Shown one piece after another: positions 1 through 64,000 of a stretch of 64,000 nt of DNA (positions are counted from its first letter, which is position 1; the number at the start of each line of letters is the position of its first letter). Location of the stretch: contig NC_091188.1 of NCBI RefSeq assembly GCF_040958095.1, positions 36,522,017-36,586,016 of the forward strand, given 5' to 3'. Origin of the DNA: Procambarus clarkii (Eukaryota > Arthropoda > Malacostraca > Decapoda > Cambaridae). The notes beneath the pieces are model-generated. The model worked only from the letters and a program-made list of their open reading frames with translations, was not told the DNA's origin and searched no databases. The translations under genes were made by a program, and so were the position numbers.

Positions 1-1739
1 ACAATATCATCAGCTCCAGCTCCAGGATAGCAAACCCTTAACCTGTTTCCCCTGTGGGATATTTGGGCTTGATTCTGATTAATTAATAATTAAAGTAGTA
101 AATTAAATTACGAAGGACCACCCGCTTTTAAAGTAAAGAGGGAAACTGAGAATTTCAGATCACTAGATAAAATTCTAGAGAAAACCAGTGACTATGGATA
201 TAACTAGAAAGTATGATCATAAGAATAATTAATGGGCTGTATTATTAAAGAAACAAACTTCAAACACCTACATTGGGGGGTTATTACTGGAGGTAAGTAC
301 GTCCAGGAATCAGTGTGGTTCGTTCACTAATTCAATTAATAATAATCTAATCCTATAAATAATGCTGAATATAATATCGTTCACATAAAGAAGAACATGA
401 ATATGAGCATAGTAATGAGTTACAGTAAATCACACATTAATATCAAACATTCTGAATAAATCAAATTGCAAGGAAATGGATAAAAAGAAATAAGCCTTAG
501 CTTGTAGCAGATTCCTTTAGATAACCATGGAAGTCCTCTTAATCTCCAAGTCTGGTACACTGACGAATGGTACGGTTCAACATGGAGAAGACAGCATGAG
601 GAATTCTTCTCTCGAGCTGCAAGATAAATAACTACCAGTAGCAATTGATTTAACTACTCAATTCATATTCAAAATTATTAATATCTACAGATGGAATTCT
701 AATCACCTGTTATTAGGTGTTATCCCGCTGCTTAACGAACAATCACCCCGCTATTATTAGACCTGTAAAGAAGGCATCAAATAAAGGGTACTTAGCTGTG
801 GGCACTGTATAAGTATTAAGATTGCCGTAATTTCGCATCCCAGGCTCCGGTGAACCTATCCTGGATTGTGATGCGTTTCAAGCTGGCTGATCACGTGTCG
901 TCAGGAACCAAGTCTAGGGGTCCCTCATTTAACACCAGCACTAGTTGAAAATATTATCTGCAAGGTCGTTCATGCCTCACAGTGGCGGCTTTCATCTGAG
1001 GATGGATAACACCTGCCCGATTTGTTGGGCAATGGCGTCTTTTGTGAGTACGGTAAGCACAGTTCTGCCTCCTTTCGGCTCTGCACGTGTCCGCGTACTG
1101 AGGATGGTGGCGTCTCTCCAACCCACGCCGAGTCGACGTTCATAACACAAATTATTGTCACGAACATTAATATTTCTCGCATTCGCGCTTGAAACTTTAA
1201 AGACTGGACGGGTATATTATTTAGAGGAACGAAATATTATTATTTACCGATTTAGGAATAGTATATATATAAGGGAGAGGAATTAATGTCTCCCCATGGC
1301 ATTCATTGATGACGTTAACTCTATCGCGAGGTAGACGCTATGATTCTAACGCTCTATTCGGCTTTTAGTTAGAGAACAATTCGTCTGCAATCAGTTGTCA
1401 TACAGAATGCTTTAATTATGGAGAATCGTATTTAATTCTCACACAAATTGAATATAATGTGTTTTACTGTAAAGAAATCTGACGCAATACTGGCGTCAGG
1501 TGACGTGAAAATTCTAGCCTAATGCACAGATGAATTATTAGTACATGAGAATTCTACGAGTTGTTAATTTTACTTAATACAATATTTAATATGGTTAGTA
1601 ATAAGTAATGAGAATACAATAATGCTGTATTCGATGTTGGAAATATCCAACACCCCCTGTCTCTGACACAAAACGTTTTGTCTAAATACTTCACCTAGGA
1701 ATCTCCCATAACCAAAATTCGCTTAGTTCCTACCTTTTC
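1..1739. other. Unassigned AT-rich DNA
   Basis: I see no gene, RNA or recognisable repeat here. Short open frames exist but have no motif or biased composition. A TATATATAA-type stretch near 1260 is not accompanied by any downstream coding region. Confidence 0.5.
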
Positions 1740-2066
1740 CTATTGAGCACTTTGAGGGACCTGCGCTTTATTGCTCCTCGTTGCTTTGCCTTTACCTCCT
1801 CGCTGAACTACAGGCTCACTACAGCATTTGTCCTCCAACACGGCAAATGCGTTAGAAGTCTGTAGGACATTAGTAGGCGGCTTTGTCAAGGTCTTCTTAA
1901 GGCCCCTGTTCTTTACAACTTGCCAAGACCAGGTCTTTTTAATATCGGTCGCCTCCTTTGTTTCTTCCTTATGTTGTTTCAGCTGTCGTACCTCCTCCCG
2001 TAGGGAATCCAACTCTGTCCTTAGAGTTCCAACTAGATTTATCAGTTCCTTCACTAATCTTTCCAT
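1740..2066 (-). CDS. Coiled-coil ORF1-like fragment of a retroelement
   Basis: The 108-residue open frame starts with a Met and a heptad-rich, charged helix (LVKELINLVGTLRTELDSLR and on), as expected of a coiled coil. A basic stretch with tryptophans follows, then the segment SNAFAVLEDKC. That last segment resembles the 'NxFxVLxDE' stretch found after the coiled coil in ORF1 proteins of some arthropod non-LTR retrotransposons; this resemblance is recalled, not searched. No zinc knuckle or nuclease motif is visible and no RT lies next to it, so it is probably an isolated ORF1 remnant. A small host coiled-coil protein cannot be excluded. Function is unknown. Confidence 0.35.
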   Translation of the reverse strand: MERLVKELINLVGTLRTELDSLREEVRQLKQHKEETKEATDIKKTWSWQVVKNRGLKKTLTKPPTNVLQTSNAFAVLEDKCCSEPVVQRGGKGKATRSNKAQVPQSAQ

Positions 2067-2339
2067 TATTGCTATAATAATATTACTACAATCGGAGCTT
2101 CAGCTAACACAACCTCTCACTGCGACTGTCTGTGCCTGACTGCGCCTGATCTATTCCGTTCCATGCTAAATCTGATTTCTTTGTGATCACTGTTCCCTAG
2201 CTCATTCCCTATTTTGATGTCATTAATTTGTGTTTCCCTGTTAAGTAACACTAAATCTAAAATATTATTTTCCCACGTTTCACTCTCTTAATGTGTTACG
2301 TAAGAAAGCAATCGCCAATTAATTCTAGAAAATCTTCTG

Positions 2340-2640
2340 CTTCATTTCTCATACATACTTGTAAAATATGGAAAAGTTTTGGTAAAGATAGTTTGGGCAA
2401 GTTGGAGAAGTTGCAAAATGAAGCCATGAGAATAATCTTAGCATACCCAAGAAATTCTATGATTGAAATAATGAGGATATAATTGAATATGAAGAGTATT
2501 GTGATAGAATTTCAGAGATAAAGATTAATTGATTAATTAATTAAGATTAATGAATTAATCCTCAGTTCAAAAGGTTGGAAGTAATGAACAATGTATTTTA
2601 AAGTAAAAGAGAGCATATATATATTGTCAGGGTCCACCCC
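2340..2640 (+). pseudogene. Fragment of RNase H-type LINE (RT thumb region)
   Basis: The translated piece GKLEKLQNEAMRIILAYPRN followed by MIEIMR matches, with few changes, the post-RT segment of the LINE on the minus strand at 61.1-61.3 kb (GKLEKVQNEAIRIILGCPRN). DNA similarity continues past the open frame: the run 'ggaagtaatgaacaatgta' near 2577-2595 also occurs in reverse complement near 61.01 kb. This is therefore a second, dead-on-arrival copy of the same family, truncated at both ends and carrying a stop after the MIEIMR motif. It sits in opposite orientation to the larger copy. Confidence 0.8.
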
Positions 2641-3235
2641 CTTCCTACCTGTGATCGGGGTTGTCCCACGGGTCTTAGCCCCTCAGTACCAGGCGCCACT
2701 GCTCGCCCTTGCGCTCCCCCAGTCAACTAAGGGCTGGCCTCATATATACCACTAGCGAGTGGGGAGGTTCAAGTCTACCTGTGACACACCTGAACCTGCC
2801 CGTCCTGACACTGGGACGTTTTCTCCTTCTTTATCTGGTCTGTTCTGAGGTCGCCAGCTGGGTGTTTATACTCGTGTCCCAGCAACACGTCAGTGGTCTT
2901 ATTGGTTATCTGAATCATGGATGCAATATCAAATGCAGTACAAGGTGTCACTAATGATCTCGTAAATATATATATATATAGCCCTAGAGAATGGAGGCTC
3001 ACTTAAACTCATCAGCTAGTTTAAAAGTTTACTGAAGAAAAGCATATATACACATATAAATTGCATAAATAAATTGGTTATGAGTGGAATCATCCACTGG
3101 TGGCAACACTCTTCTTGACACGCCTCTGGCAACACGATCAGCTGACTGGGTCCACACCTCGAGCCTCGGCACACACCTCGCGCCTCTGGCAGCACGATCA
3201 GCTGACAGCTCCAACTGTCAGAACGTCGTGACTCT

Positions 3236-3254
3236 CCCCCCCCCCCCCCCCCCC
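3236..3254. repeat. Poly-C tract (19 C)
   Basis: An uninterrupted run of 19 C lies between two copies of a short CGATCAGCTG-containing motif (3135-3200 and about 3268). Such homopolymers are prone to length error in assembly. Confidence 0.9.
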
Positions 3255-3539
3255 GCCTCTAGCAATGCGATCAGCTGGGCGTTTCAGAGTTCGTTGCTGG
3301 CTCCTTGCACACCAGCTACCACCTCCAGGATCACTAACATCACTGCATCAATATATTTATGATCCACCACCATAATGCCTACATATGCTCTTGGCTCCTA
3401 GCCTAATATTCTGCCATGTAGACAATAAAATGATGAGTAGAAATTTCACAACATATAAAATACCCTTGCTCGCCTAGATCAAAAGGGGTAAAGGGAGGGA
3501 CAATTATCTACCTTATATCATTCCGACCTCGAAGCCGAC

Positions 3540-4260
3540 TCGTCCTCTGTTGAGGGATGCTGAGGTTCCTGGTCCTGGCTTCTGGTCTCCTGACGAACAG
3601 TTTCCACACACACAGGTTCCTCCGTCGTCCTCGTGGTAACGCGTCTTCACCGTGCTCACTCACAACAGGTACTGCCTTAATCCTCCTCTTGTCCGGGGAA
3701 CTGGAGACAGGTACCTCCGTCGTCGTCCTCCACTCCCACTGGCACTGCCGACACCTCGCAGTCCAGCACAGCTTCCCCTCGCCTCACTGCCAGTAGATTT
3801 GGCCCGGCCGTAGTTTTTCGCTTGATGTGGAATACTGGTCCTCTGGGCATCCCAGACGTCACCAGCCCAACGTTCCCACTGCTGCAGACTCTTTATAGAG
3901 CTTTTGGCTCTCTAATCTGGCCCGTCCTTGCATCTGGGCACTCCACGGAAGTTGTATGGCCTCTCAGACTGTCTGCAGAATCAAAGCGAAGCTTAAATCT
4001 ACTGGTAAGGGCTCCTCTAGATCCGGAGCTCAATCGAGCGCGTCCTCACTCTATGGCGGCTCGTGACGTACTCTCCCGTCCAGGCGCCAGCCGCCCCGAG
4101 AGCCCTCTGCCTCGTGACGCCACACCACCCGAGGGCTCTCGTCATTGGTCACTTCCGGCACGTGACCTCACCTGGCCAATCAAGTGCCGGGTGTGTCACG
4201 ACGTCTTGGCGAGAAACATGATGGCTCGACACCGTCTTGTGCCCAAAAAGGCGTAAGCTT
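3540..4260. promoter_or_regulatory. GC-rich promoter-like block, possibly a decayed LTR
   Basis: This block is much richer in GC and CpG than its flanks. It holds CCAAT-type sites in both directions (CATTGGTCA near 4142, CCAATCAAG near 4175), a CACGTG E-box near 4159, and a TATA-like CTTTATAGAG near 3890. A stem-loop is formed by GAGAGCCCTC (4098-4107) and GAGGGCTCTC (4131-4140). The composition resembles the LTR-like block at 9.3-9.5 kb. No coding region with recognisable motifs follows on either side. It may be an LTR, a CpG-rich promoter or neither. Confidence 0.3.
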
Positions 4261-4689
4261 TGCATTATCAAATTTTGCTGGCCATTTTACAGCCAGCTTA
4301 AACACGCTCCATGCTTTCCCACACATGAAAATGTTCCCTGAACATCAGAGAATAATTAGGCTACGGAGATATGACTCTTCTAAGCTGGGAAGGAAGAAAT
4401 ATAGGGGTGGGACACCATCACAATTTGTACCTTATGTTCTCATGTTATAAAGTATAATATTATTCCAGAAATGTATTGCTTTGTCTAAGAGACAATTCAC
4501 ATCACATTAGGAGGATTATAACGTAGATGTAGTAATTATTCCCTTGCAAAAGAAAACAAGTAACTGTTTACAATCAATTATGGTAAACAATCTGTTTACC
4601 ATAATAATTTTATTTTTAGCAGATTTAGTATTTTACTGCTCTCTTCTTGCTTTCCTTATTGTACCTTGACTCCATTGCATCCACATGCA

Positions 4690-6045
4690 AGCTGATATTG
4701 ATCCTGAACAAAATCTAATATCTCAAATTTTCAATAACCAACACACTGATCATCACCACACTGCAGGTATTACACAGCTCACCAGGCAAAAAACAAACTC
4801 CGAAATAACACTTGCTTATCAGTCTTCAACCAAAATGTCAGATCACTTAGTAAACATTTTGATGACATAAATGCACTACTCTCAGCGCTGGGTACTAAAC
4901 AATCGTTCATTATTTTAACAGAAACCTGGCTAAGTAAAGACCATACCCAACTTTTCAACTGAGCTGGTTATAAAGCCATTCATAACTGTAGGCTTAACAA
5001 AAAAGGAGGTGGCACAGCTATATACTACCAAGATACCTTCACCTGCAACAGTGTCATTAGTGATAGAGATGACTACTGTGAATTTACTTTTGCTCAATTT
5101 TCAATTAAATCCCTTAAATCCTCCTTGACTATTGGAGCCATTTATAGATTTCCCAATACTAACATAGCTGCATTCACAGATAACTTGAGGAATCTTATCA
5201 TAAACAACAACCTCAACAAAAGTCACATAGTTCTGGGGGGGGACTTCAATATTGACCTAGGGCAACAAAATAGTCCTCAAGTCAACTATTTCCTTAACGG
5301 CATGAACTCCTGTGAACTCATCCCCGCAATCACCAGACTCACCCGATTCACTCAAACACCCGCTACTACCCTGGATCACTTATGGACCAACATAACAGCT
5401 CCCCTCACATCTGGTATATTCACTGACAGAACAACTGACCACTATCCTACCTTCCTTGTAGCAAACATGTCCATATCACCACCAGTTAACACGAAAATTA
5501 CCTTTAAGTTACACAGTGAAGCACCAATAGGCAATCTCACAAATGCTCTCCTCATTATAAACTGGGAATCTGAATTTGATAATACACAGGACAAAAATGA
5601 ATTAACTAGCCTCTTCCTTTCCAAAATCCTAAGCCTTTACAATACTTACTGTCCTCTCCTCACCAAGCAAGTAACTGTCAAAAGGTTAAATAATCCCTGG
5701 CTCACTAATGGCATACTCAATGCAATCGACAGGAAACATGAATATGAAAAAAACTTAGGATTGGCCTAATTGCAAAGGAAGTAGTTAAGAGGTACTCGTC
5801 AGTGCTTACCCAGTATAATAAGAGCAAAGCGTTTCTAGTATGAGAATAGATTCTAAGAAGCTAAAGGCAACATGACAAGCACATGGAGAGCCATCTCTAA
5901 CATTCTAGGAGCTAAACAACATTCACATAGCAAGATAATAGTCTCCAAGGATGGTTATACACCTACAACAGACCTTGAAACAGCAACTGAATTTAATACA
6001 CTTTACTACTCTCCACGAACTGGACCAAAACTTGTTCCAAGTGGA
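4690..6045 (+). pseudogene. CR1/Jockey-group LINE, endonuclease part (broken)
   Basis: The translation shows an apurinic/apyrimidinic-type LINE endonuclease. TETWLSK lies near 4919, IGAIYRFPNTN near 5130, GGDFNIDLG near 5238-5264, LDHLWTN near 5371, and TDHYPTFL near 5432, which corresponds to the usual SDH-type terminal motif. The catalytic Asp/Asn/His positions are recognisable. The frame is open only from about 5125 to 5769; upstream it has a stop inside the TETWL region and downstream it shifts. After 5.87 kb the text is the linker between endonuclease and RT, which stops matching near 6.04 kb where a foreign insert begins. The 5' UTR and ORF1 are not visible. Clade assignment (CR1/Jockey group rather than RTE) rests on motif style only. 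Confidence 0.8.
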
Positions 6046-6690
6046 AACACAGTTTCGGGCGATCGAGCGGCAACACGGAAAAGTGTATACTCTTTTTCAC
6101 TGTGCTGCCCTTAATTTTCAATGTACATATTTCATTTTTATAACAATGTGTTCGCAATAGAATGTTCTAGAAGAACATATGTATAAATGCCACCAAACCG
6201 TGATTTAAACCATTACTAATAAAGAAACTACGTGAATCACTATCTGTGAGCTCCAAACAGCGATGAGATGTTTCCTTTCTTTTCAGGGTTGTCAACTCCA
6301 CACTTGTCCTACAGCGTTAAATTTGGTATTTTTGAGACCACAATAAAATTCCTTACACGGACATATGCATATAAATGTAGAACCTTGATCGCGGCTCACC
6401 CGCAGGAGTGTGGGAATTGGGCGAAGTGTTACCCGTTACTGCACATCAGCGATCTACAATAGTTTTACCACGAAGATACAAGACAATGCCGTTCTCTAAA
6501 ATAGGCTATGTGGCTATTAGAAATACGTAAATTTTATGGCAAACATGTTTATACTATACCTTGTCGATCAGATAAGAATTGAATTTTATAGAAATATTTG
6601 TTCGTCGGACATAAAAATATGTCTCCTGGGCATTTTCAAGTGACCCCCGGCGGACACGATCTTGTGTCCGCCGGGGAGTAAAGTGATAAT
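6046..6690. mobile_element. Unknown 0.6 kb insert inside the LINE
   Basis: LINE text stops near 6.04 kb and resumes near 6.69 kb with a partly duplicated linker: NTLYYSPRTGPKLV on the left and NSFFSSIGANLARK on the right are alternative versions of the same stretch. The intervening sequence has an AATAAA near 6221 and ends with a perfect 13-bp inverted repeat (6645-6657 / 6664-6676, 6-base loop). I recognise no open frame or terminal inverted repeat. It could be a MITE, part of an LTR, or the junction of two LINE copies. Confidence 0.4.
6645..6676. repeat. GC-rich perfect hairpin (13-bp arms)
   Basis: CCCCGGCGGACAC (6645-6657) pairs perfectly with GTGTCCGCCGGGG (6664-6676) around GATCTT. The arm closely resembles the arm of another hairpin at 16582-16613. 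Confidence 0.9.
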
Positions 6691-8125
6691 TATAAGTAAT
6701 AGCTTCTTCTCATCGATTGGTGCTAACCTTGCCCGAAAAATCCCACAGACCCAGACACATGTTACCACATATCTTTCAGGTAGCTTTCCAAACTCTCTTC
6801 TCCTCTCACCGATCAACCCTACAGAGGTAGTGTCCATCATTCACCCACTAAAATCCAAAGCTGGGAACATTAGTAAAATTCAATCCATGGTATACAAGAG
6901 TGCCTCCCATGCCCTTACACGTACGTCCCTTAGCCTTGCTGTTCAATAAATCTCTAGAATGTCATACCGTCCCTGACATCCTTAAAAAAACAAAAGTAAC
7001 GCCAGTTCATAATGGAGGTAACACGGCAGACATAAATAATTACAGACCCATATAAAATCTACCTTTATTATCAAAAATATTTGAAAAAATTATTTACAAA
7101 CAGCTCTACTCCGATCTCGTAAAATTCAATATACTAAGACATGTCATTTTGGCTTCCACTCCCAAAAGAGTACCAATGATGCGATTGTTAGTCTGCTGGA
7201 CTTAATCTACTCAGCCCTTGACAAAAGTGAGTTTCCGATTGGACTCTTCATTGACCTGAGAAAGGCCTTTGATACTGTTAACCATAACTACCTCTTAAAT
7301 TCCAACATTATGGAATCAGTGACATTGCCCTGAACTATACCCGATCCTATCTTAATGACAGACACCAATATGTGGCCATCAATGACGTAACCTCTCCTAC
7401 TCTACCACTAACCGTAGGGGTGCCAAAGGGTAGCATCTTAGGACCTCTCCTATTTCTTAAATACATCAATGATCTGCGTAATGTCTCTAACATGCTTAAA
7501 CCAATTATGTTTGCTGATGATACTACTCTCATCTACTCTGACCCCAACCCATTCATATTAAATAATGTTGTAAACAATGAACTAAAAAAAGTCAACTTAT
7601 GGATGTCATCCAACAAACTTACACTAAACATAGAAAAGACCTACTTCAGCTTTTTTGGAAGCAAATCAACAAATGCAATTCAGTTTCAGATAGATAATGT
7701 AAACATTAGCAATAAAAATGATGGAAAGTTTCTTGGCCTTTACTTAGACAAGAGACTCAACCTCAGCACAATATTACGTGCCCTATTCTGTTTTCCTCTC
7801 ACTCTATTATGCACTTATCAATCCCTATCTTACTTATGGTATCTGTGCTTGGGGTTCAACCTCTGCAAACTACCTCAAGCCCATCAACACCCAGCAGAAA
7901 TCTGCTATCAGGATAATAACAAAGTCTGCTTTCAGACAAGACACAGCTCTCCTGTTTAAATCCCTAAACATGCTAAACATAAATTCACTCCAAACATTCT
8001 CTTGTGCTAATTACATTTTTAAAACCCATTTTTTAAGTGCAAACCCTGTTCAGAAACTCATCCTGGACAGATGTAATAGAACACATAATCAACACACCAG
8101 ACATAAATATCTCTTTGATATCCTG
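6691..8125 (+). pseudogene. CR1/Jockey-group LINE, reverse transcriptase part (broken)
   Basis: This continues the LINE that starts near 4.7 kb. Linker sequence precedes an RT that can be followed through several frames: INNYRPI near 7040, FEKIIYKQLYSDL near 7080, then VGVPKGSILGPLLF near 7415 and the catalytic FADDTTLIYSD near 7508. The thumb and C-terminal part (YALINPYLTYGICAWGS near 7805, then HTRHKYLFDIL) runs to about 8125. There are at least three frameshifts and stops, for example inside the fingers region at 7.05-7.37 kb and at 7.78 kb. The RT catalytic Asp pair is intact but the element cannot encode a full protein. Its 3' end is interrupted by an LTR fragment that begins at 8126. 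Confidence 0.85.
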
Positions 8126-8296
8126 TTACGACCCTGGGTTCCTTAGTTGGAAACCAAAGGTCAAATTGAGCTCTAAATAATTACTTTACATTAATTGATA
8201 GGAGTGCTGATGAGCTTTTGTTCCTATCTTCCTTGCCAGACGTAAGACGAATCTTGTTTCTCACAGAGCATTCAGACTCTGAGCTTGTTATTTTAT
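8126..8296 (+). mobile_element. 5' fragment of the element-C LTR
   Basis: It begins TGTTACGACCCTGGG and follows the first part of the LTRs at 15399 and 32451, including the shared block around 'cttccttgccagacgtaag' (8229-8247) and the run to 'gactctgagcttgtta'. A 30-50 base stretch in the middle is diverged. The downstream part of the LTR is missing and replaced by a SINE. Confidence 0.85.
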
Positions 8297-8437
8297 TTTA
8301 CTTTATTATTTTACTGCTAGGTAACAGGGGCATAGGGTGAAAGAAACTCTGCCCATTGTTTCTCGCCGGCGCCCGGGATCGAACCCGTGATCACAGGATC
8401 ACAAGTCCAGCGTGCTGTCCGCTCGGCCGACCGGCGG
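8297..8437 (-). mobile_element. SINE-B copy, 3'-truncated
   Basis: On the minus strand it shows the tRNA-like head (GCCGGTCGGCCGAGCGGAC, then the T-arm GGGTTCGATCCCGG) followed by the body 'gagaaacaatgggcagagtt'. The 3' body and the tail that ends in repeated GATAACCTCAA are absent here. Fuller copies lie at 12.1, 26.8 and 62.7 kb. Confidence 0.85.
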
Positions 8438-8445
8438 AACGTGCC

Positions 8446-9113
8446 TGCAGGCCCTCGACGGAGGGTGTCCAATGCGCTGCCGGGTAATTATATTTTTATC
8501 ATTTAAATTCAAAACTCCCGTGGCTACATGGGGTTCACATCAGCTTCCTCAGGAGTCTTGTAAACAGATGCCATCTTTAAAAAAAATCATGGGCCACATT
8601 CCCGGGTGTGAGAGCCTCAGTACTGAGTGAGCAACCAAGGCTGGCAAACGCAGTATGAGCTCACAGCACTGTTGTTCAGCTCGTGACTACAGCACCACCT
8701 AATAATGTAAAAATAAATATATAACTTGTATTATATAGCCATGATAGTAATGCAGAAGAGCCTGAGTGTGATAATGACTGTGTACAATGTTCAAATATCA
8801 CTGATTTAATGCTGTTCACGATGTTCACAGTGCTAGCCACAGCACCACTGCATTATTTCGTCCATCTAGGAATCCTCAAACAACTTCTTAGGTTCCTTTA
8901 CAGAATAAACTTGTGGTCAATTATTCATTTACAGGAATTATGACCAGGATTGTGATAATAGCAGGATTGTGGTGATAAATTAGCGAGGAGGGAGGAAATC
9001 GAGGTAGCCTCACTGTGTGTGTGGCAGCCACTCTTGTTTTGCTCACCATACTAACTTAGTGATTCATTATGGTGAACACATATGTACATTAGTATATACA
9101 ATGTGTGTATTGT
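8446..9113. other. Unassigned DNA
   Basis: No open frame with motifs, no copy of a repeat seen elsewhere in the window, and no RNA-like fold that I could recognise. Confidence 0.4.
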
Positions 9114-11285
9114 GACGGTGTTCCCCCCCTTATATTTCTCCCACGCCTGCAGTAAGAGTCATGTCCACTTTACCCAAGCGTTCTCTACGTCGCAGGCATC
9201 AATTTGATATATGTGGGAGAGTGGAGTGTGCTCGGAGTGCCGAGAAATTTGTGAAACAATAATATTTTGGCCTGTGGTTTAGGCCCTTTAGGAAGCCAAG
9301 ATAGCGCTGGCTCTCCTGTTTCCCCGCCAAAACGGTGTGACGTCAGTGACACCGGATTGGTCACCGACAGCAATGTGGCACCGGAAGCCAATGAAAACAT
9401 CCCGTGGCGAAAGTGACGTCACGAAGGAAGGGGGTCCGGGCAGCGCGCCGCGTTGGCGCCAGCAGTCAGACACGACACGTCAAGGTTGGACGTGCGACGA
9501 TTGGTCCTGTCAGTTTGACAGTTGTTTCCCGCTCCCGTGGATTTACGCGTCACCTGAAGTCTGCCAGTACTCTGTGAGGTCTTCCCTAGTTCATGTGTTG
9601 AACCAGAGAGAGAATCGACAGTTATCGAGCAACAAGTGCTCCAGGACAGGTACTGTGCAAGAAGAAGTGAAGTCTGTGCAGTGACGTAGGCGACGTCTGA
9701 GGCAGTTCACCCATTCGTGACGGCGTAGTGGCTGACCAGAGCCACTGGGTAGCAGAGGAAGAAGAGGACTAGTCGGGAATCCGGACGACTGCAGCCAAGA
9801 CGTAGGCGGCAGCCGTAGCTGGGAGAAGTCGACGGCCAGGAGACCGACTCCAACCCTACAAGAAGTCGAGGAGCACGGACCTGCAGAGAAGAAGGCACGG
9901 AGACGAGGCGCTAAACGGTGGGACGGCGAGTGGTTCCTGGAGGACACGACAACGTGTGTGGGAGGGGGGCGTTCCCGACACCAGGACCAGGAGCTACAAC
10001 TCAACTCTCATCGGAGGATAGGTGGAAGTAGGTGGTTCTAGTTTCCCTCCCCATTTCCCTTTAGTCAGCTATATTATTCGGCTATATTATTTAGCCTGAG
10101 GATTTTGTATGTCGTGAGCAAGTCTCACCTATGTCACAGTAAGGCACCAGTGTGCAGAACAGTACTATCAAGAGTACTCACGATACTTATATATATTATT
10201 ATTGGTGTGTACAGGCACCTGGAATAATTGATGAATTTACTGTGTTTTGTATATCTTGCTTGAGACTTTAATGTGAACATAGAGTGAGAAATTATATATA
10301 ATATTATGCCAGTATTTGGAAGTTAGGCTATGTGCCCAGTAACTATTTATTTACCATTTATTGATGTCTGATTTATCTATATTATATATGTCTATGTTCG
10401 TGCATTAAATAACCATTTGTGAGTGCAGTGATTTATTGTGTTGTCGCCCATGAAAGGAAATACCAAGAACACCAGTGTTAAACATTCCATAAGTTACCAT
10501 TGAAATGAAGGGCAGTGTGTAAAACCATTATAGTGAATTATTGTCGCATTTATTATAGAAACGATTGTTTGAGCCCAAGTACAGTGTAGCGAAGTAATAC
10601 GTGCTATTGTTGCCAATATCGAGTGTGCGAACTTCTAGTGATCTGTGAGAACTTAAAGAAACAGCGCGCGTGCCGCTAGAGAAACAAGCAATAAACTTTC
10701 GCGCGGAAAGGGGGGCGCTCAGCTGATTGTGACATTGACGAGAGGGAAAGTGTTGCCACCGTAGTGAGTGCATAATATTCGTGGGAACAAACGACTCCCG
10801 CCAGGATCAGCTGATTTATTTATTGATATGACCTTGTGACATCTTTTATGAATTTTAAGTAAAATACAAAATACTTTTGTGTTTATATCATCCCCTCCAT
10901 TTATCTTGTGGCTATATTATACTGGAAAGCAAAGAGTGATAAAAGTAATTACCTGCCTGAGAGCCTGATCTATTGAGTGTGACCTTGCCAAGGTTACCAC
11001 AATTCAACCAGTCCACTGATGTGTTACTGGACACCGAAAACACCAGTTGGCGACCTTGTGGTTAATAGTAAAGCCCTATTGTTGGGGTGGGCACATAACA
11101 GTTAAGTGAACGAGTTGTGTTCCCACTCCTTCTCAATCAGAGGCCGGTTGGGATTGACTGGGATACTCTCCTGGCGTGCAGTGGCGCCGTGAGGATAGAG
11201 TGAAGACCCGCGGGGCTACGGTGAGTGACCTTGAGGTACTGTTGCTCACCCAGAGTAAGAGTAAGATAAGAGGTAAACCCCAACA
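9114..11285 (+). mobile_element. Possible 2.2 kb LTR (LTR-F)
   Basis: It starts TGTGACGGTGTTCC and ends CCCCAACA immediately before TTGGCGACCTTGCC, a layout like an LTR followed by a primer-binding site. A similar TTGGCGACCTTG also occurs at 11046, so the true boundary could be there. The first 400 bases are CG-rich and carry two perfect CRE palindromes TGACGTCA (9338-9345 and 9414-9421) and CCAAT-type boxes, as in a promoter. No second copy is present in the window and no gag or pol follows, so this is tentative. No convincing coding frame lies inside it. Confidence 0.4.
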
Positions 11286-11344
11286 TTGGCGACCTTGCCA
11301 GGATAGGTACTGATAACGGTTGCTCACCGAGTAGTAGAGTAAAA

Positions 11345-11960
11345 CCGCAACAGTATATAGTGTAATAACAGCCACAGGAGTATGTTGGGAGGAGCTATTT
11401 TGGTGAGGGAGGTGACGTCGTAATCGTAGCGTCGTCTGCTGTCAGCTGTGTGAATTCTCATGCAGTGTAGTGTGGCCACCGTACTGTTTGGACACAATAC
11501 CGGCTTACATGCATAGTTCTGGTGAATAAAACATGCAGATAGGCATACATAATATGTGCAAATAGTGTAATAAAAACAATAACAGTACGGTGGGAGGAGC
11601 AATGTTGGCGATAAGATACTGGAGGAGTGAGAGAGGACTAGCTGGGTGTGGCAGCTCACACTCGTGGAGTTCTGTCGAGTGTGTTGATGGTGAATGTATA
11701 TAGTGTGTGACAGTGTATAGTGTGTAAATATGTTGTAAATATACATAAATGTACCTGAAACATTGGTGTGAATACCAGTATGGTGGGAGGAGTGGTGATG
11801 GCGAGTATGATGTTGGAGGAGTGAGGGGGACTGGCTGGGTATGGCAGCTCACACTCGCGAAGTTCTGAGTGTGTTTATTATGTGTGTATACTGTATAGTG
11901 TGTGATACTGTACAGTGTATAAATAGATTGTATATATACATAAATTAGCATGATACAGTG
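11345..11960. repeat. Degenerate tandem repeat, about 190 bp unit
   Basis: Two to three units share 'ggtgggaggag', 'actggctgggtatggcagct', 'cacactcg', and a closing run of TATAGTGTGTGA/TAAATA-type words. The units near 11.59 kb and 11.78 kb align well; an earlier one near 11.37 kb is weaker. It occupies what would be the 5' untranslated region after LTR-F. Confidence 0.6.
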
Positions 11961-12084
11961 GAAATATGTGCCGGATATGTGTACACATGTGTCATGCACA
12001 TAACACAGTGTCTTCGGACAGTATGGATGTTCTACTACCATAATATAGTGTACGTGTTCATTATACATAGGATTGACACGTTAT

Positions 12085-12345
12085 CTTGAGATGATTTCGG
12101 GGCTTTAGTGTCCCCGCGGCCCGGTCCTCGACCAGGCCTCCACCCCCAGGAAGCAGCCCGTGACAGCTGACTAACACCCAGGTACCTATTTTACTGCTAG
12201 GTAACAGGGGCATAGGGTGAAAGAAATTCTCCCCAATGTTTCTCGCCGGTGCCTGGGATCGAACCCAGGACCACAGGATCACAAGTCCAGCGTACTGTCC
12301 GCTCGGCCGACTGGCTCCCTAGCTCGGCCGACCGGCTCCCTAACG
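12085..12345 (-). mobile_element. SINE-B copy, nearly full length, duplicated head
   Basis: Minus-strand reading gives tRNA-like head, body, and the tail '..cggggacactaaagccccgaaatcatctcaagataac'. The first 22 or so bases of the head (GGGAGCCGGTCGGCCGAGC type) are present twice at 12300-12345. The T-arm is GGGTTCGATCCCAGG. Confidence 0.88.
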
Positions 12346-12840
12346 TAAAAACAAATAAAATGTATTTGAAACTGTGCACAAAAAATGAAAAAAAATATAT
12401 TCGTGGCAACTCGCGCATCTTGAGCTGTTCGCCCTACTGGCCCCGGGAGCATAAGCCACGGGCGACCAGGGAATGATGACGTCACGCACGAACTTACGGA
12501 CCCCATAGCATCCAAACTAAGTACAATTTCGTCCTTTTGTTACCATATCCATGCTCAGGGAAGGGTGTTTGATACTTTCAAAACAAAAAATAATTTTTTC
12601 CAGAGAATTTATTTCCTGCACACTGAGAGGGGGGGGAAAATGCCATATATGGAAGACGAGCAGCTCAGTGGTTAAGTATTAACAGGTTTTAAGTAAGCGC
12701 CAAGTATTGCACATTATTTTATCTATTATTATTATAAACTAATGATAACCTAATTAAATAATAATTTCATATCATTCACATCGGAGTCAGAGGATCCAGT
12801 GGTAGTGGCAGCGGCTCTCCAATCCACGTTCCAAACATGA
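12346..12840. other. Unassigned DNA with one CRE site
   Basis: A perfect TGACGTCA is at 12477-12484, and a G8 run lies near 12630. I see no gene. Confidence 0.4.
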
Positions 12841-13622
12841 ATGTGTCGATGGGTAGACCCGACCACAGCCGCCGGAACCCCTTCTAACAGAACGACTGAG
12901 CGCTCTAGAAAGTGGAAAGCAAAACTGTATAGCATGGTTGACGGTGCCGGCCTTGCGTCCTCTTGTGAGGTTCCATCTTGCCACAAGTGGGTTACATCCA
13001 GTATCCATCTACTAAGCAGAGGAGATTTTGCTCATGCCATCCAGATTAGGGCACACACTGTAGCCACGCCGTCTAGTGCAGCTAGGGGTAGACCCGAGGC
13101 TTCTGGTCTCTGCAATGCTTGCCAGAAACCAGGGACCCTGGGCCACATATCCCAGGCATGCCACAAGACACATGGGGCTTGGGTGAAACGTCATGACGAT
13201 ATCATCCAGTTCGTAGCCGGCCGCCTGCGCAAAGAGGTTTTGAGGTGGAACGTGAAGACCGTATACCGGATGGAGGGACCTGTTGTAAGCCTGACATCAT
13301 AGCTTGCAAAGGTGATGAGGCCTTCATATTAGACACCCAGGTCTCTGCTGATAATTTCCCACTCTCCCGTCCACATCAAAGTGCGACAAGTACGGCACCC
13401 CAGAGATCCTTCTAAAGGTCAAGGAATATACCGGGAAGCACACAGATTCCACCTCTTCAATAACCCTTAATTGGAGAGGAGGATGGTGCAAGAAGAGTGC
13501 GTGTGGTCTACAGGATATGGGACTCACCAAGAGCGACCTTGAGATTTGCTCTGTGAAAGCCCTGACCTGGACATATTCCATCTACAGAATATGGTCCAAA
13601 ACCACATCTAAGGACAGACCAC
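12841..13622 (+). pseudogene. R2-like LINE, C-terminal zinc finger and restriction-like endonuclease (frameshifted)
   Basis: The first frame shows GLCNACQKPGTLGHISQACH (C-x2-C-x8-H-x4-C), then KRHDDII, the order typical of the C-terminus of R2-clade LINEs. Near 13.28 kb the reading moves to another frame, where KPDIIACKGDEAFILDTQVS supplies the K/R-P-D and following Asp of the restriction-like (PD-(D/E)XK) nuclease. That frame runs to a stop near 13622 through SVKALTWTYSIYRIW, like the R2 C-terminal tail. The RT is missing, so the copy is 5'-truncated. Canonical R2 sits in 28S rDNA; no rDNA is seen here. The family match is from memory of the motif order; a related clade with the same nuclease (R8, NeSL, Hero) is possible. 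Confidence 0.7.
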
Positions 13623-14452
13623 CTTAGTCCCAGGATCACCATGCACAGGTTATATAAGGGTTAATATAGTCTTGCTTAAGTGAACCGCAGCCAGGATAGC
13701 TGGTAGCCAACTATCTAAGCAGAGTCGTCATCTGGAGTACCACTTCTCCAAATGGTGTCTCACAAGAGGGTGGATGACCTGGCCGGAGCCCACAAGTGGG
13801 TAAGGTGACGGCTGGAGGGACCTCCATGCGCATACATGATATCTCTCCCGCTTCGGGGCCTTGTTAGGAGCTTCCACTATGAATAGTTTTTTCCATGTAT
13901 GCCGATGTCAAGTCACCAATCCTGCTGCTTAGGCAGCTTGTTGTTTTGCCTTCAGCTTTAGTTCTTTTTTAATGATATACTGTGCACCTCTCCCTTTGTG
14001 TGTCGTGTCCCTTATAAGAAAACCCAAATGCAAAAGAATTTTCCATTTTGTGTATGTCATTTTCATGTTATAATTTTGTGTTATTATTATCATAATAACT
14101 CTTGTGGGTTGTGATGAGATCTGCCATTTATGTGTATTTTAGTTTGTGTTTGATAGAGAATTAGGTATGCTTAGGGGTGCCTTCTCGCCATGCCCTGTGG
14201 CTGGGGGGATTGGTGCCCTGAAGCTACATAAACACCCTATAACCCCCCGAAGTGGCAAGGGGACATAGGGGACAACATAACGAATTGCTAGTTTCATATG
14301 ATTGCCAGTCTAGCTAATATAATTCTGAGTTACAAGATTAGATAATTGCCAGTCAGGCTAACATAACTGCCAGTCAGGCTAATATAATTGCCAGTTATAT
14401 GATAATATAATTTTAGTATATTTTGGTAGCAGTCTTTCTTGTAAACATATGT
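13623..14452. other. Unassigned; may include the R2-like 3' UTR
   Basis: Non-coding. The first few hundred bases could be the 3' UTR of the R2-like fragment. Around 14.28-14.40 kb there are four imperfect copies of a short 'attgccagt(c/t)aggctaa' motif. Confidence 0.4.
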
Positions 14453-14540
14453 TGTTAAATATGACCGGAAAAGTAAGATTAATAATTCTAACACGAATTT
14501 TTTCAATATTTCTAACGTTTTTTTTTTTATATAATTGTCA
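14453..14540 (-). mobile_element. Fragment of the PLE-P2 terminal region
   Basis: 'aaatatgaccggaaaagtaa' then 'taattctaacacgaatttt' matches the outer end of both palindrome arms at 54911 and 56987 and the fragment at 52296. The match ends at a T-run, and no coding part or ribozyme is retained. Confidence 0.75.
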
Positions 14541-14607
14541 ATGAGGAAATTATAATTACCAGTCAGGTTAACAAAATTGCAAGTTACAGCCTAATATGAT
14601 TAGGCTG

Positions 14608-14957
14608 ACATCGGCATCTCCGGTTACAAACTAGAAGTCGTTCACGACTTTGTGTACCAGGGCTCCACAATCTCTGACTCCCTCTCTCTTGATACGGAGC
14701 TAAACAAACGCATTGGTAAGGCATCTACTACCATGTCCAGACTGACAAAGAGAGTGTGGGCCAACAATAAGCTGACTGAGCATACAAAGATCCAGGTTTA
14801 CAGAGCCTGTGTCCTGAGCACTCTCCTATATAGCAGTGAGTCTTGGACACTCCACACCCATCAGGAAAGACAGCTGAATGCCTATCACATGCACTGCCTC
14901 CGTTACATCTTGGACATCACCTTGCAGGACAAGGTGACAAACAACAGCGTCCTGGGG
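14608..14957 (+). pseudogene. RTE-like LINE, RT thumb region, part 1
   Basis: The open frame from 14652 reads YQGSTISDSLSLDTELNKRI, TMSRLTKRVWANN, YRACVLSTLLYSSESWTLHT, and CLRYILDITLQDKVTNNSVL. This is the post-catalytic part of an RTE/BovB-style RT, well known from animal genomes. The polymerase core is absent, so it is 5'-truncated or decayed. The frame is cut at 14957 by a foldback MITE, resumes at 15336-15398, is cut again by the 18.9 kb element C, and resumes at 34309. Read across the insertions, MLKQRQMHWFGHIVRMG-type sequence is recovered, showing that both insertions are later than the LINE. Confidence 0.85.
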
Positions 14958-15328
14958 CAACCCGTTCTCGCACTTTCGTATAGTCAATATTGACTTATTA
15001 AATACGTGAATATGTGACATACTTAACATACTAGTTTACCTTGAAAAGTTTCATAGAAAACACCGACCTTACCTAACCTTCTTAGTATGTTAAGATAAGC
15101 ATCTTATTGCTTCGTAATTACAATTATTACTTAACCTATTATAGGTATAGGTTAAGTAATAATTATATTTACGAAGCAATAAGATGCTTATCTTAACATG
15201 CTAAGAAGGGTAGGTAAGATCGGTGTTTTCTATGAAGCTTTTCAAGGCAAACTAGTATGTTTAGTATGTCACATATGCACGTATTTAATAAGTCAATATT
15301 GACTGAAAGAAAGTGCGAGAACGGGTTG
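14958..15328. mobile_element. 371-bp foldback MITE with 7-bp target duplication
   Basis: The whole element is a near-perfect palindrome: CAACCCGTTCTCGCACTTTC at the left is answered by GAAAGTGCGAGAACGGGTTG at the right, and the pairing continues to the centre near 15140. CCTGGGG flanks it on both sides (14951-14957 and 15329-15335), and the interrupted LINE reading resumes after it. No open frame is present, so it was moved by a transposase encoded elsewhere. The family is not assigned; a 7-bp duplication is compatible with a few cut-and-paste superfamilies. Confidence 0.92.
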
Positions 15329-15335
15329 CCTGGGG

Positions 15336-15398
15336 AGAGCCAGAACCACCAGCTGGTACACAATGCTAAAGCAGAGACAAATGCACTGGTTTGGGCAC
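15336..15398 (+). pseudogene. RTE-like LINE, part 2
   Basis: This is the short continuation of the LINE between the MITE and element C. Its last five bases, GGCAC (15394-15398), are the left target duplication of element C. Confidence 0.85.
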
Positions 15399-16569
15399 TG
15401 TTACGACCTTGGAATCTTAGTTGGAAACAAGAGGTCAAATTGAGTTCCAAATAATCTTGTGAGAAGGATAGTTAATTAACAATAACGTTTATATGCAGAG
15501 CTTCTCATACCTTGGTTCCGTCTTCCTTGCCAGACGTAAGATGAATCTTGTTTCTCACAGAGCATTCAGACTCTGAGCTTGTTGATTATTAAATATAATA
15601 TTGAACTAGTTATCAGCTATTCTTAGAACTGATAAAGAAACTAGTAATGAATGTCGGTGAAGACTTGTAATGTTTTTGGCTGTATGATCAGCTAGGCTCC
15701 CTTCCCGGCAGCATATTTAAGAGAGCGGAGGAGGGTGTGCTCAGTCTCTCTGGTTCTGGCTGTTGTGGTGTTCACACTCTCCCTCGTGGGCTCTGTACTT
15801 TTCTTCCTTCTGTCTCTTTCCCCCTTAGCTTATCCTGATTCTCAGTTCTACAAGTTAAGTACCTTATACTGTGTTACCGTATTCTGACAAAGTGTGTAGT
15901 TAGTTCTTGTGTAGCCTAAGCTAGTGTTTATATCCCTAGGATTACTCTAGGGTGTTTTAATGAAACTCCATGTGCTCAAGTTTTACCAGGCTACCTAGAG
16001 CCTTTACTAGTGTCCTTCTCCAAGTAGTCTTTACCCTAGTTGCAATTGTAAACCTTGCATCCTGTCTATGTGGACCAAGGTGTTTAACCAGTCTCCGTGG
16101 TGTAGTGACCAGTCTCCATGGTGTAGTGGTAAGACACTTGTCTGGCGTTCCGCTAGCGCTTTGTCATGGGTTCGTATCCTGGCCGGGGAGGATTTACTGG
16201 GCGTAAATCCTTAACTGTAGCCTCTGTTTCACTCAACAGTAAAATGTGTACTTGGCTGTAAGAACGATTCTTTGTGGGGGTCGTATTCCAGGGACCTGCC
16301 CAAAACCCTACACGTACTAGTGACTGTACAAGAAAGTAACATCTCTTGTATATATCTCAAAAAAGTAAGGTAGAGTGGTAAAGTGATTTATTGTATTAAT
16401 GTATATGTGGGATTATTAGAGGGTTTAATAGATAAGGAATAAGCCAGGAGTATCTTTCATCCTGTTGAGAGTGGAATAGGGGATTACCTTAGACTACAGA
16501 CATTTATTCTAGTCAAACTATTATTCTTTGCTGGGAATATTCTTTCCCTGGGGGCCGGGGCCTCCCTAT
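15399..16569 (+). mobile_element. 5' LTR of element C, truncated, with SINE insertion
   Basis: It aligns with the LTR at 32451 from TGTTACGACC to CCTCCCTAT, then lacks about the last 100 bases of the other copy. A TATA-like CATATTTAAGAGAG lies near 15713, a plausible promoter. A 277-bp SINE-A (16088-16364) interrupts it; the LTR at 32.45 kb provides the empty site. Confidence 0.88.
16088..16364 (+). mobile_element. SINE-A copy with duplicated 5' head
   Basis: The tRNA-like head (GTCTCCATGGTGTAGTGGTA, then the T-arm GGGTTCGTATCCTGGCC) is followed by a body that includes 'ggatttactgggcgtaaatc' and ends near an A-rich tail. The first 24 or so bases of the head are present twice (16088 and 16110). 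Other copies are at 40.74, 49.32 and 58.84 kb, all on the minus strand. Confidence 0.9.
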
Positions 16570-16581
16570 CCTGTCCTCCCA

Positions 16582-16613
16582 GTGTCCGTCCGGGGTCACC
16601 CCCGGACGGACAC
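16582..16613. repeat. GC-rich perfect hairpin (14-bp arms) at the start of LTR-B
   Basis: GTGTCCGTCCGGGG (16582-16595) and CCCCGGACGGACAC (16600-16613) flank TCAC. The other LTR of element B (from 20963) keeps only the right-hand part in changed form. The arm resembles the hairpin at 6645-6676. Confidence 0.9.
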
Positions 16614-17232
16614 TGTTGAGTGTGTTAGCCTGCCTGTGACGTGGCAGTACCAGGAATCGTCTTATCTGGGGGCTGGCTGGTGGAAGAGACTAGCACTGTG
16701 GTGCGGAGAGAGGAGAGTGATCTGCGGAATCACACGAGGCTCCTGCCTAGGGCTCGCAACCCTAGTATCGGTCGGAGTGGCCTACACAGCGGAGCTGATC
16801 GGAACCTGCCAGCTACAGGTTGGACTTGTGGTTGAAGGCCTCCACGACAGTACACCCAGTGGGACTGCGACTTGGCTGGCCTGTGGCCAGGGTAGATTCA
16901 CCGAGAGAATCAGAGGATTCATCATGGGCCACGACGAAGAGAACCAGGGCTACTCATCTTGAGCACCGTGGAGCATCCTGTGTCTTCAGAGGAAGACTAA
17001 TCTGCATATAATAAGTGTAGTTATAGCAACCCCGTGTGTGACTGTGATATATTTATTTATGGTGGTGGTAGCAATATATATACAAAAGCAGTGCATTTGT
17101 ATCCCTTCCCCTTTAATTTACTTGTGTTATGGAACACACCCCATGAAAGCCACTACTAACTTGGGGCCGGATACCCAAACTCTAATAACATCAGAGAAGA
17201 ACCCAGTTGCGACCCAATAGGGCCGTATCATA
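16583..17232 (+). mobile_element. 5' LTR of element B
   Basis: From 'actgttgagtgtgttagcct' (16611) to 'cccagttgcgacccaatag' (17202-17220) it is nearly identical to 20990-21596, with scattered substitutions. After the LTR end (..GTATCATA) comes TTGGCATCCCCAGCGGGA, which is well placed for a tRNA primer-binding site. The exact 5' boundary is uncertain because the two copies differ in their first 30 bases. Confidence 0.85.
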
Positions 17233-17558
17233 ATTGGCATCCCCAGCGGGATCCGACCCCTTGTCAAGTATGTTTGACAGGGGTGGTGATGTAGCGCAAT
17301 CCCCTGTAAATAATTCCCCCTGTGTGTAACTATTAGGACGTTATACGTCTTGTGCAGTGCTCGGTGTGATTCAGTGCAATATTATAGAGTGCGGTGCTTG
17401 CTGTGATTAAGTGCAATATTGTGTAGTGCGGTGCCCGGTGTAATTACGTGAAGTATTGGCAAGTGCAGTATTAGGTGCGATAAAGTGCAATATCGGCAGT
17501 GCTCGGTGCGTTAAGTGCTAAAGTGAAGCGGTGTGTTAATTGCTAGTGTTCCATCTAA
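17233..17558 (+). other. Primer-binding site and 5' leader of element B
   Basis: The putative primer-binding site TTGGCATCCCCAGCGGGA is at about 17234-17251. The leader to 17558 is built from repeated short words such as 'cagtgctcggtgtgattaag' and 'gtgcaatatt' (five or so variants between 17353 and 17520). No open frame. Confidence 0.6.
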
Positions 17559-18797
17559 GTGACAATGACAGAAAAAGCGACCATCGACGATCTGGACGAT
17601 GTTCAGGCCTTTCTGAACAAGGAGGACTGTCTTGCCAGATTGAAATATCTGGGGAAACAGGAGCTTGTATTAGCGAGTGCCTATCTGGAGATAAAGATAC
17701 ATGCCAGTGATTCCCGTGTGGAGATCTTTTCCAAGGTTCACAAGCATTTGAAGGCAGAGGAGAAACAGGAAAGCGAGGCACAAATTACAAAAGAAAGTGA
17801 GGAAGTAGCTTCCACTGAAAAGGAAGATAAGGGCAGTGACATTGAAAGCGATGCAGGTGAGCTGAACATAAGCTTTCTAACTGTCAAAATGCGTGCCTTG
17901 GAAATAAATCGCGAGATAGAATGGAAGAAATTAGAAATGGAAAGAGAGAGACAAGAAAAAGAAATGGAGATGAGGCGTTTAGAATTAGAAGAAAAGGAAA
18001 AAGAAAGACAAGAAAGGAAAGAAGAGCGAGAAAGAGAAAGAGAAAGAGAAAAGCGAGAGAGAGAAGAGAAACGAGAGAGAGAAGAACGAGAAAGAGAAAG
18101 AGAAGAACGAGACAGGCAAGGACGACGAGACAGAGAGGAAAAAGAGAGACAACATGAGCTAGAAGTATTGCGATTAGGCGGTGGGAGGCCAACAACGGAC
18201 ACAAGTCTTTTCGATCCAGTAAGGAACATAAAAATGGTCCCGAAGTTCAATGATAAGGAAGTTTCGAAGTTTTTCGCGGCCTTCGAGAAAGTCGCAGCCT
18301 TTTTGGAATGGCCAAAGGAGAATTGGGCCATCATGATACAGTCTGTCTTGACTGGGAAGGCCCAAATCGCATACTCCACATTGTCCCTTGATGACTCCGG
18401 CGATTATGACAAGGTGAAGAAGGTAGTGCTCATGGCTTACCAATTGGTACCTGAGGCTTACAGGCAGAAGTTTAGAAACCTGAAAAAGACCTCGGAGCAC
18501 ACATTCACCGAATTCGCGACCATCAAGGAACGGCTTTTCCAAGAGTGGTGTGCCTCTTGGAAGGTGGAGACCAAAGAAGACCTCGAGCAGCTCATACTGT
18601 TAGAGGACTTCAAAGACTGTCTGTCTGGAGATCTGAAGACGTACCTAGAGGAACAGCAGGTAGAGACCTTGAGTGTGGCAGCCACTATGGCTGAGGAATA
18701 CATCCTGACGCATAGGTCTTCCGCTAGGTATGTCCTGAAGAATTACCCCCATCTGTTTGATAAGCCTCGTCAGGAAGAAGAGAGACCCGTCCCATAA
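17559..18797 (+). CDS. Gag of element B
   Basis: The 412-residue frame begins MTMTEKATIDDLDD; the second ATG at 17565 is equally possible. Residues 25-65 (LARLKYLGKQELVLASAYLE and on) look like a SAP-type helix-loop-helix. Residues 110-205 are almost pure E/R/K, a long charged helix whose coding strand is nearly all purine. Residues 220-390 form a capsid-like domain (FFAAFEKVAAFLEWPKENWA, then YRQKFRNLKK and FKDCLSGDLKTYL) that is clearly similar to the capsid of element D (LSWPEDQWS, YRRKFRDYLK). No zinc knuckle occurs before the stop; it follows in the next frame segment. The stop TAA (18795-18797) is in frame with the protease, so it is either a readthrough site or a mutation. This is one of the few intact long frames in the window. 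Confidence 0.85.
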   Translation: MTMTEKATIDDLDDVQAFLNKEDCLARLKYLGKQELVLASAYLEIKIHASDSRVEIFSKVHKHLKAEEKQESEAQITKESEEVASTEKEDKGSDIESDAGELNISFLTVKMRALEINREIEWKKLEMERERQEKEMEMRRLELEEKEKERQERKEEREREREREKREREEKREREEREREREERDRQGRRDREEKERQHELEVLRLGGGRPTTDTSLFDPVRNIKMVPKFNDKEVSKFFAAFEKVAAFLEWPKENWAIMIQSVLTGKAQIAYSTLSLDDSGDYDKVKKVVLMAYQLVPEAYRQKFRNLKKTSEHTFTEFATIKERLFQEWCASWKVETKEDLEQLILLEDFKDCLSGDLKTYLEEQQVETLSVAATMAEEYILTHRSSARYVLKNYPHLFDKPRQEEERPVP

Positions 18798-20588
18798 AGC
18801 GCTGTGAAGACGCGCCCAAGTAGCCCTCGAAGGACCAGTCCTAACAGCCCGAAACACCATAGTCCAAGGAGGAATATGGTGTGCTGGACTTGTGGGCAGA
18901 AAGGGCATGTAGCTGCTATGTGCCGAGGCAGAACAGGTAGCGGCCCACGTAGGGAGGTGATGTTGATGAGCTGTGCGACGCCACCAGTAGCAAGTCAGTC
19001 TATGACTACTCAGGAAGAACAAAGATTGTTTGCCCCTCACACTTCAAGCAGGTATGTATCGAGTGATCATACTGGTAGATCAGTTGTAGTGCACAGAGAT
19101 AGTGGAGCAGCCCAGTCCCTGATCGTGAGAAACTCGTTTCCCGAGGGAGGGAGTGTAGACGGGAGGCAAAAGGTTTTCCTGGTTGGGTTTCCTAGGACGC
19201 GGTATGTTGCCCCCTTAGTGTCGGTACATTTAGACTCGCCTTACTTCAGCGGCACCTGTGCGTTGGCAGTAGTTGATACCTTGCCTATAGCTGGGATTGA
19301 CATGATACTAGCCAACGACTTGGTGACAGATTGGAGCAACAATCATCCCAAGGTTGTGGACGAGTCAGCCGGAACAGCATGGTCAGAAGTAACAGCTGGA
19401 AATGGTAATATCCAGGTACAGGCAGACGGACTACTTAACATGTTTAATCCTTCCTCTCACCAACAGGTTGACAGTATTCTAGCAGAGTCTCCTGATTCTT
19501 CTCCCGACGAGGAACATGAGGTTAAGGAGGCAGAAGCGACTGAGCGAGAAGAGAGGCCTCGTGTACAAACACCCATGGATACCCCGAAGTCTGGAGTGAA
19601 GGCACCTGAGTACTTGCAGTATGGCAAGGTACAACGTTCATTGAACCGGCCAGAGATTCCCCAGACGTCGGAGGTATGTGAGGTATGTGCGAAAGTTCTA
19701 GTGCCCTCTTCAGTCCAAACCAGGCTAATGGATATAGCCGGCTATGGACATTACAAGCTCATGAAACTTATCCCTGAGTTAACCAAATGTTTCTTAGTGG
19801 TATTTTTTGTTCTTGTGTGTGTTCTCAGTAAGGACCAGTGGATGACCCGACAGAAGATGGCTCCCATGAACATCGCGAAGAGATCCCAGGGATTGGAGAC
19901 GTGCACTGTGAGTGTAGCAGTCAAAGAAGGGACCTGGAAGGTGATGGTAGATACAGGAGGTATGAGAAATGACATTATGAGTGACTGTTTCCGACAGGCT
20001 GACACCCCCCGCGTGATTGCTGAGCCTAAATGCAGCATTATACGGAACGTTGGTCGACCTGACGGTGGCAGAGCGAACACCTTCTTCGATGTACGAACAG
20101 CCCTGTTGGGACTAGGTGTGGGCCTAGTAGAGGCGTATGCTGTGAGTACTGATTTAACTATCGTTGTCACTCTAAATTATCAGACCCCTGTATTCCAGGT
20201 TCCCGTCCCCCTGAAGGACTACCGGACCGGTACCAGAAATGCCGTCTGGGACCAGCCATCAAAGGTGCCACGACACAGGGAAGTGTCGATTCACCCCAGA
20301 TCGCGTCTATACCGATCCTTACTTGAGGCACGTGAGAGGGTTATGCCCCTGCTTGCCATCTCAGTGGAGGTGTGGGAAGTCACATCAGGCAGATCATTGC
20401 CTTACATCTTCGAGTTTCCTTTATGCAAGAGTCACTCATTAGAACAGTTCTGCGGACAAGACATCCTCGTCACGCCAGTCCATCGTTTACGTATGTCTGT
20501 TTGGAGTGGTGCCCACACACTAATTTGCTTTGTTTCCTCTTTTATAGAAACCCAAACCAAATTCTTTTTGGTGGAGAGGTGTTACTGA
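18798..20588 (+). CDS. Zinc knuckle and protease of element B, with an unusual C-terminal extension
   Basis: This is the same frame as gag, continuing after TAA at 18795; there is no ATG near the start, so it is probably expressed as a gag fusion if at all. The order is: zinc knuckle CWTCGQKGHVAAMC near 18.89 kb; retropepsin-like motif RDSGAAQSLI with the Asp at 19098 and closing MILANDL near 19.31 kb; an acidic spacer; a hydrophobic segment CFLVVFFVLVCVL near 19.79 kb that could span a membrane; then a second region TWKVMVDTGGMRNDIMSDCF (Asp codon at 19950) that again resembles a retropepsin active site. The remaining 200 residues match nothing I know. RT motifs are absent. The frame stays open for 590 codons, which argues for recent constraint or youth. 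Confidence 0.7.
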   Translation, partial: SAVKTRPSSPRRTSPNSPKHHSPRRNMVCWTCGQKGHVAAMCRGRTGSGPRREVMLMSCATPPVASQSMTTQEEQRLFAPHTSSRYVSSDHTGRSVVVHRDSGAAQSLIVRNSFPEGGSVDGRQKVFLVGFPRTRYVAPLVSVHLDSPYFSGTCALAVVDTLPIAGIDMILANDLVTDWSNNHPKVVDESAGTAWSEVTAGNGNIQVQADGLLNMFNPSSHQQVDSILAESPDSSPDEEHEVKEAEATEREERPRVQTPMDTPKSGVKAPEYLQYGKVQRSLNRPEIPQTSEVCEVCAKVLVPSSVQTRLMDIAGYGHYKLMKLIPELTKCFLVVFFVLVCVLSKDQWMTRQKMAPMNIAKRSQGLETCTVSVAVKEGTWKVMVDTGGMRNDIMSDCFRQADTPRVIAEPKCSIIRNVGRPDGGRANTFFDVRTALLGLGVGLVEAYAVSTDLTIVVTLNYQTPVFQVPVPLKDYRTGTRNAVWDQPSKVPRHREVSIHPRSRLYRSLLEARERVMPLLAISVEVWEVTSGRSLPYIFEFPLCKSHSLEQFCGQDILVTPVHRLRMSVWSGAHTLICFVSSFIETQTKFFLVERCY

Positions 20589-20962
20589 CCCGAATCCAGC
20601 GTCCGAGCACGGAGCAGTGACGACATCGCCTTCTGTGAGTGTGCTCCCGAAACCCCCTCTAAATGGACAGCGCCATCTAGCGAGGACGAGATATACCGGC
20701 CACAGGTGCTGGATTCCCGTCTTAATCAGCTCGTAACATAGCCGCTGCTGACCTCTGGTGAGGTGGCGCTTAGACAGCAACGCCATCTATGGAGTGGATA
20801 GATGGACGTTTGTGTCTAAGACTGTAAGTGAGGTGCCCTTAGAGTGTCCCCAACACTAATGACGTGTCTGATTACAGAGTCGACCTGGGACTGCTGTATT
20901 GCACGATGTGGCAGTCTACCCAAGGCAGCCATAGTCTCCCCACGCGTTTGCTCTGAGGAAGC
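20589..20962 (+). other. 3' untranslated part of element B
   Basis: Non-coding; ends in GAGGAAGC, a short purine tract directly before the 3' LTR, in the position of a polypurine tract. Confidence 0.5.
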
Positions 20963-21606
20963 TGTGAGTCACCCCCGGATTGACATTGTTGAGTGTGTTA
21001 GCCTGCCTGTGACGTGGCAGTACCAGGAATCGTCTTATCTGGGGGCTGGCTGGTGGAAGAGACTAGCCACTGTGGTGCGGAGAGAGGAGAGTGATCTGCG
21101 GAATCACACGAGGCTCCTGCCTAGGGCTTGCAACCCTTGTATCGGTCGTTGAGTGGCCTACACAGCGGAGCTGATCGGAACCTGCCAGCTACAGGCTGGA
21201 TTTGTGGTTGAAGGCCTCCACGACGGTACACCCAGTGGGACTGTCATTTGGCTGGCCTGTGGCCAGGGTAGATTCGCCGAGAGGATCAGAGGATTCATCG
21301 TGGGCCATGACAAAGAGAACCAGGGCTACTCATCTTGAGCACCGTGGAGCATCCTGTGTCTTCAGAGGAAGACTAATCTGTATATAATAAGTGTAGTTAT
21401 AGCAACCCCGTGTGTGTCTGTGATATATTTACTTATGGTGGTGGTAGCAATATATATACAAAAGCAGTGCATTTGTATCCCTTTCCCTTTAATTTACTTA
21501 CGTTACGGAACACACCCCTTGAAAGCCACTACTAACTTGGGGCCGGATACCCAAACTCTAATAACATCAGTGAAGAACCCAGTTGCGACCCAATAGCGCC
21601 ATAACA
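20963..21606 (+). mobile_element. 3' LTR of element B
   Basis: It starts TGTGAGTCACCCCC and ends GCGCCATAACA. From 20990 on it matches the LTR at 16.6-17.23 kb with about one difference per 25-40 bases. It is followed directly by protease sequence of element C. Confidence 0.85.
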
Positions 21607-21649
21607 GACCTCCAACCCACAGTAGCTGGCCCTGCTTATCCCCCTTCCT

Positions 21650-22136
21650 GTCGAAAGGGTTTGTTTTGTTCTCTGAGGGTTCTTCCTGGAAGGACGTGGT
21701 GATCTTCCAAGACACCGGTGCCATCCAGGCTTTAATTTTGGAGAGTGCGTTGCAAGGTGCAAACACTCTCAACACTGGAGAGGTAGTACTGGTTGAGGGT
21801 ATCACTAGTGATACTCGAGCAGTGCCCATCTGTAAGGTTACTCTGGAGTCTGATTTCCACAAGGGTGTTTGTACAGTCGGAGTCACTTCTTACCTACCTT
21901 TCCCTAATGTTAATATAATATTGGGTAATGATTTAGCAGGGGATAAGGTAGGGGTCTCCAGACTGCCTTTTATGTTGCCTACCCTTAAGGTTTTCCTGGA
22001 TCTTCCAGCCGCAGAGGATAATGTTGTGTACCCTGTGTGTGTGATGACCAGGTCTATGGGCCATAAATGTAAGGGCAGCCCTGTGGTTGCCAAGGTGGTA
22101 AGTCCTGATGACACGAGGAACTTTCTGAGGGAGTGA
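21650..22136 (+). pseudogene. Protease of element C
   Basis: VIFQDTGAIQALILESAL places the catalytic Asp at 21711; NVNIILGNDLAGD near 21.92 kb is the second conserved retropepsin element. This is a second protease, distinct from that of element B, which is why B and C are treated as separate elements. The frame is open to a TGA at 22134. The sequence upstream of the protease (gag, zinc knuckle) is absent, cut at the 3' LTR of B. The surrounding V/I-rich strands and overall length of about 90 residues fit the family. Confidence 0.8.
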
Positions 22137-22558
22137 AAACCAAGTGGACCTTGCGGACACGTACATGGCCTGAATCAATGATGAGGCCGAGGACACTGTG
22201 GAGAGCCAACCATCACCTACTACCGAGAGTCGTGAGAAAGTGGTGGGGAAACCCTGGCGAGTCTCGGCCTATGGCATCTGACCCAGGCATGGAAGCTTCT
22301 TTGTGTGACTTACAGGACGCTGACCCCAATCTTGCAGAATGTCACGATGTAGCTCTCTCTAAGGAGGAAATTGTAGATGCAGCAACTGGGAACTATTACG
22401 AGGATTAGATTTTGATAAGAAAATGGAGAATACAGAGTTCTCCCTTGTCATATGTGTGCGAGATAGTCCACCAGGTTATGTTGCCTACCTGCTATAAAGA
22501 AAGTTTTGTCAGCTGCTCATGATGACTCTATGGGGGGACAAGAAGATATAAATATCAC
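22137..22558 (+). pseudogene. Element C integrase, N-terminal part before nested D
   Basis: Broken reading resembles the spacer before a gypsy integrase: LSKEEIVDAATGNYYED near 22.36 kb (stop follows), then AHDD..GG-type zinc-finger sequence near 22.52 kb in another frame. It ends at the target site ATCAC (22554-22558) of element D. The same finger continues at 29654 with HKIFKHFYWPKL and the Cys pair SCILCQF. Confidence 0.7.
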
Positions 22559-23271
22559 TGTGATGGTAATCTCTTTCAAGAGAGATTGAGCCTGCTCTTC
22601 CCTACGTAAAGTTACTTGTATATATACAACACTAAGATGCTACCTTCAAGATATGTCTACCAGTAGCACAAAACGTTTAAACCAGGAGGCAAGGTACCCT
22701 AAACTCCCCCAACTCCTCACTCCCTCCATGCCGGCTCACCACCATCGTCAACCAGCAAACTACCATTCCAGCCTGCTTGCTTCTGATTGGTGAACCGCCG
22801 ACTGCACACCTGCACCTCAGCGCCCTCTACCAAGTCGATGTCTGGGCCTGAACCAGTCATTGAAGTTAGAATATCCTGTGCTCTCAAGCTGTAAACAACC
22901 AACTGATATACGCTCTGTTTATTGGTGGATGTTCTCAGCTAGCGCTCTATTCTTAGCACCTGTTTAATAATTTTTCTGTCTTTATTTTATTTGTAGAGTA
23001 ACGTCACCACAGTTCTTATTTTTGATGTTATAATTTTTTGACTTGTTAATTTGCACTGTACATAGCCAAGGAATTGTCTTATTCATAATTTGTTTTTAAG
23101 TTAATTAAAGTTTCATTGTTCATACTATGTGTTTTGCGTGTCTTCTCTTACTTTACCACAGATAACAGCCAAGCAGTCGATCTTTTTTTTTTGTAAATGT
23201 GATTAGGTATTAACATCAGCCAAAGTGAGGACTGCATTACCATCTTCACTTTCCCGTCACATTTTTATGCG
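22559..23271 (+). mobile_element. 5' LTR of element D
   Basis: TGTGATGGTAATCTC to CCCGTCACA, 713 bp, colinear with 28955-29653 and differing by scattered substitutions and a few small indels. The inverted termini TGTGA/TCACA are intact. Confidence 0.92.
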
Positions 23272-24163
23272 GGCCTGTCCAAGGAGCTTCACTCAGCTAC
23301 TAGTACTAGAACGTCAATTTGTGGTAAGTGTACTTGGCTTTGATACAGTTGCTTTTCAATATTTTCATTACTTTTAATATTTATATGGTGCTGTGTATTC
23401 TGAGGGTAGCATATTGTGAGTGTTGGATAACTATGGATTACGTGGTGACTGTAGGCCTCAGTCATTCTCATAATTGGTCATCCTTCCCTCAGTGTTATTA
23501 CTCGTGTATTCCACCCTTTGTCCCTAGGATACTTCTCACATTCCGGCAGATCATCTTTTTGGTACCCTGGTACTTTGATTTATCTTCGGGTCAAAGCACC
23601 CAGTCTTCTGCAATCCGACCAAAGGAGGATACAGAGGGCCATAGTTCCTCTAGCACGGACTACGTTGCTGAGGTGGGACCTCAACAGCAGTTCTCGTCAC
23701 CAGTTGACAGTCGCACCCCTACACGTCGGTCAGAGATGATGATATTTACTTAGGTAGGGAATTAGCTTTCTTTTTTCAGAGCACAAAGATCGCTAATTCT
23801 GTAAGTATCATATTTCATTTAGTAGGAAAACCCTTGCTTCTGTCCTATAGAGACTCAGCAAGGTATGCCTACATTCTTGGACTACCTTATTCACTTTTGA
23901 AACAATTAAATATTTCATTTGTTTTAGAAACTATCGGTTACATATATTTAGTAGGATTTTCTTGCCCTTATTCTCTTACATTGAGTACCGGGTACAAGAT
24001 TTCCTGCGCTTTTGGTTGACTAATCATTTACCATACTAAAATTAACGTTAATTGTTAACGATTAAAATTCCACAGGATAGTTACCTGTTGCCACGTCATC
24101 CTGTTACTGACACTTACCATATCGCAAGTATATTCATTGTACATTTATTTGCTATTTTTCACA
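23272..24163 (+). other. 5' leader of element D
   Basis: About 0.9 kb of non-coding sequence between LTR and gag. No clear primer-binding site is seen directly after the LTR. Confidence 0.5.
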
Positions 24164-26062
24164 ATGTTTCGTCTCCAAGCATTTCGTAACGACCCTGCAA
24201 GTGAAGTAGGGAACTTAAGTCGTACCAAGAAGACCGAATTACAAACTCTTGCACACAAGTATCATCTAGATGTTCCCCATGGAGTCAACAAAAATGACTT
24301 GCATAATTTAATCTTGGATCATCTCTTAGATGAAGGTAAGATAGACTCTGAAGCTCACGAAAACTATTCTATTGCAGATAAACATGCTCTGGCAGCTATG
24401 AAATTGTAGCTCGAACTAGCCAACATAGAGCGGGAACAACAAAAAGAAGCTCTCCAGATAAAGAAAGAAGAGGCGGCCCTAAGGAAAGAAGAACAAGAAC
24501 GTGAGGCGGCCCGGGCGAAAGAAGCTCTACAACTAAAGTAACGCGAGATGGCCCTAAAGAAAGAAGAGCAGGCCCTACACCAAGAGCGTGAGCGAGTACA
24601 GCTTGAAGCAAGATAACGTCACCTGGAGATGCAACGCGAGCATGATAAGAAGCAAGCTGATATGGCTCTAGCATGTCGTCAACAAAAACTCGCATTTGAA
24701 ACTACACACCACACTCAGCGCCAACAAGCTACAGCTAGTCTTCCCATAAGTTTCAATGTCTCCCATGCAAGTAAGTTAATGCCACCATTCGTTGAAACAG
24801 AGATCGATGTATTTTTCACCACTTTTGAGACCCTAGCTAAAAAACTTAGCTGGCCTGAAGATCAATGGTCTACCCTGCTCAGAGTGCATCTCACAGGTAG
24901 AGCTGCAGTTACTCTCAGTACCTTAGCGTCTGAGAATGACTACCAGACCCTGAAGCAAGCAGTTTTGGACGCCTACCTTCTCTCCACCGAAAGCTACAGA
25001 CGAAAATTCCGTGATTATCTAAAGGCAAGTACCACCACCTTTATAGAATTTGCCAATACAAAGAAAAAATATTTCATGAAATGGCTGGAAGCAGCACATG
25101 TCTCTACATTTTCAGAACTCGTCAACCTCATTGTAGTTGAAGAATTCTTTAGACATGTTCCCCCTTCCATCCGTTTATATTTAGCAGACAAAGAAGAAAC
25201 CGACTACATTAGATGTGCGAAGTCGGCTGACACCTACAACCTCATCCATCGGCTACCACCAGATCCACCTTCCAGTAAGAAGTCTTGGTATAGTTATGAT
25301 AAAGTGAGTACCGATCAAGCGAGCTCTCAATTGTATTGTAAGTATTGCAAGCTCTATGGACATACCATGGATAAATGTGGTAAAGCTCAAGACAAAGGAA
25401 ACAATGAAACAACTAAACCCAAACCGACTCCTCCTAAGTCCAGTAAGCCTGTGATGAATGTTGGTGTTCTTGTTAATGATCTTTCTCTCTTCAGCAAACA
25501 CCTATATCCTGGAACTGTCTCTGCCAGCAGTACAGATTCGGAGGGACGTTTCAAATTGAAGATCTTGAGGGACACAGCGGCTCTTCAATCAATAATATTG
25601 AAATCGGCTGTGCCTAATGTCACTTACACTGGGGAAACCGTCGTTATCACTGACCTCACTGCTACCACTCCTTATCCACTCGCCAGAGTCCACCTGGATT
25701 GTCCTTTCGTGACCGGTGAAGTCCAAGTCGCCATCAGGGAAAAGCCTTTTCCCATGTCTGTAGTGAAACTTCTCCTGGGCAATGACTTGACAGAAGATCT
25801 GCAACCTTCCAACCTGATCATCATGGACAAACCACAGGTGTGTAACTCTGTAGTGGACAATCCCATCTTTAAGTATGTTCCAGTAGAGGTCCAAGAAAGT
25901 GGTGAAGTTTCTCCTCCGGTTTTGGTGACCCCCGTGCACAAGCTGCACGCTCACAACCAGATGACTCTGCTGCAACCGCTGTCCCTCAAGACCATCAGAA
26001 TCTACCACCGAATCTTACTATGTTGGAGTTCTGTAAGTTACAGAGGGAGGATCCTTCATTAA
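24164..26062 (+). pseudogene. Gag and protease of element D
   Basis: The start chosen is MFRLQAFRNDPASEVG at 24164. Residues 18-60 (LSRTKKTELQTLAHKYHLDV and on) are SAP-like, followed by a charged coiled coil interrupted by three in-frame stops: TAG 24407, TAA 24539, TAA 24614. The frame is then open from 24629: capsid-like domain (LSWPEDQWSTLLRVHLTGRA, YRRKFRDYLK), zinc knuckle CKYCKLYGHTMDKC near 25.34 kb, and protease with RDTAALQSIIL near 25.57 kb and LLLGNDLTED near 25.77 kb. In the catalytic triplet the usual Asp-Thr/Ser-Gly reads Asp-Thr-Ala. After the protease the frame runs out at 26062. Gag and protease share one frame, as in element B. Confidence 0.85.
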
Positions 26063-26827
26063 CACCATTATTCTTCCAGGCCGAGACTCAACCTGACAGT
26101 ATTCCTGGGTTCTTTCTAGAGAATCAGCTGCTCTACCGCAGGTAGAGACCCAGTAAGCTGAAGGAGGATGACGATTGGGCAAATGTCAAACAACTAGTGG
26201 TTCCCACCAGCCTACGGCCCGATATTCTACACCTGGCCCACGGAGCACTTTCTCACTATGGTTTTAACAAAACCTACCACGGTATCAGACAAGACTACTA
26301 CTGGTCAGGTATGGTTAAAGACATCAAAAGTTACGTGCAACAGTGTCATACATATCAGATGGCAGGGAAACCTAACATCTCTATTCCCAAGGCTCCATTG
26401 ACTCCTATCCAGGTGCCTGCGGAACCTTTCCACAGACTCATCATAGACTGTGTTGGTCCTTTAGCCCGGACCAGTTCTGGCAACGCCTATATACTAACTA
26501 TCCTGTGTCCTTCCACCAGATTCCCCATAGCAGTTCCACTAAAGAACATTACGGCTGCTACTGTGTTGAAACAACTATTGAAGATCTTCACCCAGTATGG
26601 ATTTCCAAGAGAGGTTCAAAGTGACTGTGGCACCAACTTCACCAGTGATCTCTTCAAAAAGACACTGTCAGAAGTCTCCCCAATGAGTCTCTAGGAGTAT
26701 CTCCTTATGAGATGCTCTACGGACGTAAGTGCCGTACTCCTCTCAAAGCTTTTAAAGACTTTACGTAATGCCACCTTCAGTGACCCTCAGAATGTGCCCC
26801 AGTTTCTTCAAAACTTAAAGCACCTTA
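26063..26827 (+). pseudogene. Integrase of element D, with internal deletion
   Basis: The pre-integrase spacer and zinc finger are readable from about 26.03 kb with a TAG in the spacer. The finger reads LAHGALSHYGF...QQCHTYQ: the two His and first Cys are present, but the last Cys is Tyr. The catalytic core begins LIIDCVGPL (first Asp) and SDCGTNF (second Asp, near 26.62 kb). The segment that should carry the third acidic residue is missing: about 170 bases are absent between 26.66 and 26.67 kb compared with the related copy on the minus strand at 63.7-64.0 kb. Reading resumes out of frame as the conserved 'LGVSPYEMLYG' stretch near 26.69 kb. The enzyme cannot be functional. Confidence 0.85.
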
Positions 26828-27085
26828 AGGGAGCCGGTCGGCCGAGCGGACCGAACGCTGGACTTGTGATCCTGTGGTCCCGGGTTCGATCCCGGGCGCC
26901 GCGAGAAACAATGGGTAGAGTTTCTTTCACCCTATGCCCCTGTTTCCTAGCAGTAAAATAGGTACCTTGGTGTTAGTCAGCTGTCACGGGCTGCTTCCTG
27001 GGGGTGGAGGCCTGGTCGAGGACCGGGCCGCGGGGACACTAAAAAAGCCCCGAAATCATCTAAAGATAACCTCAAGATAACCTAC
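26828..27085 (+). mobile_element. SINE-B copy, full length, inserted in element D integrase
   Basis: The head GGGAGCCGGTCGGCCGAGCG starts a tRNA-like fold; the anticodon-loop position reads CTTGTGA (TGT, Thr-like), and the T-arm is GGGTTCGATCCCGGG. The body and tail end in repeated GATAACCTCAA. Integrase reading continues after it. Confidence 0.9.
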
Positions 27086-28928
27086 TAGAGAGAGTACGTA
27101 AATTTGCTAATGACAATCTATTGAAAGCTCAGGAAAGGATGAAGACTCATTTTGACCAACGCAGCAAAATAGTGAAATTTAAACCAGGAGACTTCGTGTT
27201 GGCATATTTTCCTATCCCAGGTTCTCCATTGCAAAACAAGTTTTCAGGACCCTACCGCATCAAGGAGTGCAGAAACAACCACAACTACGTTCTTGAAACT
27301 CCAGATAGGCGGCGGAAGACCCAATTGTGCCACGTCAACCTCCTTAAGCAGTATCAAGGTACTCCCAACACTGTGTTGGTATCATTATCCACATTTAAAG
27401 GTCTATACCTCCACATTGAGACCTTCCCTGCTTCTCCTCCCGAAAGCACTAACACTGAGTCAGTGCCTTCCAACTCAGAAATCCTAACTGATCTTCATAC
27501 CTATTTGCAGGACAGTAATAGTGCTCCTCTCATCAGAATCTTCAAGGAACATCAGAAGTTCTTCACCGATGATCCACAGGAGTGTAATGTGGTTCAGGAC
27601 GACATTCAGCTACTCCCTGACACCCGGCCGATTCGTCAACCTTTCTACAGAATCAGCCCGAGCAAAAAGGAAGTTATGCGTGCTGAAGTACAGAATCTCC
27701 TGGATCATGGGCTGGCCACCCCTTGTGAGTCCCCTTGGCCCTCACCCTGCATCTTGATGCCGAAACCGCACGGTAAAGTGAGGCTGTGTACCGACTACAG
27801 GAAATTGAATCTTGCGACTGTCAAAGATGCTTACCCATTATCTAGAGTAGATGACATCCTTGACGCCATTGGTAATGCTCGGTATTTATCCAAACTAGAC
27901 TTACTCAAGGGATACTACCAAGTGTGTTTGACAGAGCGAGCAAAGGAAATATCTGCCTTCACCACTCCTTTTGGCCTTTACAGGTATGAACGTCTTCCAT
28001 TTGGACTATGTAATGCCCCGGCCACCTTCCAGCGAGCTGTCAACCGCGTCATCCATGGCTTAGATCACACCTATGCCTACTTGGATGATATCGTTGTGGC
28101 AACTAACACCTGGAATGAACATCTGCTCCAGCTGCAACGATTGTTCGCCAAGCTCCTGACAGCCGGCCTCACCATCAACTTGGGCAAGTCCACCTTTGCT
28201 AAAGGTAAAGTGCGTTATCTAGGTCATGTAATAGGGAGTGGCAGCCAAGCTCTATTAAACATACACACTCAAGCCATCCAGCATTACCCACAGCCTACCA
28301 CCAGGAAGCAGCTCCGGCGCTTCCTTGGTCTTGCCTCCTACTACCGTAGGTTTGTGAATAATTTTAGTACAGTAGCGACACCATTGATCACTTTAACCAG
28401 CTCCAAGCAACGGTATCATTGGACCATTCAGCAAACCATTGCTTTTGAACAACTTAAATCTCTGCTCTGTTCTAATCCTATTCTCGCCTCGCCAGATATC
28501 ACGAAGCCTTTCATCCTCCATGTCGACGCCAGTGGTACCGGCATCAGGGGCGTCCTGATGCAACAACGAGGCGAGGAGGTTCTACCTGTTAGCCACTACA
28601 GCTACAAGTTAAAACCTCACCAGAAGAATTACAGCACTATCGAAAAGGAACTTCTCTCCATCGTCCTGAACTTACAGCACTTTGCATCATACCTACAAGG
28701 TGCTCGGTCTACCACCATCTACTCGGACCACAATCCCTTATGCTTCTTGCAGCAAGCCCAATTCACCAATCAACGACTTCTACGATGGGCTTTGTATCTG
28801 CAGAATTTCAACCTGTAGATCTTCTACATCAAGGGTTCTGACAACATCGTAGCAGACGCCCTCTCCAGAGTCTATGAGGTAGAGGCAGCAACACATGCCA
28901 CTCTACCATCAGAAGAAGTAACTTGACC
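27086..28928 (+). pseudogene. Integrase C-terminus, RT and RNase H of element D
   Basis: A 565-residue frame (27121-28818) holds, in order: integrase C-terminal module (MKTHFDQRSK, FKPGDFVLAYFPIPGSPLQN, SGPYRI), a spacer, and RT with CESPWPSPCILMPKPHGKVR, LCTDYRKLN, LPFGLCNAPATFQRA and catalytic YLDDIVV near 28.08 kb. The connection is FLGLASYYRRFVNNF. RNase H has HVDASGTG (Asp), EKELLSIV (Glu) and YSDHNPL (Asp). A TAG at 28816 interrupts RNase H; reading continues to DALSR, the last catalytic Asp. Apart from that stop the RT is intact. The polyprotein order integrase then RT is the notable point; no RT lies upstream of the integrase. Confidence 0.9.
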
Positions 28929-28942
28929 CGTTAGAGCAGGCT

Positions 28943-28954
28943 TCGGGGGAGAGT
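28943..28954 (+). promoter_or_regulatory. Polypurine tract of element D
   Basis: CGGGGGAGAGT directly precedes the 3' LTR (28955), the usual position for plus-strand DNA priming. Confidence 0.7.
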
Positions 28955-29653
28955 TGTGACGGTAATCTCTTTCAAGAGAGATTGAGCCTGCTCTTCCCTA
29001 CGTAAAATTACTTATATATATACAACACTAAGATGCTACCTTAGATACGTCTACTAGTAGCACAAAACGTTTTAACCAGGAGGCAAACGTACCCTAAACT
29101 TCCCCCACTCCCTCCATGCCGGCTCGCCACCGTCGTCAACCAGCAAACTACCATTCCAGCCTGCCTGCTTCTGATTGGTGACCCGCCGACTGCACACCTG
29201 CACCTGAGCGCCCTCTACCAAGTCGATGTCTGGGCCTGAACCAGTCATTGAAGTCTGAATATTCTTGTGATCTCAAGCTGTAAACAACCAACTGATAAAC
29301 GCTCTGTTTATTGGTGGATGTTCTTAGCTAGCGCTATATTCTCAACACCTGTTTCATCATTTTTTCTGTCTTTATTTATTAGTAGAGTAACGTCACCACA
29401 GTTCTTATTTTTTATGTTATATTTTTTTACTTGTTAATTTGCACTGTACATAGCCAAGGAATTGTCTTATTCATAATTTGTTTCTAAGTTAATTAAAGTT
29501 TCATTGTTCATACTATGTGTTTTGCGTGTCTTCCCTTACTTTACCACAGACAACAGCCAAGCAGTCGATCATTTTTTTTTTTTTGTAAATGTGATTAGGC
29601 ATTAACATCAGCCAAAGTGAGGACTGCATTACCATCTACATTTTCCCGTCACA
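28955..29653 (+). mobile_element. 3' LTR of element D
   Basis: TGTGACGGTAATCTC to CCCGTCACA, 699 bp, followed by the target duplication ATCAC. Confidence 0.92.
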
Positions 29654-30584
29654 ATCACCTATCATAAAATCTTTAAACATTTCTACTGGCCCAAGCTGAA
29701 AAGCGATGTGGCAAAATTTTATAACTCTTGTATCCTTTGTCAGTTTGTTGGGAAAGCAAACCAGACACCAACTAAAGCTCCTCTAAGGCCTATTGTCGTG
29801 CCAGAGGAACCATTTTCTCATGTGGTAATGGAATGTTTTGGTCCATTACCTAGAACTATGTCTGGTAATATTTACCTCATAACAAAGATGTGTATCACGA
29901 CCCATTACCCTGAGGCTTTTGCAGTAAGGAATATCCGAGCAAAGACTGTTGTTGCTCGTATGTTGTAATTTTTTAGTACTTTTCGTTTTCGTAATCTCGG
30001 GTCGTACAAACCGACAATGGTACTAATTTTAAGTCTGATATTTTTTAACAATTCTGTAAGGACTATAGAATAACTCATAAGGTTTCTAGCCCATACCATC
30101 CACAGAGTCAGGGGGTAATTGAGCGGTTCCATCAGACGATGAAGCAGATGTGGAAGACATCGTGTGAGAATTCACAGAGATTTGGGGATGAGAACCAACC
30201 TTATGTGTTCTTTGCTGCTCGAGAGGGGTTACAAAGTTCATTCAGTTGTTCTCCTTTTGAGTTAGTCTTTGGCCTTAAGGCCGTAGACCCTTGCAAATGT
30301 TACAAGAGAATCTGCTAGGTAATGTAACGTTTCCCGAAGATTCGGCTTTCTTTGCGCAACACAACCAGAGACTCAGTGACTGCAAGACGGCTGCACTAAA
30401 GTATCTTGGGAAGGCCCAAGAAAGTATGAAAGAACGACATGATGCTAAGGCTAAGTTGAGGGTATTTCAGCCTGGTGACCCTGTCCTGGTATTAAAACCT
30501 CGACTGGGGGAACACTATGTCTCACAAGTACGAAGGCCCCTATATTGTAGCAGAAAAGGGAGGGGGACCTTACGTACAAAGTAA
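29654..30584 (+). pseudogene. Integrase of element C, main part
   Basis: This continues the zinc finger interrupted by element D: FYWPKLKSDV, then SCILCQFVGKANQTPTKAPL. The core follows with VVMECFGPLPRTMSGNIY; the first catalytic Asp position reads Glu (MEC where MD or ID is usual). The frame stops at 29966 and shifts. QTDNGTNF (second Asp) is readable near 30.01 kb and SPYHPQSQG..IERFHQT (Glu) near 30.09-30.14 kb. The C-terminal module (MKERHDAKAKLRVFQPGDPV) ends near 30.58 kb. This gives the full order finger, core, C-terminus ahead of the RT, as in element D. Confidence 0.85.
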
Positions 30585-30689
30585 GGCACTCTGACAAGCT
30601 TAACCAGGTGATGTTTGTACACTTGAACCATCTGAAGAAGTTCCAGGGCCCCAGGCCCGTCGCTCTAACCAATGTTTCCTTTTCCAGTA

Positions 30690-32127
30690 AGGGAGGGGGA
30701 TAATTGTTCTGGGGACCCAACTAATCTCATTCTCCCTAATTCTAAATCTGTGATTGCTGGGGAGGAGAGACTGTCCCATTTGCAGATGGGCCAACGTGAA
30801 GAGGTGCAGTCGCTACTTGACGAATTGTTCAGTCGGTTCAGGGAGGTCCCGACCCAGACTGATGCCATCTACTATGATGTCAAGTTGACAGACTACACCC
30901 TTTAACCCTATCGGATGAGTCTCGAAAAGAAGGTCATCGTGCGGAACGAAGTCGACTTCCTGCTCCAGCACGGCCTAATCCGGCTGAGCCAGGGCTATTG
31001 GTGCTCGCCCTGCCTTTTGGTCCCCAAACCAGACGGCTCCTGGCGATTATGCACCGACTATCGGCAGCTGAACAAGGTGACCATTGTGGATGCCTATCCG
31101 CTGCCCCTCCTAGAAGACTGCATCGACGAGATTGGGAATGCCACTTACGTATCGAAATTCGATCTCTCGAAGGGATACTATCAGATCCCGCTCACTGAAC
31201 GTGCCAAGCAACTAACTGCGTTTGTAACATCCGATGGTGTCTTCGAGTATCAAGTGTTAGCGTTTGGATTGTGTAATGCCCCTGTAATGAACTCTGCTTG
31301 TAAAGGTGCCAAATTGTTGGGCATATTTAGATGACATTGTGCTTTTTGATAGAAATTGGGCTGACCACATAGCTAGGTTACACCAGGTGTTCACAGTTTT
31401 GAAAAGTGCAAATCTAACTTTAAAGGCAAAAAAGTGTCATTTTGGCCAAGGCACAGTGATGTACCTCGGTTATGAAGTGGGCCAAGGAAAAGTGTTACCT
31501 CGGAAAGATAAAATCAGTGCCATTCTGGAGTATTCAGTGCTCCAGTCTAAAAAGCAAGTGCAATGGTTGATCGGTATATGTACATACTACCGCCGCTTTT
31601 GTCAGAACTTTTCCCGTGTAACCACTCCTCTCAAGGACTTGTTGCGTAAGGCGGTTAAATTTAAGTGGTCAACAGACTGTGCAGAGGCTTTTAAAAACTT
31701 GAAATTGATCTTAGCTTCTGCCCCAGTGCTCGCTAGTCCAAGGTTCGACAGACCGTTTAAAATTCACGTTGCCGTGTCTGACTCAGGTGCTGGTGCAGTG
31801 TTGTTGCAAACTTGGGATGATCAAGTGAACCATCCAGTGTACTATTACTCTGTGAAATTTGACAAGGTGTAACACAATTATTCAGTGGTAGAAAAAGAAG
31901 CTTTGGCGCTAGTGTTAGCCTGTAAAAAGTTTGAAGTATATCTAACCACTTACGTTGTAGAAGTGTACACGGACCATAACCCACTGGTGTTTATACACCA
32001 AATGAAAGAGAAAAATAAACCTATACTCAGGTGGGCATTATACTTGCAGGACTTCAATCTTTCCATTATCCACCTAGTGGGTCGGCTCAATATGATAGCA
32101 AATGCGCTGTCCCGGTTACCTGAGTAA
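30690..32127 (+). pseudogene. RT and RNase H of element C
   Basis: RT: YWCSPCLLVPKPDGSWRLCT near 31.0 kb, FDLSKGYYQIPLTERAKQLT, LAFGLCNAP; a small deletion near 31.29 kb removes part of the palm and shifts the frame; then AYLDDIVLF near 31.32 kb with both catalytic Asp. RNase H: the first motif reads HVAVSDSGAGAVL, so the usual first Asp is Ala. EKEALALVLA supplies Glu, YTDHNPL an Asp, and the last motif reads IANALSRLPE where Asp is usual (Asp to Asn). Stops: TAA near 30903 and TAA at 31870. Two lost RNase H acids plus stops show long inactivity, in contrast to the open frame of B. Confidence 0.88.
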
Positions 32128-32436
32128 ACATTCATCTGAGCCACAGGAAGCCATATACCAACTGTCATGTTTTAGTTATCTTTTTTAGGTTCTGCTGTGA
32201 CATTAAATATTTCGTGTCAAATTTATTTATTTCCCCATATTTGTGTGTGCTTTTTCTTTCTGAGAATTCCTTTTTGGTGTGCTTTTTCTTTGAGAAATTT
32301 ATTTGTGTGCTTTTTCTTTCAGAGATTATTGGTTCTTATTTTTTTATTTTCTTTTATGGACTATATTTTCCTTTCTAACTTTGTATGCTCTTACAAAAAA
32401 ATATGACTACTATTCTAGTAGCCACATTTTTTCTCT

Positions 32437-32450
32437 GAAGGGGGGAGGAG
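32437..32450 (+). promoter_or_regulatory. Polypurine tract of element C
   Basis: GAAGGGGGGAGGAG abuts the 3' LTR start at 32451. Confidence 0.85.
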
Positions 32451-34303
32451 TGTTACGACCCTGTGTTCTTAGTTTGAAACCAGAGGTCAAATTGAGTTCC
32501 AAATAATCTTGTGAGAAGGATAGTTAATTAACAATAACGTTTGTATGCAGAGCTTCTCATACCTCGGTTCCGTCTTCCTTGCCACACGTAACATGAATCA
32601 TTTTTCTCACAGAGCATTCAGACTCTAAGCTTGTTGATTATTAATATATAATATTGAACTAGTTATCAGCTATTCTTAGATCTGTTAAAGTAACTAGTAA
32701 TGAATGTCGGTAAAGACTTATAATGTTTATGGCTGTATGATCAGCTAGGCTTCCTTCCCGGCAGCATATTTAAGAGAGCAGAGGAGGCTGTGCTTGCGTC
32801 ACCATCTGGTCACCACTTGGTCCGGGAGACATCTCCCGTCACGCAGGGTGCAGTCGCGCCTCCACAGATCTCCAGTATCAGCTCTTGATACTAGTAATGG
32901 CTCAAAAGGGCCACCACTTACGAGCTATTCATCCCCGTGCCACCTTTTAGGTGGCTTCATCTTCATCAATCAATTCAATCTGTTTAAATCACGGAAGACA
33001 TCTTCCGTCACGCAGGGTGCAGTCGCACCTCCACAGATCTCCAGTATCATCTATTGATACTGGTGATGGCTCAAAAGGGCCACCACTTACGGGCTATTCA
33101 TGCCCGTGCCACCTTTTGGGTGGCTTAATCTTTATCAATCAATCAATCACTCTTATGACACGGGAGACATCTCCCGTCACGCAGGGTGCAGTTGCACCTC
33201 CACAGATCTCCAGTATCAGCTAATGATATTGGTAATGGCTCAAAAGGGCCACCACTTACGGGTATTCATGCCCGTGCCACCTTTTGGGTGGCTTAATCTT
33301 CATCAATCAATCAATCCATTTGATCCATGGGAGACATCTCCCGTCACGCAGGGTGCAGTCGCACCTCCACAGATCTCCAGTATCATCTATTGATACTGGT
33401 AATGGCTCAAAAGGGCCTCCAATTACGGGCTATTCATGCCCGTGCCACCTTTTGGGTGGCTTAATCTTCATCAATCAATCAATCCATTTGATCCATGGGA
33501 GACATCTCCTGTCATGCAGGGTGCAGTCGCACCTCCACAGATCTCCGGTATCATCTATTGATACTGGTAATGGCTCAAAAGGGCCACCACTTACCGGCTA
33601 TTCATGCCCGTGCCACATTTTGGGTGGCTTAATCTTCATCAGTCATCAGTCAGCTGTGCTTGGTCTCTCTGGTTCTGGCTGTTGTGGTGTTCACACTCTC
33701 CCTCGTGGGCTCTGTACAGCTCTGTACTTCCTTCTATACAGCTCTGTACTTCCTTCTCTCTTTCCCCTTACCTTATCCTGATTCTCAGTTCTACAAGTTA
33801 AGTACCTTATACTGTGTTACCGTGTTCTGGCAAAGTGTGTAGTTAGTTCTTGTGTAGCCTAAGCTATTGTTTATAATCCTAAGATTACTCTAGGGTGTTT
33901 TAGTGAAACCCCATGTGCTCAAGTTTTACCAGGCTACCTAGAGCCTTTACTAGTGTCCTTCTCCAAGTAGTCTTTAACCTAGTTGCAATTGTAAACCTTG
34001 CATCCTGTCTATGTGGACCAAGGTGTTTAATGTAAGGTAGAGTGTTAAAGTGATTTATTGTATTAATGTATATGGGGGATTATTAGAGGGTTTAATAAAT
34101 AAGGAATAAGCTAGAGTATCTTTTCATCCAGTTGAGAGTGGAATAGGGGATTACCTTAGACTACAGACATTTATTCTAGCCATACTACTATTCTTTGCTG
34201 GTAATATTCTCTCCCTGGGGCCTGGGCCTCCCTATTGCCACTATTTTAGGAACTTTATTTTTTAATATTAGCACTCTCAGTACAACTACATACCCCTATA
34301 ACA
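32451..34303 (+). mobile_element. 3' LTR of element C, expanded by a minisatellite insert
   Basis: It starts TGTTACGACCCTG and ends CCTATAACA, followed by the target duplication GGCAC. Without the 856-bp insert (32797-33652) it is about 1.0 kb and aligns to the 5' LTR. The TATA-like CATATTTAAGAGAG near 32764 is conserved. Confidence 0.9.
32797..33652. repeat. Five-unit minisatellite (about 165 bp) inserted in the LTR
   Basis: Five units start with GGGAGACATCTCCC-type words near 32823, 32990, 33160, 33327 and 33495. Each contains 'gcagggtgcagtcgcacctc', 'ctcaaaagggccaccactta' and 'gtggcttaatcttcatcaat'. The block is bounded by a 10-base direct repeat GCTGTGCTTG (32787-32796 and 33653-33662), and the 5' LTR has no such insert. 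It looks like insertion of a repeat-bearing element with target duplication. Long open frames in it are repeat artefacts. Confidence 0.88.
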
Positions 34304-34410
34304 GGCACATAGTGCGAATGGGCTACGGCAGGATCCCCCAAGGATCTCGTGAATAGAGAGCTGATGCAGGGAAAGCGTTCAACAGGCAAACCCCAGTTGC
34401 CTGGTGAACC
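34304..34410 (+). pseudogene. RTE-like LINE, part 3
   Basis: After element C the LINE text resumes: HIVRMGYGRIP is read across the GGCAC target site, then ELMQGKRSTGKPQL. Similarity is lost after about 34.41 kb. Confidence 0.8.
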
Positions 34411-36059
34411 CTTGGTGAACGTTCTCTAGTGTTTGCTTGTTCTATGAGGAGCACGTAACATCAACACTGACACCGTCTCTAGTTGTTTTTTTTCTGAGGT
34501 TAGAAGAAAACGTGCTCAGATTGGGGACTTGTTTATTTTATAATGGTAAATAATAAATTAATATATAATAAATTAATAAATAATAAATTAATTATTATTA
34601 TTATATAATATATAATAATAATAACAAATAGTATAATGATAAGCAATTATTTTTAATGAATCAAATAGCTAATTAGGATGAATGATAAATAATTATTGAC
34701 TAGTGCATAACAATAAAGTATTAAGGAATAATTATAATGAATAATCCTTAATGATAAAGTAGAAATCAATTACAATTAATAACTACATACATAGGTAGTA
34801 AATGAAAGTTGCATTAATTTAATTACACTAATTACAATTCATGGGAATATTTCTTAGCTATCTGCAGGCATATCACTTTGGGGGTTCCAGCGGAGCACCC
34901 CCAATCCCGCGAGGGCCAGCAGCGCGGAACCCCCAACCCCGAAGGGCTAACGCGGCGGCTGGCCGCTGTAACTAGGAATGTGTGTCGACCTCATGGGTGC
35001 AGTAGTCTGCCCTCGGGCTCCATCCCTTTTCCTTGTTCATCAATGGTGTACCTTGTGCGCCTTCCGTAGTCGGTTCTGGAAGTATTAAGGCAGTAAGATT
35101 GGGCAGAAACGGGCATGCAGTATGAACGTGACGGGCAAGGAACCTACCCCTTAAGGGTACTGCTGGAATTAGTTTGTAAGAGGAGGGGAACATTTCCGGA
35201 AGCGAACTGGGCAAGTGTCATTAATTGATAAAGCCAGGGTGATACCCTGCGGAAACTCTGAAAAGGAACACTGGCACAGGGAATAGGAGTGACTAGAGGG
35301 GAAAGGAAGAGAAAAGATCTTCCAGGAAACTAGTCTGTAGCGAAGTAAGGTAACTACCAAACCGAGCAGAACTTTAGCGGGAAAAACCCAGACAAGTAAA
35401 AAAGGTTGGGGGGGGGGGGTGAAACCAGTTACCGTATCTGGGTCAAGGGCAGAAGTTAATCCAGGGGGAGGGATCTAGCAAGTATTAATTCATTTCAAAA
35501 TAATCCAATAGAATAATATAAAACAATAGAACAGCCCAACATAATCAATATTTATATGACCACTATGTATATCATATCAAATCAATATATAAATAAAACC
35601 GTAAATCAAATATAAGAAACAGGTCTTAAGGGGTAACTGCAACATGCTTGCGTCCAGAGTGACACGAACACAAATTATAAGGATGGTAACCGAGTCCGTT
35701 ACAGTGATCTCCATTGTACGTTGGCCTCCGAAAGCATGTTAGAGCTGAATAGTTAGCCTAAGAAACTGCCTTAAGAGGCGTAAATGAGTTTAGTCTGAGT
35801 GTCAATGAGCATTCCGCGAGCAGCAGCACCCCAAGAACTTCAAGATCTGGGGATCTGAGGCAAAGTGAAATGGACACCAGGAAGGCTAGGCTAAATATTA
35901 TATAATAATCCGTAAATGTAAAATAATTAATGTAATTAATATAGTTAAATAACTGAAATAAGGACGAAAATAGTAAACCAACTCCCAGACTCATAATAAA
36001 TTAATACGGACGAGATGGGAATAATAAAATGAATGACAGTACTATAAATTAGTATAGCA
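34411..36059. other. Unassigned, AT-rich with a GC-rich island
   Basis: 34.55-34.83 kb is almost pure A/T words (TAATAAATTAA). 34876-34970 is GC-rich with two variants of 'ggaacccccaacccc'. A G13 run is near 35408. No gene seen. Confidence 0.4.
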
Positions 36060-36155
36060 ACTAATGAATATATACATACACATACATATATATATATACA
36101 TATATACACATGTATACACATACATGTACATATACACACACACACATACATTCAC
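36060..36155. repeat. Compound (TA)n/(CA)n microsatellite
   Basis: Mixed ATACATACACATATATAT-type words; no coding value. Confidence 0.85.
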
Positions 36156-36689
36156 AAGCAATAAAGAGTACCTTACAAATATAACGAAGTTTTCACTAAG
36201 AAAATATAAAAGAGAGACATAAGCCCTAGAAGGATAGGGAAAAGCGCAAAATACTCCTTCCAAAGTACTAGGTCGCAGGACCATTAGCCCACTAACAGGG
36301 CGGGCCCGCCCAGCTAAGGGCTCCACAGGGGTCCCGGCTAAGGGCATAACGGACTGACCCAGCTAATGGGCCTAGTACGGGGCCTACCGAGGGCATGGCG
36401 AAAAATGCCAAAGAAAACGATAACAAATAAAGCAGAGGGAGGGGTAGAAGTAAGGCGACTAAAACCCGGACCTAATAATAAAGAACATAAGTAGTAGTAT
36501 GATACAGTAGGAACGGTATAAATAGATAAATAAGTAAATGTCCCACACTGGGGAGGAGGAAGTAAGCAGGGAAACCCTAACCTTAACAAACCAACAATAA
36601 CGTAGCATGCACAACACGAACACTAGTGGTCAACAAGGGCAAAATAAGGGCTTAACAAACAACAGTTGCCAAATGTAAACTGTAAAATC

Positions 36690-37415
36690 CTGCCTCTGAA
36701 CATCAGCAGCTGGAACACCTGCAGCTGGACATTGGCAACTGGTGCATCAACATCTGCCAAAGATAAATAAATAGTGGCAACTGGCCACCAGGGAAAACTT
36801 CGGTTATAAGTAGAAGTCCAACTGCAAGACAATTAGGGACCATACAGAACCTGGGAGCCAACAAGGAAATGGAGAGTATCTTCGGCCGCTGCCGAAGATA
36901 CAAAATTAGCGGCAACGGGCCAAGGTGGAAACTGCAGCAGTAAGGGAAGTGCGACTGCAAAACAAATCATGCTCAAAATAATGCTGGAATATAACTCTTT
37001 AGAGAAAACGGGATTAATGCATGAAGCTGAAATAAATTACAATCAAATACAATAAACTGAAAGGAGTGCTAATATGCACAACGTCGGCTGGAACGCTTCT
37101 GCTGGAACTTCGGGGGCTGGCGCGTCGGCAGCTCCAGTGCGACGCGTTCCAGCTCCCTTGGGAGCTGGAACGCAGTAGGATGGGCATTATCAGTTGGGGC
37201 CGCTTTAACTGGAACATCAGGAACAACTTCAGCCGTAGCATGGGAGCTGATCCAACAACCGCTGGAATGCCAGCAGCTGGACAATGTTCCACCTGAACAG
37301 CAGCAAGCTGGGACAGCAACAGCTGTACCCACAGCAGCTAGAACACCGACTGCCGGGGATGTCAGCAGCCGGAACACCAACAGCTGCAGCAGCTGGACAC
37401 CAAAATAGCAACAGC
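36690..37415. repeat. Degenerate CAGCTGGAACA-type minisatellite
   Basis: Words such as CAGCAGCTGGAACA and GCAACTGG recur every 12-30 bases over 0.7 kb, densest at 37.2-37.41 kb. All frames read Ala/Val/Pro/Leu-rich strings, which I take as repeat artefacts rather than protein. Confidence 0.65.
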
Positions 37416-37599
37416 AATGGCTTTAGGCATTGTATGTACTAGCTATACCTATAAGTTAAACAATCCTTGTAAATATTTATTGTATGTATGTACCTTACCT
37501 AAAAAAATTGTATTGTATTGTATTGTAACAATGTAGGAAGAGAGTGGCGGCTGGGACACTAGGGCAGACGGCTGGACCAGCTGCAACAGACCCAACCGA

Positions 37600-38420
37600 G
37601 CATCGGCCGCTAGAACACAGTGACACGTCGCAGGAAGAACGTCGGCCGGACATCAACCCCTGAACGGAGGCAGCTAAGACGTCGGTGGCTGTGAAAACCT
37701 TCAGGGCTACACCGGACAGACAAAACGTTTGGATAAACCAGCGGCCTGGGGGGGCCCCTGTGGCTTCCGGGCTACACCGGGCAGACAACACGTCTGGATA
37801 AACCAGCGGCCTGGAATGCCGCATATTTAAATGACCAATATAAATAAGATACCTGAATAACATCGCCGGCTTAACTCATCACAGGAAGAACGTTGGCTGG
37901 ACATGAATCCCCGAACGCAGACAGCGAAGACGGCAGCGGCCATGACAACCTTCCTGGCTACATTGGGCAGACAAAAGTCTGGAGAATCCAGCGGCCTGGG
38001 AGGCCGCAGTATATTCCGGGCTACACCGGGCAGACAACACGTCTGGATAAACCAGCGGCCTGGAAGGCCGCATATTTATATGACCAATATAAATATACTA
38101 CCTGAATAACATCGCCGGCTTAACTCATCACAGGAAGAACGTCGGCTGGAGAGCAGCCCCTGAACGCAGTCAGCTAAGACGGCAGCGGCTATGACAATCT
38201 TCCTGGCTACATTGGGCAGACAAAACGTCTGGATAACCCCGCGGCCTGGGAAGCTGCAGTATCTTCCGGGCTACACCGAGCAGACAACACGTCGGATAAC
38301 CAGCGGCCTGGGAGGCCACACATGTCTGGATAAACCAGCAGCCGGGAGGCTGCAAATTCTTTCGGGCTACACCGGGCAACTGGAAACGTTTACTGGTACT
38401 GGTAAACGAAACTGGCACTG
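37600..38420. repeat. Three-unit tandem repeat, about 245 bp
   Basis: Units begin near 37.62, 37.86 and 38.11 kb with 'catcacaggaagaacgtcgg' and contain 'cgggctacaccgggcagaca' and 'ggataaaccagcggcctgg', the last two repeated within a unit. Divergence is a few percent. Confidence 0.85.
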
Positions 38421-38439
38421 TCTAGCTGTCAGTACTTAA

Positions 38440-39800
38440 TAACTTAATGACAAAGTCAAGAAAACAAGTATAAAGGTAAAACGGTAAGTAAAATGACATG
38501 CACCTAGGCAATGCATAACTAGCAATAAATTGCTGATGGAACTAATCATAATACGCGTCCAAGATAAACTTAAAGGGAGAGGCATGAGGCCCGAACACAG
38601 CGTCTAGTACATCCTAGCTGACTTTACTTAACTTAAAGGTGAAGCATAAGTTAAACAAACATAATTGTAAACCAGTAAAGTAAAAACATGCAGCAAGAGC
38701 GATGTAAAATGCGGGAAATTTGCTGAGGAAACTAAACGTAAATGCAGGGCCAGAATAAACTTAAAGCAAGAGGCCCGATCCCTGCAACTATCACATCCTA
38801 GCTGACTTTACATAATAACTTAAAGGCAAAGCAGAAGTTAAACAAACATAAATGTAAAACCAGCAAAAGAAAACATGCAGCTTGACACTGCATAAAATTC
38901 ATTAATAAATTAAGGAAACTTATGGAAAAACAAGTCCATGAAAACTTAAAGCTAGGGGCCAGAGGCCTGTGACACAGCAGCTAGCCTAACCTAGCTGACT
39001 TTACCTAATAACTTATAGGCAATAAGCAAAAATTAAAACAAACCTAAATGTAAAACCAGCAAAAGAAAACATGCAGCTTGACACTGCATAAATTCATTAA
39101 TAAATTAAGGAAACTTATGGAAAATACAGGTCCATGAAAACTTAAAGCTAGGGGCCGGAGGCCTGTGACACAGCAGCTAGCCTAACCTAGCTGACTTTAC
39201 CTAATAACTTAAAAGCAATAAGCAAAATGTTAAACAAACATAATTGTAAACCAGTAATAAATAAATATACATGCAGCAAGACGCTGCATAATTTGCGGGA
39301 ATAGTTAGCTGATACAACTAAACGTAAATGCAAGGCCATAATCTTAAAGCAAGAGGCAAGGGGGGGTGGGGGGGCCGTACTCTGCGCCTATCACAGCCTA
39401 GCTGAGTTACTTAATAACTTAATGGCAAACAATAGTTAAACAATCACAATTGCAAAACCAGTAAGAGTAAATAACATGCAGCTTGACCTGCATAAATTGC
39501 AGTAATAAATTGAGGTAAATTAATGGTACGCAATACGAAGATAATCTTAAAGTCAAAGGCATGAGGCTTGTAACTCAGGAACTAGCACAACCTAGGTTAC
39601 TTTACTTAATAAATAACTCAATACAAGAAGCAAGAGTTTTAATAAGTTAATAAAACATGCACGAGGGCAATGCATAAATTGTAATACTAAACTGCAGAGA
39701 GAAACAAATCGTAGTTGCAAGCCCAAGAAAGGTAACAGCAAGAGGCTTGGACCCCAATCACGGGTCCAAGATAAATAAATTGCGGATAAATAAATTGCGA
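38440..39800. repeat. Satellite-like array, about 190 bp unit, seven units
   Basis: The marker word ACATGCA(G/C)C recurs near 38.49, 38.69, 38.87, 39.07, 39.26, 39.47 and 39.66 kb (spacing about 181-215 bases). Each unit also has 'aacttaaagc', 'gaggcc', 'ctagctgactttac' and 'taataactta'. Units 3 and 4 are the most alike. An internal G run at 39.36 kb varies. Confidence 0.85.
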
Positions 39801-40735
39801 GGTATAACACATTGTAACTGAAAGACAATAATATAAAAATTTATATAGCCAGCGTTTAGAGAAGGGTAAAACAACCGCATTAAATAGGAGCTGGCTTGAG
39901 CATTAAATGTCCTGGAACAACAATAACAGCATTACCCAATATATAAACATAGGCATGGGCGAAAGCAAAGGTAAAATTACAGTAAATATTGTAGCGTGAG
40001 GAAGCACGCCATGACTAACAGTCAGACTGTAAAGAAGCACTTATATAAAGAACATAAATAATAATTAACGGTATAACAGAAGTCGCCCAAGCAGCAGACC
40101 ACACGTCGACTGGGTGAGGGAGCTTAAGGTACAGGGCTGAGCAGATGGGGAAGGTGTGGGGTGGGGGGGGGGGGGGTGGACAGGCCTCCTCCCGATTGTG
40201 CTTCAAGTAACAGCCACCTACTGGAGAAAAACCAGTGCCTCATAACACCGAGGGTCACCTCCCCCTCTAGGTCCACTGCACCTGCATTTGGTCATCAAGG
40301 CTGAACCAACAGGCGTGCTTCAAGGGCGCACCAGGCGCGCCACGGAGGGACCGTGGCGCGCCAACAGACAAACACTGTACCTTAAATGTTGAGAAGGGCA
40401 GGACGCCCCTGGCGGGTCGCTCTGAGTCGTTGTCGATAGGAACTGGTGTAGGGTCCATGCTGGGGGAACAGTTGAGCAGGCTAAACTTCTGTGTTTACGA
40501 CTCGCTGAGCAGCAGTGAGCAGCGTTTTGTAAGAGAGCAGCTGCTGGCTTGTCGGGAAGAGGGGCCACGCAGTCTGCAGGCCGGGTTTATATAACCTTGG
40601 CTCATTGCGCGCGCAGCTTGGGCGGTTAAAGTCAGCTTCCAGACATACGTTTTCTCTTTCCTCAGAAAACCCACCGTTTTTGGGAAAAAACAGTTTTTTT
40701 TTTGGGGGGGGGATATATACAAGAGTTGTTACATT
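39801..40735. other. Unassigned, with poly-G tract
   Basis: A G-rich run at 40159-40180 and a T10G9 run near 40690-40711. GGGCGCACCAGGCGCGCCACGG near 40325 is CG-rich. No gene seen. Confidence 0.35.
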
Positions 40736-40985
40736 CTTGTACAGCCACTAGTACGCGTAACGTTTCGGGCAGGTCCCTGGAATACGATCCCCTGCCGCGA
40801 AGAATCGTTTTTTCATCCAAGTACACATTTTACTGTTGCGTTAAACAGAAGCTACAGTTAAGGAAATGCGCCCAGTAAATCCTCCCGGCCAGGATACGAA
40901 CCCATGACATAGCGCTCGCGGAACGCCAGGCGAGTGTCTTACCAATACACAACGGAGACTGTAAATCTTGCATGGTCTATTAGGA
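40736..40985 (-). mobile_element. SINE-A copy
   Basis: Reverse complement shows the tRNA-like head (box B GGGTTCGTATCCTGGCC) and the body ending in 'gtaacaactcttgtatatat'. Full length apart from substitutions in the head. Confidence 0.9.
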
Positions 40986-41277
40986 GCACCCAACTTCTAC
41001 ACTGACAACTTCTCTAGTTCTTGCTTGGTCTTTGAGGAGGATCTAACTCTCATAAAAGAAAATAATAAAATGCCTTTAGATCTTTACCTTTCATGATGAA
41101 GCGTATTTCTCAAACAAAACATGACAGTTACCATTGAAGGATATTTAACTGACATGGTGATAACACAATATTTTCATGATGAAGCTCAATTTCCGAATTG
41201 TACAGCAGATTAAAGGTAAATTAGTTTACTAATATGTGCCTCATTATACCTCATCTTCAGCAATCGAAGAGTTTAGC

Positions 41278-42190
41278 CTATCGTCTAAATGTATTATCCT
41301 GTGCTTCTTCATATGCCGAAGCTACTTGAATCTCGTCCCACACTGGGTACCTATAAGGTCGATTCCATGAATGCACTAAAATGTGACATATTAAGGTTGT
41401 ACGTGTTTTACATTTTTTGCCACATACAGCACGTTCGAAAGGTCGTTTATCCATATGCTCCATCCTGTGTGTCTTCATACTTCCAAGATGCTTGAATCTC
41501 TTCCCACACTCTGGACAATCATGAGATTTGACACCTGAATGCACTAACAAGTGATGTTTCATATTTCCAAGACGAGTGAATACCTACCCGCACTCTGGAC
41601 ATCCATGAGGTTTATCACCTGAATGCACTAACAAGTGAAACTTCATGTGCCCAAGGTGACTTAATCTCTTCGCACACTCTGTACATTCGTGAGGTTTGTT
41701 ACCTGAATGCACTAACATGTGAGTCTTCATACTTCCAAGTTGACTGAATCTCTCCCCACACTCTGGACATTCGTGAGGTTTGTGACCAGAATGCACCATC
41801 CTATGTGTCTTCATACTTCTACGAAGCTTGAATCTCTTTCCACACTTTGGACATCCATGAGGTTTGTCACCTGGATGCACTAACAAGTGAGACTTCATGT
41901 CCGCAAGGCGAAAGAATCTCTTCCCACACTCTGGACATCCATGAGTTTTGTCACCTGAATGCACTAACAGTGAGACTTCATGTGACTAAGGTGGCTGAAT
42001 CTCTTCCCACAATCTGAACACTCATGAAGTTTGTGACCTGAATGCACTAACATGTGAGTCTTCATATTTCCAAGTTGACTGAATCTCTTCCCACATTCTG
42101 AACATTCATGAGGTTTGTCACCTGAATGCACTAACATGTGACATATTATGGTTCCACGTTTTTTAATTTTTTTGCCACACCCAGCACCGG
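41278..42190 (-). pseudogene. Decayed C2H2 zinc-finger array
   Basis: About ten tandem fingers of 28 residues (84-bp period) run on the minus strand with the consensus HxCPECGKRFxxLGxMKxH and linkers HSGDKPH. Seven or eight have all four zinc ligands (for example HECPECGERFSQLGSMKTHM). A one-base deletion near 41970 shifts the frame between fingers 2 and 3; TAG at 41584-41586 interrupts finger 7 right after CPECG; the C-terminal two units have lost ligands (AVCGKKCKTRTTLICH, then no finger). It would have been a nuclear DNA-binding protein of the poly-finger type. No start exon, domain partner or promoter is seen; the N-terminal end fades near 42.19 kb. It is probably a pseudogene or a broken exon of a multi-copy family. 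A sequencing indel could explain the frameshift but not the stop. Confidence 0.85.
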
Positions 42191-42953
42191 TGTAATTATA
42201 GAATTACACAAATCTACCCAAATTCTCCTAGTATTACGTAAGTAAAGAAGAAATATGGTATATTTACTTACTGTAATGTTGGTGCTGCATGTAGAACATG
42301 ATCAAACCTATTTTTACTCTAAAATAATGTAATTTCATATCGAAATTAGAAGTAAATATAAAGCAGGTGACGCCATAGGAAGTCGACGGTCCAAGCGACA
42401 AACTTATGGAGCGACTTATCCAAGGTATATGGTCGCCGGAAGAGTGTTTGCTGCCATACCAGCCTCCTGTACTCAGTGATCCAGTCGTCGCAATTCTTTG
42501 CTCAAATTGTCGCAAATTTAATTAATGTTATTAACAAGTAGAATGGGTATTTGTAATAATATCTTTCATAAATAGCCACAAAACATTTAATATTTATTTA
42601 GAAAATGTGTCTGGAAGTTAAATCAACTCCATAGGACAATAATTTTGTTATATAGATACTAACGTCATTCATTTGTATGCGTTCGCTACTTAAACTACTC
42701 ATGTCGTTTTCGATCATCGAACACTAAACCCTACATGCTCTCTGTTCAAGTTCAAGTATGTTTATTCGAGACAAGAAAGAAATACATTTTAAAGTGATAG
42801 AGTAGCTTAGGCTATTTCTACCCCTTCTACTTCAAGGGGAGCACAAATTCAGTGAGTACAAATAGACAAATAACATTACAAGAATCCCATTTAACATTGC
42901 AGGTTAATATAGTAAGCACAGCATATAATTGTTTCACTCTTGGGGCAAAATTC
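42191..42953. other. Unassigned DNA
   Basis: AT-rich. 'caagttcaagtatgtttatt' near 42747 looks like the 3' end of some dispersed repeat, but no second copy lies in the window. Confidence 0.35.
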
Positions 42954-43172
42954 TGTTATACTCAAATTGTATGTCCATTGAGACATAACCAACCACAGGC
43001 GAGTAGGCCTCTGATGTCATGCCAGACAGACAGTCACCAGCAGGCTCAGTTCTCCCGACAGACTCGGAGTAGGTGGACCTCGGCTGGCCAGTTATACACC
43101 TTGCTGTCTTAGTCAATAAAACTACAGAAGTGCCTACTGAGTATAATATTCAACCCCACAAGGCAACGAATA
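42954..43172 (+). mobile_element. 5' LTR of element E
   Basis: TGTTATACTCAAATTG to GGCAACGAATA, 219 bp, matched by 59731-59947 (217 bp). It contains a CCAAC/CCACAGG region and 'aataaaactacagaagtgcc' near the end (polyadenylation-like AATAAA). The CRE TGACGTCA found in the other two copies reads TGATGTCA here. Confidence 0.85.
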
Positions 43173-43173
43173 C

Positions 43174-43190
43174 TGGTAGCAGCAGTGGGA
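43174..43190 (+). promoter_or_regulatory. Primer-binding site of element E
   Basis: TGGTAGCAGCAGTGGGA begins right after the LTR, in the position and with the initial TGG expected for pairing with a tRNA 3' end. The tRNA is not assigned. Confidence 0.75.
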
Positions 43191-44616
43191 TCCAGAATTA
43201 TTTTTCTGGAAACGAAAATTCAAGTACCCAAATCGCCACATGTTCCAGCCGCCACCGCCGCCATCTTGCCACCCACGAATCAAATATTGTGCCAGACCGG
43301 GGTCCTGCCATCAACCACTACTCCAGACCAACTTCTCAGAAGTAAGGGTCAATATTTTCCTGTGAGAACGCTACTTCATCCGCGAGGAGAAAGGAAGCTT
43401 CCCGCGCCAGCCATTTTTGAATCTCGCGCCCACGTGGGAACCTGCACCCACCACCACCACCACCCAAGCCCACATCAACAAGCCTTGTGTGTTGCCTGTT
43501 CCGTTCCAGCTATTGCAATCATCATCTACAGCTTCAACTGGTCTGCAGCTGTGTTGTGCGCTTTATTGAGAAACAATTGCCGAAAAAAAAGACTACAATC
43601 GTCTGACTAGCGTCGCCAGCTCCCAGTCAAGACGCAACAGCGCCACATTTGCCTCCTCTCACCACCGTGTCAGCCCCTGCTACATCATTTTGTGTGAACT
43701 TCGGCCTAGCAAATCGTGATTCCTTCGCCATCATCGTCGTCGTCAGAATTTATCTTCGCGCTCCCAACATCAATTCCTAGTGTGGGGTTTCCCGAGCTTC
43801 GCGCCACTGCCGCTAGGAGCGCTGCCGTCGCTCCAGATTGTAAACAAACCGTGCATGTGCCTCTTCACACGTTTCGTCGCCGTTTTTTTGTGTTGGCCAC
43901 TGTTATATTGCAAATCCTGCAGCCCTGAGTTAAGTAATTATGAGCTAAGATATCGTGTGCTATGTTTTAAAGAGGTTTAACGTAAATATATCCACAATAT
44001 CTTATGAATTAACCATTCAGTGACTTGTTAAATATTGGAGCTGGTTCCAGACTCCACTCCCACAGTTACCTTGAGTGATTTCAACATTCATGCTTCTCAC
44101 AGTAATTTCATTGTGCATTGATTGTGTTGATATTCTTTTTAGCAAATTCAAAGTCAAGAGAAGTAAGAAATTCTTGTTTTAGTAGCAGTTAAGGATTTGT
44201 ACAATATAATTCTTTTCAATTCCTCCAGGCCTAAAATTGAGATTTATTCCTTCAACATTTCATATTATAATTTTTACCATAGCAAGTTATATACAGATCT
44301 TTATCCAGTTTATGTGCTACATCCATATTTCTTGCATTGCCACTTGTTGTGTTGAATCATTTTAATGAAATTTTGCAATTGTACTTTCCAGTTTTTTTAT
44401 TCTAAATTGCTGTGCTTAGCCTGATTTAATTGGTTTAATTAATTTACATGCTTCTAATTCCAGCCATTTTCATAAAAGATTGCTAATTTAATTCACAATT
44501 TTGTTTGTTCTTAATTATTTGTTGCCTAGCACAATTTAATAATTTTAATTCTGCCATTTTCTTACTTTAGCCAAGTTGATATTTTTTTGTGTTTATTTTT
44601 GTGTATACCATTTCTG
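43191..44616 (+). other. 5' leader of element E
   Basis: Long non-coding leader; the first 700 bases are GC-rich, the rest AT-rich. Short frames have no motif. Confidence 0.6.
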
Positions 44617-45873
44617 ATGCCTGGTGCACTTAATTATAATCTGCGTTCAAACATTCCTTCCACGGCTGTGACAATGCCTACCACTGTTGAAACCCCCTCA
44701 GACTCAACGGGAGCAGTTGCTCGTCCCAGTGTCCAGAGGTCCGCTCAGGAAATGGCTATTCCTCTTTTTGCTGATGAATCACGCTTATTAGAGTCATAGT
44801 TTAGTAAAGTTGAAGCGAAAACAGTTGCACGTTTTTCCAAGCCTACTGATGCCGAATACTTGGCAATTGCACGGTCAGCTGTGGACACAACCAAAGGTGA
44901 TGCACGTTTTGTTGTTGATGAGAAAGCCATTGTTAGCCTCCAGTCTTGGTCTGAATTTAAGGATTTCTTTCGCCGTCGCTTTGTTAACAATGGAGACCTT
45001 GACCCGTATAGGTCAGTCAAGAAAATTGCCAATGCCACCATGCAGCCTGGTGAATCGTTTAATGCGTTTACTAGCCGTCTCGATCAGTATCTGTATGCCT
45101 TAGTGTCTGTTATGAATAGTTCGTCTTGGTTAGATAAAGACAATAATCTGTCCCCTGAGGCTATAGCCAAGATGATAGCATTTGGGACTTTAATGCATTT
45201 TGCCCCAGAGTATACTAAACCAATCATCGAGCAACAAAATTATGGAGTTAAACATGAAATTGGTGAAGTATTTGATGCTATTAACAATGTTGCCGATAAA
45301 CTAGCTCCCCGAAGTGCTCAACTGTTGCCACCCTCTGATACTGTAAATGTAGTAACAAACTCTCAGCATCCTCCCACAAACTCTCAAAACTCTTGGTTGC
45401 AGAACCGTACCCATGCTCGTAGCCCCCAGTCAAATTCACCACCTCATAAATTGCCGAAACTCCATAGTCCACAACCATCCACTCCCTCATGTTGGCATTG
45501 TGGTAAGAGTAACCACCTCGCAAGGGACTGTTGGTCCGCCCCTAGATCATCACCCCCTAGACAATTCTCTCGGTCCCCTCGTCAATCTAATCATTCTAGG
45601 CTCCCATATTGCAAGTACCATAAACAAGTTGGACACCACACTGCGGATTGTACAGCTAGGCAAAGGACATCCCCACCTCGTAACTCTCATGGTCAGTCTT
45701 GGCGAGGCGCACAGCGTCCAAGACATTATCAGAACTCGTGTAATTACAATTCTCGGCCCAGCTATAATGCAACTTCGAACTATAATACTCTGCCACAGAA
45801 TGCTGGAGTTCAGAATGTTCACTCCATTTCGTCGGGAAACCCTCAAAGCCATCCGCTAACCAATTCAAGCTAG
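44617..45873 (+). pseudogene. Gag of element E (one in-frame stop)
   Basis: ATG at 44617 (MPGALNYNLRSNIP) starts a frame broken only by TAG at 44797; it stays in phase to 45873. The capsid-like part contains WSEFKDFFRRRFVNNGDLDP and MQPGESFNAFTSRLDQYLYA, typical of gypsy gag. Two C-terminal zinc motifs follow a Pro/Ser-rich linker: CWHCGKSNHLARDC near 45.49 kb (C-x2-C-x4-H-x4-C) and a variant CKYHKQVGHHTADC near 45.61 kb in which the second Cys position is His. The protein would form the virus-like particle and bind RNA. Apart from the TAG, which occupies what could have been a CAG codon, the frame is intact. Confidence 0.88.
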
Positions 45874-46416
45874 CCAATCCTAGTGCCCTCCCTGTGTATT
45901 CAGTAGCTACCCAAAATAGATTTGGACACTTGACAGAGGAGGACACTGACTAGACCAGTTGTAGATGTTGACGGAACCACAGTGATTTTGACCCAGACAA
46001 GATGCAGATATCCCAGACAACATAAGTCACAAGTAGTAACTTGTCCAGTCTCAAGTGATGGTCCCCTTGTCTCAGCCATTGTCCATGGTGGAGTTTTAAA
46101 TGTTTTTCTTGGCTCAGGTGCAAAAGTTAATATTGTCAAGCCCTCAGCTCTTAGAGACATTGAAAGTAAGTACCCTACTACTTTAAAACAGTTACCCATA
46201 CCTTTTCTAAGTGGTATTTCAGGAAATAAAGTAAAAGTTCAGGGTGAAATTGACCTCCCACTCAAGTTAAATGATGTCACATTGTCTATACTATGTTTAG
46301 TTGTTGACATTATTCATTTTCCTGGAGACATTCTCTTAGGTCTGTACACCATGATTGATGAAAATATTGCATTGTTTCCCCATCGTTGGAACATCAGTAT
46401 CAAAGACCACGTGTAG
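45874..46416 (+). pseudogene. Protease of element E (active site lost)
   Basis: An open frame from 45982 encodes a retropepsin-like fold: LVSAIVHGGVLNVFLGSGAK, where the catalytic Asp-Ser-Gly reads Gly-Ser-Gly, and later GDILLGLYTM, the second conserved strand. The stretch between gag and this frame has stops. With the catalytic residue replaced it cannot cleave. It is followed with overlap by the RT frame in a different phase. Confidence 0.8.
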
Positions 46417-46429
46417 CATGTATCGACAG

Positions 46430-47740
46430 GACCATGAGTTCAACCTCCAATCAGACTACGTTAATTTTGTTGACACCCGGCTTGCTAGAGTTGGTTCGTC
46501 AGATCCTTGTCGTGGTAGCATACCCGAGAAAACGGACACTCGATTGAAGCATCGTAGTTGTGCAGTTGTTAAGGAGAGTGAGTATCGGGACTTTCTGGAA
46601 GGGGACGCCCTAACGGATTCTCGTTGTCTTGCTCGCCTGGCAGCTTCCATCTCTGAAGTCAGTGGTTCCACGGCCACTGACACTGTGCTGCACCCTCATT
46701 CTCTCACCAGAATAAGAGTTAAGGTTCAGGGAGTGCCTGAGTTGTCGGATGTGATTGCGGAAAGTGAAGCATGTAAAGTGAATGGTACGTTTGTTGAACC
46801 CTCCTGGCACACAGTGCAGGATGGTACTGTTACATTGTATATTGCAAACACTAGTAATGCCGACATCCATCTCCAGTCTGGCACCCATGTTGTAGATTTT
46901 GCTCATTACTCGTTACCAGTGCGAGTTGTGGATGATGTCTCCATGGATCATACTGTTTGTACTCTCACACCAGGAGAACACGGATCTCAGCCAGAGGTGC
47001 AAGCGCAACACCTCAGCCCTACTGATTTTCCTGACTCTGTGGCTCAGCTTTTGGAAATTTTGAACAGGAATAGAGCTGCTGTTGCTCTACCAGGAGAAAA
47101 GTTAGGTCTCACTCCTCTTATTACACATAAAATTCCCCTTGAACAAGGAACTATGCCTATTTATGTACCAGCTCACCGTCTTCCCCATTCTCAGAGAGCA
47201 GAAGCCGATAGACTTTTAGAGGAAATGTTACAGAGTAATGTAATTGAATCGAGTAATTCACCATGGAACGCTCCATTGATTCTTGTACCAAAGCGAGATG
47301 GGACTTGGAGACCTGTAATCGATTATCAGAAGCTTAACAGAGTAACGATACCTGATCGTTTCCCACTTCCAGTTCTAAATGATTTGTTGCAAAGTATTGG
47401 TAGAAATAAAGTATTCACAACTTTAGATTTGTTGCAGGAATTCTGGCAAATTCCCCTTGATGAGGAAAGTAAACAATTGACAGCCTTTAGTACTCCCAAT
47501 GGTCATTTTCATTTCAAAAGAATGCCATTTGGTTTGCGGAGTAGTCCAATAACCTTTTCACGGCTCATGACAAATCTATTTCGTAGATTGATAGGAAGTA
47601 CTCTTCTAGTTTACCTTGATGATCTCATAATCATGTCGCAAGATGTTTAGACTCGTTTCCAAAACCTTGAGAAAGTACTTGCAAAGCTCGCAGAAGCTAA
47701 TTTAAAAATAACGCTTGCATAATGTTAATTTTTAAAGGAG
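46430..47740 (+). pseudogene. Reverse transcriptase of element E
   Basis: After about 250 residues of spacer the RT begins near 47.1 kb: HKIPLEQGTMPIYVPAHRLP, SPWNAPLILVPKRDGTWRPV, IDYQKLNRVTIPDRFPLPVL, TLDLLQEFWQIPLDEESKQL, RMPFGLRSSPITFSRLM and the catalytic VYLDDLIIMS near 47.62 kb. A TAG at 47648 follows the YLDD box by seven codons; reading continues through the thumb (FQNLEKVLAKLAEANLKITL) to a TAA and a frameshift near 47.72 kb. The polymerase core is therefore intact up to the thumb. Motif style places it in ordinary Ty3/gypsy rather than BEL or copia. Confidence 0.9.
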
Positions 47741-48400
47741 AAGATTAATTTTCTAGGTCATACAGTTACACCTTCAGATATTACATTGAATGAATAAAAA
47801 ATTATTGCTGCCCATGATTTTCTAACGCCTCGTACCGCAGAAGCCGTAAGACAGTTCACAGGTCTTGTAGGATTCTCTATTATAGCCACTCCACTTTTCA
47901 AGTTGCAAAGAAAAGATGAACTCTTTGTTTGGGGAGAGGCCCAGGATCAGTCATTCAAAAAAACTCAGGGCAGCCTTGATTTCGTCGCCTGTCCTTAGGT
48001 ACCCAGATTTTTCTAAACCTTTTACGTTGGTTACAGATGCTAGTGACATAGGTCTAGGTGCTGCATTACTTCAAACAGAAGGTCACAGAGATCACGCAAT
48101 AGTTTATACTAGCCGTACATTATCTAAAGAAGAGAAAAATTATAGTGCAACAGAACGAGAATCCTTTGGCAGTTGTCTGGGCACTTAAACATTTCAAGGA
48201 TTCAATTTATAACTACCCAGTTCATGTTCTTACAGATCACCAACCATTAATTCCCTTGTTCAAAAATAAGAATCCAGTTGGAAAGTTTGCTAGATATTTG
48301 CTCACAATTCAAGAATTGAATCCCCCATTTGGCTATATTCCAGGAAAGCAAAATGTTGTAGTTGATGCGTTTTCTTGACACGTAGCTGCGATTCAGTTAA
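47741..48400 (+). pseudogene. RNase H of element E (frameshifted)
   Basis: Connection domain INFLGHTVTPSDITLNE near 47.74 kb, with a deletion near 47.87 kb removing the usual YYRRF stretch. RNase H: TLVTDASDIGLGAALLQ near 48.03 kb (Asp), SATERE near 48.15 kb (Glu; frame changes right after), HVLTDHQPLIPLF near 48.23 kb (Asp), and VVVDAFS near 48.36 kb (last Asp, then TGA). Confidence 0.85.
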
Positions 48401-48600
48401 ATTACCCAACATTAGATGCTACAGTAGTCGAGACGGAACAAAGACAAGACCCGATATGGGCACCCGTCATTAAATTTTTGACTAAGCAAGACACTCACCC
48501 GATTCATAAACCGCCAGTACCATTGAAAGAATTTGTGATGTTAGACAATTTACTGTGTAGAGTAGTAAAGCTAGGGACAGCCCCGAGGAAATGTTGTTAG

Positions 48601-49665
48601 TAAATTGTTTCAGCTGTCTTGGTACCAACTGTGTTAAAAATTATCCATGATGCTCCCGCAAGTGCACATCCAGGAAAGGATCATACACTCCAACAAGGTC
48701 GATTGAAGTATTTTTGGCCAAAAATGGCTAAGGAGATTGCTTATTATGTAGACAGATGTTTAACTTGCTTACAGCACAAGGGACATGTTTCAGGACCTAA
48801 TCCAATTCAGGTGTACCTAGCAACTAAAGCTCCTTGGGAACGAGTATCGATGGATTTGTTGACAAACTTTGCGGAAACAGAGAAAGGGAACAAACATTTG
48901 CTTGTAATGGTTGATAATTTTTCACGGTATTGCGAACTAGTTCCTATCCCGAACAAAACAGCAGAAACTATAGCCAGTGCATTCCATGACCAAATAATTT
49001 GTAGATATAGTATGCCTAAAGTAATCCTTTCAGATAATGGTCCAGAATTCAGTAATAGTATTTTAACTAGCTTGTGTGATTTATATAACATTAAAAAATG
49101 TAGTATCATGCCTCACCATCCAGCAAGCAACGGATTAGCTGAACGTACTAACAGCAAAATGTTAGATGCCTTGAGAGTCACGTTGAATTTTGATAACAAC
49201 AATTGGGATGATTTTATACCCTTAATTCAGTGTGCTATAAATTCTTCAATTAATGTTTCTACAGGTGACACACCTCACACTATTCTTTATGGTACAGATA
49301 AGATCCTTCCTAATGAATTGATTTTTTTTTTATATATATACAAGAGTTGTTACATTCTTGTACAGCCACTAGTACGCGTAGCGTTTCGGGCAGGTCCCTG
49401 GAATACGATCCCCGCCGCGAAGAATCGTCTTTTCATCCAAGTACACATTTTTTACTGTTGCGTTAAACAGAGGCTACAGTTAAGGAATTACGCCCAGTAA
49501 ATCCTACCCGGCCAGGATACGAACCCATGACATAGCGCTCGCGGAACGCCAGGCGAGTGTCTTACCACTACACCACGGAGACTGATCATTATGTACTGAT
49601 TAATGTACCTCCTACTCCCTTATATAACGTAGATGATTTTGTTCAAGTGAAGCATAGACAAATGC
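48601..49665 (+). pseudogene. Integrase of element E, split by a SINE
   Basis: The zinc finger is complete: HDAPASAHPGKDH, then DRCLTCLQHKGH (H-H-C-C). The core has MDLLTNFAE (first Asp near 48.85 kb), SDNGPEF (second Asp near 49.03 kb) and HHPASNGLAERTNS (Glu near 49.14 kb), so all three catalytic acids are present. The frame from 48619 is open to the SINE at 49323. After the SINE, reading resumes in phase at 49587 through NVDDFVQVKHRQM, the C-terminal module, and stops at the PLE junction near 49665. Integrase is the best preserved domain of element E. Confidence 0.88.
49323..49582 (-). mobile_element. SINE-A copy in element E integrase
   Basis: Minus-strand SINE-A with tRNA-like head at the 49582 end and T-rich (A-tail) side at 49323. 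It is flanked by the direct repeat TGAT (49319-49322, 49583-49586); removing it restores continuous integrase reading. Confidence 0.92.
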
Positions 49666-50640
49666 ATGGAATGTTTTGAAACAAATATCCTTCCCAGGAT
49701 TTTACCCTCAAATTTGCTTTGGTACAGGTACGTTGACGATATTTTATGCCTGTGGCCGGTTAATCATGACGAAACTGATTTTCTCAATCAAATTAATTCC
49801 CTGGTTCCGTCAATTAAATTCACAATTCAGAACGAAGTGAATGGTGTTCTGCCTTTTTTAGACATCATGATTTATAGAATTGGTAGGAGTTTCAAATTCA
49901 ATGTGTATAGGAAACCTACCAATGTGTGCTCGTATGTACATTTCTATTCAAATCATCATGTTCAGGTCAAGTGGGCAGTTTTTTCTGGTATGTTTCTCAG
50001 AGCACTGAGAGTTTTTAGTCTGGAATTTTTCGATGAAGAAATAGCAAATAAATTTGAAATTGGGAAGAAGTTAGAATACCCAAAATAGATCTTGGATCTT
50101 GCGTTTGGTCAAGCAAAAAGGACTTTCTACAAACAGACTACTAAGTCTAAACCAGAACTGAAAAATTCGTTGGTAGTACCATATTCTGAGGGTCTAGTAA
50201 ATCTTGCCCCAGCCCTGAAGAACCTTAATATTAATCTAGTGTTCAAAAATGATAATACAGTTAAGTTCATGTTAATTAAGAACTCGCCCTCGTCTGTAGC
50301 AGGTTGTGCATATTCCATCCCTTGTAATGAGTGTGCATGTGTTTACATCGGCCAGACAGGTAAATCTCTTTCCTCGCGTTTAAAACAGCATTCATATGCT
50401 ATTCGTACAGCCCAGCAATCCAGTGCATTATATTTACATTCCAGTTTATGTAATCATTCTATCGACTTCACAGGGGCAAAATGTATTGTTGAAAGTAAGG
50501 ATTTTGTTTTACGAAACGTGATTGAGTCTGCTCTGATCAAACATCGTAACAACAGCCTTAATGTGAGGCCCGGTATGTACAAGTTGGATCCCTATTTAAG
50601 CCTCAATATAGCACGTGAAAACAATATAGCAATCATTTAA
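49666..50640 (+). pseudogene. PLE-P1: Penelope-like RT (partial) and GIY-YIG endonuclease
   Basis: The frame opens inside the RT: LLWYRYVDDILCLWP (catalytic YVDD near 49.72 kb), then VLPFLDIMIYR and FNVYRKPTNVCSYVHFYSNH, all typical of Penelope-like RT. One TAG (50086-50088) interrupts; the same phase continues to 50640. The second half has the connector IPCNECACVYIGQTGKSLSS followed by RLKQHSYAIR, the GIY-YIG nuclease (Y-I-G near 50.35 kb), FTGAKCIVESKDFVLRNVIE with a Glu in the expected metal-binding position, and a C-terminal tail. The N-terminal RT is missing, so the copy is 5'-truncated. Its 5' end joins element E integrase and its 3' UTR ends in a hammerhead core and a (TA)n tract. Confidence 0.92.
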
Positions 50641-51134
<494 letters not shown>

Positions 51135-51882
51135 ATATAGCGGTAACAGCGGTTACCTAGCGGTAACAGCACCCCACGCCGGGGATTTCTTATTTGCTGT
51201 GCCCAATGCAGCCCTGGGAACTCGCCTCAGTCATGACGCTCTCCGCATTGGAGTTGCCCTTCGCCTTGCCGCCCCCATCCTCACCGAACATAGGTGCATC
51301 TGCGGAACTGCGATGGCAGACCAATATGGTCGTCATGGTCTGGTATGTCGTAAATCACAGGGTAAAATTGCAAGACATGAAGAAGTCCACGACATCATCA
51401 AGAGGAGCCTCGCCACAGCCCGCTGCCCGGCACAAAGAGAACCACACTTATCCAGACCTAACGACCCTCAGAAGCGCCCTGATGGGGTCACCTTGCTACC
51501 TTGGAAGGATGGTAAGCAAGTGGTATGGGACTACACGTGTGCTGCCACACTGGCCAGTACCTACCTCCGCTACAGCACACGTGAAAGCGGTGGTGCTGCT
51601 TCTTTCAGGGAATCGCAGAAAATTATTAAATACAGAGGTCTAGCACACTGCTACAGCTTTGTTCCGATCGGCTCGGAGACCCTCGGTTCGTGGGGAAAAT
51701 GTGCATTGAAGTTCCTGAAGGAATTGGGGGACAAATTGATCAGTGCTACAAAAGACCAGAGAGCAAAAAGTTTCTTGTTCCAGCGCCTCAGTGTTGTGAT
51801 TCAGAGGGGAAATGCCTGTTGCGTCTTGGGCACTAGTCCAACTTCAGAGGAATTCGAAGAAGTGTTTGACTTTCAACAATGA
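51135..51882 (+). pseudogene. C-terminal zinc finger plus PD-(D/E)XK-like domain of a retroelement ORF
   Basis: The frame is open for about 250 residues from the TA tract to TGA at 51880. It reads [20 protein letters not shown], then a C-x-C...H-x3-C finger ([20 protein letters not shown]), [17 protein letters not shown], a [20 protein letters not shown] motif, and [17 protein letters not shown] near the end. The finger followed by an RH motif, R-P-D and a distant W-D is the layout of a restriction-like endonuclease tail, as at the C-terminus of R2/NeSL/Hero-type LINEs; I have also seen this protein family as the tail of unnamed animal RT proteins. RT itself is absent. It is uninterrupted, so it may be young or the tail of an active family. 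Not closely similar to the R2-like piece at 12.84 kb. Confidence 0.6.
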
Positions 51883-52019
51883 TCGAACCCGCCTGTGACA
51901 TTCATCAATGTTTCCCATTGTAGTGTTTTTCAAGAGATCCATAACCTTTAAGCACCTTTTTGCATTATTATTTTTGTATCAACCCATGTATATCTTGTAA
52001 CCATCAAATGCATAATAAA

Positions 52020-52170
52020 GCACACAAAATAAAAAAGGAAGGGGGTGGTAGGAGAAAAGCACACAGAAACTGTATTGGAGGGGATCTAAACATTCCCTCT
52101 AATGCGTTATGCGTGGTTTCCTCCGAGGCTATGGGTCCCCCTTCTTCCAGCTAGAGGTGGTACTCTTATA
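52020..52170 (-). repeat. Dispersed repeat G, copy 1
   Basis: On the minus strand: 'agtaccacctctagctggaa', 'gggacccatagcctcggagg', ending 'ctcctaccacccccttcc'. A related plus-strand copy is at 57050-57180. Both copies abut (TA)n. Confidence 0.7.
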
Positions 52171-52171
52171 A

Positions 52172-52535
<364 letters not shown>

Positions 52536-52548
52536 TAAATAATTTATA

Positions 52549-53370
52549 AGCACTTCTGTAGTTTTATTGACTAAGACAGCAAGGTGTATAACTGGCCAGC
52601 CGAGGTCCACCTACTCTGAGTCTGTCGGGAGAACTGAGCCTGCTGGTGACTGTCTGTCTGGCATGACGTCAGAGGCCTACTCGCCTGTGATTGGTTGTCT
52701 CAATGGACATACAATTTGAGTATAACACCGCTCGGACACGCTACCAAGTCGACATCCCTTGTCGACAAGCTCTGGCTAGCTATATAGTTACAATGATACT
52801 AAAAGGACCTCGGTGGCATTCAATAATGGCTTACATGTGAAATTTGCATAATAAACTTTGAAAGAAGATCAGGTGTAAAAAATCATGGTAATAATGCTTT
52901 AATTAAACCAGAGTATTAAAAACATGTGTATGTCTACTTATCAGATGTGAACAATACAACTCAAGGTATTGCCTAAACAAAATTATTAGCATGTGTTAAT
53001 GGCATGTGCTTGAAACAATACAAATTAAACAATTATTATATTAATGGAACAAAATTCTGACCTAACAACCACAAAAGAATTTTAAGATTAGTTAATGAGG
53101 ATTGTTTTTTTGTTTTGTTTTTCAATGTACAATACATTTACAAGACTAATGTACAATATATTTAATGTTCAATATATTTACGAGCTATATACAAGACCTG
53201 GATCAAGAAGACTAACATCTGAGTGATAGCAGTCAGGATTCATTGGCCTCAATGTGGGTGCTAGAACATTAATGAACTCTTATGACAAGAACTGCAAAAA
53301 TACAAATGTCAGTAGACTTAACAATGGCATCTAATTTATAACACAAAATAAAATTGAGAAAAAACTTCTC
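52549..53370 (-). mobile_element. LTR-E with adjoining sequence, inverted copy 1
   Basis: Reverse complement of 58796-59910 without the SINE found there. The LTR proper (52549-52727) lacks its last 38 bases and contains the CRE TGACGTCA; the remaining 0.65 kb is non-coding and unassigned, perhaps the 3' internal part of an element E relative. With the plus-strand copy it forms inverted arms around 5.4 kb. Confidence 0.85.
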
Positions 53371-53386
53371 ATATATATATATACAT

Positions 53387-53954
53387 GCGAACAAGCCTGA
53401 ATGGTCCCCAGGACAATATGCAACTGAAAACTCACACCCCAGAAGTGACTCGAACCCATACTCCCAGATGCCACGCAACTGGTATGTACAAGACGCCTTA
53501 ATCCACTTGACCATCACGACCGGACATAATGAGGTGATAGCCGAGGCTATTTGAACCACCCCACCGCCGGCACTCGGATAGTAATCTTGGGCATAGCATT
53601 TTACCAAATCACCTCATTCTTTGGGGCACACGTGAGGAACACAAATGCGAACAAGCCTGAATGGTCCCCAGGACAATATGCAACTGAAAACTCACACCCC
53701 AGAAGTGACTCGAACCCATACTCCCAGATGCCACGCAACTGGTATGTACAAGACGCCTTAATCCACTTGACCATCACGACCGGACATAATGAGGTGATAG
53801 CCGAGGCTATTTGAACCACCCCACCGCCGGCACTCGGATAGTAATCTTGGGCATAGCATTTTACCAAATCACCTCATTCTTTGGGGCACACGTGAGGAAC
53901 ACAAATGCGAACAAGCCTGAATGGTCCCCAGGACAATATGCACCTGAAAACTCA
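53387..53954 (-). repeat. SINE-C tandem array, minus-strand units
   Basis: Units start at 53387, 53647 and 53907 (exact 260-base period; the third is partial). The first two look identical base for base. The minus strand contains a tRNA-Leu-like head (TGGTCAAGTGGATTAAGGCG, then the T-arm TATGGGTTCGAGTCACTTCT). Confidence 0.9.
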
Positions 53955-54410
53955 GAATGAGGTGATTTGGTAAAATGCTATGCCCAAGATTACTATCCGA
54001 GTGCCGGCGGTGGGGTGGTTCAAATAGCCTCGGCTATCACCTCATTATGTCCGGTCGTGATGGTCAAGTGGATTAAGGCGTCTTGTACATACCAGTTGCG
54101 TGGCATCTGGGAGTATGGGTTCGAGTCACTTCTGGGGTGTGAGTTTTCAGTTGCATATTGTCCTGGGGACCATTCAGGCTTGTTCGCATTTGTGTTCCTC
54201 ACGTGTGCCCCAAAGAATGAGGTGATTTGGTAAAATGCTATGCCCAAGATTACTATCCGAGTGCCGGCGGTGGGGTGGTTCAAATAGCCTCGGCTATCAC
54301 CTCATTATGTCCGGTCGTGATGGTCAAGTGGATTAAGGCGTCTTGTACATACCAGTTGCGTGGCATCTGGGAGTATGGGTTCGAGTCACTTCTGGGGTGT
54401 GAGTTTTCAG
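53955..54410 (+). repeat. SINE-C tandem array, plus-strand units
   Basis: Orientation flips at 53955. Units start at 53955 and 54215, again a 260-base period, the second cut by (TA)n. With the preceding array this makes an inverted repeat of about 0.45 kb arms. Confidence 0.9.
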
Positions 54411-54411
54411 T

Positions 54412-54509
<98 letters not shown>
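54411..54509. repeat. (TA)n microsatellite
   Basis: About 98 bp, one TACATA interruption near the left end; separates inverted SINE-C copies. Confidence 0.97.
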
Positions 54510-55947
<1,438 letters not shown>

Positions 55948-55950
55948 TCT
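55948..55950. other. Centre of the 2.08 kb palindrome
   Basis: CTTATGATG (ending 55947) and CATCATAAG (from 55951) are separated by TCT only. Coordinates in the arms sum to 111898 from end to end, so there is no net indel. Confidence 0.95.
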
Positions 55951-56987
55951 CATCATAAGAAGGAAAGTGAAAAGCCATGCAACCTCTGAAGAGACTACTA
56001 ACACAACACCTATACCCCGTATTAGACTATTTTACAGGAACTTCTTTTCCACAGCTCATAAAACGGAGGAAAGGGTCCTGAAAGATATTGCTAATAGAAA
56101 CGTTATCCCTACAGACAAAAATCAGAGGATACAACTGACGATTTACTATAAAACGAGAAAAACGGCCAGCCTACTCATGAGAAACTCTCCAGACACAAAA
56201 CAGAACGCTTTAAAAGAGACTAACGTCGTCTATGCCTTCAAATGCCCTCTTGGGGACTGTAAGCTCCAAAAAACCCAGTATATAGGCAAGACAACAACAT
56301 CTCTTTCTAGGCGTTTAACGATGCATAAGCAACAGGGCTCCATTAAGGAACATATAATCTCTTCCCACAACCAAACCATCGCCAGAGAAATCCTAGTAAA
56401 CAACACAGAAATCATCGATAGATACAGCGATAGCAGGCGGCTTGACGTTTGCGAGGCACTACACATCAAGAAGTCAACACCAGCAATCAACAGCCAATTA
56501 TTGCACAACTATATTCTACCCACCTCAAGACTCCGCTCCAATATAGAAGCATCAAGAAATATGGACCAATAGGCTTTCTACAAACACTTCTATTCAATAT
56601 CCATTGTTTTGTGTTCTGTCTTGTGTTGATGAAATTAATACCCTATTAATACTCTTGTTCTGTCTTGTGTTGATGAAATTAATACCCTATTAATACCACA
56701 TCTTGTTCTGTCTTGTGTTAATGCCACATCACCCCTTCCACCTCACTCAAATGTAGATATAAAATCGGAGATGCGTAAGTTCTATTCAGTTGTGTATTTG
56801 TGAACTAAAGTCTTTGAAAATGTAATAAGTTTTACGAAACGCGCTCGTGTCGCGTCAGACTAGAAATAAAAATAATTTTTGGAGAATTGATTTTTGATTT
56901 ACCTCCAACAGTGAAGCGAAATGTACGGAAGATTGAGAAAATTCGTGTTAGAATTATTAATCTTACTTTTTCGGTCATATTTAATAA
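55951..56987 (+). pseudogene. PLE-P2, right palindrome arm: connector and GIY-YIG endonuclease
   Basis: An open frame of 201 residues (55967-56572; no upstream RT) encodes the PLE connector and GIY-YIG nuclease, with TQYIGKTTTSLSRRLTMHKQ near 56.27 kb and a C-terminal part EILVNNTEIIDRYSDSRRLD absent from the left arm because of its stop. The 3' UTR contains two or three copies of 'tgttctgtcttgtgttgatg', then the hammerhead-like fold and the closing TTAATAA. The arms differ at ten or more positions in 1037 bases by eye. Confidence 0.9.
56809..56861 (+). ncRNA. Hammerhead-like fold of PLE-P2 with U3/A8 core
   Basis: Stem I AGTCT (56809-56813) pairs with AGACT (56857-56861). Core TTGAAAA (56814-56820) occupies the place of CUGANGA; stem II GTAA/TTAC (56822-56825/56832-56835); GAAA 56836-56839; stem III CGCG/CGCG (56840-56843/56851-56854); cleavage triplet GTC (56854-56856). 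Relative to the consensus, C3 is U and G8 is A; these two bases pair with each other in the known hammerhead structure, so the change could preserve a pair. Activity is uncertain. Confidence 0.65.
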
Positions 56988-57049
56988 TATATGTCTACAG
57001 GAAAGACTGCTACCAAAATATACTAATATATATATATATACATATATTT

Positions 57050-57180
57050 TTTTTTTTACCACCTCTGGTGCCAATGTGGGGACCCATAGCCCCGGAGAAG
57101 AAAATAAAAATTATTCAGAGGAGACCTTGTCGTTTCTCACTGAACACTAATATTATCTTCTCCTACCACCCCCATTCTTT
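57050..57180 (+). repeat. Dispersed repeat G, copy 2
   Basis: 'ttaccacctctggtgccaat', 'gggacccatagccccggag' and 'ctcctaccacccccattc' correspond to the minus-strand copy at 52.02-52.17 kb. Function unknown. Confidence 0.7.
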
Positions 57181-57251
57181 TGTATGTACACATATATATT
57201 TACTTTTTATATTTTATTTTACTTTTTATATTTTACTTTTACTTTTGTATT

Positions 57252-57257
<6 letters not shown>

Positions 57258-57345
<88 letters not shown>
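57258..57345. repeat. (TA)n microsatellite
   Basis: Pure TA; borders the first MITE copy. Confidence 0.95.
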
Positions 57346-58277
<932 letters not shown>

Positions 58278-58318
<41 letters not shown>

Positions 58319-58329
58319 TATATATATAT
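58278..58329. repeat. (TA)n microsatellite
   Basis: Short TA tract with a CACA interruption between MITE copies 2 and 3. Confidence 0.95.
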
Positions 58330-58716
58330 GTCGTACCTAATAGCCAGAACGCACTTCTCAGCCTACTATTCAGGGCCCGATTTGCCTAATAAGCCAAGTT
58401 TTCATGAATTAATGTTTTTTCGTCTACCTAACCTACCTAACCTAACCTAACCTAGCTTTTTTTGGCTACCTAACCTAACCTTACCTATAAATATAGGTTA
58501 GGTTAGGTTAGGTATGGTTGGTTAGGTTCGGTCATATATCTACGTTAATTTTAACTCCAATAAAAAAAAATTGACCTCATACATAGAGAAAAGGGTTGCT
58601 TTATCATTTCATAAGAAAAAAATTATAGTAAATATATTAATTCAGGAAAACTTGGCTTATTAGGCAAATCGGGCCTTGAATAGTAGGCTGAGAAGTGAGT
58701 TCTGGCTACTAGGTAC

Positions 58717-58719
<3 letters not shown>
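58330..58719. mobile_element. TTAGG-bearing MITE, copy 3 (inverted relative to copy 2)
   Basis: It differs from the reverse complement of copy 2 at only a few positions (for example TATGGTTGG against the copy-2 CCAACCCTA). Copies 2 and 3 form 390-base inverted arms around 52 bases of TA. Confidence 0.92.

Positions 58720-58788
<69 letters not shown>
58720..58788. repeat. (TA)n microsatellite
   Basis: Pure TA, to the left of the LTR-E related arm. Confidence 0.95.
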
Positions 58789-58791
<3 letters not shown>

Positions 58792-58795
58792 TGAT

Positions 58796-58838
58796 GAAGT
58801 TTTTTCTCAATTTTATTTTGTGTTATAAATTAGATGCC

Positions 58839-58869
<31 letters not shown>

Positions 58870-59947
58870 TATATACAAGAGTTGTTACATTCTTGTACAT
58901 CCACTAGTACGCGTAGCGTTTCGGGCAAGTCCTTAATCCTACGGTCCCTGGAATACGATCCCCTGCCGCGAAGAATCGTTTTTTCATCCAAGTACACATT
59001 TTACTGTTGCGTTAAACAGAGGCTACAGTTAAGGAATTGCGCCCAGTAAATCCTCCCCGGCCAGGATACGAACCCATGACATAGCGCTCGCGGAACGCCA
59101 GGCGAGTGTCTTACCACTACACCACGGAGACCATTGTTAAGTCTACTGTCATTTGTATTTTTACAGTGCTTGTCATAAGAGTTCATTAATGTTCTTGTAA
59201 CCACACTGAGGCCAGTGAATCCTTACTGCTATCACGCAGATGTTAGTCTTCTTGATCCAGGTCTTGTATATAGCTTGTAAATATATTGAACATTAAATAT
59301 ATTGTACATTAGTCTTGTAAATGTATTGTACATTGAAAAACAAAACAAAAAAACAATCCTCATTATCTAATCTTAAAATTCTTTTGTGGTTGTTAGGTCA
59401 GAATTTTGTTCCATTAATGTAATAATTGTTTAATTTGTATTGTTTCAAGCACATGCCATTAACACATGCTAATAATTTTGTTTAGGCAATACCTTGAGTT
59501 GTATTGTTCACATCTGATAAGTAGACATACACATGTTTTTAATACTCTGGTTTAATTAAAGCATTATTAACATGATTTTTTACACCTGATCTTCTTTCAA
59601 TGTTTATTATGCAAATTTCACATGTAAGCCATTATTGAATGCCACCAAGGTCCCTTTAGTATCATTGTAACTATATAGCTAGCCAGAGCTTGTCGACAAG
59701 GGATGTCGACTTGGTAGCGTGTCCGAGCGGTGTTATACTCAAATTGTATGTCCATTGAGACAACCAATCACAGGCGAGTAGGCCTCTGACGTCATGCCAG
59801 AAAGACAGTCACCAGCAGGCTCAGTTCTCCCGAAACACTCAGAGTAGGTGGACCTCGGCTGGCCAGTTATACACCTTGCTGTCTTAGTCAATAAAACTAC
59901 AGAAGTGCCTATTGAGTATAATATTCAACCCCACAAGGCAACGAATA
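58796..59947 (+). mobile_element. LTR-E with adjoining sequence, copy 2 (SINE-interrupted)
   Basis: LTR proper 59731-59947 (TGTTATACTC to GAATA) with an intact CRE TGACGTCA at 59787-59794 and CCAAT nearby; 58796-59730 is shared with the inverted copy at 52.7-53.37 kb. It lands in the 3' end of the minus-strand LINE. Shared non-LTR flank suggests both copies are 3' ends of one internal region rather than solo LTRs. Confidence 0.85.
58841..59130 (-). mobile_element. SINE-A copy in the LTR-E related arm
   Basis: A T-run (58841-58865, the A-tail on the other strand) and SINE-A body and head, flanked by the direct repeat CCAT (58837-58840, 59131-59134). The inverted copy at 53.3 kb is the empty site. 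Confidence 0.93.
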
Positions 59948-61299
59948 ATTCTTGTAACTTCTAAGTATACTGTCTATCATACCAATATCACACATCCAAA
60001 CAATTTGATGTGGTACACTACTTATTTCCTTATTTCTATAGTTATCAATGAGTTGACACTCTAATACATAATGTTCTAAGGTGTGGGCGTGCGGCATACT
60101 ACATAATTTACACTCCTTATGTTTTTCACTGACATCAATACCGTATTGCCAGATATATTTGTATCTTAATCTTAATCTTATGTAAATTGAATCCTTCCAA
60201 GTAGACTTTCCTTTACGGTGAAGGAGGAGTTTGTATTTAATATTGAATAATTCTTAAGTGTGTTACTACTGTCCACCATTGCCATTATCTTTACAATTTC
60301 TTCACCCTCTTGGATCATCTTGATTCTTGTTTATATTTGTTTCAAGGTTATCTGACATACAACATCAACAAGAGTTTTTCCGTGGCTCTCTTCGCTATCT
60401 CATCAGCTACCTCCTTCAACAGTATTCCCACATGTGAAGGGATCCACATGAATCTTACTCTATACCCAGGTTTTTCAAATTTATTAACATTCTCTCTACA
60501 CTTAATCACAATATTCTGGTATACTGGGCATCTGCTATTTAAAGACCCTAACGCTCCCCTACTGACATTAAAGAAGCAGGCCTTTTTACCACATTTGACT
60601 ACTGCCTGTAATCCTGCTAATGCACCTTGGAGTTAAGCCTGCGTTGAAGAGACATTGTCAGTTAAGCGGCGTCCAATAACAGTATCTACAGTATTGATGT
60701 CAGTGTACTCCTTGATCAAGACTCCACATCCTGCCTTCCCATCCCTAGCTACTGACCCATCACAATATACATGTAGAGTGTTTTCTGTAGGCAATTTTCT
60801 AATTATACAATCGTATGTTGCCCTCAGCTCTCCTATTTCATACATACTTTTTTTCTTTTGCAAGGGAGTAATTACTACATTTACATTACAATCCTCCCAT
60901 GGTGGTGTGAATTTTCTCTTGGGCACAGCAATACACTCTGTAATAACATCATACTTTATAACATTAGAACATAAGGTATTCATATATGCTTTCTTCTTCA
61001 TCATACATTGTTCATTACTTCCCACCTTTTGAACCAAGAGGATTAATTCATTAGCTCCCCCACCTCTCATTATTCTAATGGCAGAGGCTACATTTATCTC
61101 TGCAATTCTATTCCCCAATACTCTGCAGATTCAACTCCATCCTCATTATCTCAATCATAGCATTTCTTGGACATCCTAAGATAATTCTAATGGCTTCATT
61201 TTGTACCTTCTCCAACTTGCCAATCCTACCTTTACCAAAACAAGAAATGACAGGTGCAGCATAATCAATAAGAGATCTTACAGTACCCAAGTATATCAT
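59948..61299 (-). pseudogene. RNase H-type LINE: RT thumb, RNase H and C-terminal finger
   Basis: Downstream part of the minus-strand LINE. The thumb reads LIDYAAPVISCFGKGRIGKL and EIMRMELNLQSIGE. RNase H begins LHVYCDGSVARDGKAGCGVL near 60.77 kb (catalytic Asp) and continues, after a stop near 60633, to MWIPSHVG near 60.43 kb. A C-terminal motif with CKLCSMPHAHTLEHYVLEC near 60.09 kb looks like the gag-like/zinc tail of I- or LOA-group LINEs. Reading stops at the LTR-E junction (59948). Frameshifts occur at 61.12 and 60.63 kb. RNase H after RT separates this family from the CR1/Jockey-group element at 4.7-8.1 kb. Confidence 0.85.
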
Positions 61300-62649
61300 T
61301 CATAGCACAGGGACTCCCACTCCCTTTCCACAGCATGCCAAGGCCTTCAGAGGTTGTAATCTCTTCCGACATTGACCCAACAGTCTGTTCATCTCAGCTT
61401 CCAAACTCTCATGGGTATATCCAACATATATGCCTAAATATTTATATATCTTAACTCTCTCTTGATTTTTTCCGTTTATTTTCAATATATTGGGCCTCCG
61501 ACTTCCACATTCAAACTTAGTTTTGTCTTCATTAACCACCAGTTCCATATGGGGACACAGGTTTCCGAAATTGTCCAACACTGTTTGAACCTTTGAAATA
61601 TCATTGCCCTGAAACAAATTATCATCGGCATATATGATCGGAGTTACCCCATTTGAGTATCTCTCAGATGCTATCTTATTCATTAGTACATCCAACAGGG
61701 TGGAACTCAATACTCCTCCCTGAGGTGTGCCGAGTTCAAAAGATCTCACACCTGACATACAACTTTGATACCACACCTGAGCCTTCCTTTCGTAAAGATA
61801 ATCCCCTATCCAGCGCAATAATCTTCCTTTAACACCAAGACTAGCTAATTCATATAAAATAACCTCTTTGTTGGCTTTATCAAAAGCTCCTTGTGAATCA
61901 ATAAAAATTCTATAATAATCATTATCATTAGCTAGACATTTAATAATATAGTCTGAGGTACTTTTTCCTCTGAGGAACCCGAACAAATTACTAGACAGCT
62001 GATCACTTATTATATATAAAAGTCTATTAAAATGATCCTCTCCATCATTTTACAGAAACATGATGGTAAGGACACAGGTCTGTACTCTCCATTGGCTTTA
62101 GGGATATGGATGATCATAGCTTATTTGCCATTTACCGGGAATTCTGCCCTCTTTATAACTAATATTAAAGAGGTCTAACAGTGGGCTTTTCGTCATAATG
62201 GCAAGTTCATTAAGTATTTCATAAGTTACTCCATCCTCCCCAGGGGGCGATAGATTTCCCAACTTTAATCGCCGTTATTAGTTCTTCTCTGGTAATACCT
62301 GTGCAAGTGACATCACTGTTACCTGCTGTAAGTATAAAATCCTTTCTTAGATCTTTCCAAGAAGCTAATGACTCTCTCGTTACAGCGGGTAATGAACTAA
62401 GTTTGGCAGCTTCCGCCCATTTATTTACGAGACCATTTGCAATTCCTTGCAGGTCAGGATGTGTAACAAAATTATGCTTTTTACCCCTTACTTTATTTAC
62501 GTCTTGCCAGATTTCCCTCATGTTTCTGTTACTCCCAACTTTCTCTGCAAACTCCTGACAATACTTGCTCCTAATTTCCTTTCTCTTCTCCCCACACAGC
62601 CTAGCAACTGCCAGTAAAGCATTCTTCCCTTTCTTAGTCCTACCTAGGG
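61300..62649 (-). pseudogene. RNase H-type LINE: reverse transcriptase
   Basis: A 228-residue frame (61300-61986) contains FGFLRGKSTSDYI, RIFIDSQGAFDKANKEVILY (first catalytic Asp), ELGTPQGGVLSSTLLDVLMN, IIYADDNLFQGND (catalytic A-D-D near 61.63 kb) and KIYKYLGIYVGYTHES. Upstream, 62219-62521 encodes the pre-RT region (REIWQDVNKVRGKKHNF, then GITREELITAIKVGKSIAPW). Between 61.99 and 62.22 kb the frame is broken by shifts. The catalytic residues are intact. A SINE-B at 62650 separates this from the linker at 62.9-63.1 kb. Confidence 0.9.
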
Positions 62650-62897
62650 GCCTCGTAGCCTGGTGGATAGCGCGCAGGACTCGTAATTCTGTGGCGCGGG
62701 TTCGATTCCCGCACGAGGCAGAAACAAATGGGCAAAGTTTCTTTCACCCTAAATGCCCCTGTTACCTAGCAGTAAATAGGTACCTGGGAGTTAGTCAGCT
62801 GTCACGGGCTGCTTCCTGGGGGTGGAGGCCTGGTCGAGGACCGGGCCGCGGGGACACTAAAGCCCCGAAATCATCTCAAGATAACCTCAAGATAACC
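62650..62897 (+). mobile_element. SINE-B body with a tRNA-Thr-like head
   Basis: The head (62650-62719) folds as a cloverleaf: acceptor GCCTCGT/ACGAGGC pairs perfectly, anticodon stem CAGGA/TTCTG with loop CTCGTAA (anticodon CGT, Thr), T-arm GCGGGTTCGATTCCCGC. From 62720 the body and tail are those of the other SINE-B copies. It lies within a degenerate LINE. Confidence 0.92.
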
Positions 62898-63236
62898 ATC
62901 CCTATTACAATTCATGTGAGCTCTCCTCATTGTTAATGTCCACCCCTTAAACATCTTGTCATGTGTATAATTTTCTTTTCTGGGAGGATGTTTTTTTATA
63001 CTAGATGTTTTCCGGTTCAATGTTGCATTAAATACATCTACCTCCTTAATTAGATCTTCATAAAATGCTTCTGCCAAAACTGGCTAATAAGTATCATACC
63101 AAGACTTAATATGACCAACAAGACCCCTTAATTCTCCCTCATTAAACCTTTTCCTCTGAAGGCAGGCATGCTTTTTGTCTAGTTTAAGTTTTTATCTGTA
63201 TTTATAATGCAAAATGATCACTTAGCATTTCATCCA
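62898..63236 (-). pseudogene. RNase H-type LINE: endonuclease-RT linker
   Basis: Minus-strand frames read MDEMLSDHFAL near 63.23 kb, where SDH is the closing motif of the LINE endonuclease, and EAFYEDLIKEVDVFNATLNR near 63.05 kb, the linker. The rest of the endonuclease is cut off by an LTR fragment at 63237. Confidence 0.75.
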
Positions 63237-63690
63237 TGTTATGTGAGCAGATGATTGTACTGAGAGGGCCAATAGTACAAGATAAAAAAAGAGTTCCTAA
63301 AAGAGTGGCAATAGGGAGGCCCCGGCCCCCAGGGAAAAAATATTCCCAATAATACTAATAGTTAGGTTAGAAAAAAATGTCTGCAGTCTAAGGTAATCCC
63401 ATATTCCACACTCAGCAGGATGAAAGGAAACTCCTATCTTATACCATATTTATTTAACCCTCTAATAACCTCCCCATATACATTAATACACTATTTACTT
63501 TACCACTCTACCCTACGTTAAACACCTTGGTCCACCTAGGTAGGATGCAAGGTTTACAATTACAAAACTAGGGTAAAGTCTACTTAGAGAAAAGCACTTG
63601 TAAGGCTTGAAGCAGCCTGGGTAGCTATGAGCCATGTGGTACCCTAGTCACAATGGAGTACACTTAGTGATGCCAAAACACTGGCTTAAG
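63237..63690 (-). mobile_element. 3' half of an element-C-type LTR, diverged
   Basis: Reverse complement follows 33.9-34.3 kb ('ggaccaaggtgtttaacgta', 'ccctgggggccggggcctcc', 'tattgccactcttttaggaa') and ends in ATAACA at 63237, confirming the LTR end that is missing from the copy at 16.57 kb. Several percent diverged. Confidence 0.85.
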
Positions 63691-64000
63691 AGGAGTACGG
63701 CACTTACGTCCGTTGAGCATCTCATAAGGAGATACTCCTAGATACTCATTGGGGAGACTTCTGAAAATACACATGATGAGGTCAAGTTGTTTATCCCAGT
63801 CCTTCAAGGTTTCATTGCAAAATTTCTTTAGGAGTGCTTTAATAGTCTGATGACTACGTTCAAGAGAACCCTGTTAAGCAGGATGATAGGGGCTGGATAA
63901 TACCTGTGTGATGTTGAACTCTTCCAGTGTCTTCATGAAGAGATCACTGGTGAAGTTGGTGCCACAGTCACTTTGAACTTCTCTTGGAAATCCATACTGG
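63691..64000 (-). pseudogene. Integrase of an element-D relative, runs off the window
   Basis: The minus strand reads QYGFPREVQSDCGTNFTSDL, then a stretch containing SPYHPA and a Glu-containing helix (with a TAA in place of one codon), and SLPNESLGVSPYEMLYG. It retains about 170 bases that are deleted in element D (26.66 kb). It ends at the LTR-C fragment, so integrase of one family is joined to the LTR of another. The rest lies beyond 64000. Confidence 0.85.

Follow-up and report, generated by a model that had tools for sequence, protein, structure and literature searches.

The window analysed here, a 64,000-nt stretch of the Procambarus clarkii genome (contig NC_091188.1, positions 36,522,017 to 36,586,016), contains three copies of a hammerhead-like motif, two of which lie in a palindromic pair of element ends (Table 1). 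The arms of this palindrome align without gaps over 1,055 bp, 17 positions being mismatched, and because copies 1 and 2 sit in the two arms of one palindrome, the window provides two independent copies, not three. The coordinates that an earlier sequence-only reading gave for all three copies are borne out by the letters, and stem I (AGTCT/AGACT, 5 bp), TTGAAAA, stem II, GAAA, stem III and GTC were found in each copy. The arms carry just the end of an open frame with a GIY-YIG-like domain, which is separated from the start of copy 1 on the same strand by 236 nt. Using tblastn, this frame was matched in 6 of 20 related loci taken with 850 nt of upstream sequence, partly on the opposite strand. 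As far as the predicted features go, the order of frame and then motif is that expected of a Penelope-like element (PLE) end. Head-to-head palindromic pairs are frequent among the copies, with 10 pairs among the 30 loci cut from the half-motif search (see below), the minus copy lying first and the plus copy second at a distance of 0.5-3.0 kb.

Table 1. Features of the hammerhead-like motif copies and their element context in the window (positions count from the first letter of the window).
Feature	Position	Strand	Remarks
Hammerhead-like motif copy 1, 53 nt	56809..56861	+	sense to GIY-YIG-like frame; predicted cleavage after C17 at 56856
Copy 1, stem I 5' strand AGTCT	56809..56813	+	partner 56857-56861 (AGACT)
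Copy 1, core strand TTGAAAA	56814..56820	+	U3 and A8 replacing C3 and G8
Copy 1, extra U	56821..56821	+	between A9 and stem II
Copy 1, stem II GTAA/TTAC with 6-nt loop TAAGTT	56822..56835	+	
Copy 1, GAA, then stem III ACGCG/CGCGT (A15.1-U16.1 included) with 7-nt loop	56836..56855	+	
Hammerhead-like motif copy 2, identical to copy 1	55037..55089	-	opposite arm of the same palindrome
Hammerhead-like motif copy 3, 56 nt, diverged	52402..52457	-	stem II longer by one pair through insertion; one G-U in stem III
Palindromic pair of element ends, 3' ends outward	54906..56992	.	arms 54906-55960 and 55938-56992
Open frame (stop to stop), 208 aa, GIY-YIG-like domain	55946..56572	+	PF01541, E 0.0011, 19.7 bits, under the curated cut-off of 22.6

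Copy 1 has the layout AGTCT / TTGAAAA / T / GTAA-TAAGTT-TTAC / GAA / ACGCG-CTCGTGT-CGCGT / C / AGACT, and all window copies have three stems round a core with a type I open end (5 pairs in stem I, 4-5 in stem II and 5 in stem III). G12, A13 and A14, the A15.1-U16.1 pair and H17 are found in these copies as GAAA ... UC, and among copies having a letter at the respective site, U16.1 is present in 70/70 and C17 in 68/70. The consensus core C3 U4 G5 A6 N7 G8 A9 is replaced by TTGAAAA and an extra U, and positions 3 and 8 are able to pair as U3-A8 in all three copies. Because C3 and G8 are replaced and a U is added, we call the motif a variant hammerhead. The earlier statement that only positions 3 and 8 change holds as a description of C3U/G8A, but it overlooked the extra U after A9. 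When the core is read as 7 nt, stem II opens with a U10.1-C11.1 mismatch; in the 8-nt register it starts with G-C, as in hammerheads. The pairing of stem II had also been said to survive sequence change in the diverged copy, and copy 3, which differs from copy 1 in loop III as well, does still pair there, but by a one-base insertion (GTAA/TTAC to GTAAT/ATTAC) and not by a compensatory double substitution. The predicted energy of the hammerhead fold is -8.6 versus a minimum of -10.4 kcal/mol for copy 1 and -7.6 versus -8.7 kcal/mol for copy 3, and since folding programs ignore hammerhead tertiary contacts, this counts as weak counter-evidence.

Searches with general models and databases gave negative results. 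With Rfam at gathering and permissive thresholds, no hammerhead was found in the window or in 52000-57400, and because 15 related loci (of 162) also gave no hammerhead match, the silence of Rfam is uninformative here. A genome search with RF00163 gave no match among the 73 of 451,447 candidates that were scored, and 14 control genomes gave none either. There was likewise no match in a DNA search with a 91-base query, a search which skips very common words, and none in one viral_contigs scan for relatives. A literature search gave no text match for a 17-base stretch of the motif, nor for hammerhead with "C3-G8".

The 4.03-Gb assembly (2,308 contigs) was searched with motif patterns, using reversed patterns as controls. 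The half motif of stem II and GAAA, GTAATAAGTT(0-3)TTACGAAACGCG, occurs at 45,003 genome places (reversed control 0), and GTCTTTGAAAAT (GTCT-TTGAAAA-T) stands directly upstream of it at 41,713 places (93% of the 45,003 count; control 0). The same upstream stretch was present in 30/30 loci cut from the half-motif search, which leaves the core free. Tens of thousands of places have U3/A8 as their regular state, and so do related motifs in which stems I and II differ. Because these places are copies of one element, the high count alone does not show a ribozyme; changes between lineages that appear compensatory do speak for one. At 503 places (control 0), the genome has a related group whose stem III is shorter (GTCT ... 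ACGAAACGCGTTCAGGCGTCAGAC, core free). Among the matches listed for it (100 of 503), TTGAAAAT is intact in 77, and a fixed register gives 89 U-A, 2 U-G, 1 C-A and 0 C-G.

Motifs with other stems were collected by two further patterns. Using a pattern with stem I CCT, Y at position 3 and R at position 8, we obtained 435 places (control 0), with 60 distinct motifs among the matches listed (100 of 435); the 49 distinct ones among these listed matches whose stem II does not start with GTAA comprise 26 U-A, 17 C-G, 4 C-A and 2 U-G. A pattern with another stem I and with bases 3, 4, 7 and 8 free gave 238 places (reversed control 0), and the matches listed (100 of 238) comprise 55 U-A, 30 C-G, 7 C-A, 3 C-U and 2 A-A, with U-G, U-C and A-G once each. 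As distinct motifs, these listed matches number 81, namely 41 U3-A8, 26 C3-G8, 7 C3-A8 and 7 other. The share with U-A or C-G is 67/81, compared with 38.5 when shuffled, and 0/5,000 shuffles were as high, the shuffling ignoring descent. U3-A8 is, at the level of these sequence patterns, beyond a one-family oddity, and the earlier description of a C3U/G8A change holds across them, but a C3-A8 lineage that has multiplied (see below) tells against a strict pair. Since ATG was required by both patterns, they cannot speak to the extra U.

The remaining core and stem positions were compared in the same motifs. Among the 41 distinct U-A motifs from the matches listed, base 7 is A in 20, T in 8, C in 7 and G in 6, and base 4 is T in 39; position 7, the sole free position of the hammerhead core, accepts all four bases in U3-A8 motifs. 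For stem II, six pairs were examined by shuffling in the 81 distinct motifs among the matches listed, and excess pairing was obtained at 3/6, descent being ignored throughout. Pair 10.4-11.4 is formed in 73/81 (shuffle mean 63.5, 0/5,000 as high; the pattern restricted 11.4), 10.6-11.6 in 47/81 (mean 33.5, 0/5,000 as high) and 10.2-11.2 in 69/81 (mean 63.9, 22/5,000 as high; the pattern restricted 11.2), and there was no excess at 10.3, 10.5 and 10.7, of which 11.3 was fixed by the pattern. In the C3-G8 relatives, position 4 is mostly C (CCGAAGA-like, 21/30 rows among the matches listed, e.g. L113, L115 and L118), where hammerheads conserve U, and U4 is kept in 53/55 U3-A8 rows among the matches listed.

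Since shuffling ignores descent, the count has to be read together with a tree of the flanks. The tree comprised 79 copies, that is, 60 of the 100 listed free-base rows and 19 main-family copies (7 obtained with searches that specify the core, 3 chosen for their state); it omits 40 of the 100 free-base rows, which were without flanks, and L073, which did not fit the extraction. The minimum number of changes that it requires is 12 at base 3 and 15 at base 8, and its resolution is poor (36/74 inner branches open). In the 5-6 well-supported independent pairs, bases 3 and 8 differ together in about 3 and apart in 0.3-0.4, the rest being without difference; 3/79 rows with U at position 8 were left outside this paired test. 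The sign test gave a median p of 0.5 and 0.25, the pairs being too few to reach 0.05. By count, covariation between 3 and 8 appears strong, and by descent 5-6 pairs are too few to decide.

Single changes at the two positions tell against a strict pair. With broader patterns ending in ACGAAACGCG, CTGANAA (C3-A8) was found at 252 places (control 1; other families included), TTGANGA (U3-G8) at 36 (control 2) and CTGANGA (C3-G8) at 22 (control 5). C3-A8 places outnumber U3-G8 places (252 vs 36), the reverse of the strict-pair expectation. For a subfamily with stem II GTAACAAGTTATTAC, a search that left bases 3 and 8 open gave a complete listing of 65 places, by hand count 33 U-A, 32 C-A and 0 G8. 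Two flank words are shared by 10/10 C3 copies and by 0/10 U3 copies (the comparison covered 10 copies from each group, out of 32 C3 and 33 U3 places), which points to a lineage that multiplied with a C3-A8 mismatch, the separateness of its insertions being judged within the element only. From such a lineage it would follow that cleavage is dispensable, or supplied in trans, or that C-A is tolerated, and the apparent multiplication counts against a strict 3-8 pair.

Several candidates for a canonical core in the main family were rejected. Only one of the 22 CTGANGA places, L047 (CTGAAGA), has main-family flanks and an aligned core; it was considered as a canonical sister family, but in the flank tree it falls within the U3-A8 clade, next to a U3-G8 copy, and this position makes a derived copy the likelier reading. 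L040-L043 and L050 appeared canonical (CTGATGA...GAAA), but in each the left half comes from a different sequence, joined to an element end that is truncated; L040-L043 are on one contig, 0.5-1.5 kb apart, and L050 with the same kind of junction is on another. In L033, L036 and L038, CTGA words lie upstream of the element.

Hammerhead motifs of PLEs are reportedly the subject of Cervera and de la Pena (2014) and Lunse et al. (2017), and a 2007 paper in RNA is said to have found that two type III ribozymes remained competent with whichever Watson-Crick pair stood at 3-8. A viroid hammerhead described by De la Pena and Flores in 2001 reportedly has an extra A in the core between A9 and 10.1; one core nucleotide is likewise added in the crayfish motif, where it is U in a retroelement and not A in a viroid. 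The exchange at positions 3 and 8 is already known in nature: the consulted part of Perreault et al. (2011, PMC3088659) describes C3-G8 to U3-A8 covariation in several natural hammerheads, the same exchange as in the crayfish PLE motif, and states that ribozymes with covarying bases at 3/8 had earlier been proven active in vitro. That text speaks of "several hammerhead ribozyme examples", whereas in the crayfish a very large PLE lineage has U3-A8 as its regular state, accompanied by an extra U. What is added here, judged against PMC3088659, is the scale and the PLE setting. One halophile hammerhead variant is also listed with U at position 3 and G8 in the consulted part of PMC7151607.

A close comparison is the hammerhead of the Anolis PLE, which likewise belongs to a GIY-YIG endonuclease PLE and has stems I and II. 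In the part of PMC11167929 used here, C3G or G8C abolishes its cleavage, the double mutant partly rescues it, and cleavage takes place only with the PLE protein. PLE hammerheads are described in the sections consulted as minimal or atypical type I variants (PMC6155905, PMC7229834), the minimal form being without helix III (PMC6155905), whereas the crayfish main family has a looped stem III of 5 pairs and a U3-A8 core in place of C3-G8. Unlike known PLE hammerheads, the crayfish AUG is immediately followed by two stop codons. This ATG TAA TAA is found in the main family (window 56820-56828) where the Anolis PLE reportedly starts its ORF.

We consider it probable, with moderate confidence, that the motif is a hammerhead of a Penelope-like retroelement, located in the non-coding part behind the GIY-YIG-like frame, in a lineage that carries U3-A8 and an extra U. 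Master elements would have needed the fold, so that the 3-8 pair would have been swapped rather than lost. The RNA of the masters may then be cleaved at GTC-A, in a reaction that would probably be weak and might require the element's own protein, as reported for the Anolis PLE, and such cleavage would trim the element transcripts; many of the genomic copies would be decaying and need not cleave. In this reading, the masters of the lineage probably retain activity, either weak or protein-assisted.

The most serious alternative, although we regard it as unlikely, is a hammerhead relic, whose fold and sequence are kept for another use, e.g. recognition of the element RNA by reverse transcriptase or a role at the DNA level, cleavage having been lost at the core change. 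The multiplied C3-A8 sub-subfamily fits this, as does the Anolis PLE, for which the consulted part of PMC11167929 reports in vitro insertion unchanged by ribozyme mutants and 0 reads starting or ending at the presumed cleavage site. The flanks are conserved as well, with a mean identity of 0.95 in the motif, 0.79 upstream and 0.91 downstream, values that are biased because an anchor was used and because 26/72 copies have G8 and were mostly picked for it. However, in U-A motifs with several stems II, base 7 takes any of the four bases, but base 4 and the combination at 3 and 8 are constrained, and this tells against a plain binding site, because such a site need not spare exactly the position that is free in hammerheads.

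The same motifs make a founder effect improbable, in which drift in a single dead or trans-served copy produced U3 and A8, and hitchhiking amplified them, without any compensation. Copies of one master share letters regardless of their use, and the tree-aware test with its 5-6 independent pairs falls short of significance, so that the idea deserves some weight; but U3-A8 occurs with at least four stem II types (GTAAT, GTTGAC, GTTAAC and GTAAGG) and with all four bases at position 7, and therefore a long diversification of the lineage, with stem II still complementary, is suggested. Finally, that a repeat merely resembles a hammerhead by chance is strongly disfavoured. The hammerhead fold above the minimum energy and the Rfam models without a match would agree with it, but stem II appears to covary, CTGAAGA cores occur in related motifs, the motif is in sense orientation behind the GIY-YIG-like frame, and hammerheads have already been published in PLEs, according to the consulted parts of PMC11167929 and PMC7229834.

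A bolder extension of the favoured hammerhead reading, which we offer only tentatively, is that the active-site pair of an entire PLE ribozyme clade changed from C3-G8 to U3-A8 without loss of activity, and that this clade multiplied to tens of thousands of copies. Since stem III of the main U3-A8 family is looped and longer, a change from dimeric to monomeric cleavage may have accompanied the switch. In three C3-G8 motifs (L138, L155 and L161), the sequence is GAAACGCGTC, where stem III is without a loop, and the self-complementary ACGCGU would suit cleavage as dimers. The 3-8 pair matters since it contains G8, which has been proposed as the general acid of the hammerhead through its 2'-OH (PMC6155905, in the section consulted). 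The C-G, U-A, C-A and U-G versions of otherwise similar motifs in one genome represent a natural mutational series, which suits the question that the Anolis in vitro work leaves in the consulted part of PMC11167929, i.e. whether PLE mobility depends on ribozyme activity.

At 53381-54740 of the window, repeated units and inverted copies surround TA microsatellites and resemble, by eye, tRNA-derived short interspersed repeats, and a tRNA-family match (Rfam RF00005, 44.7 bits) is located at 62650-62720.
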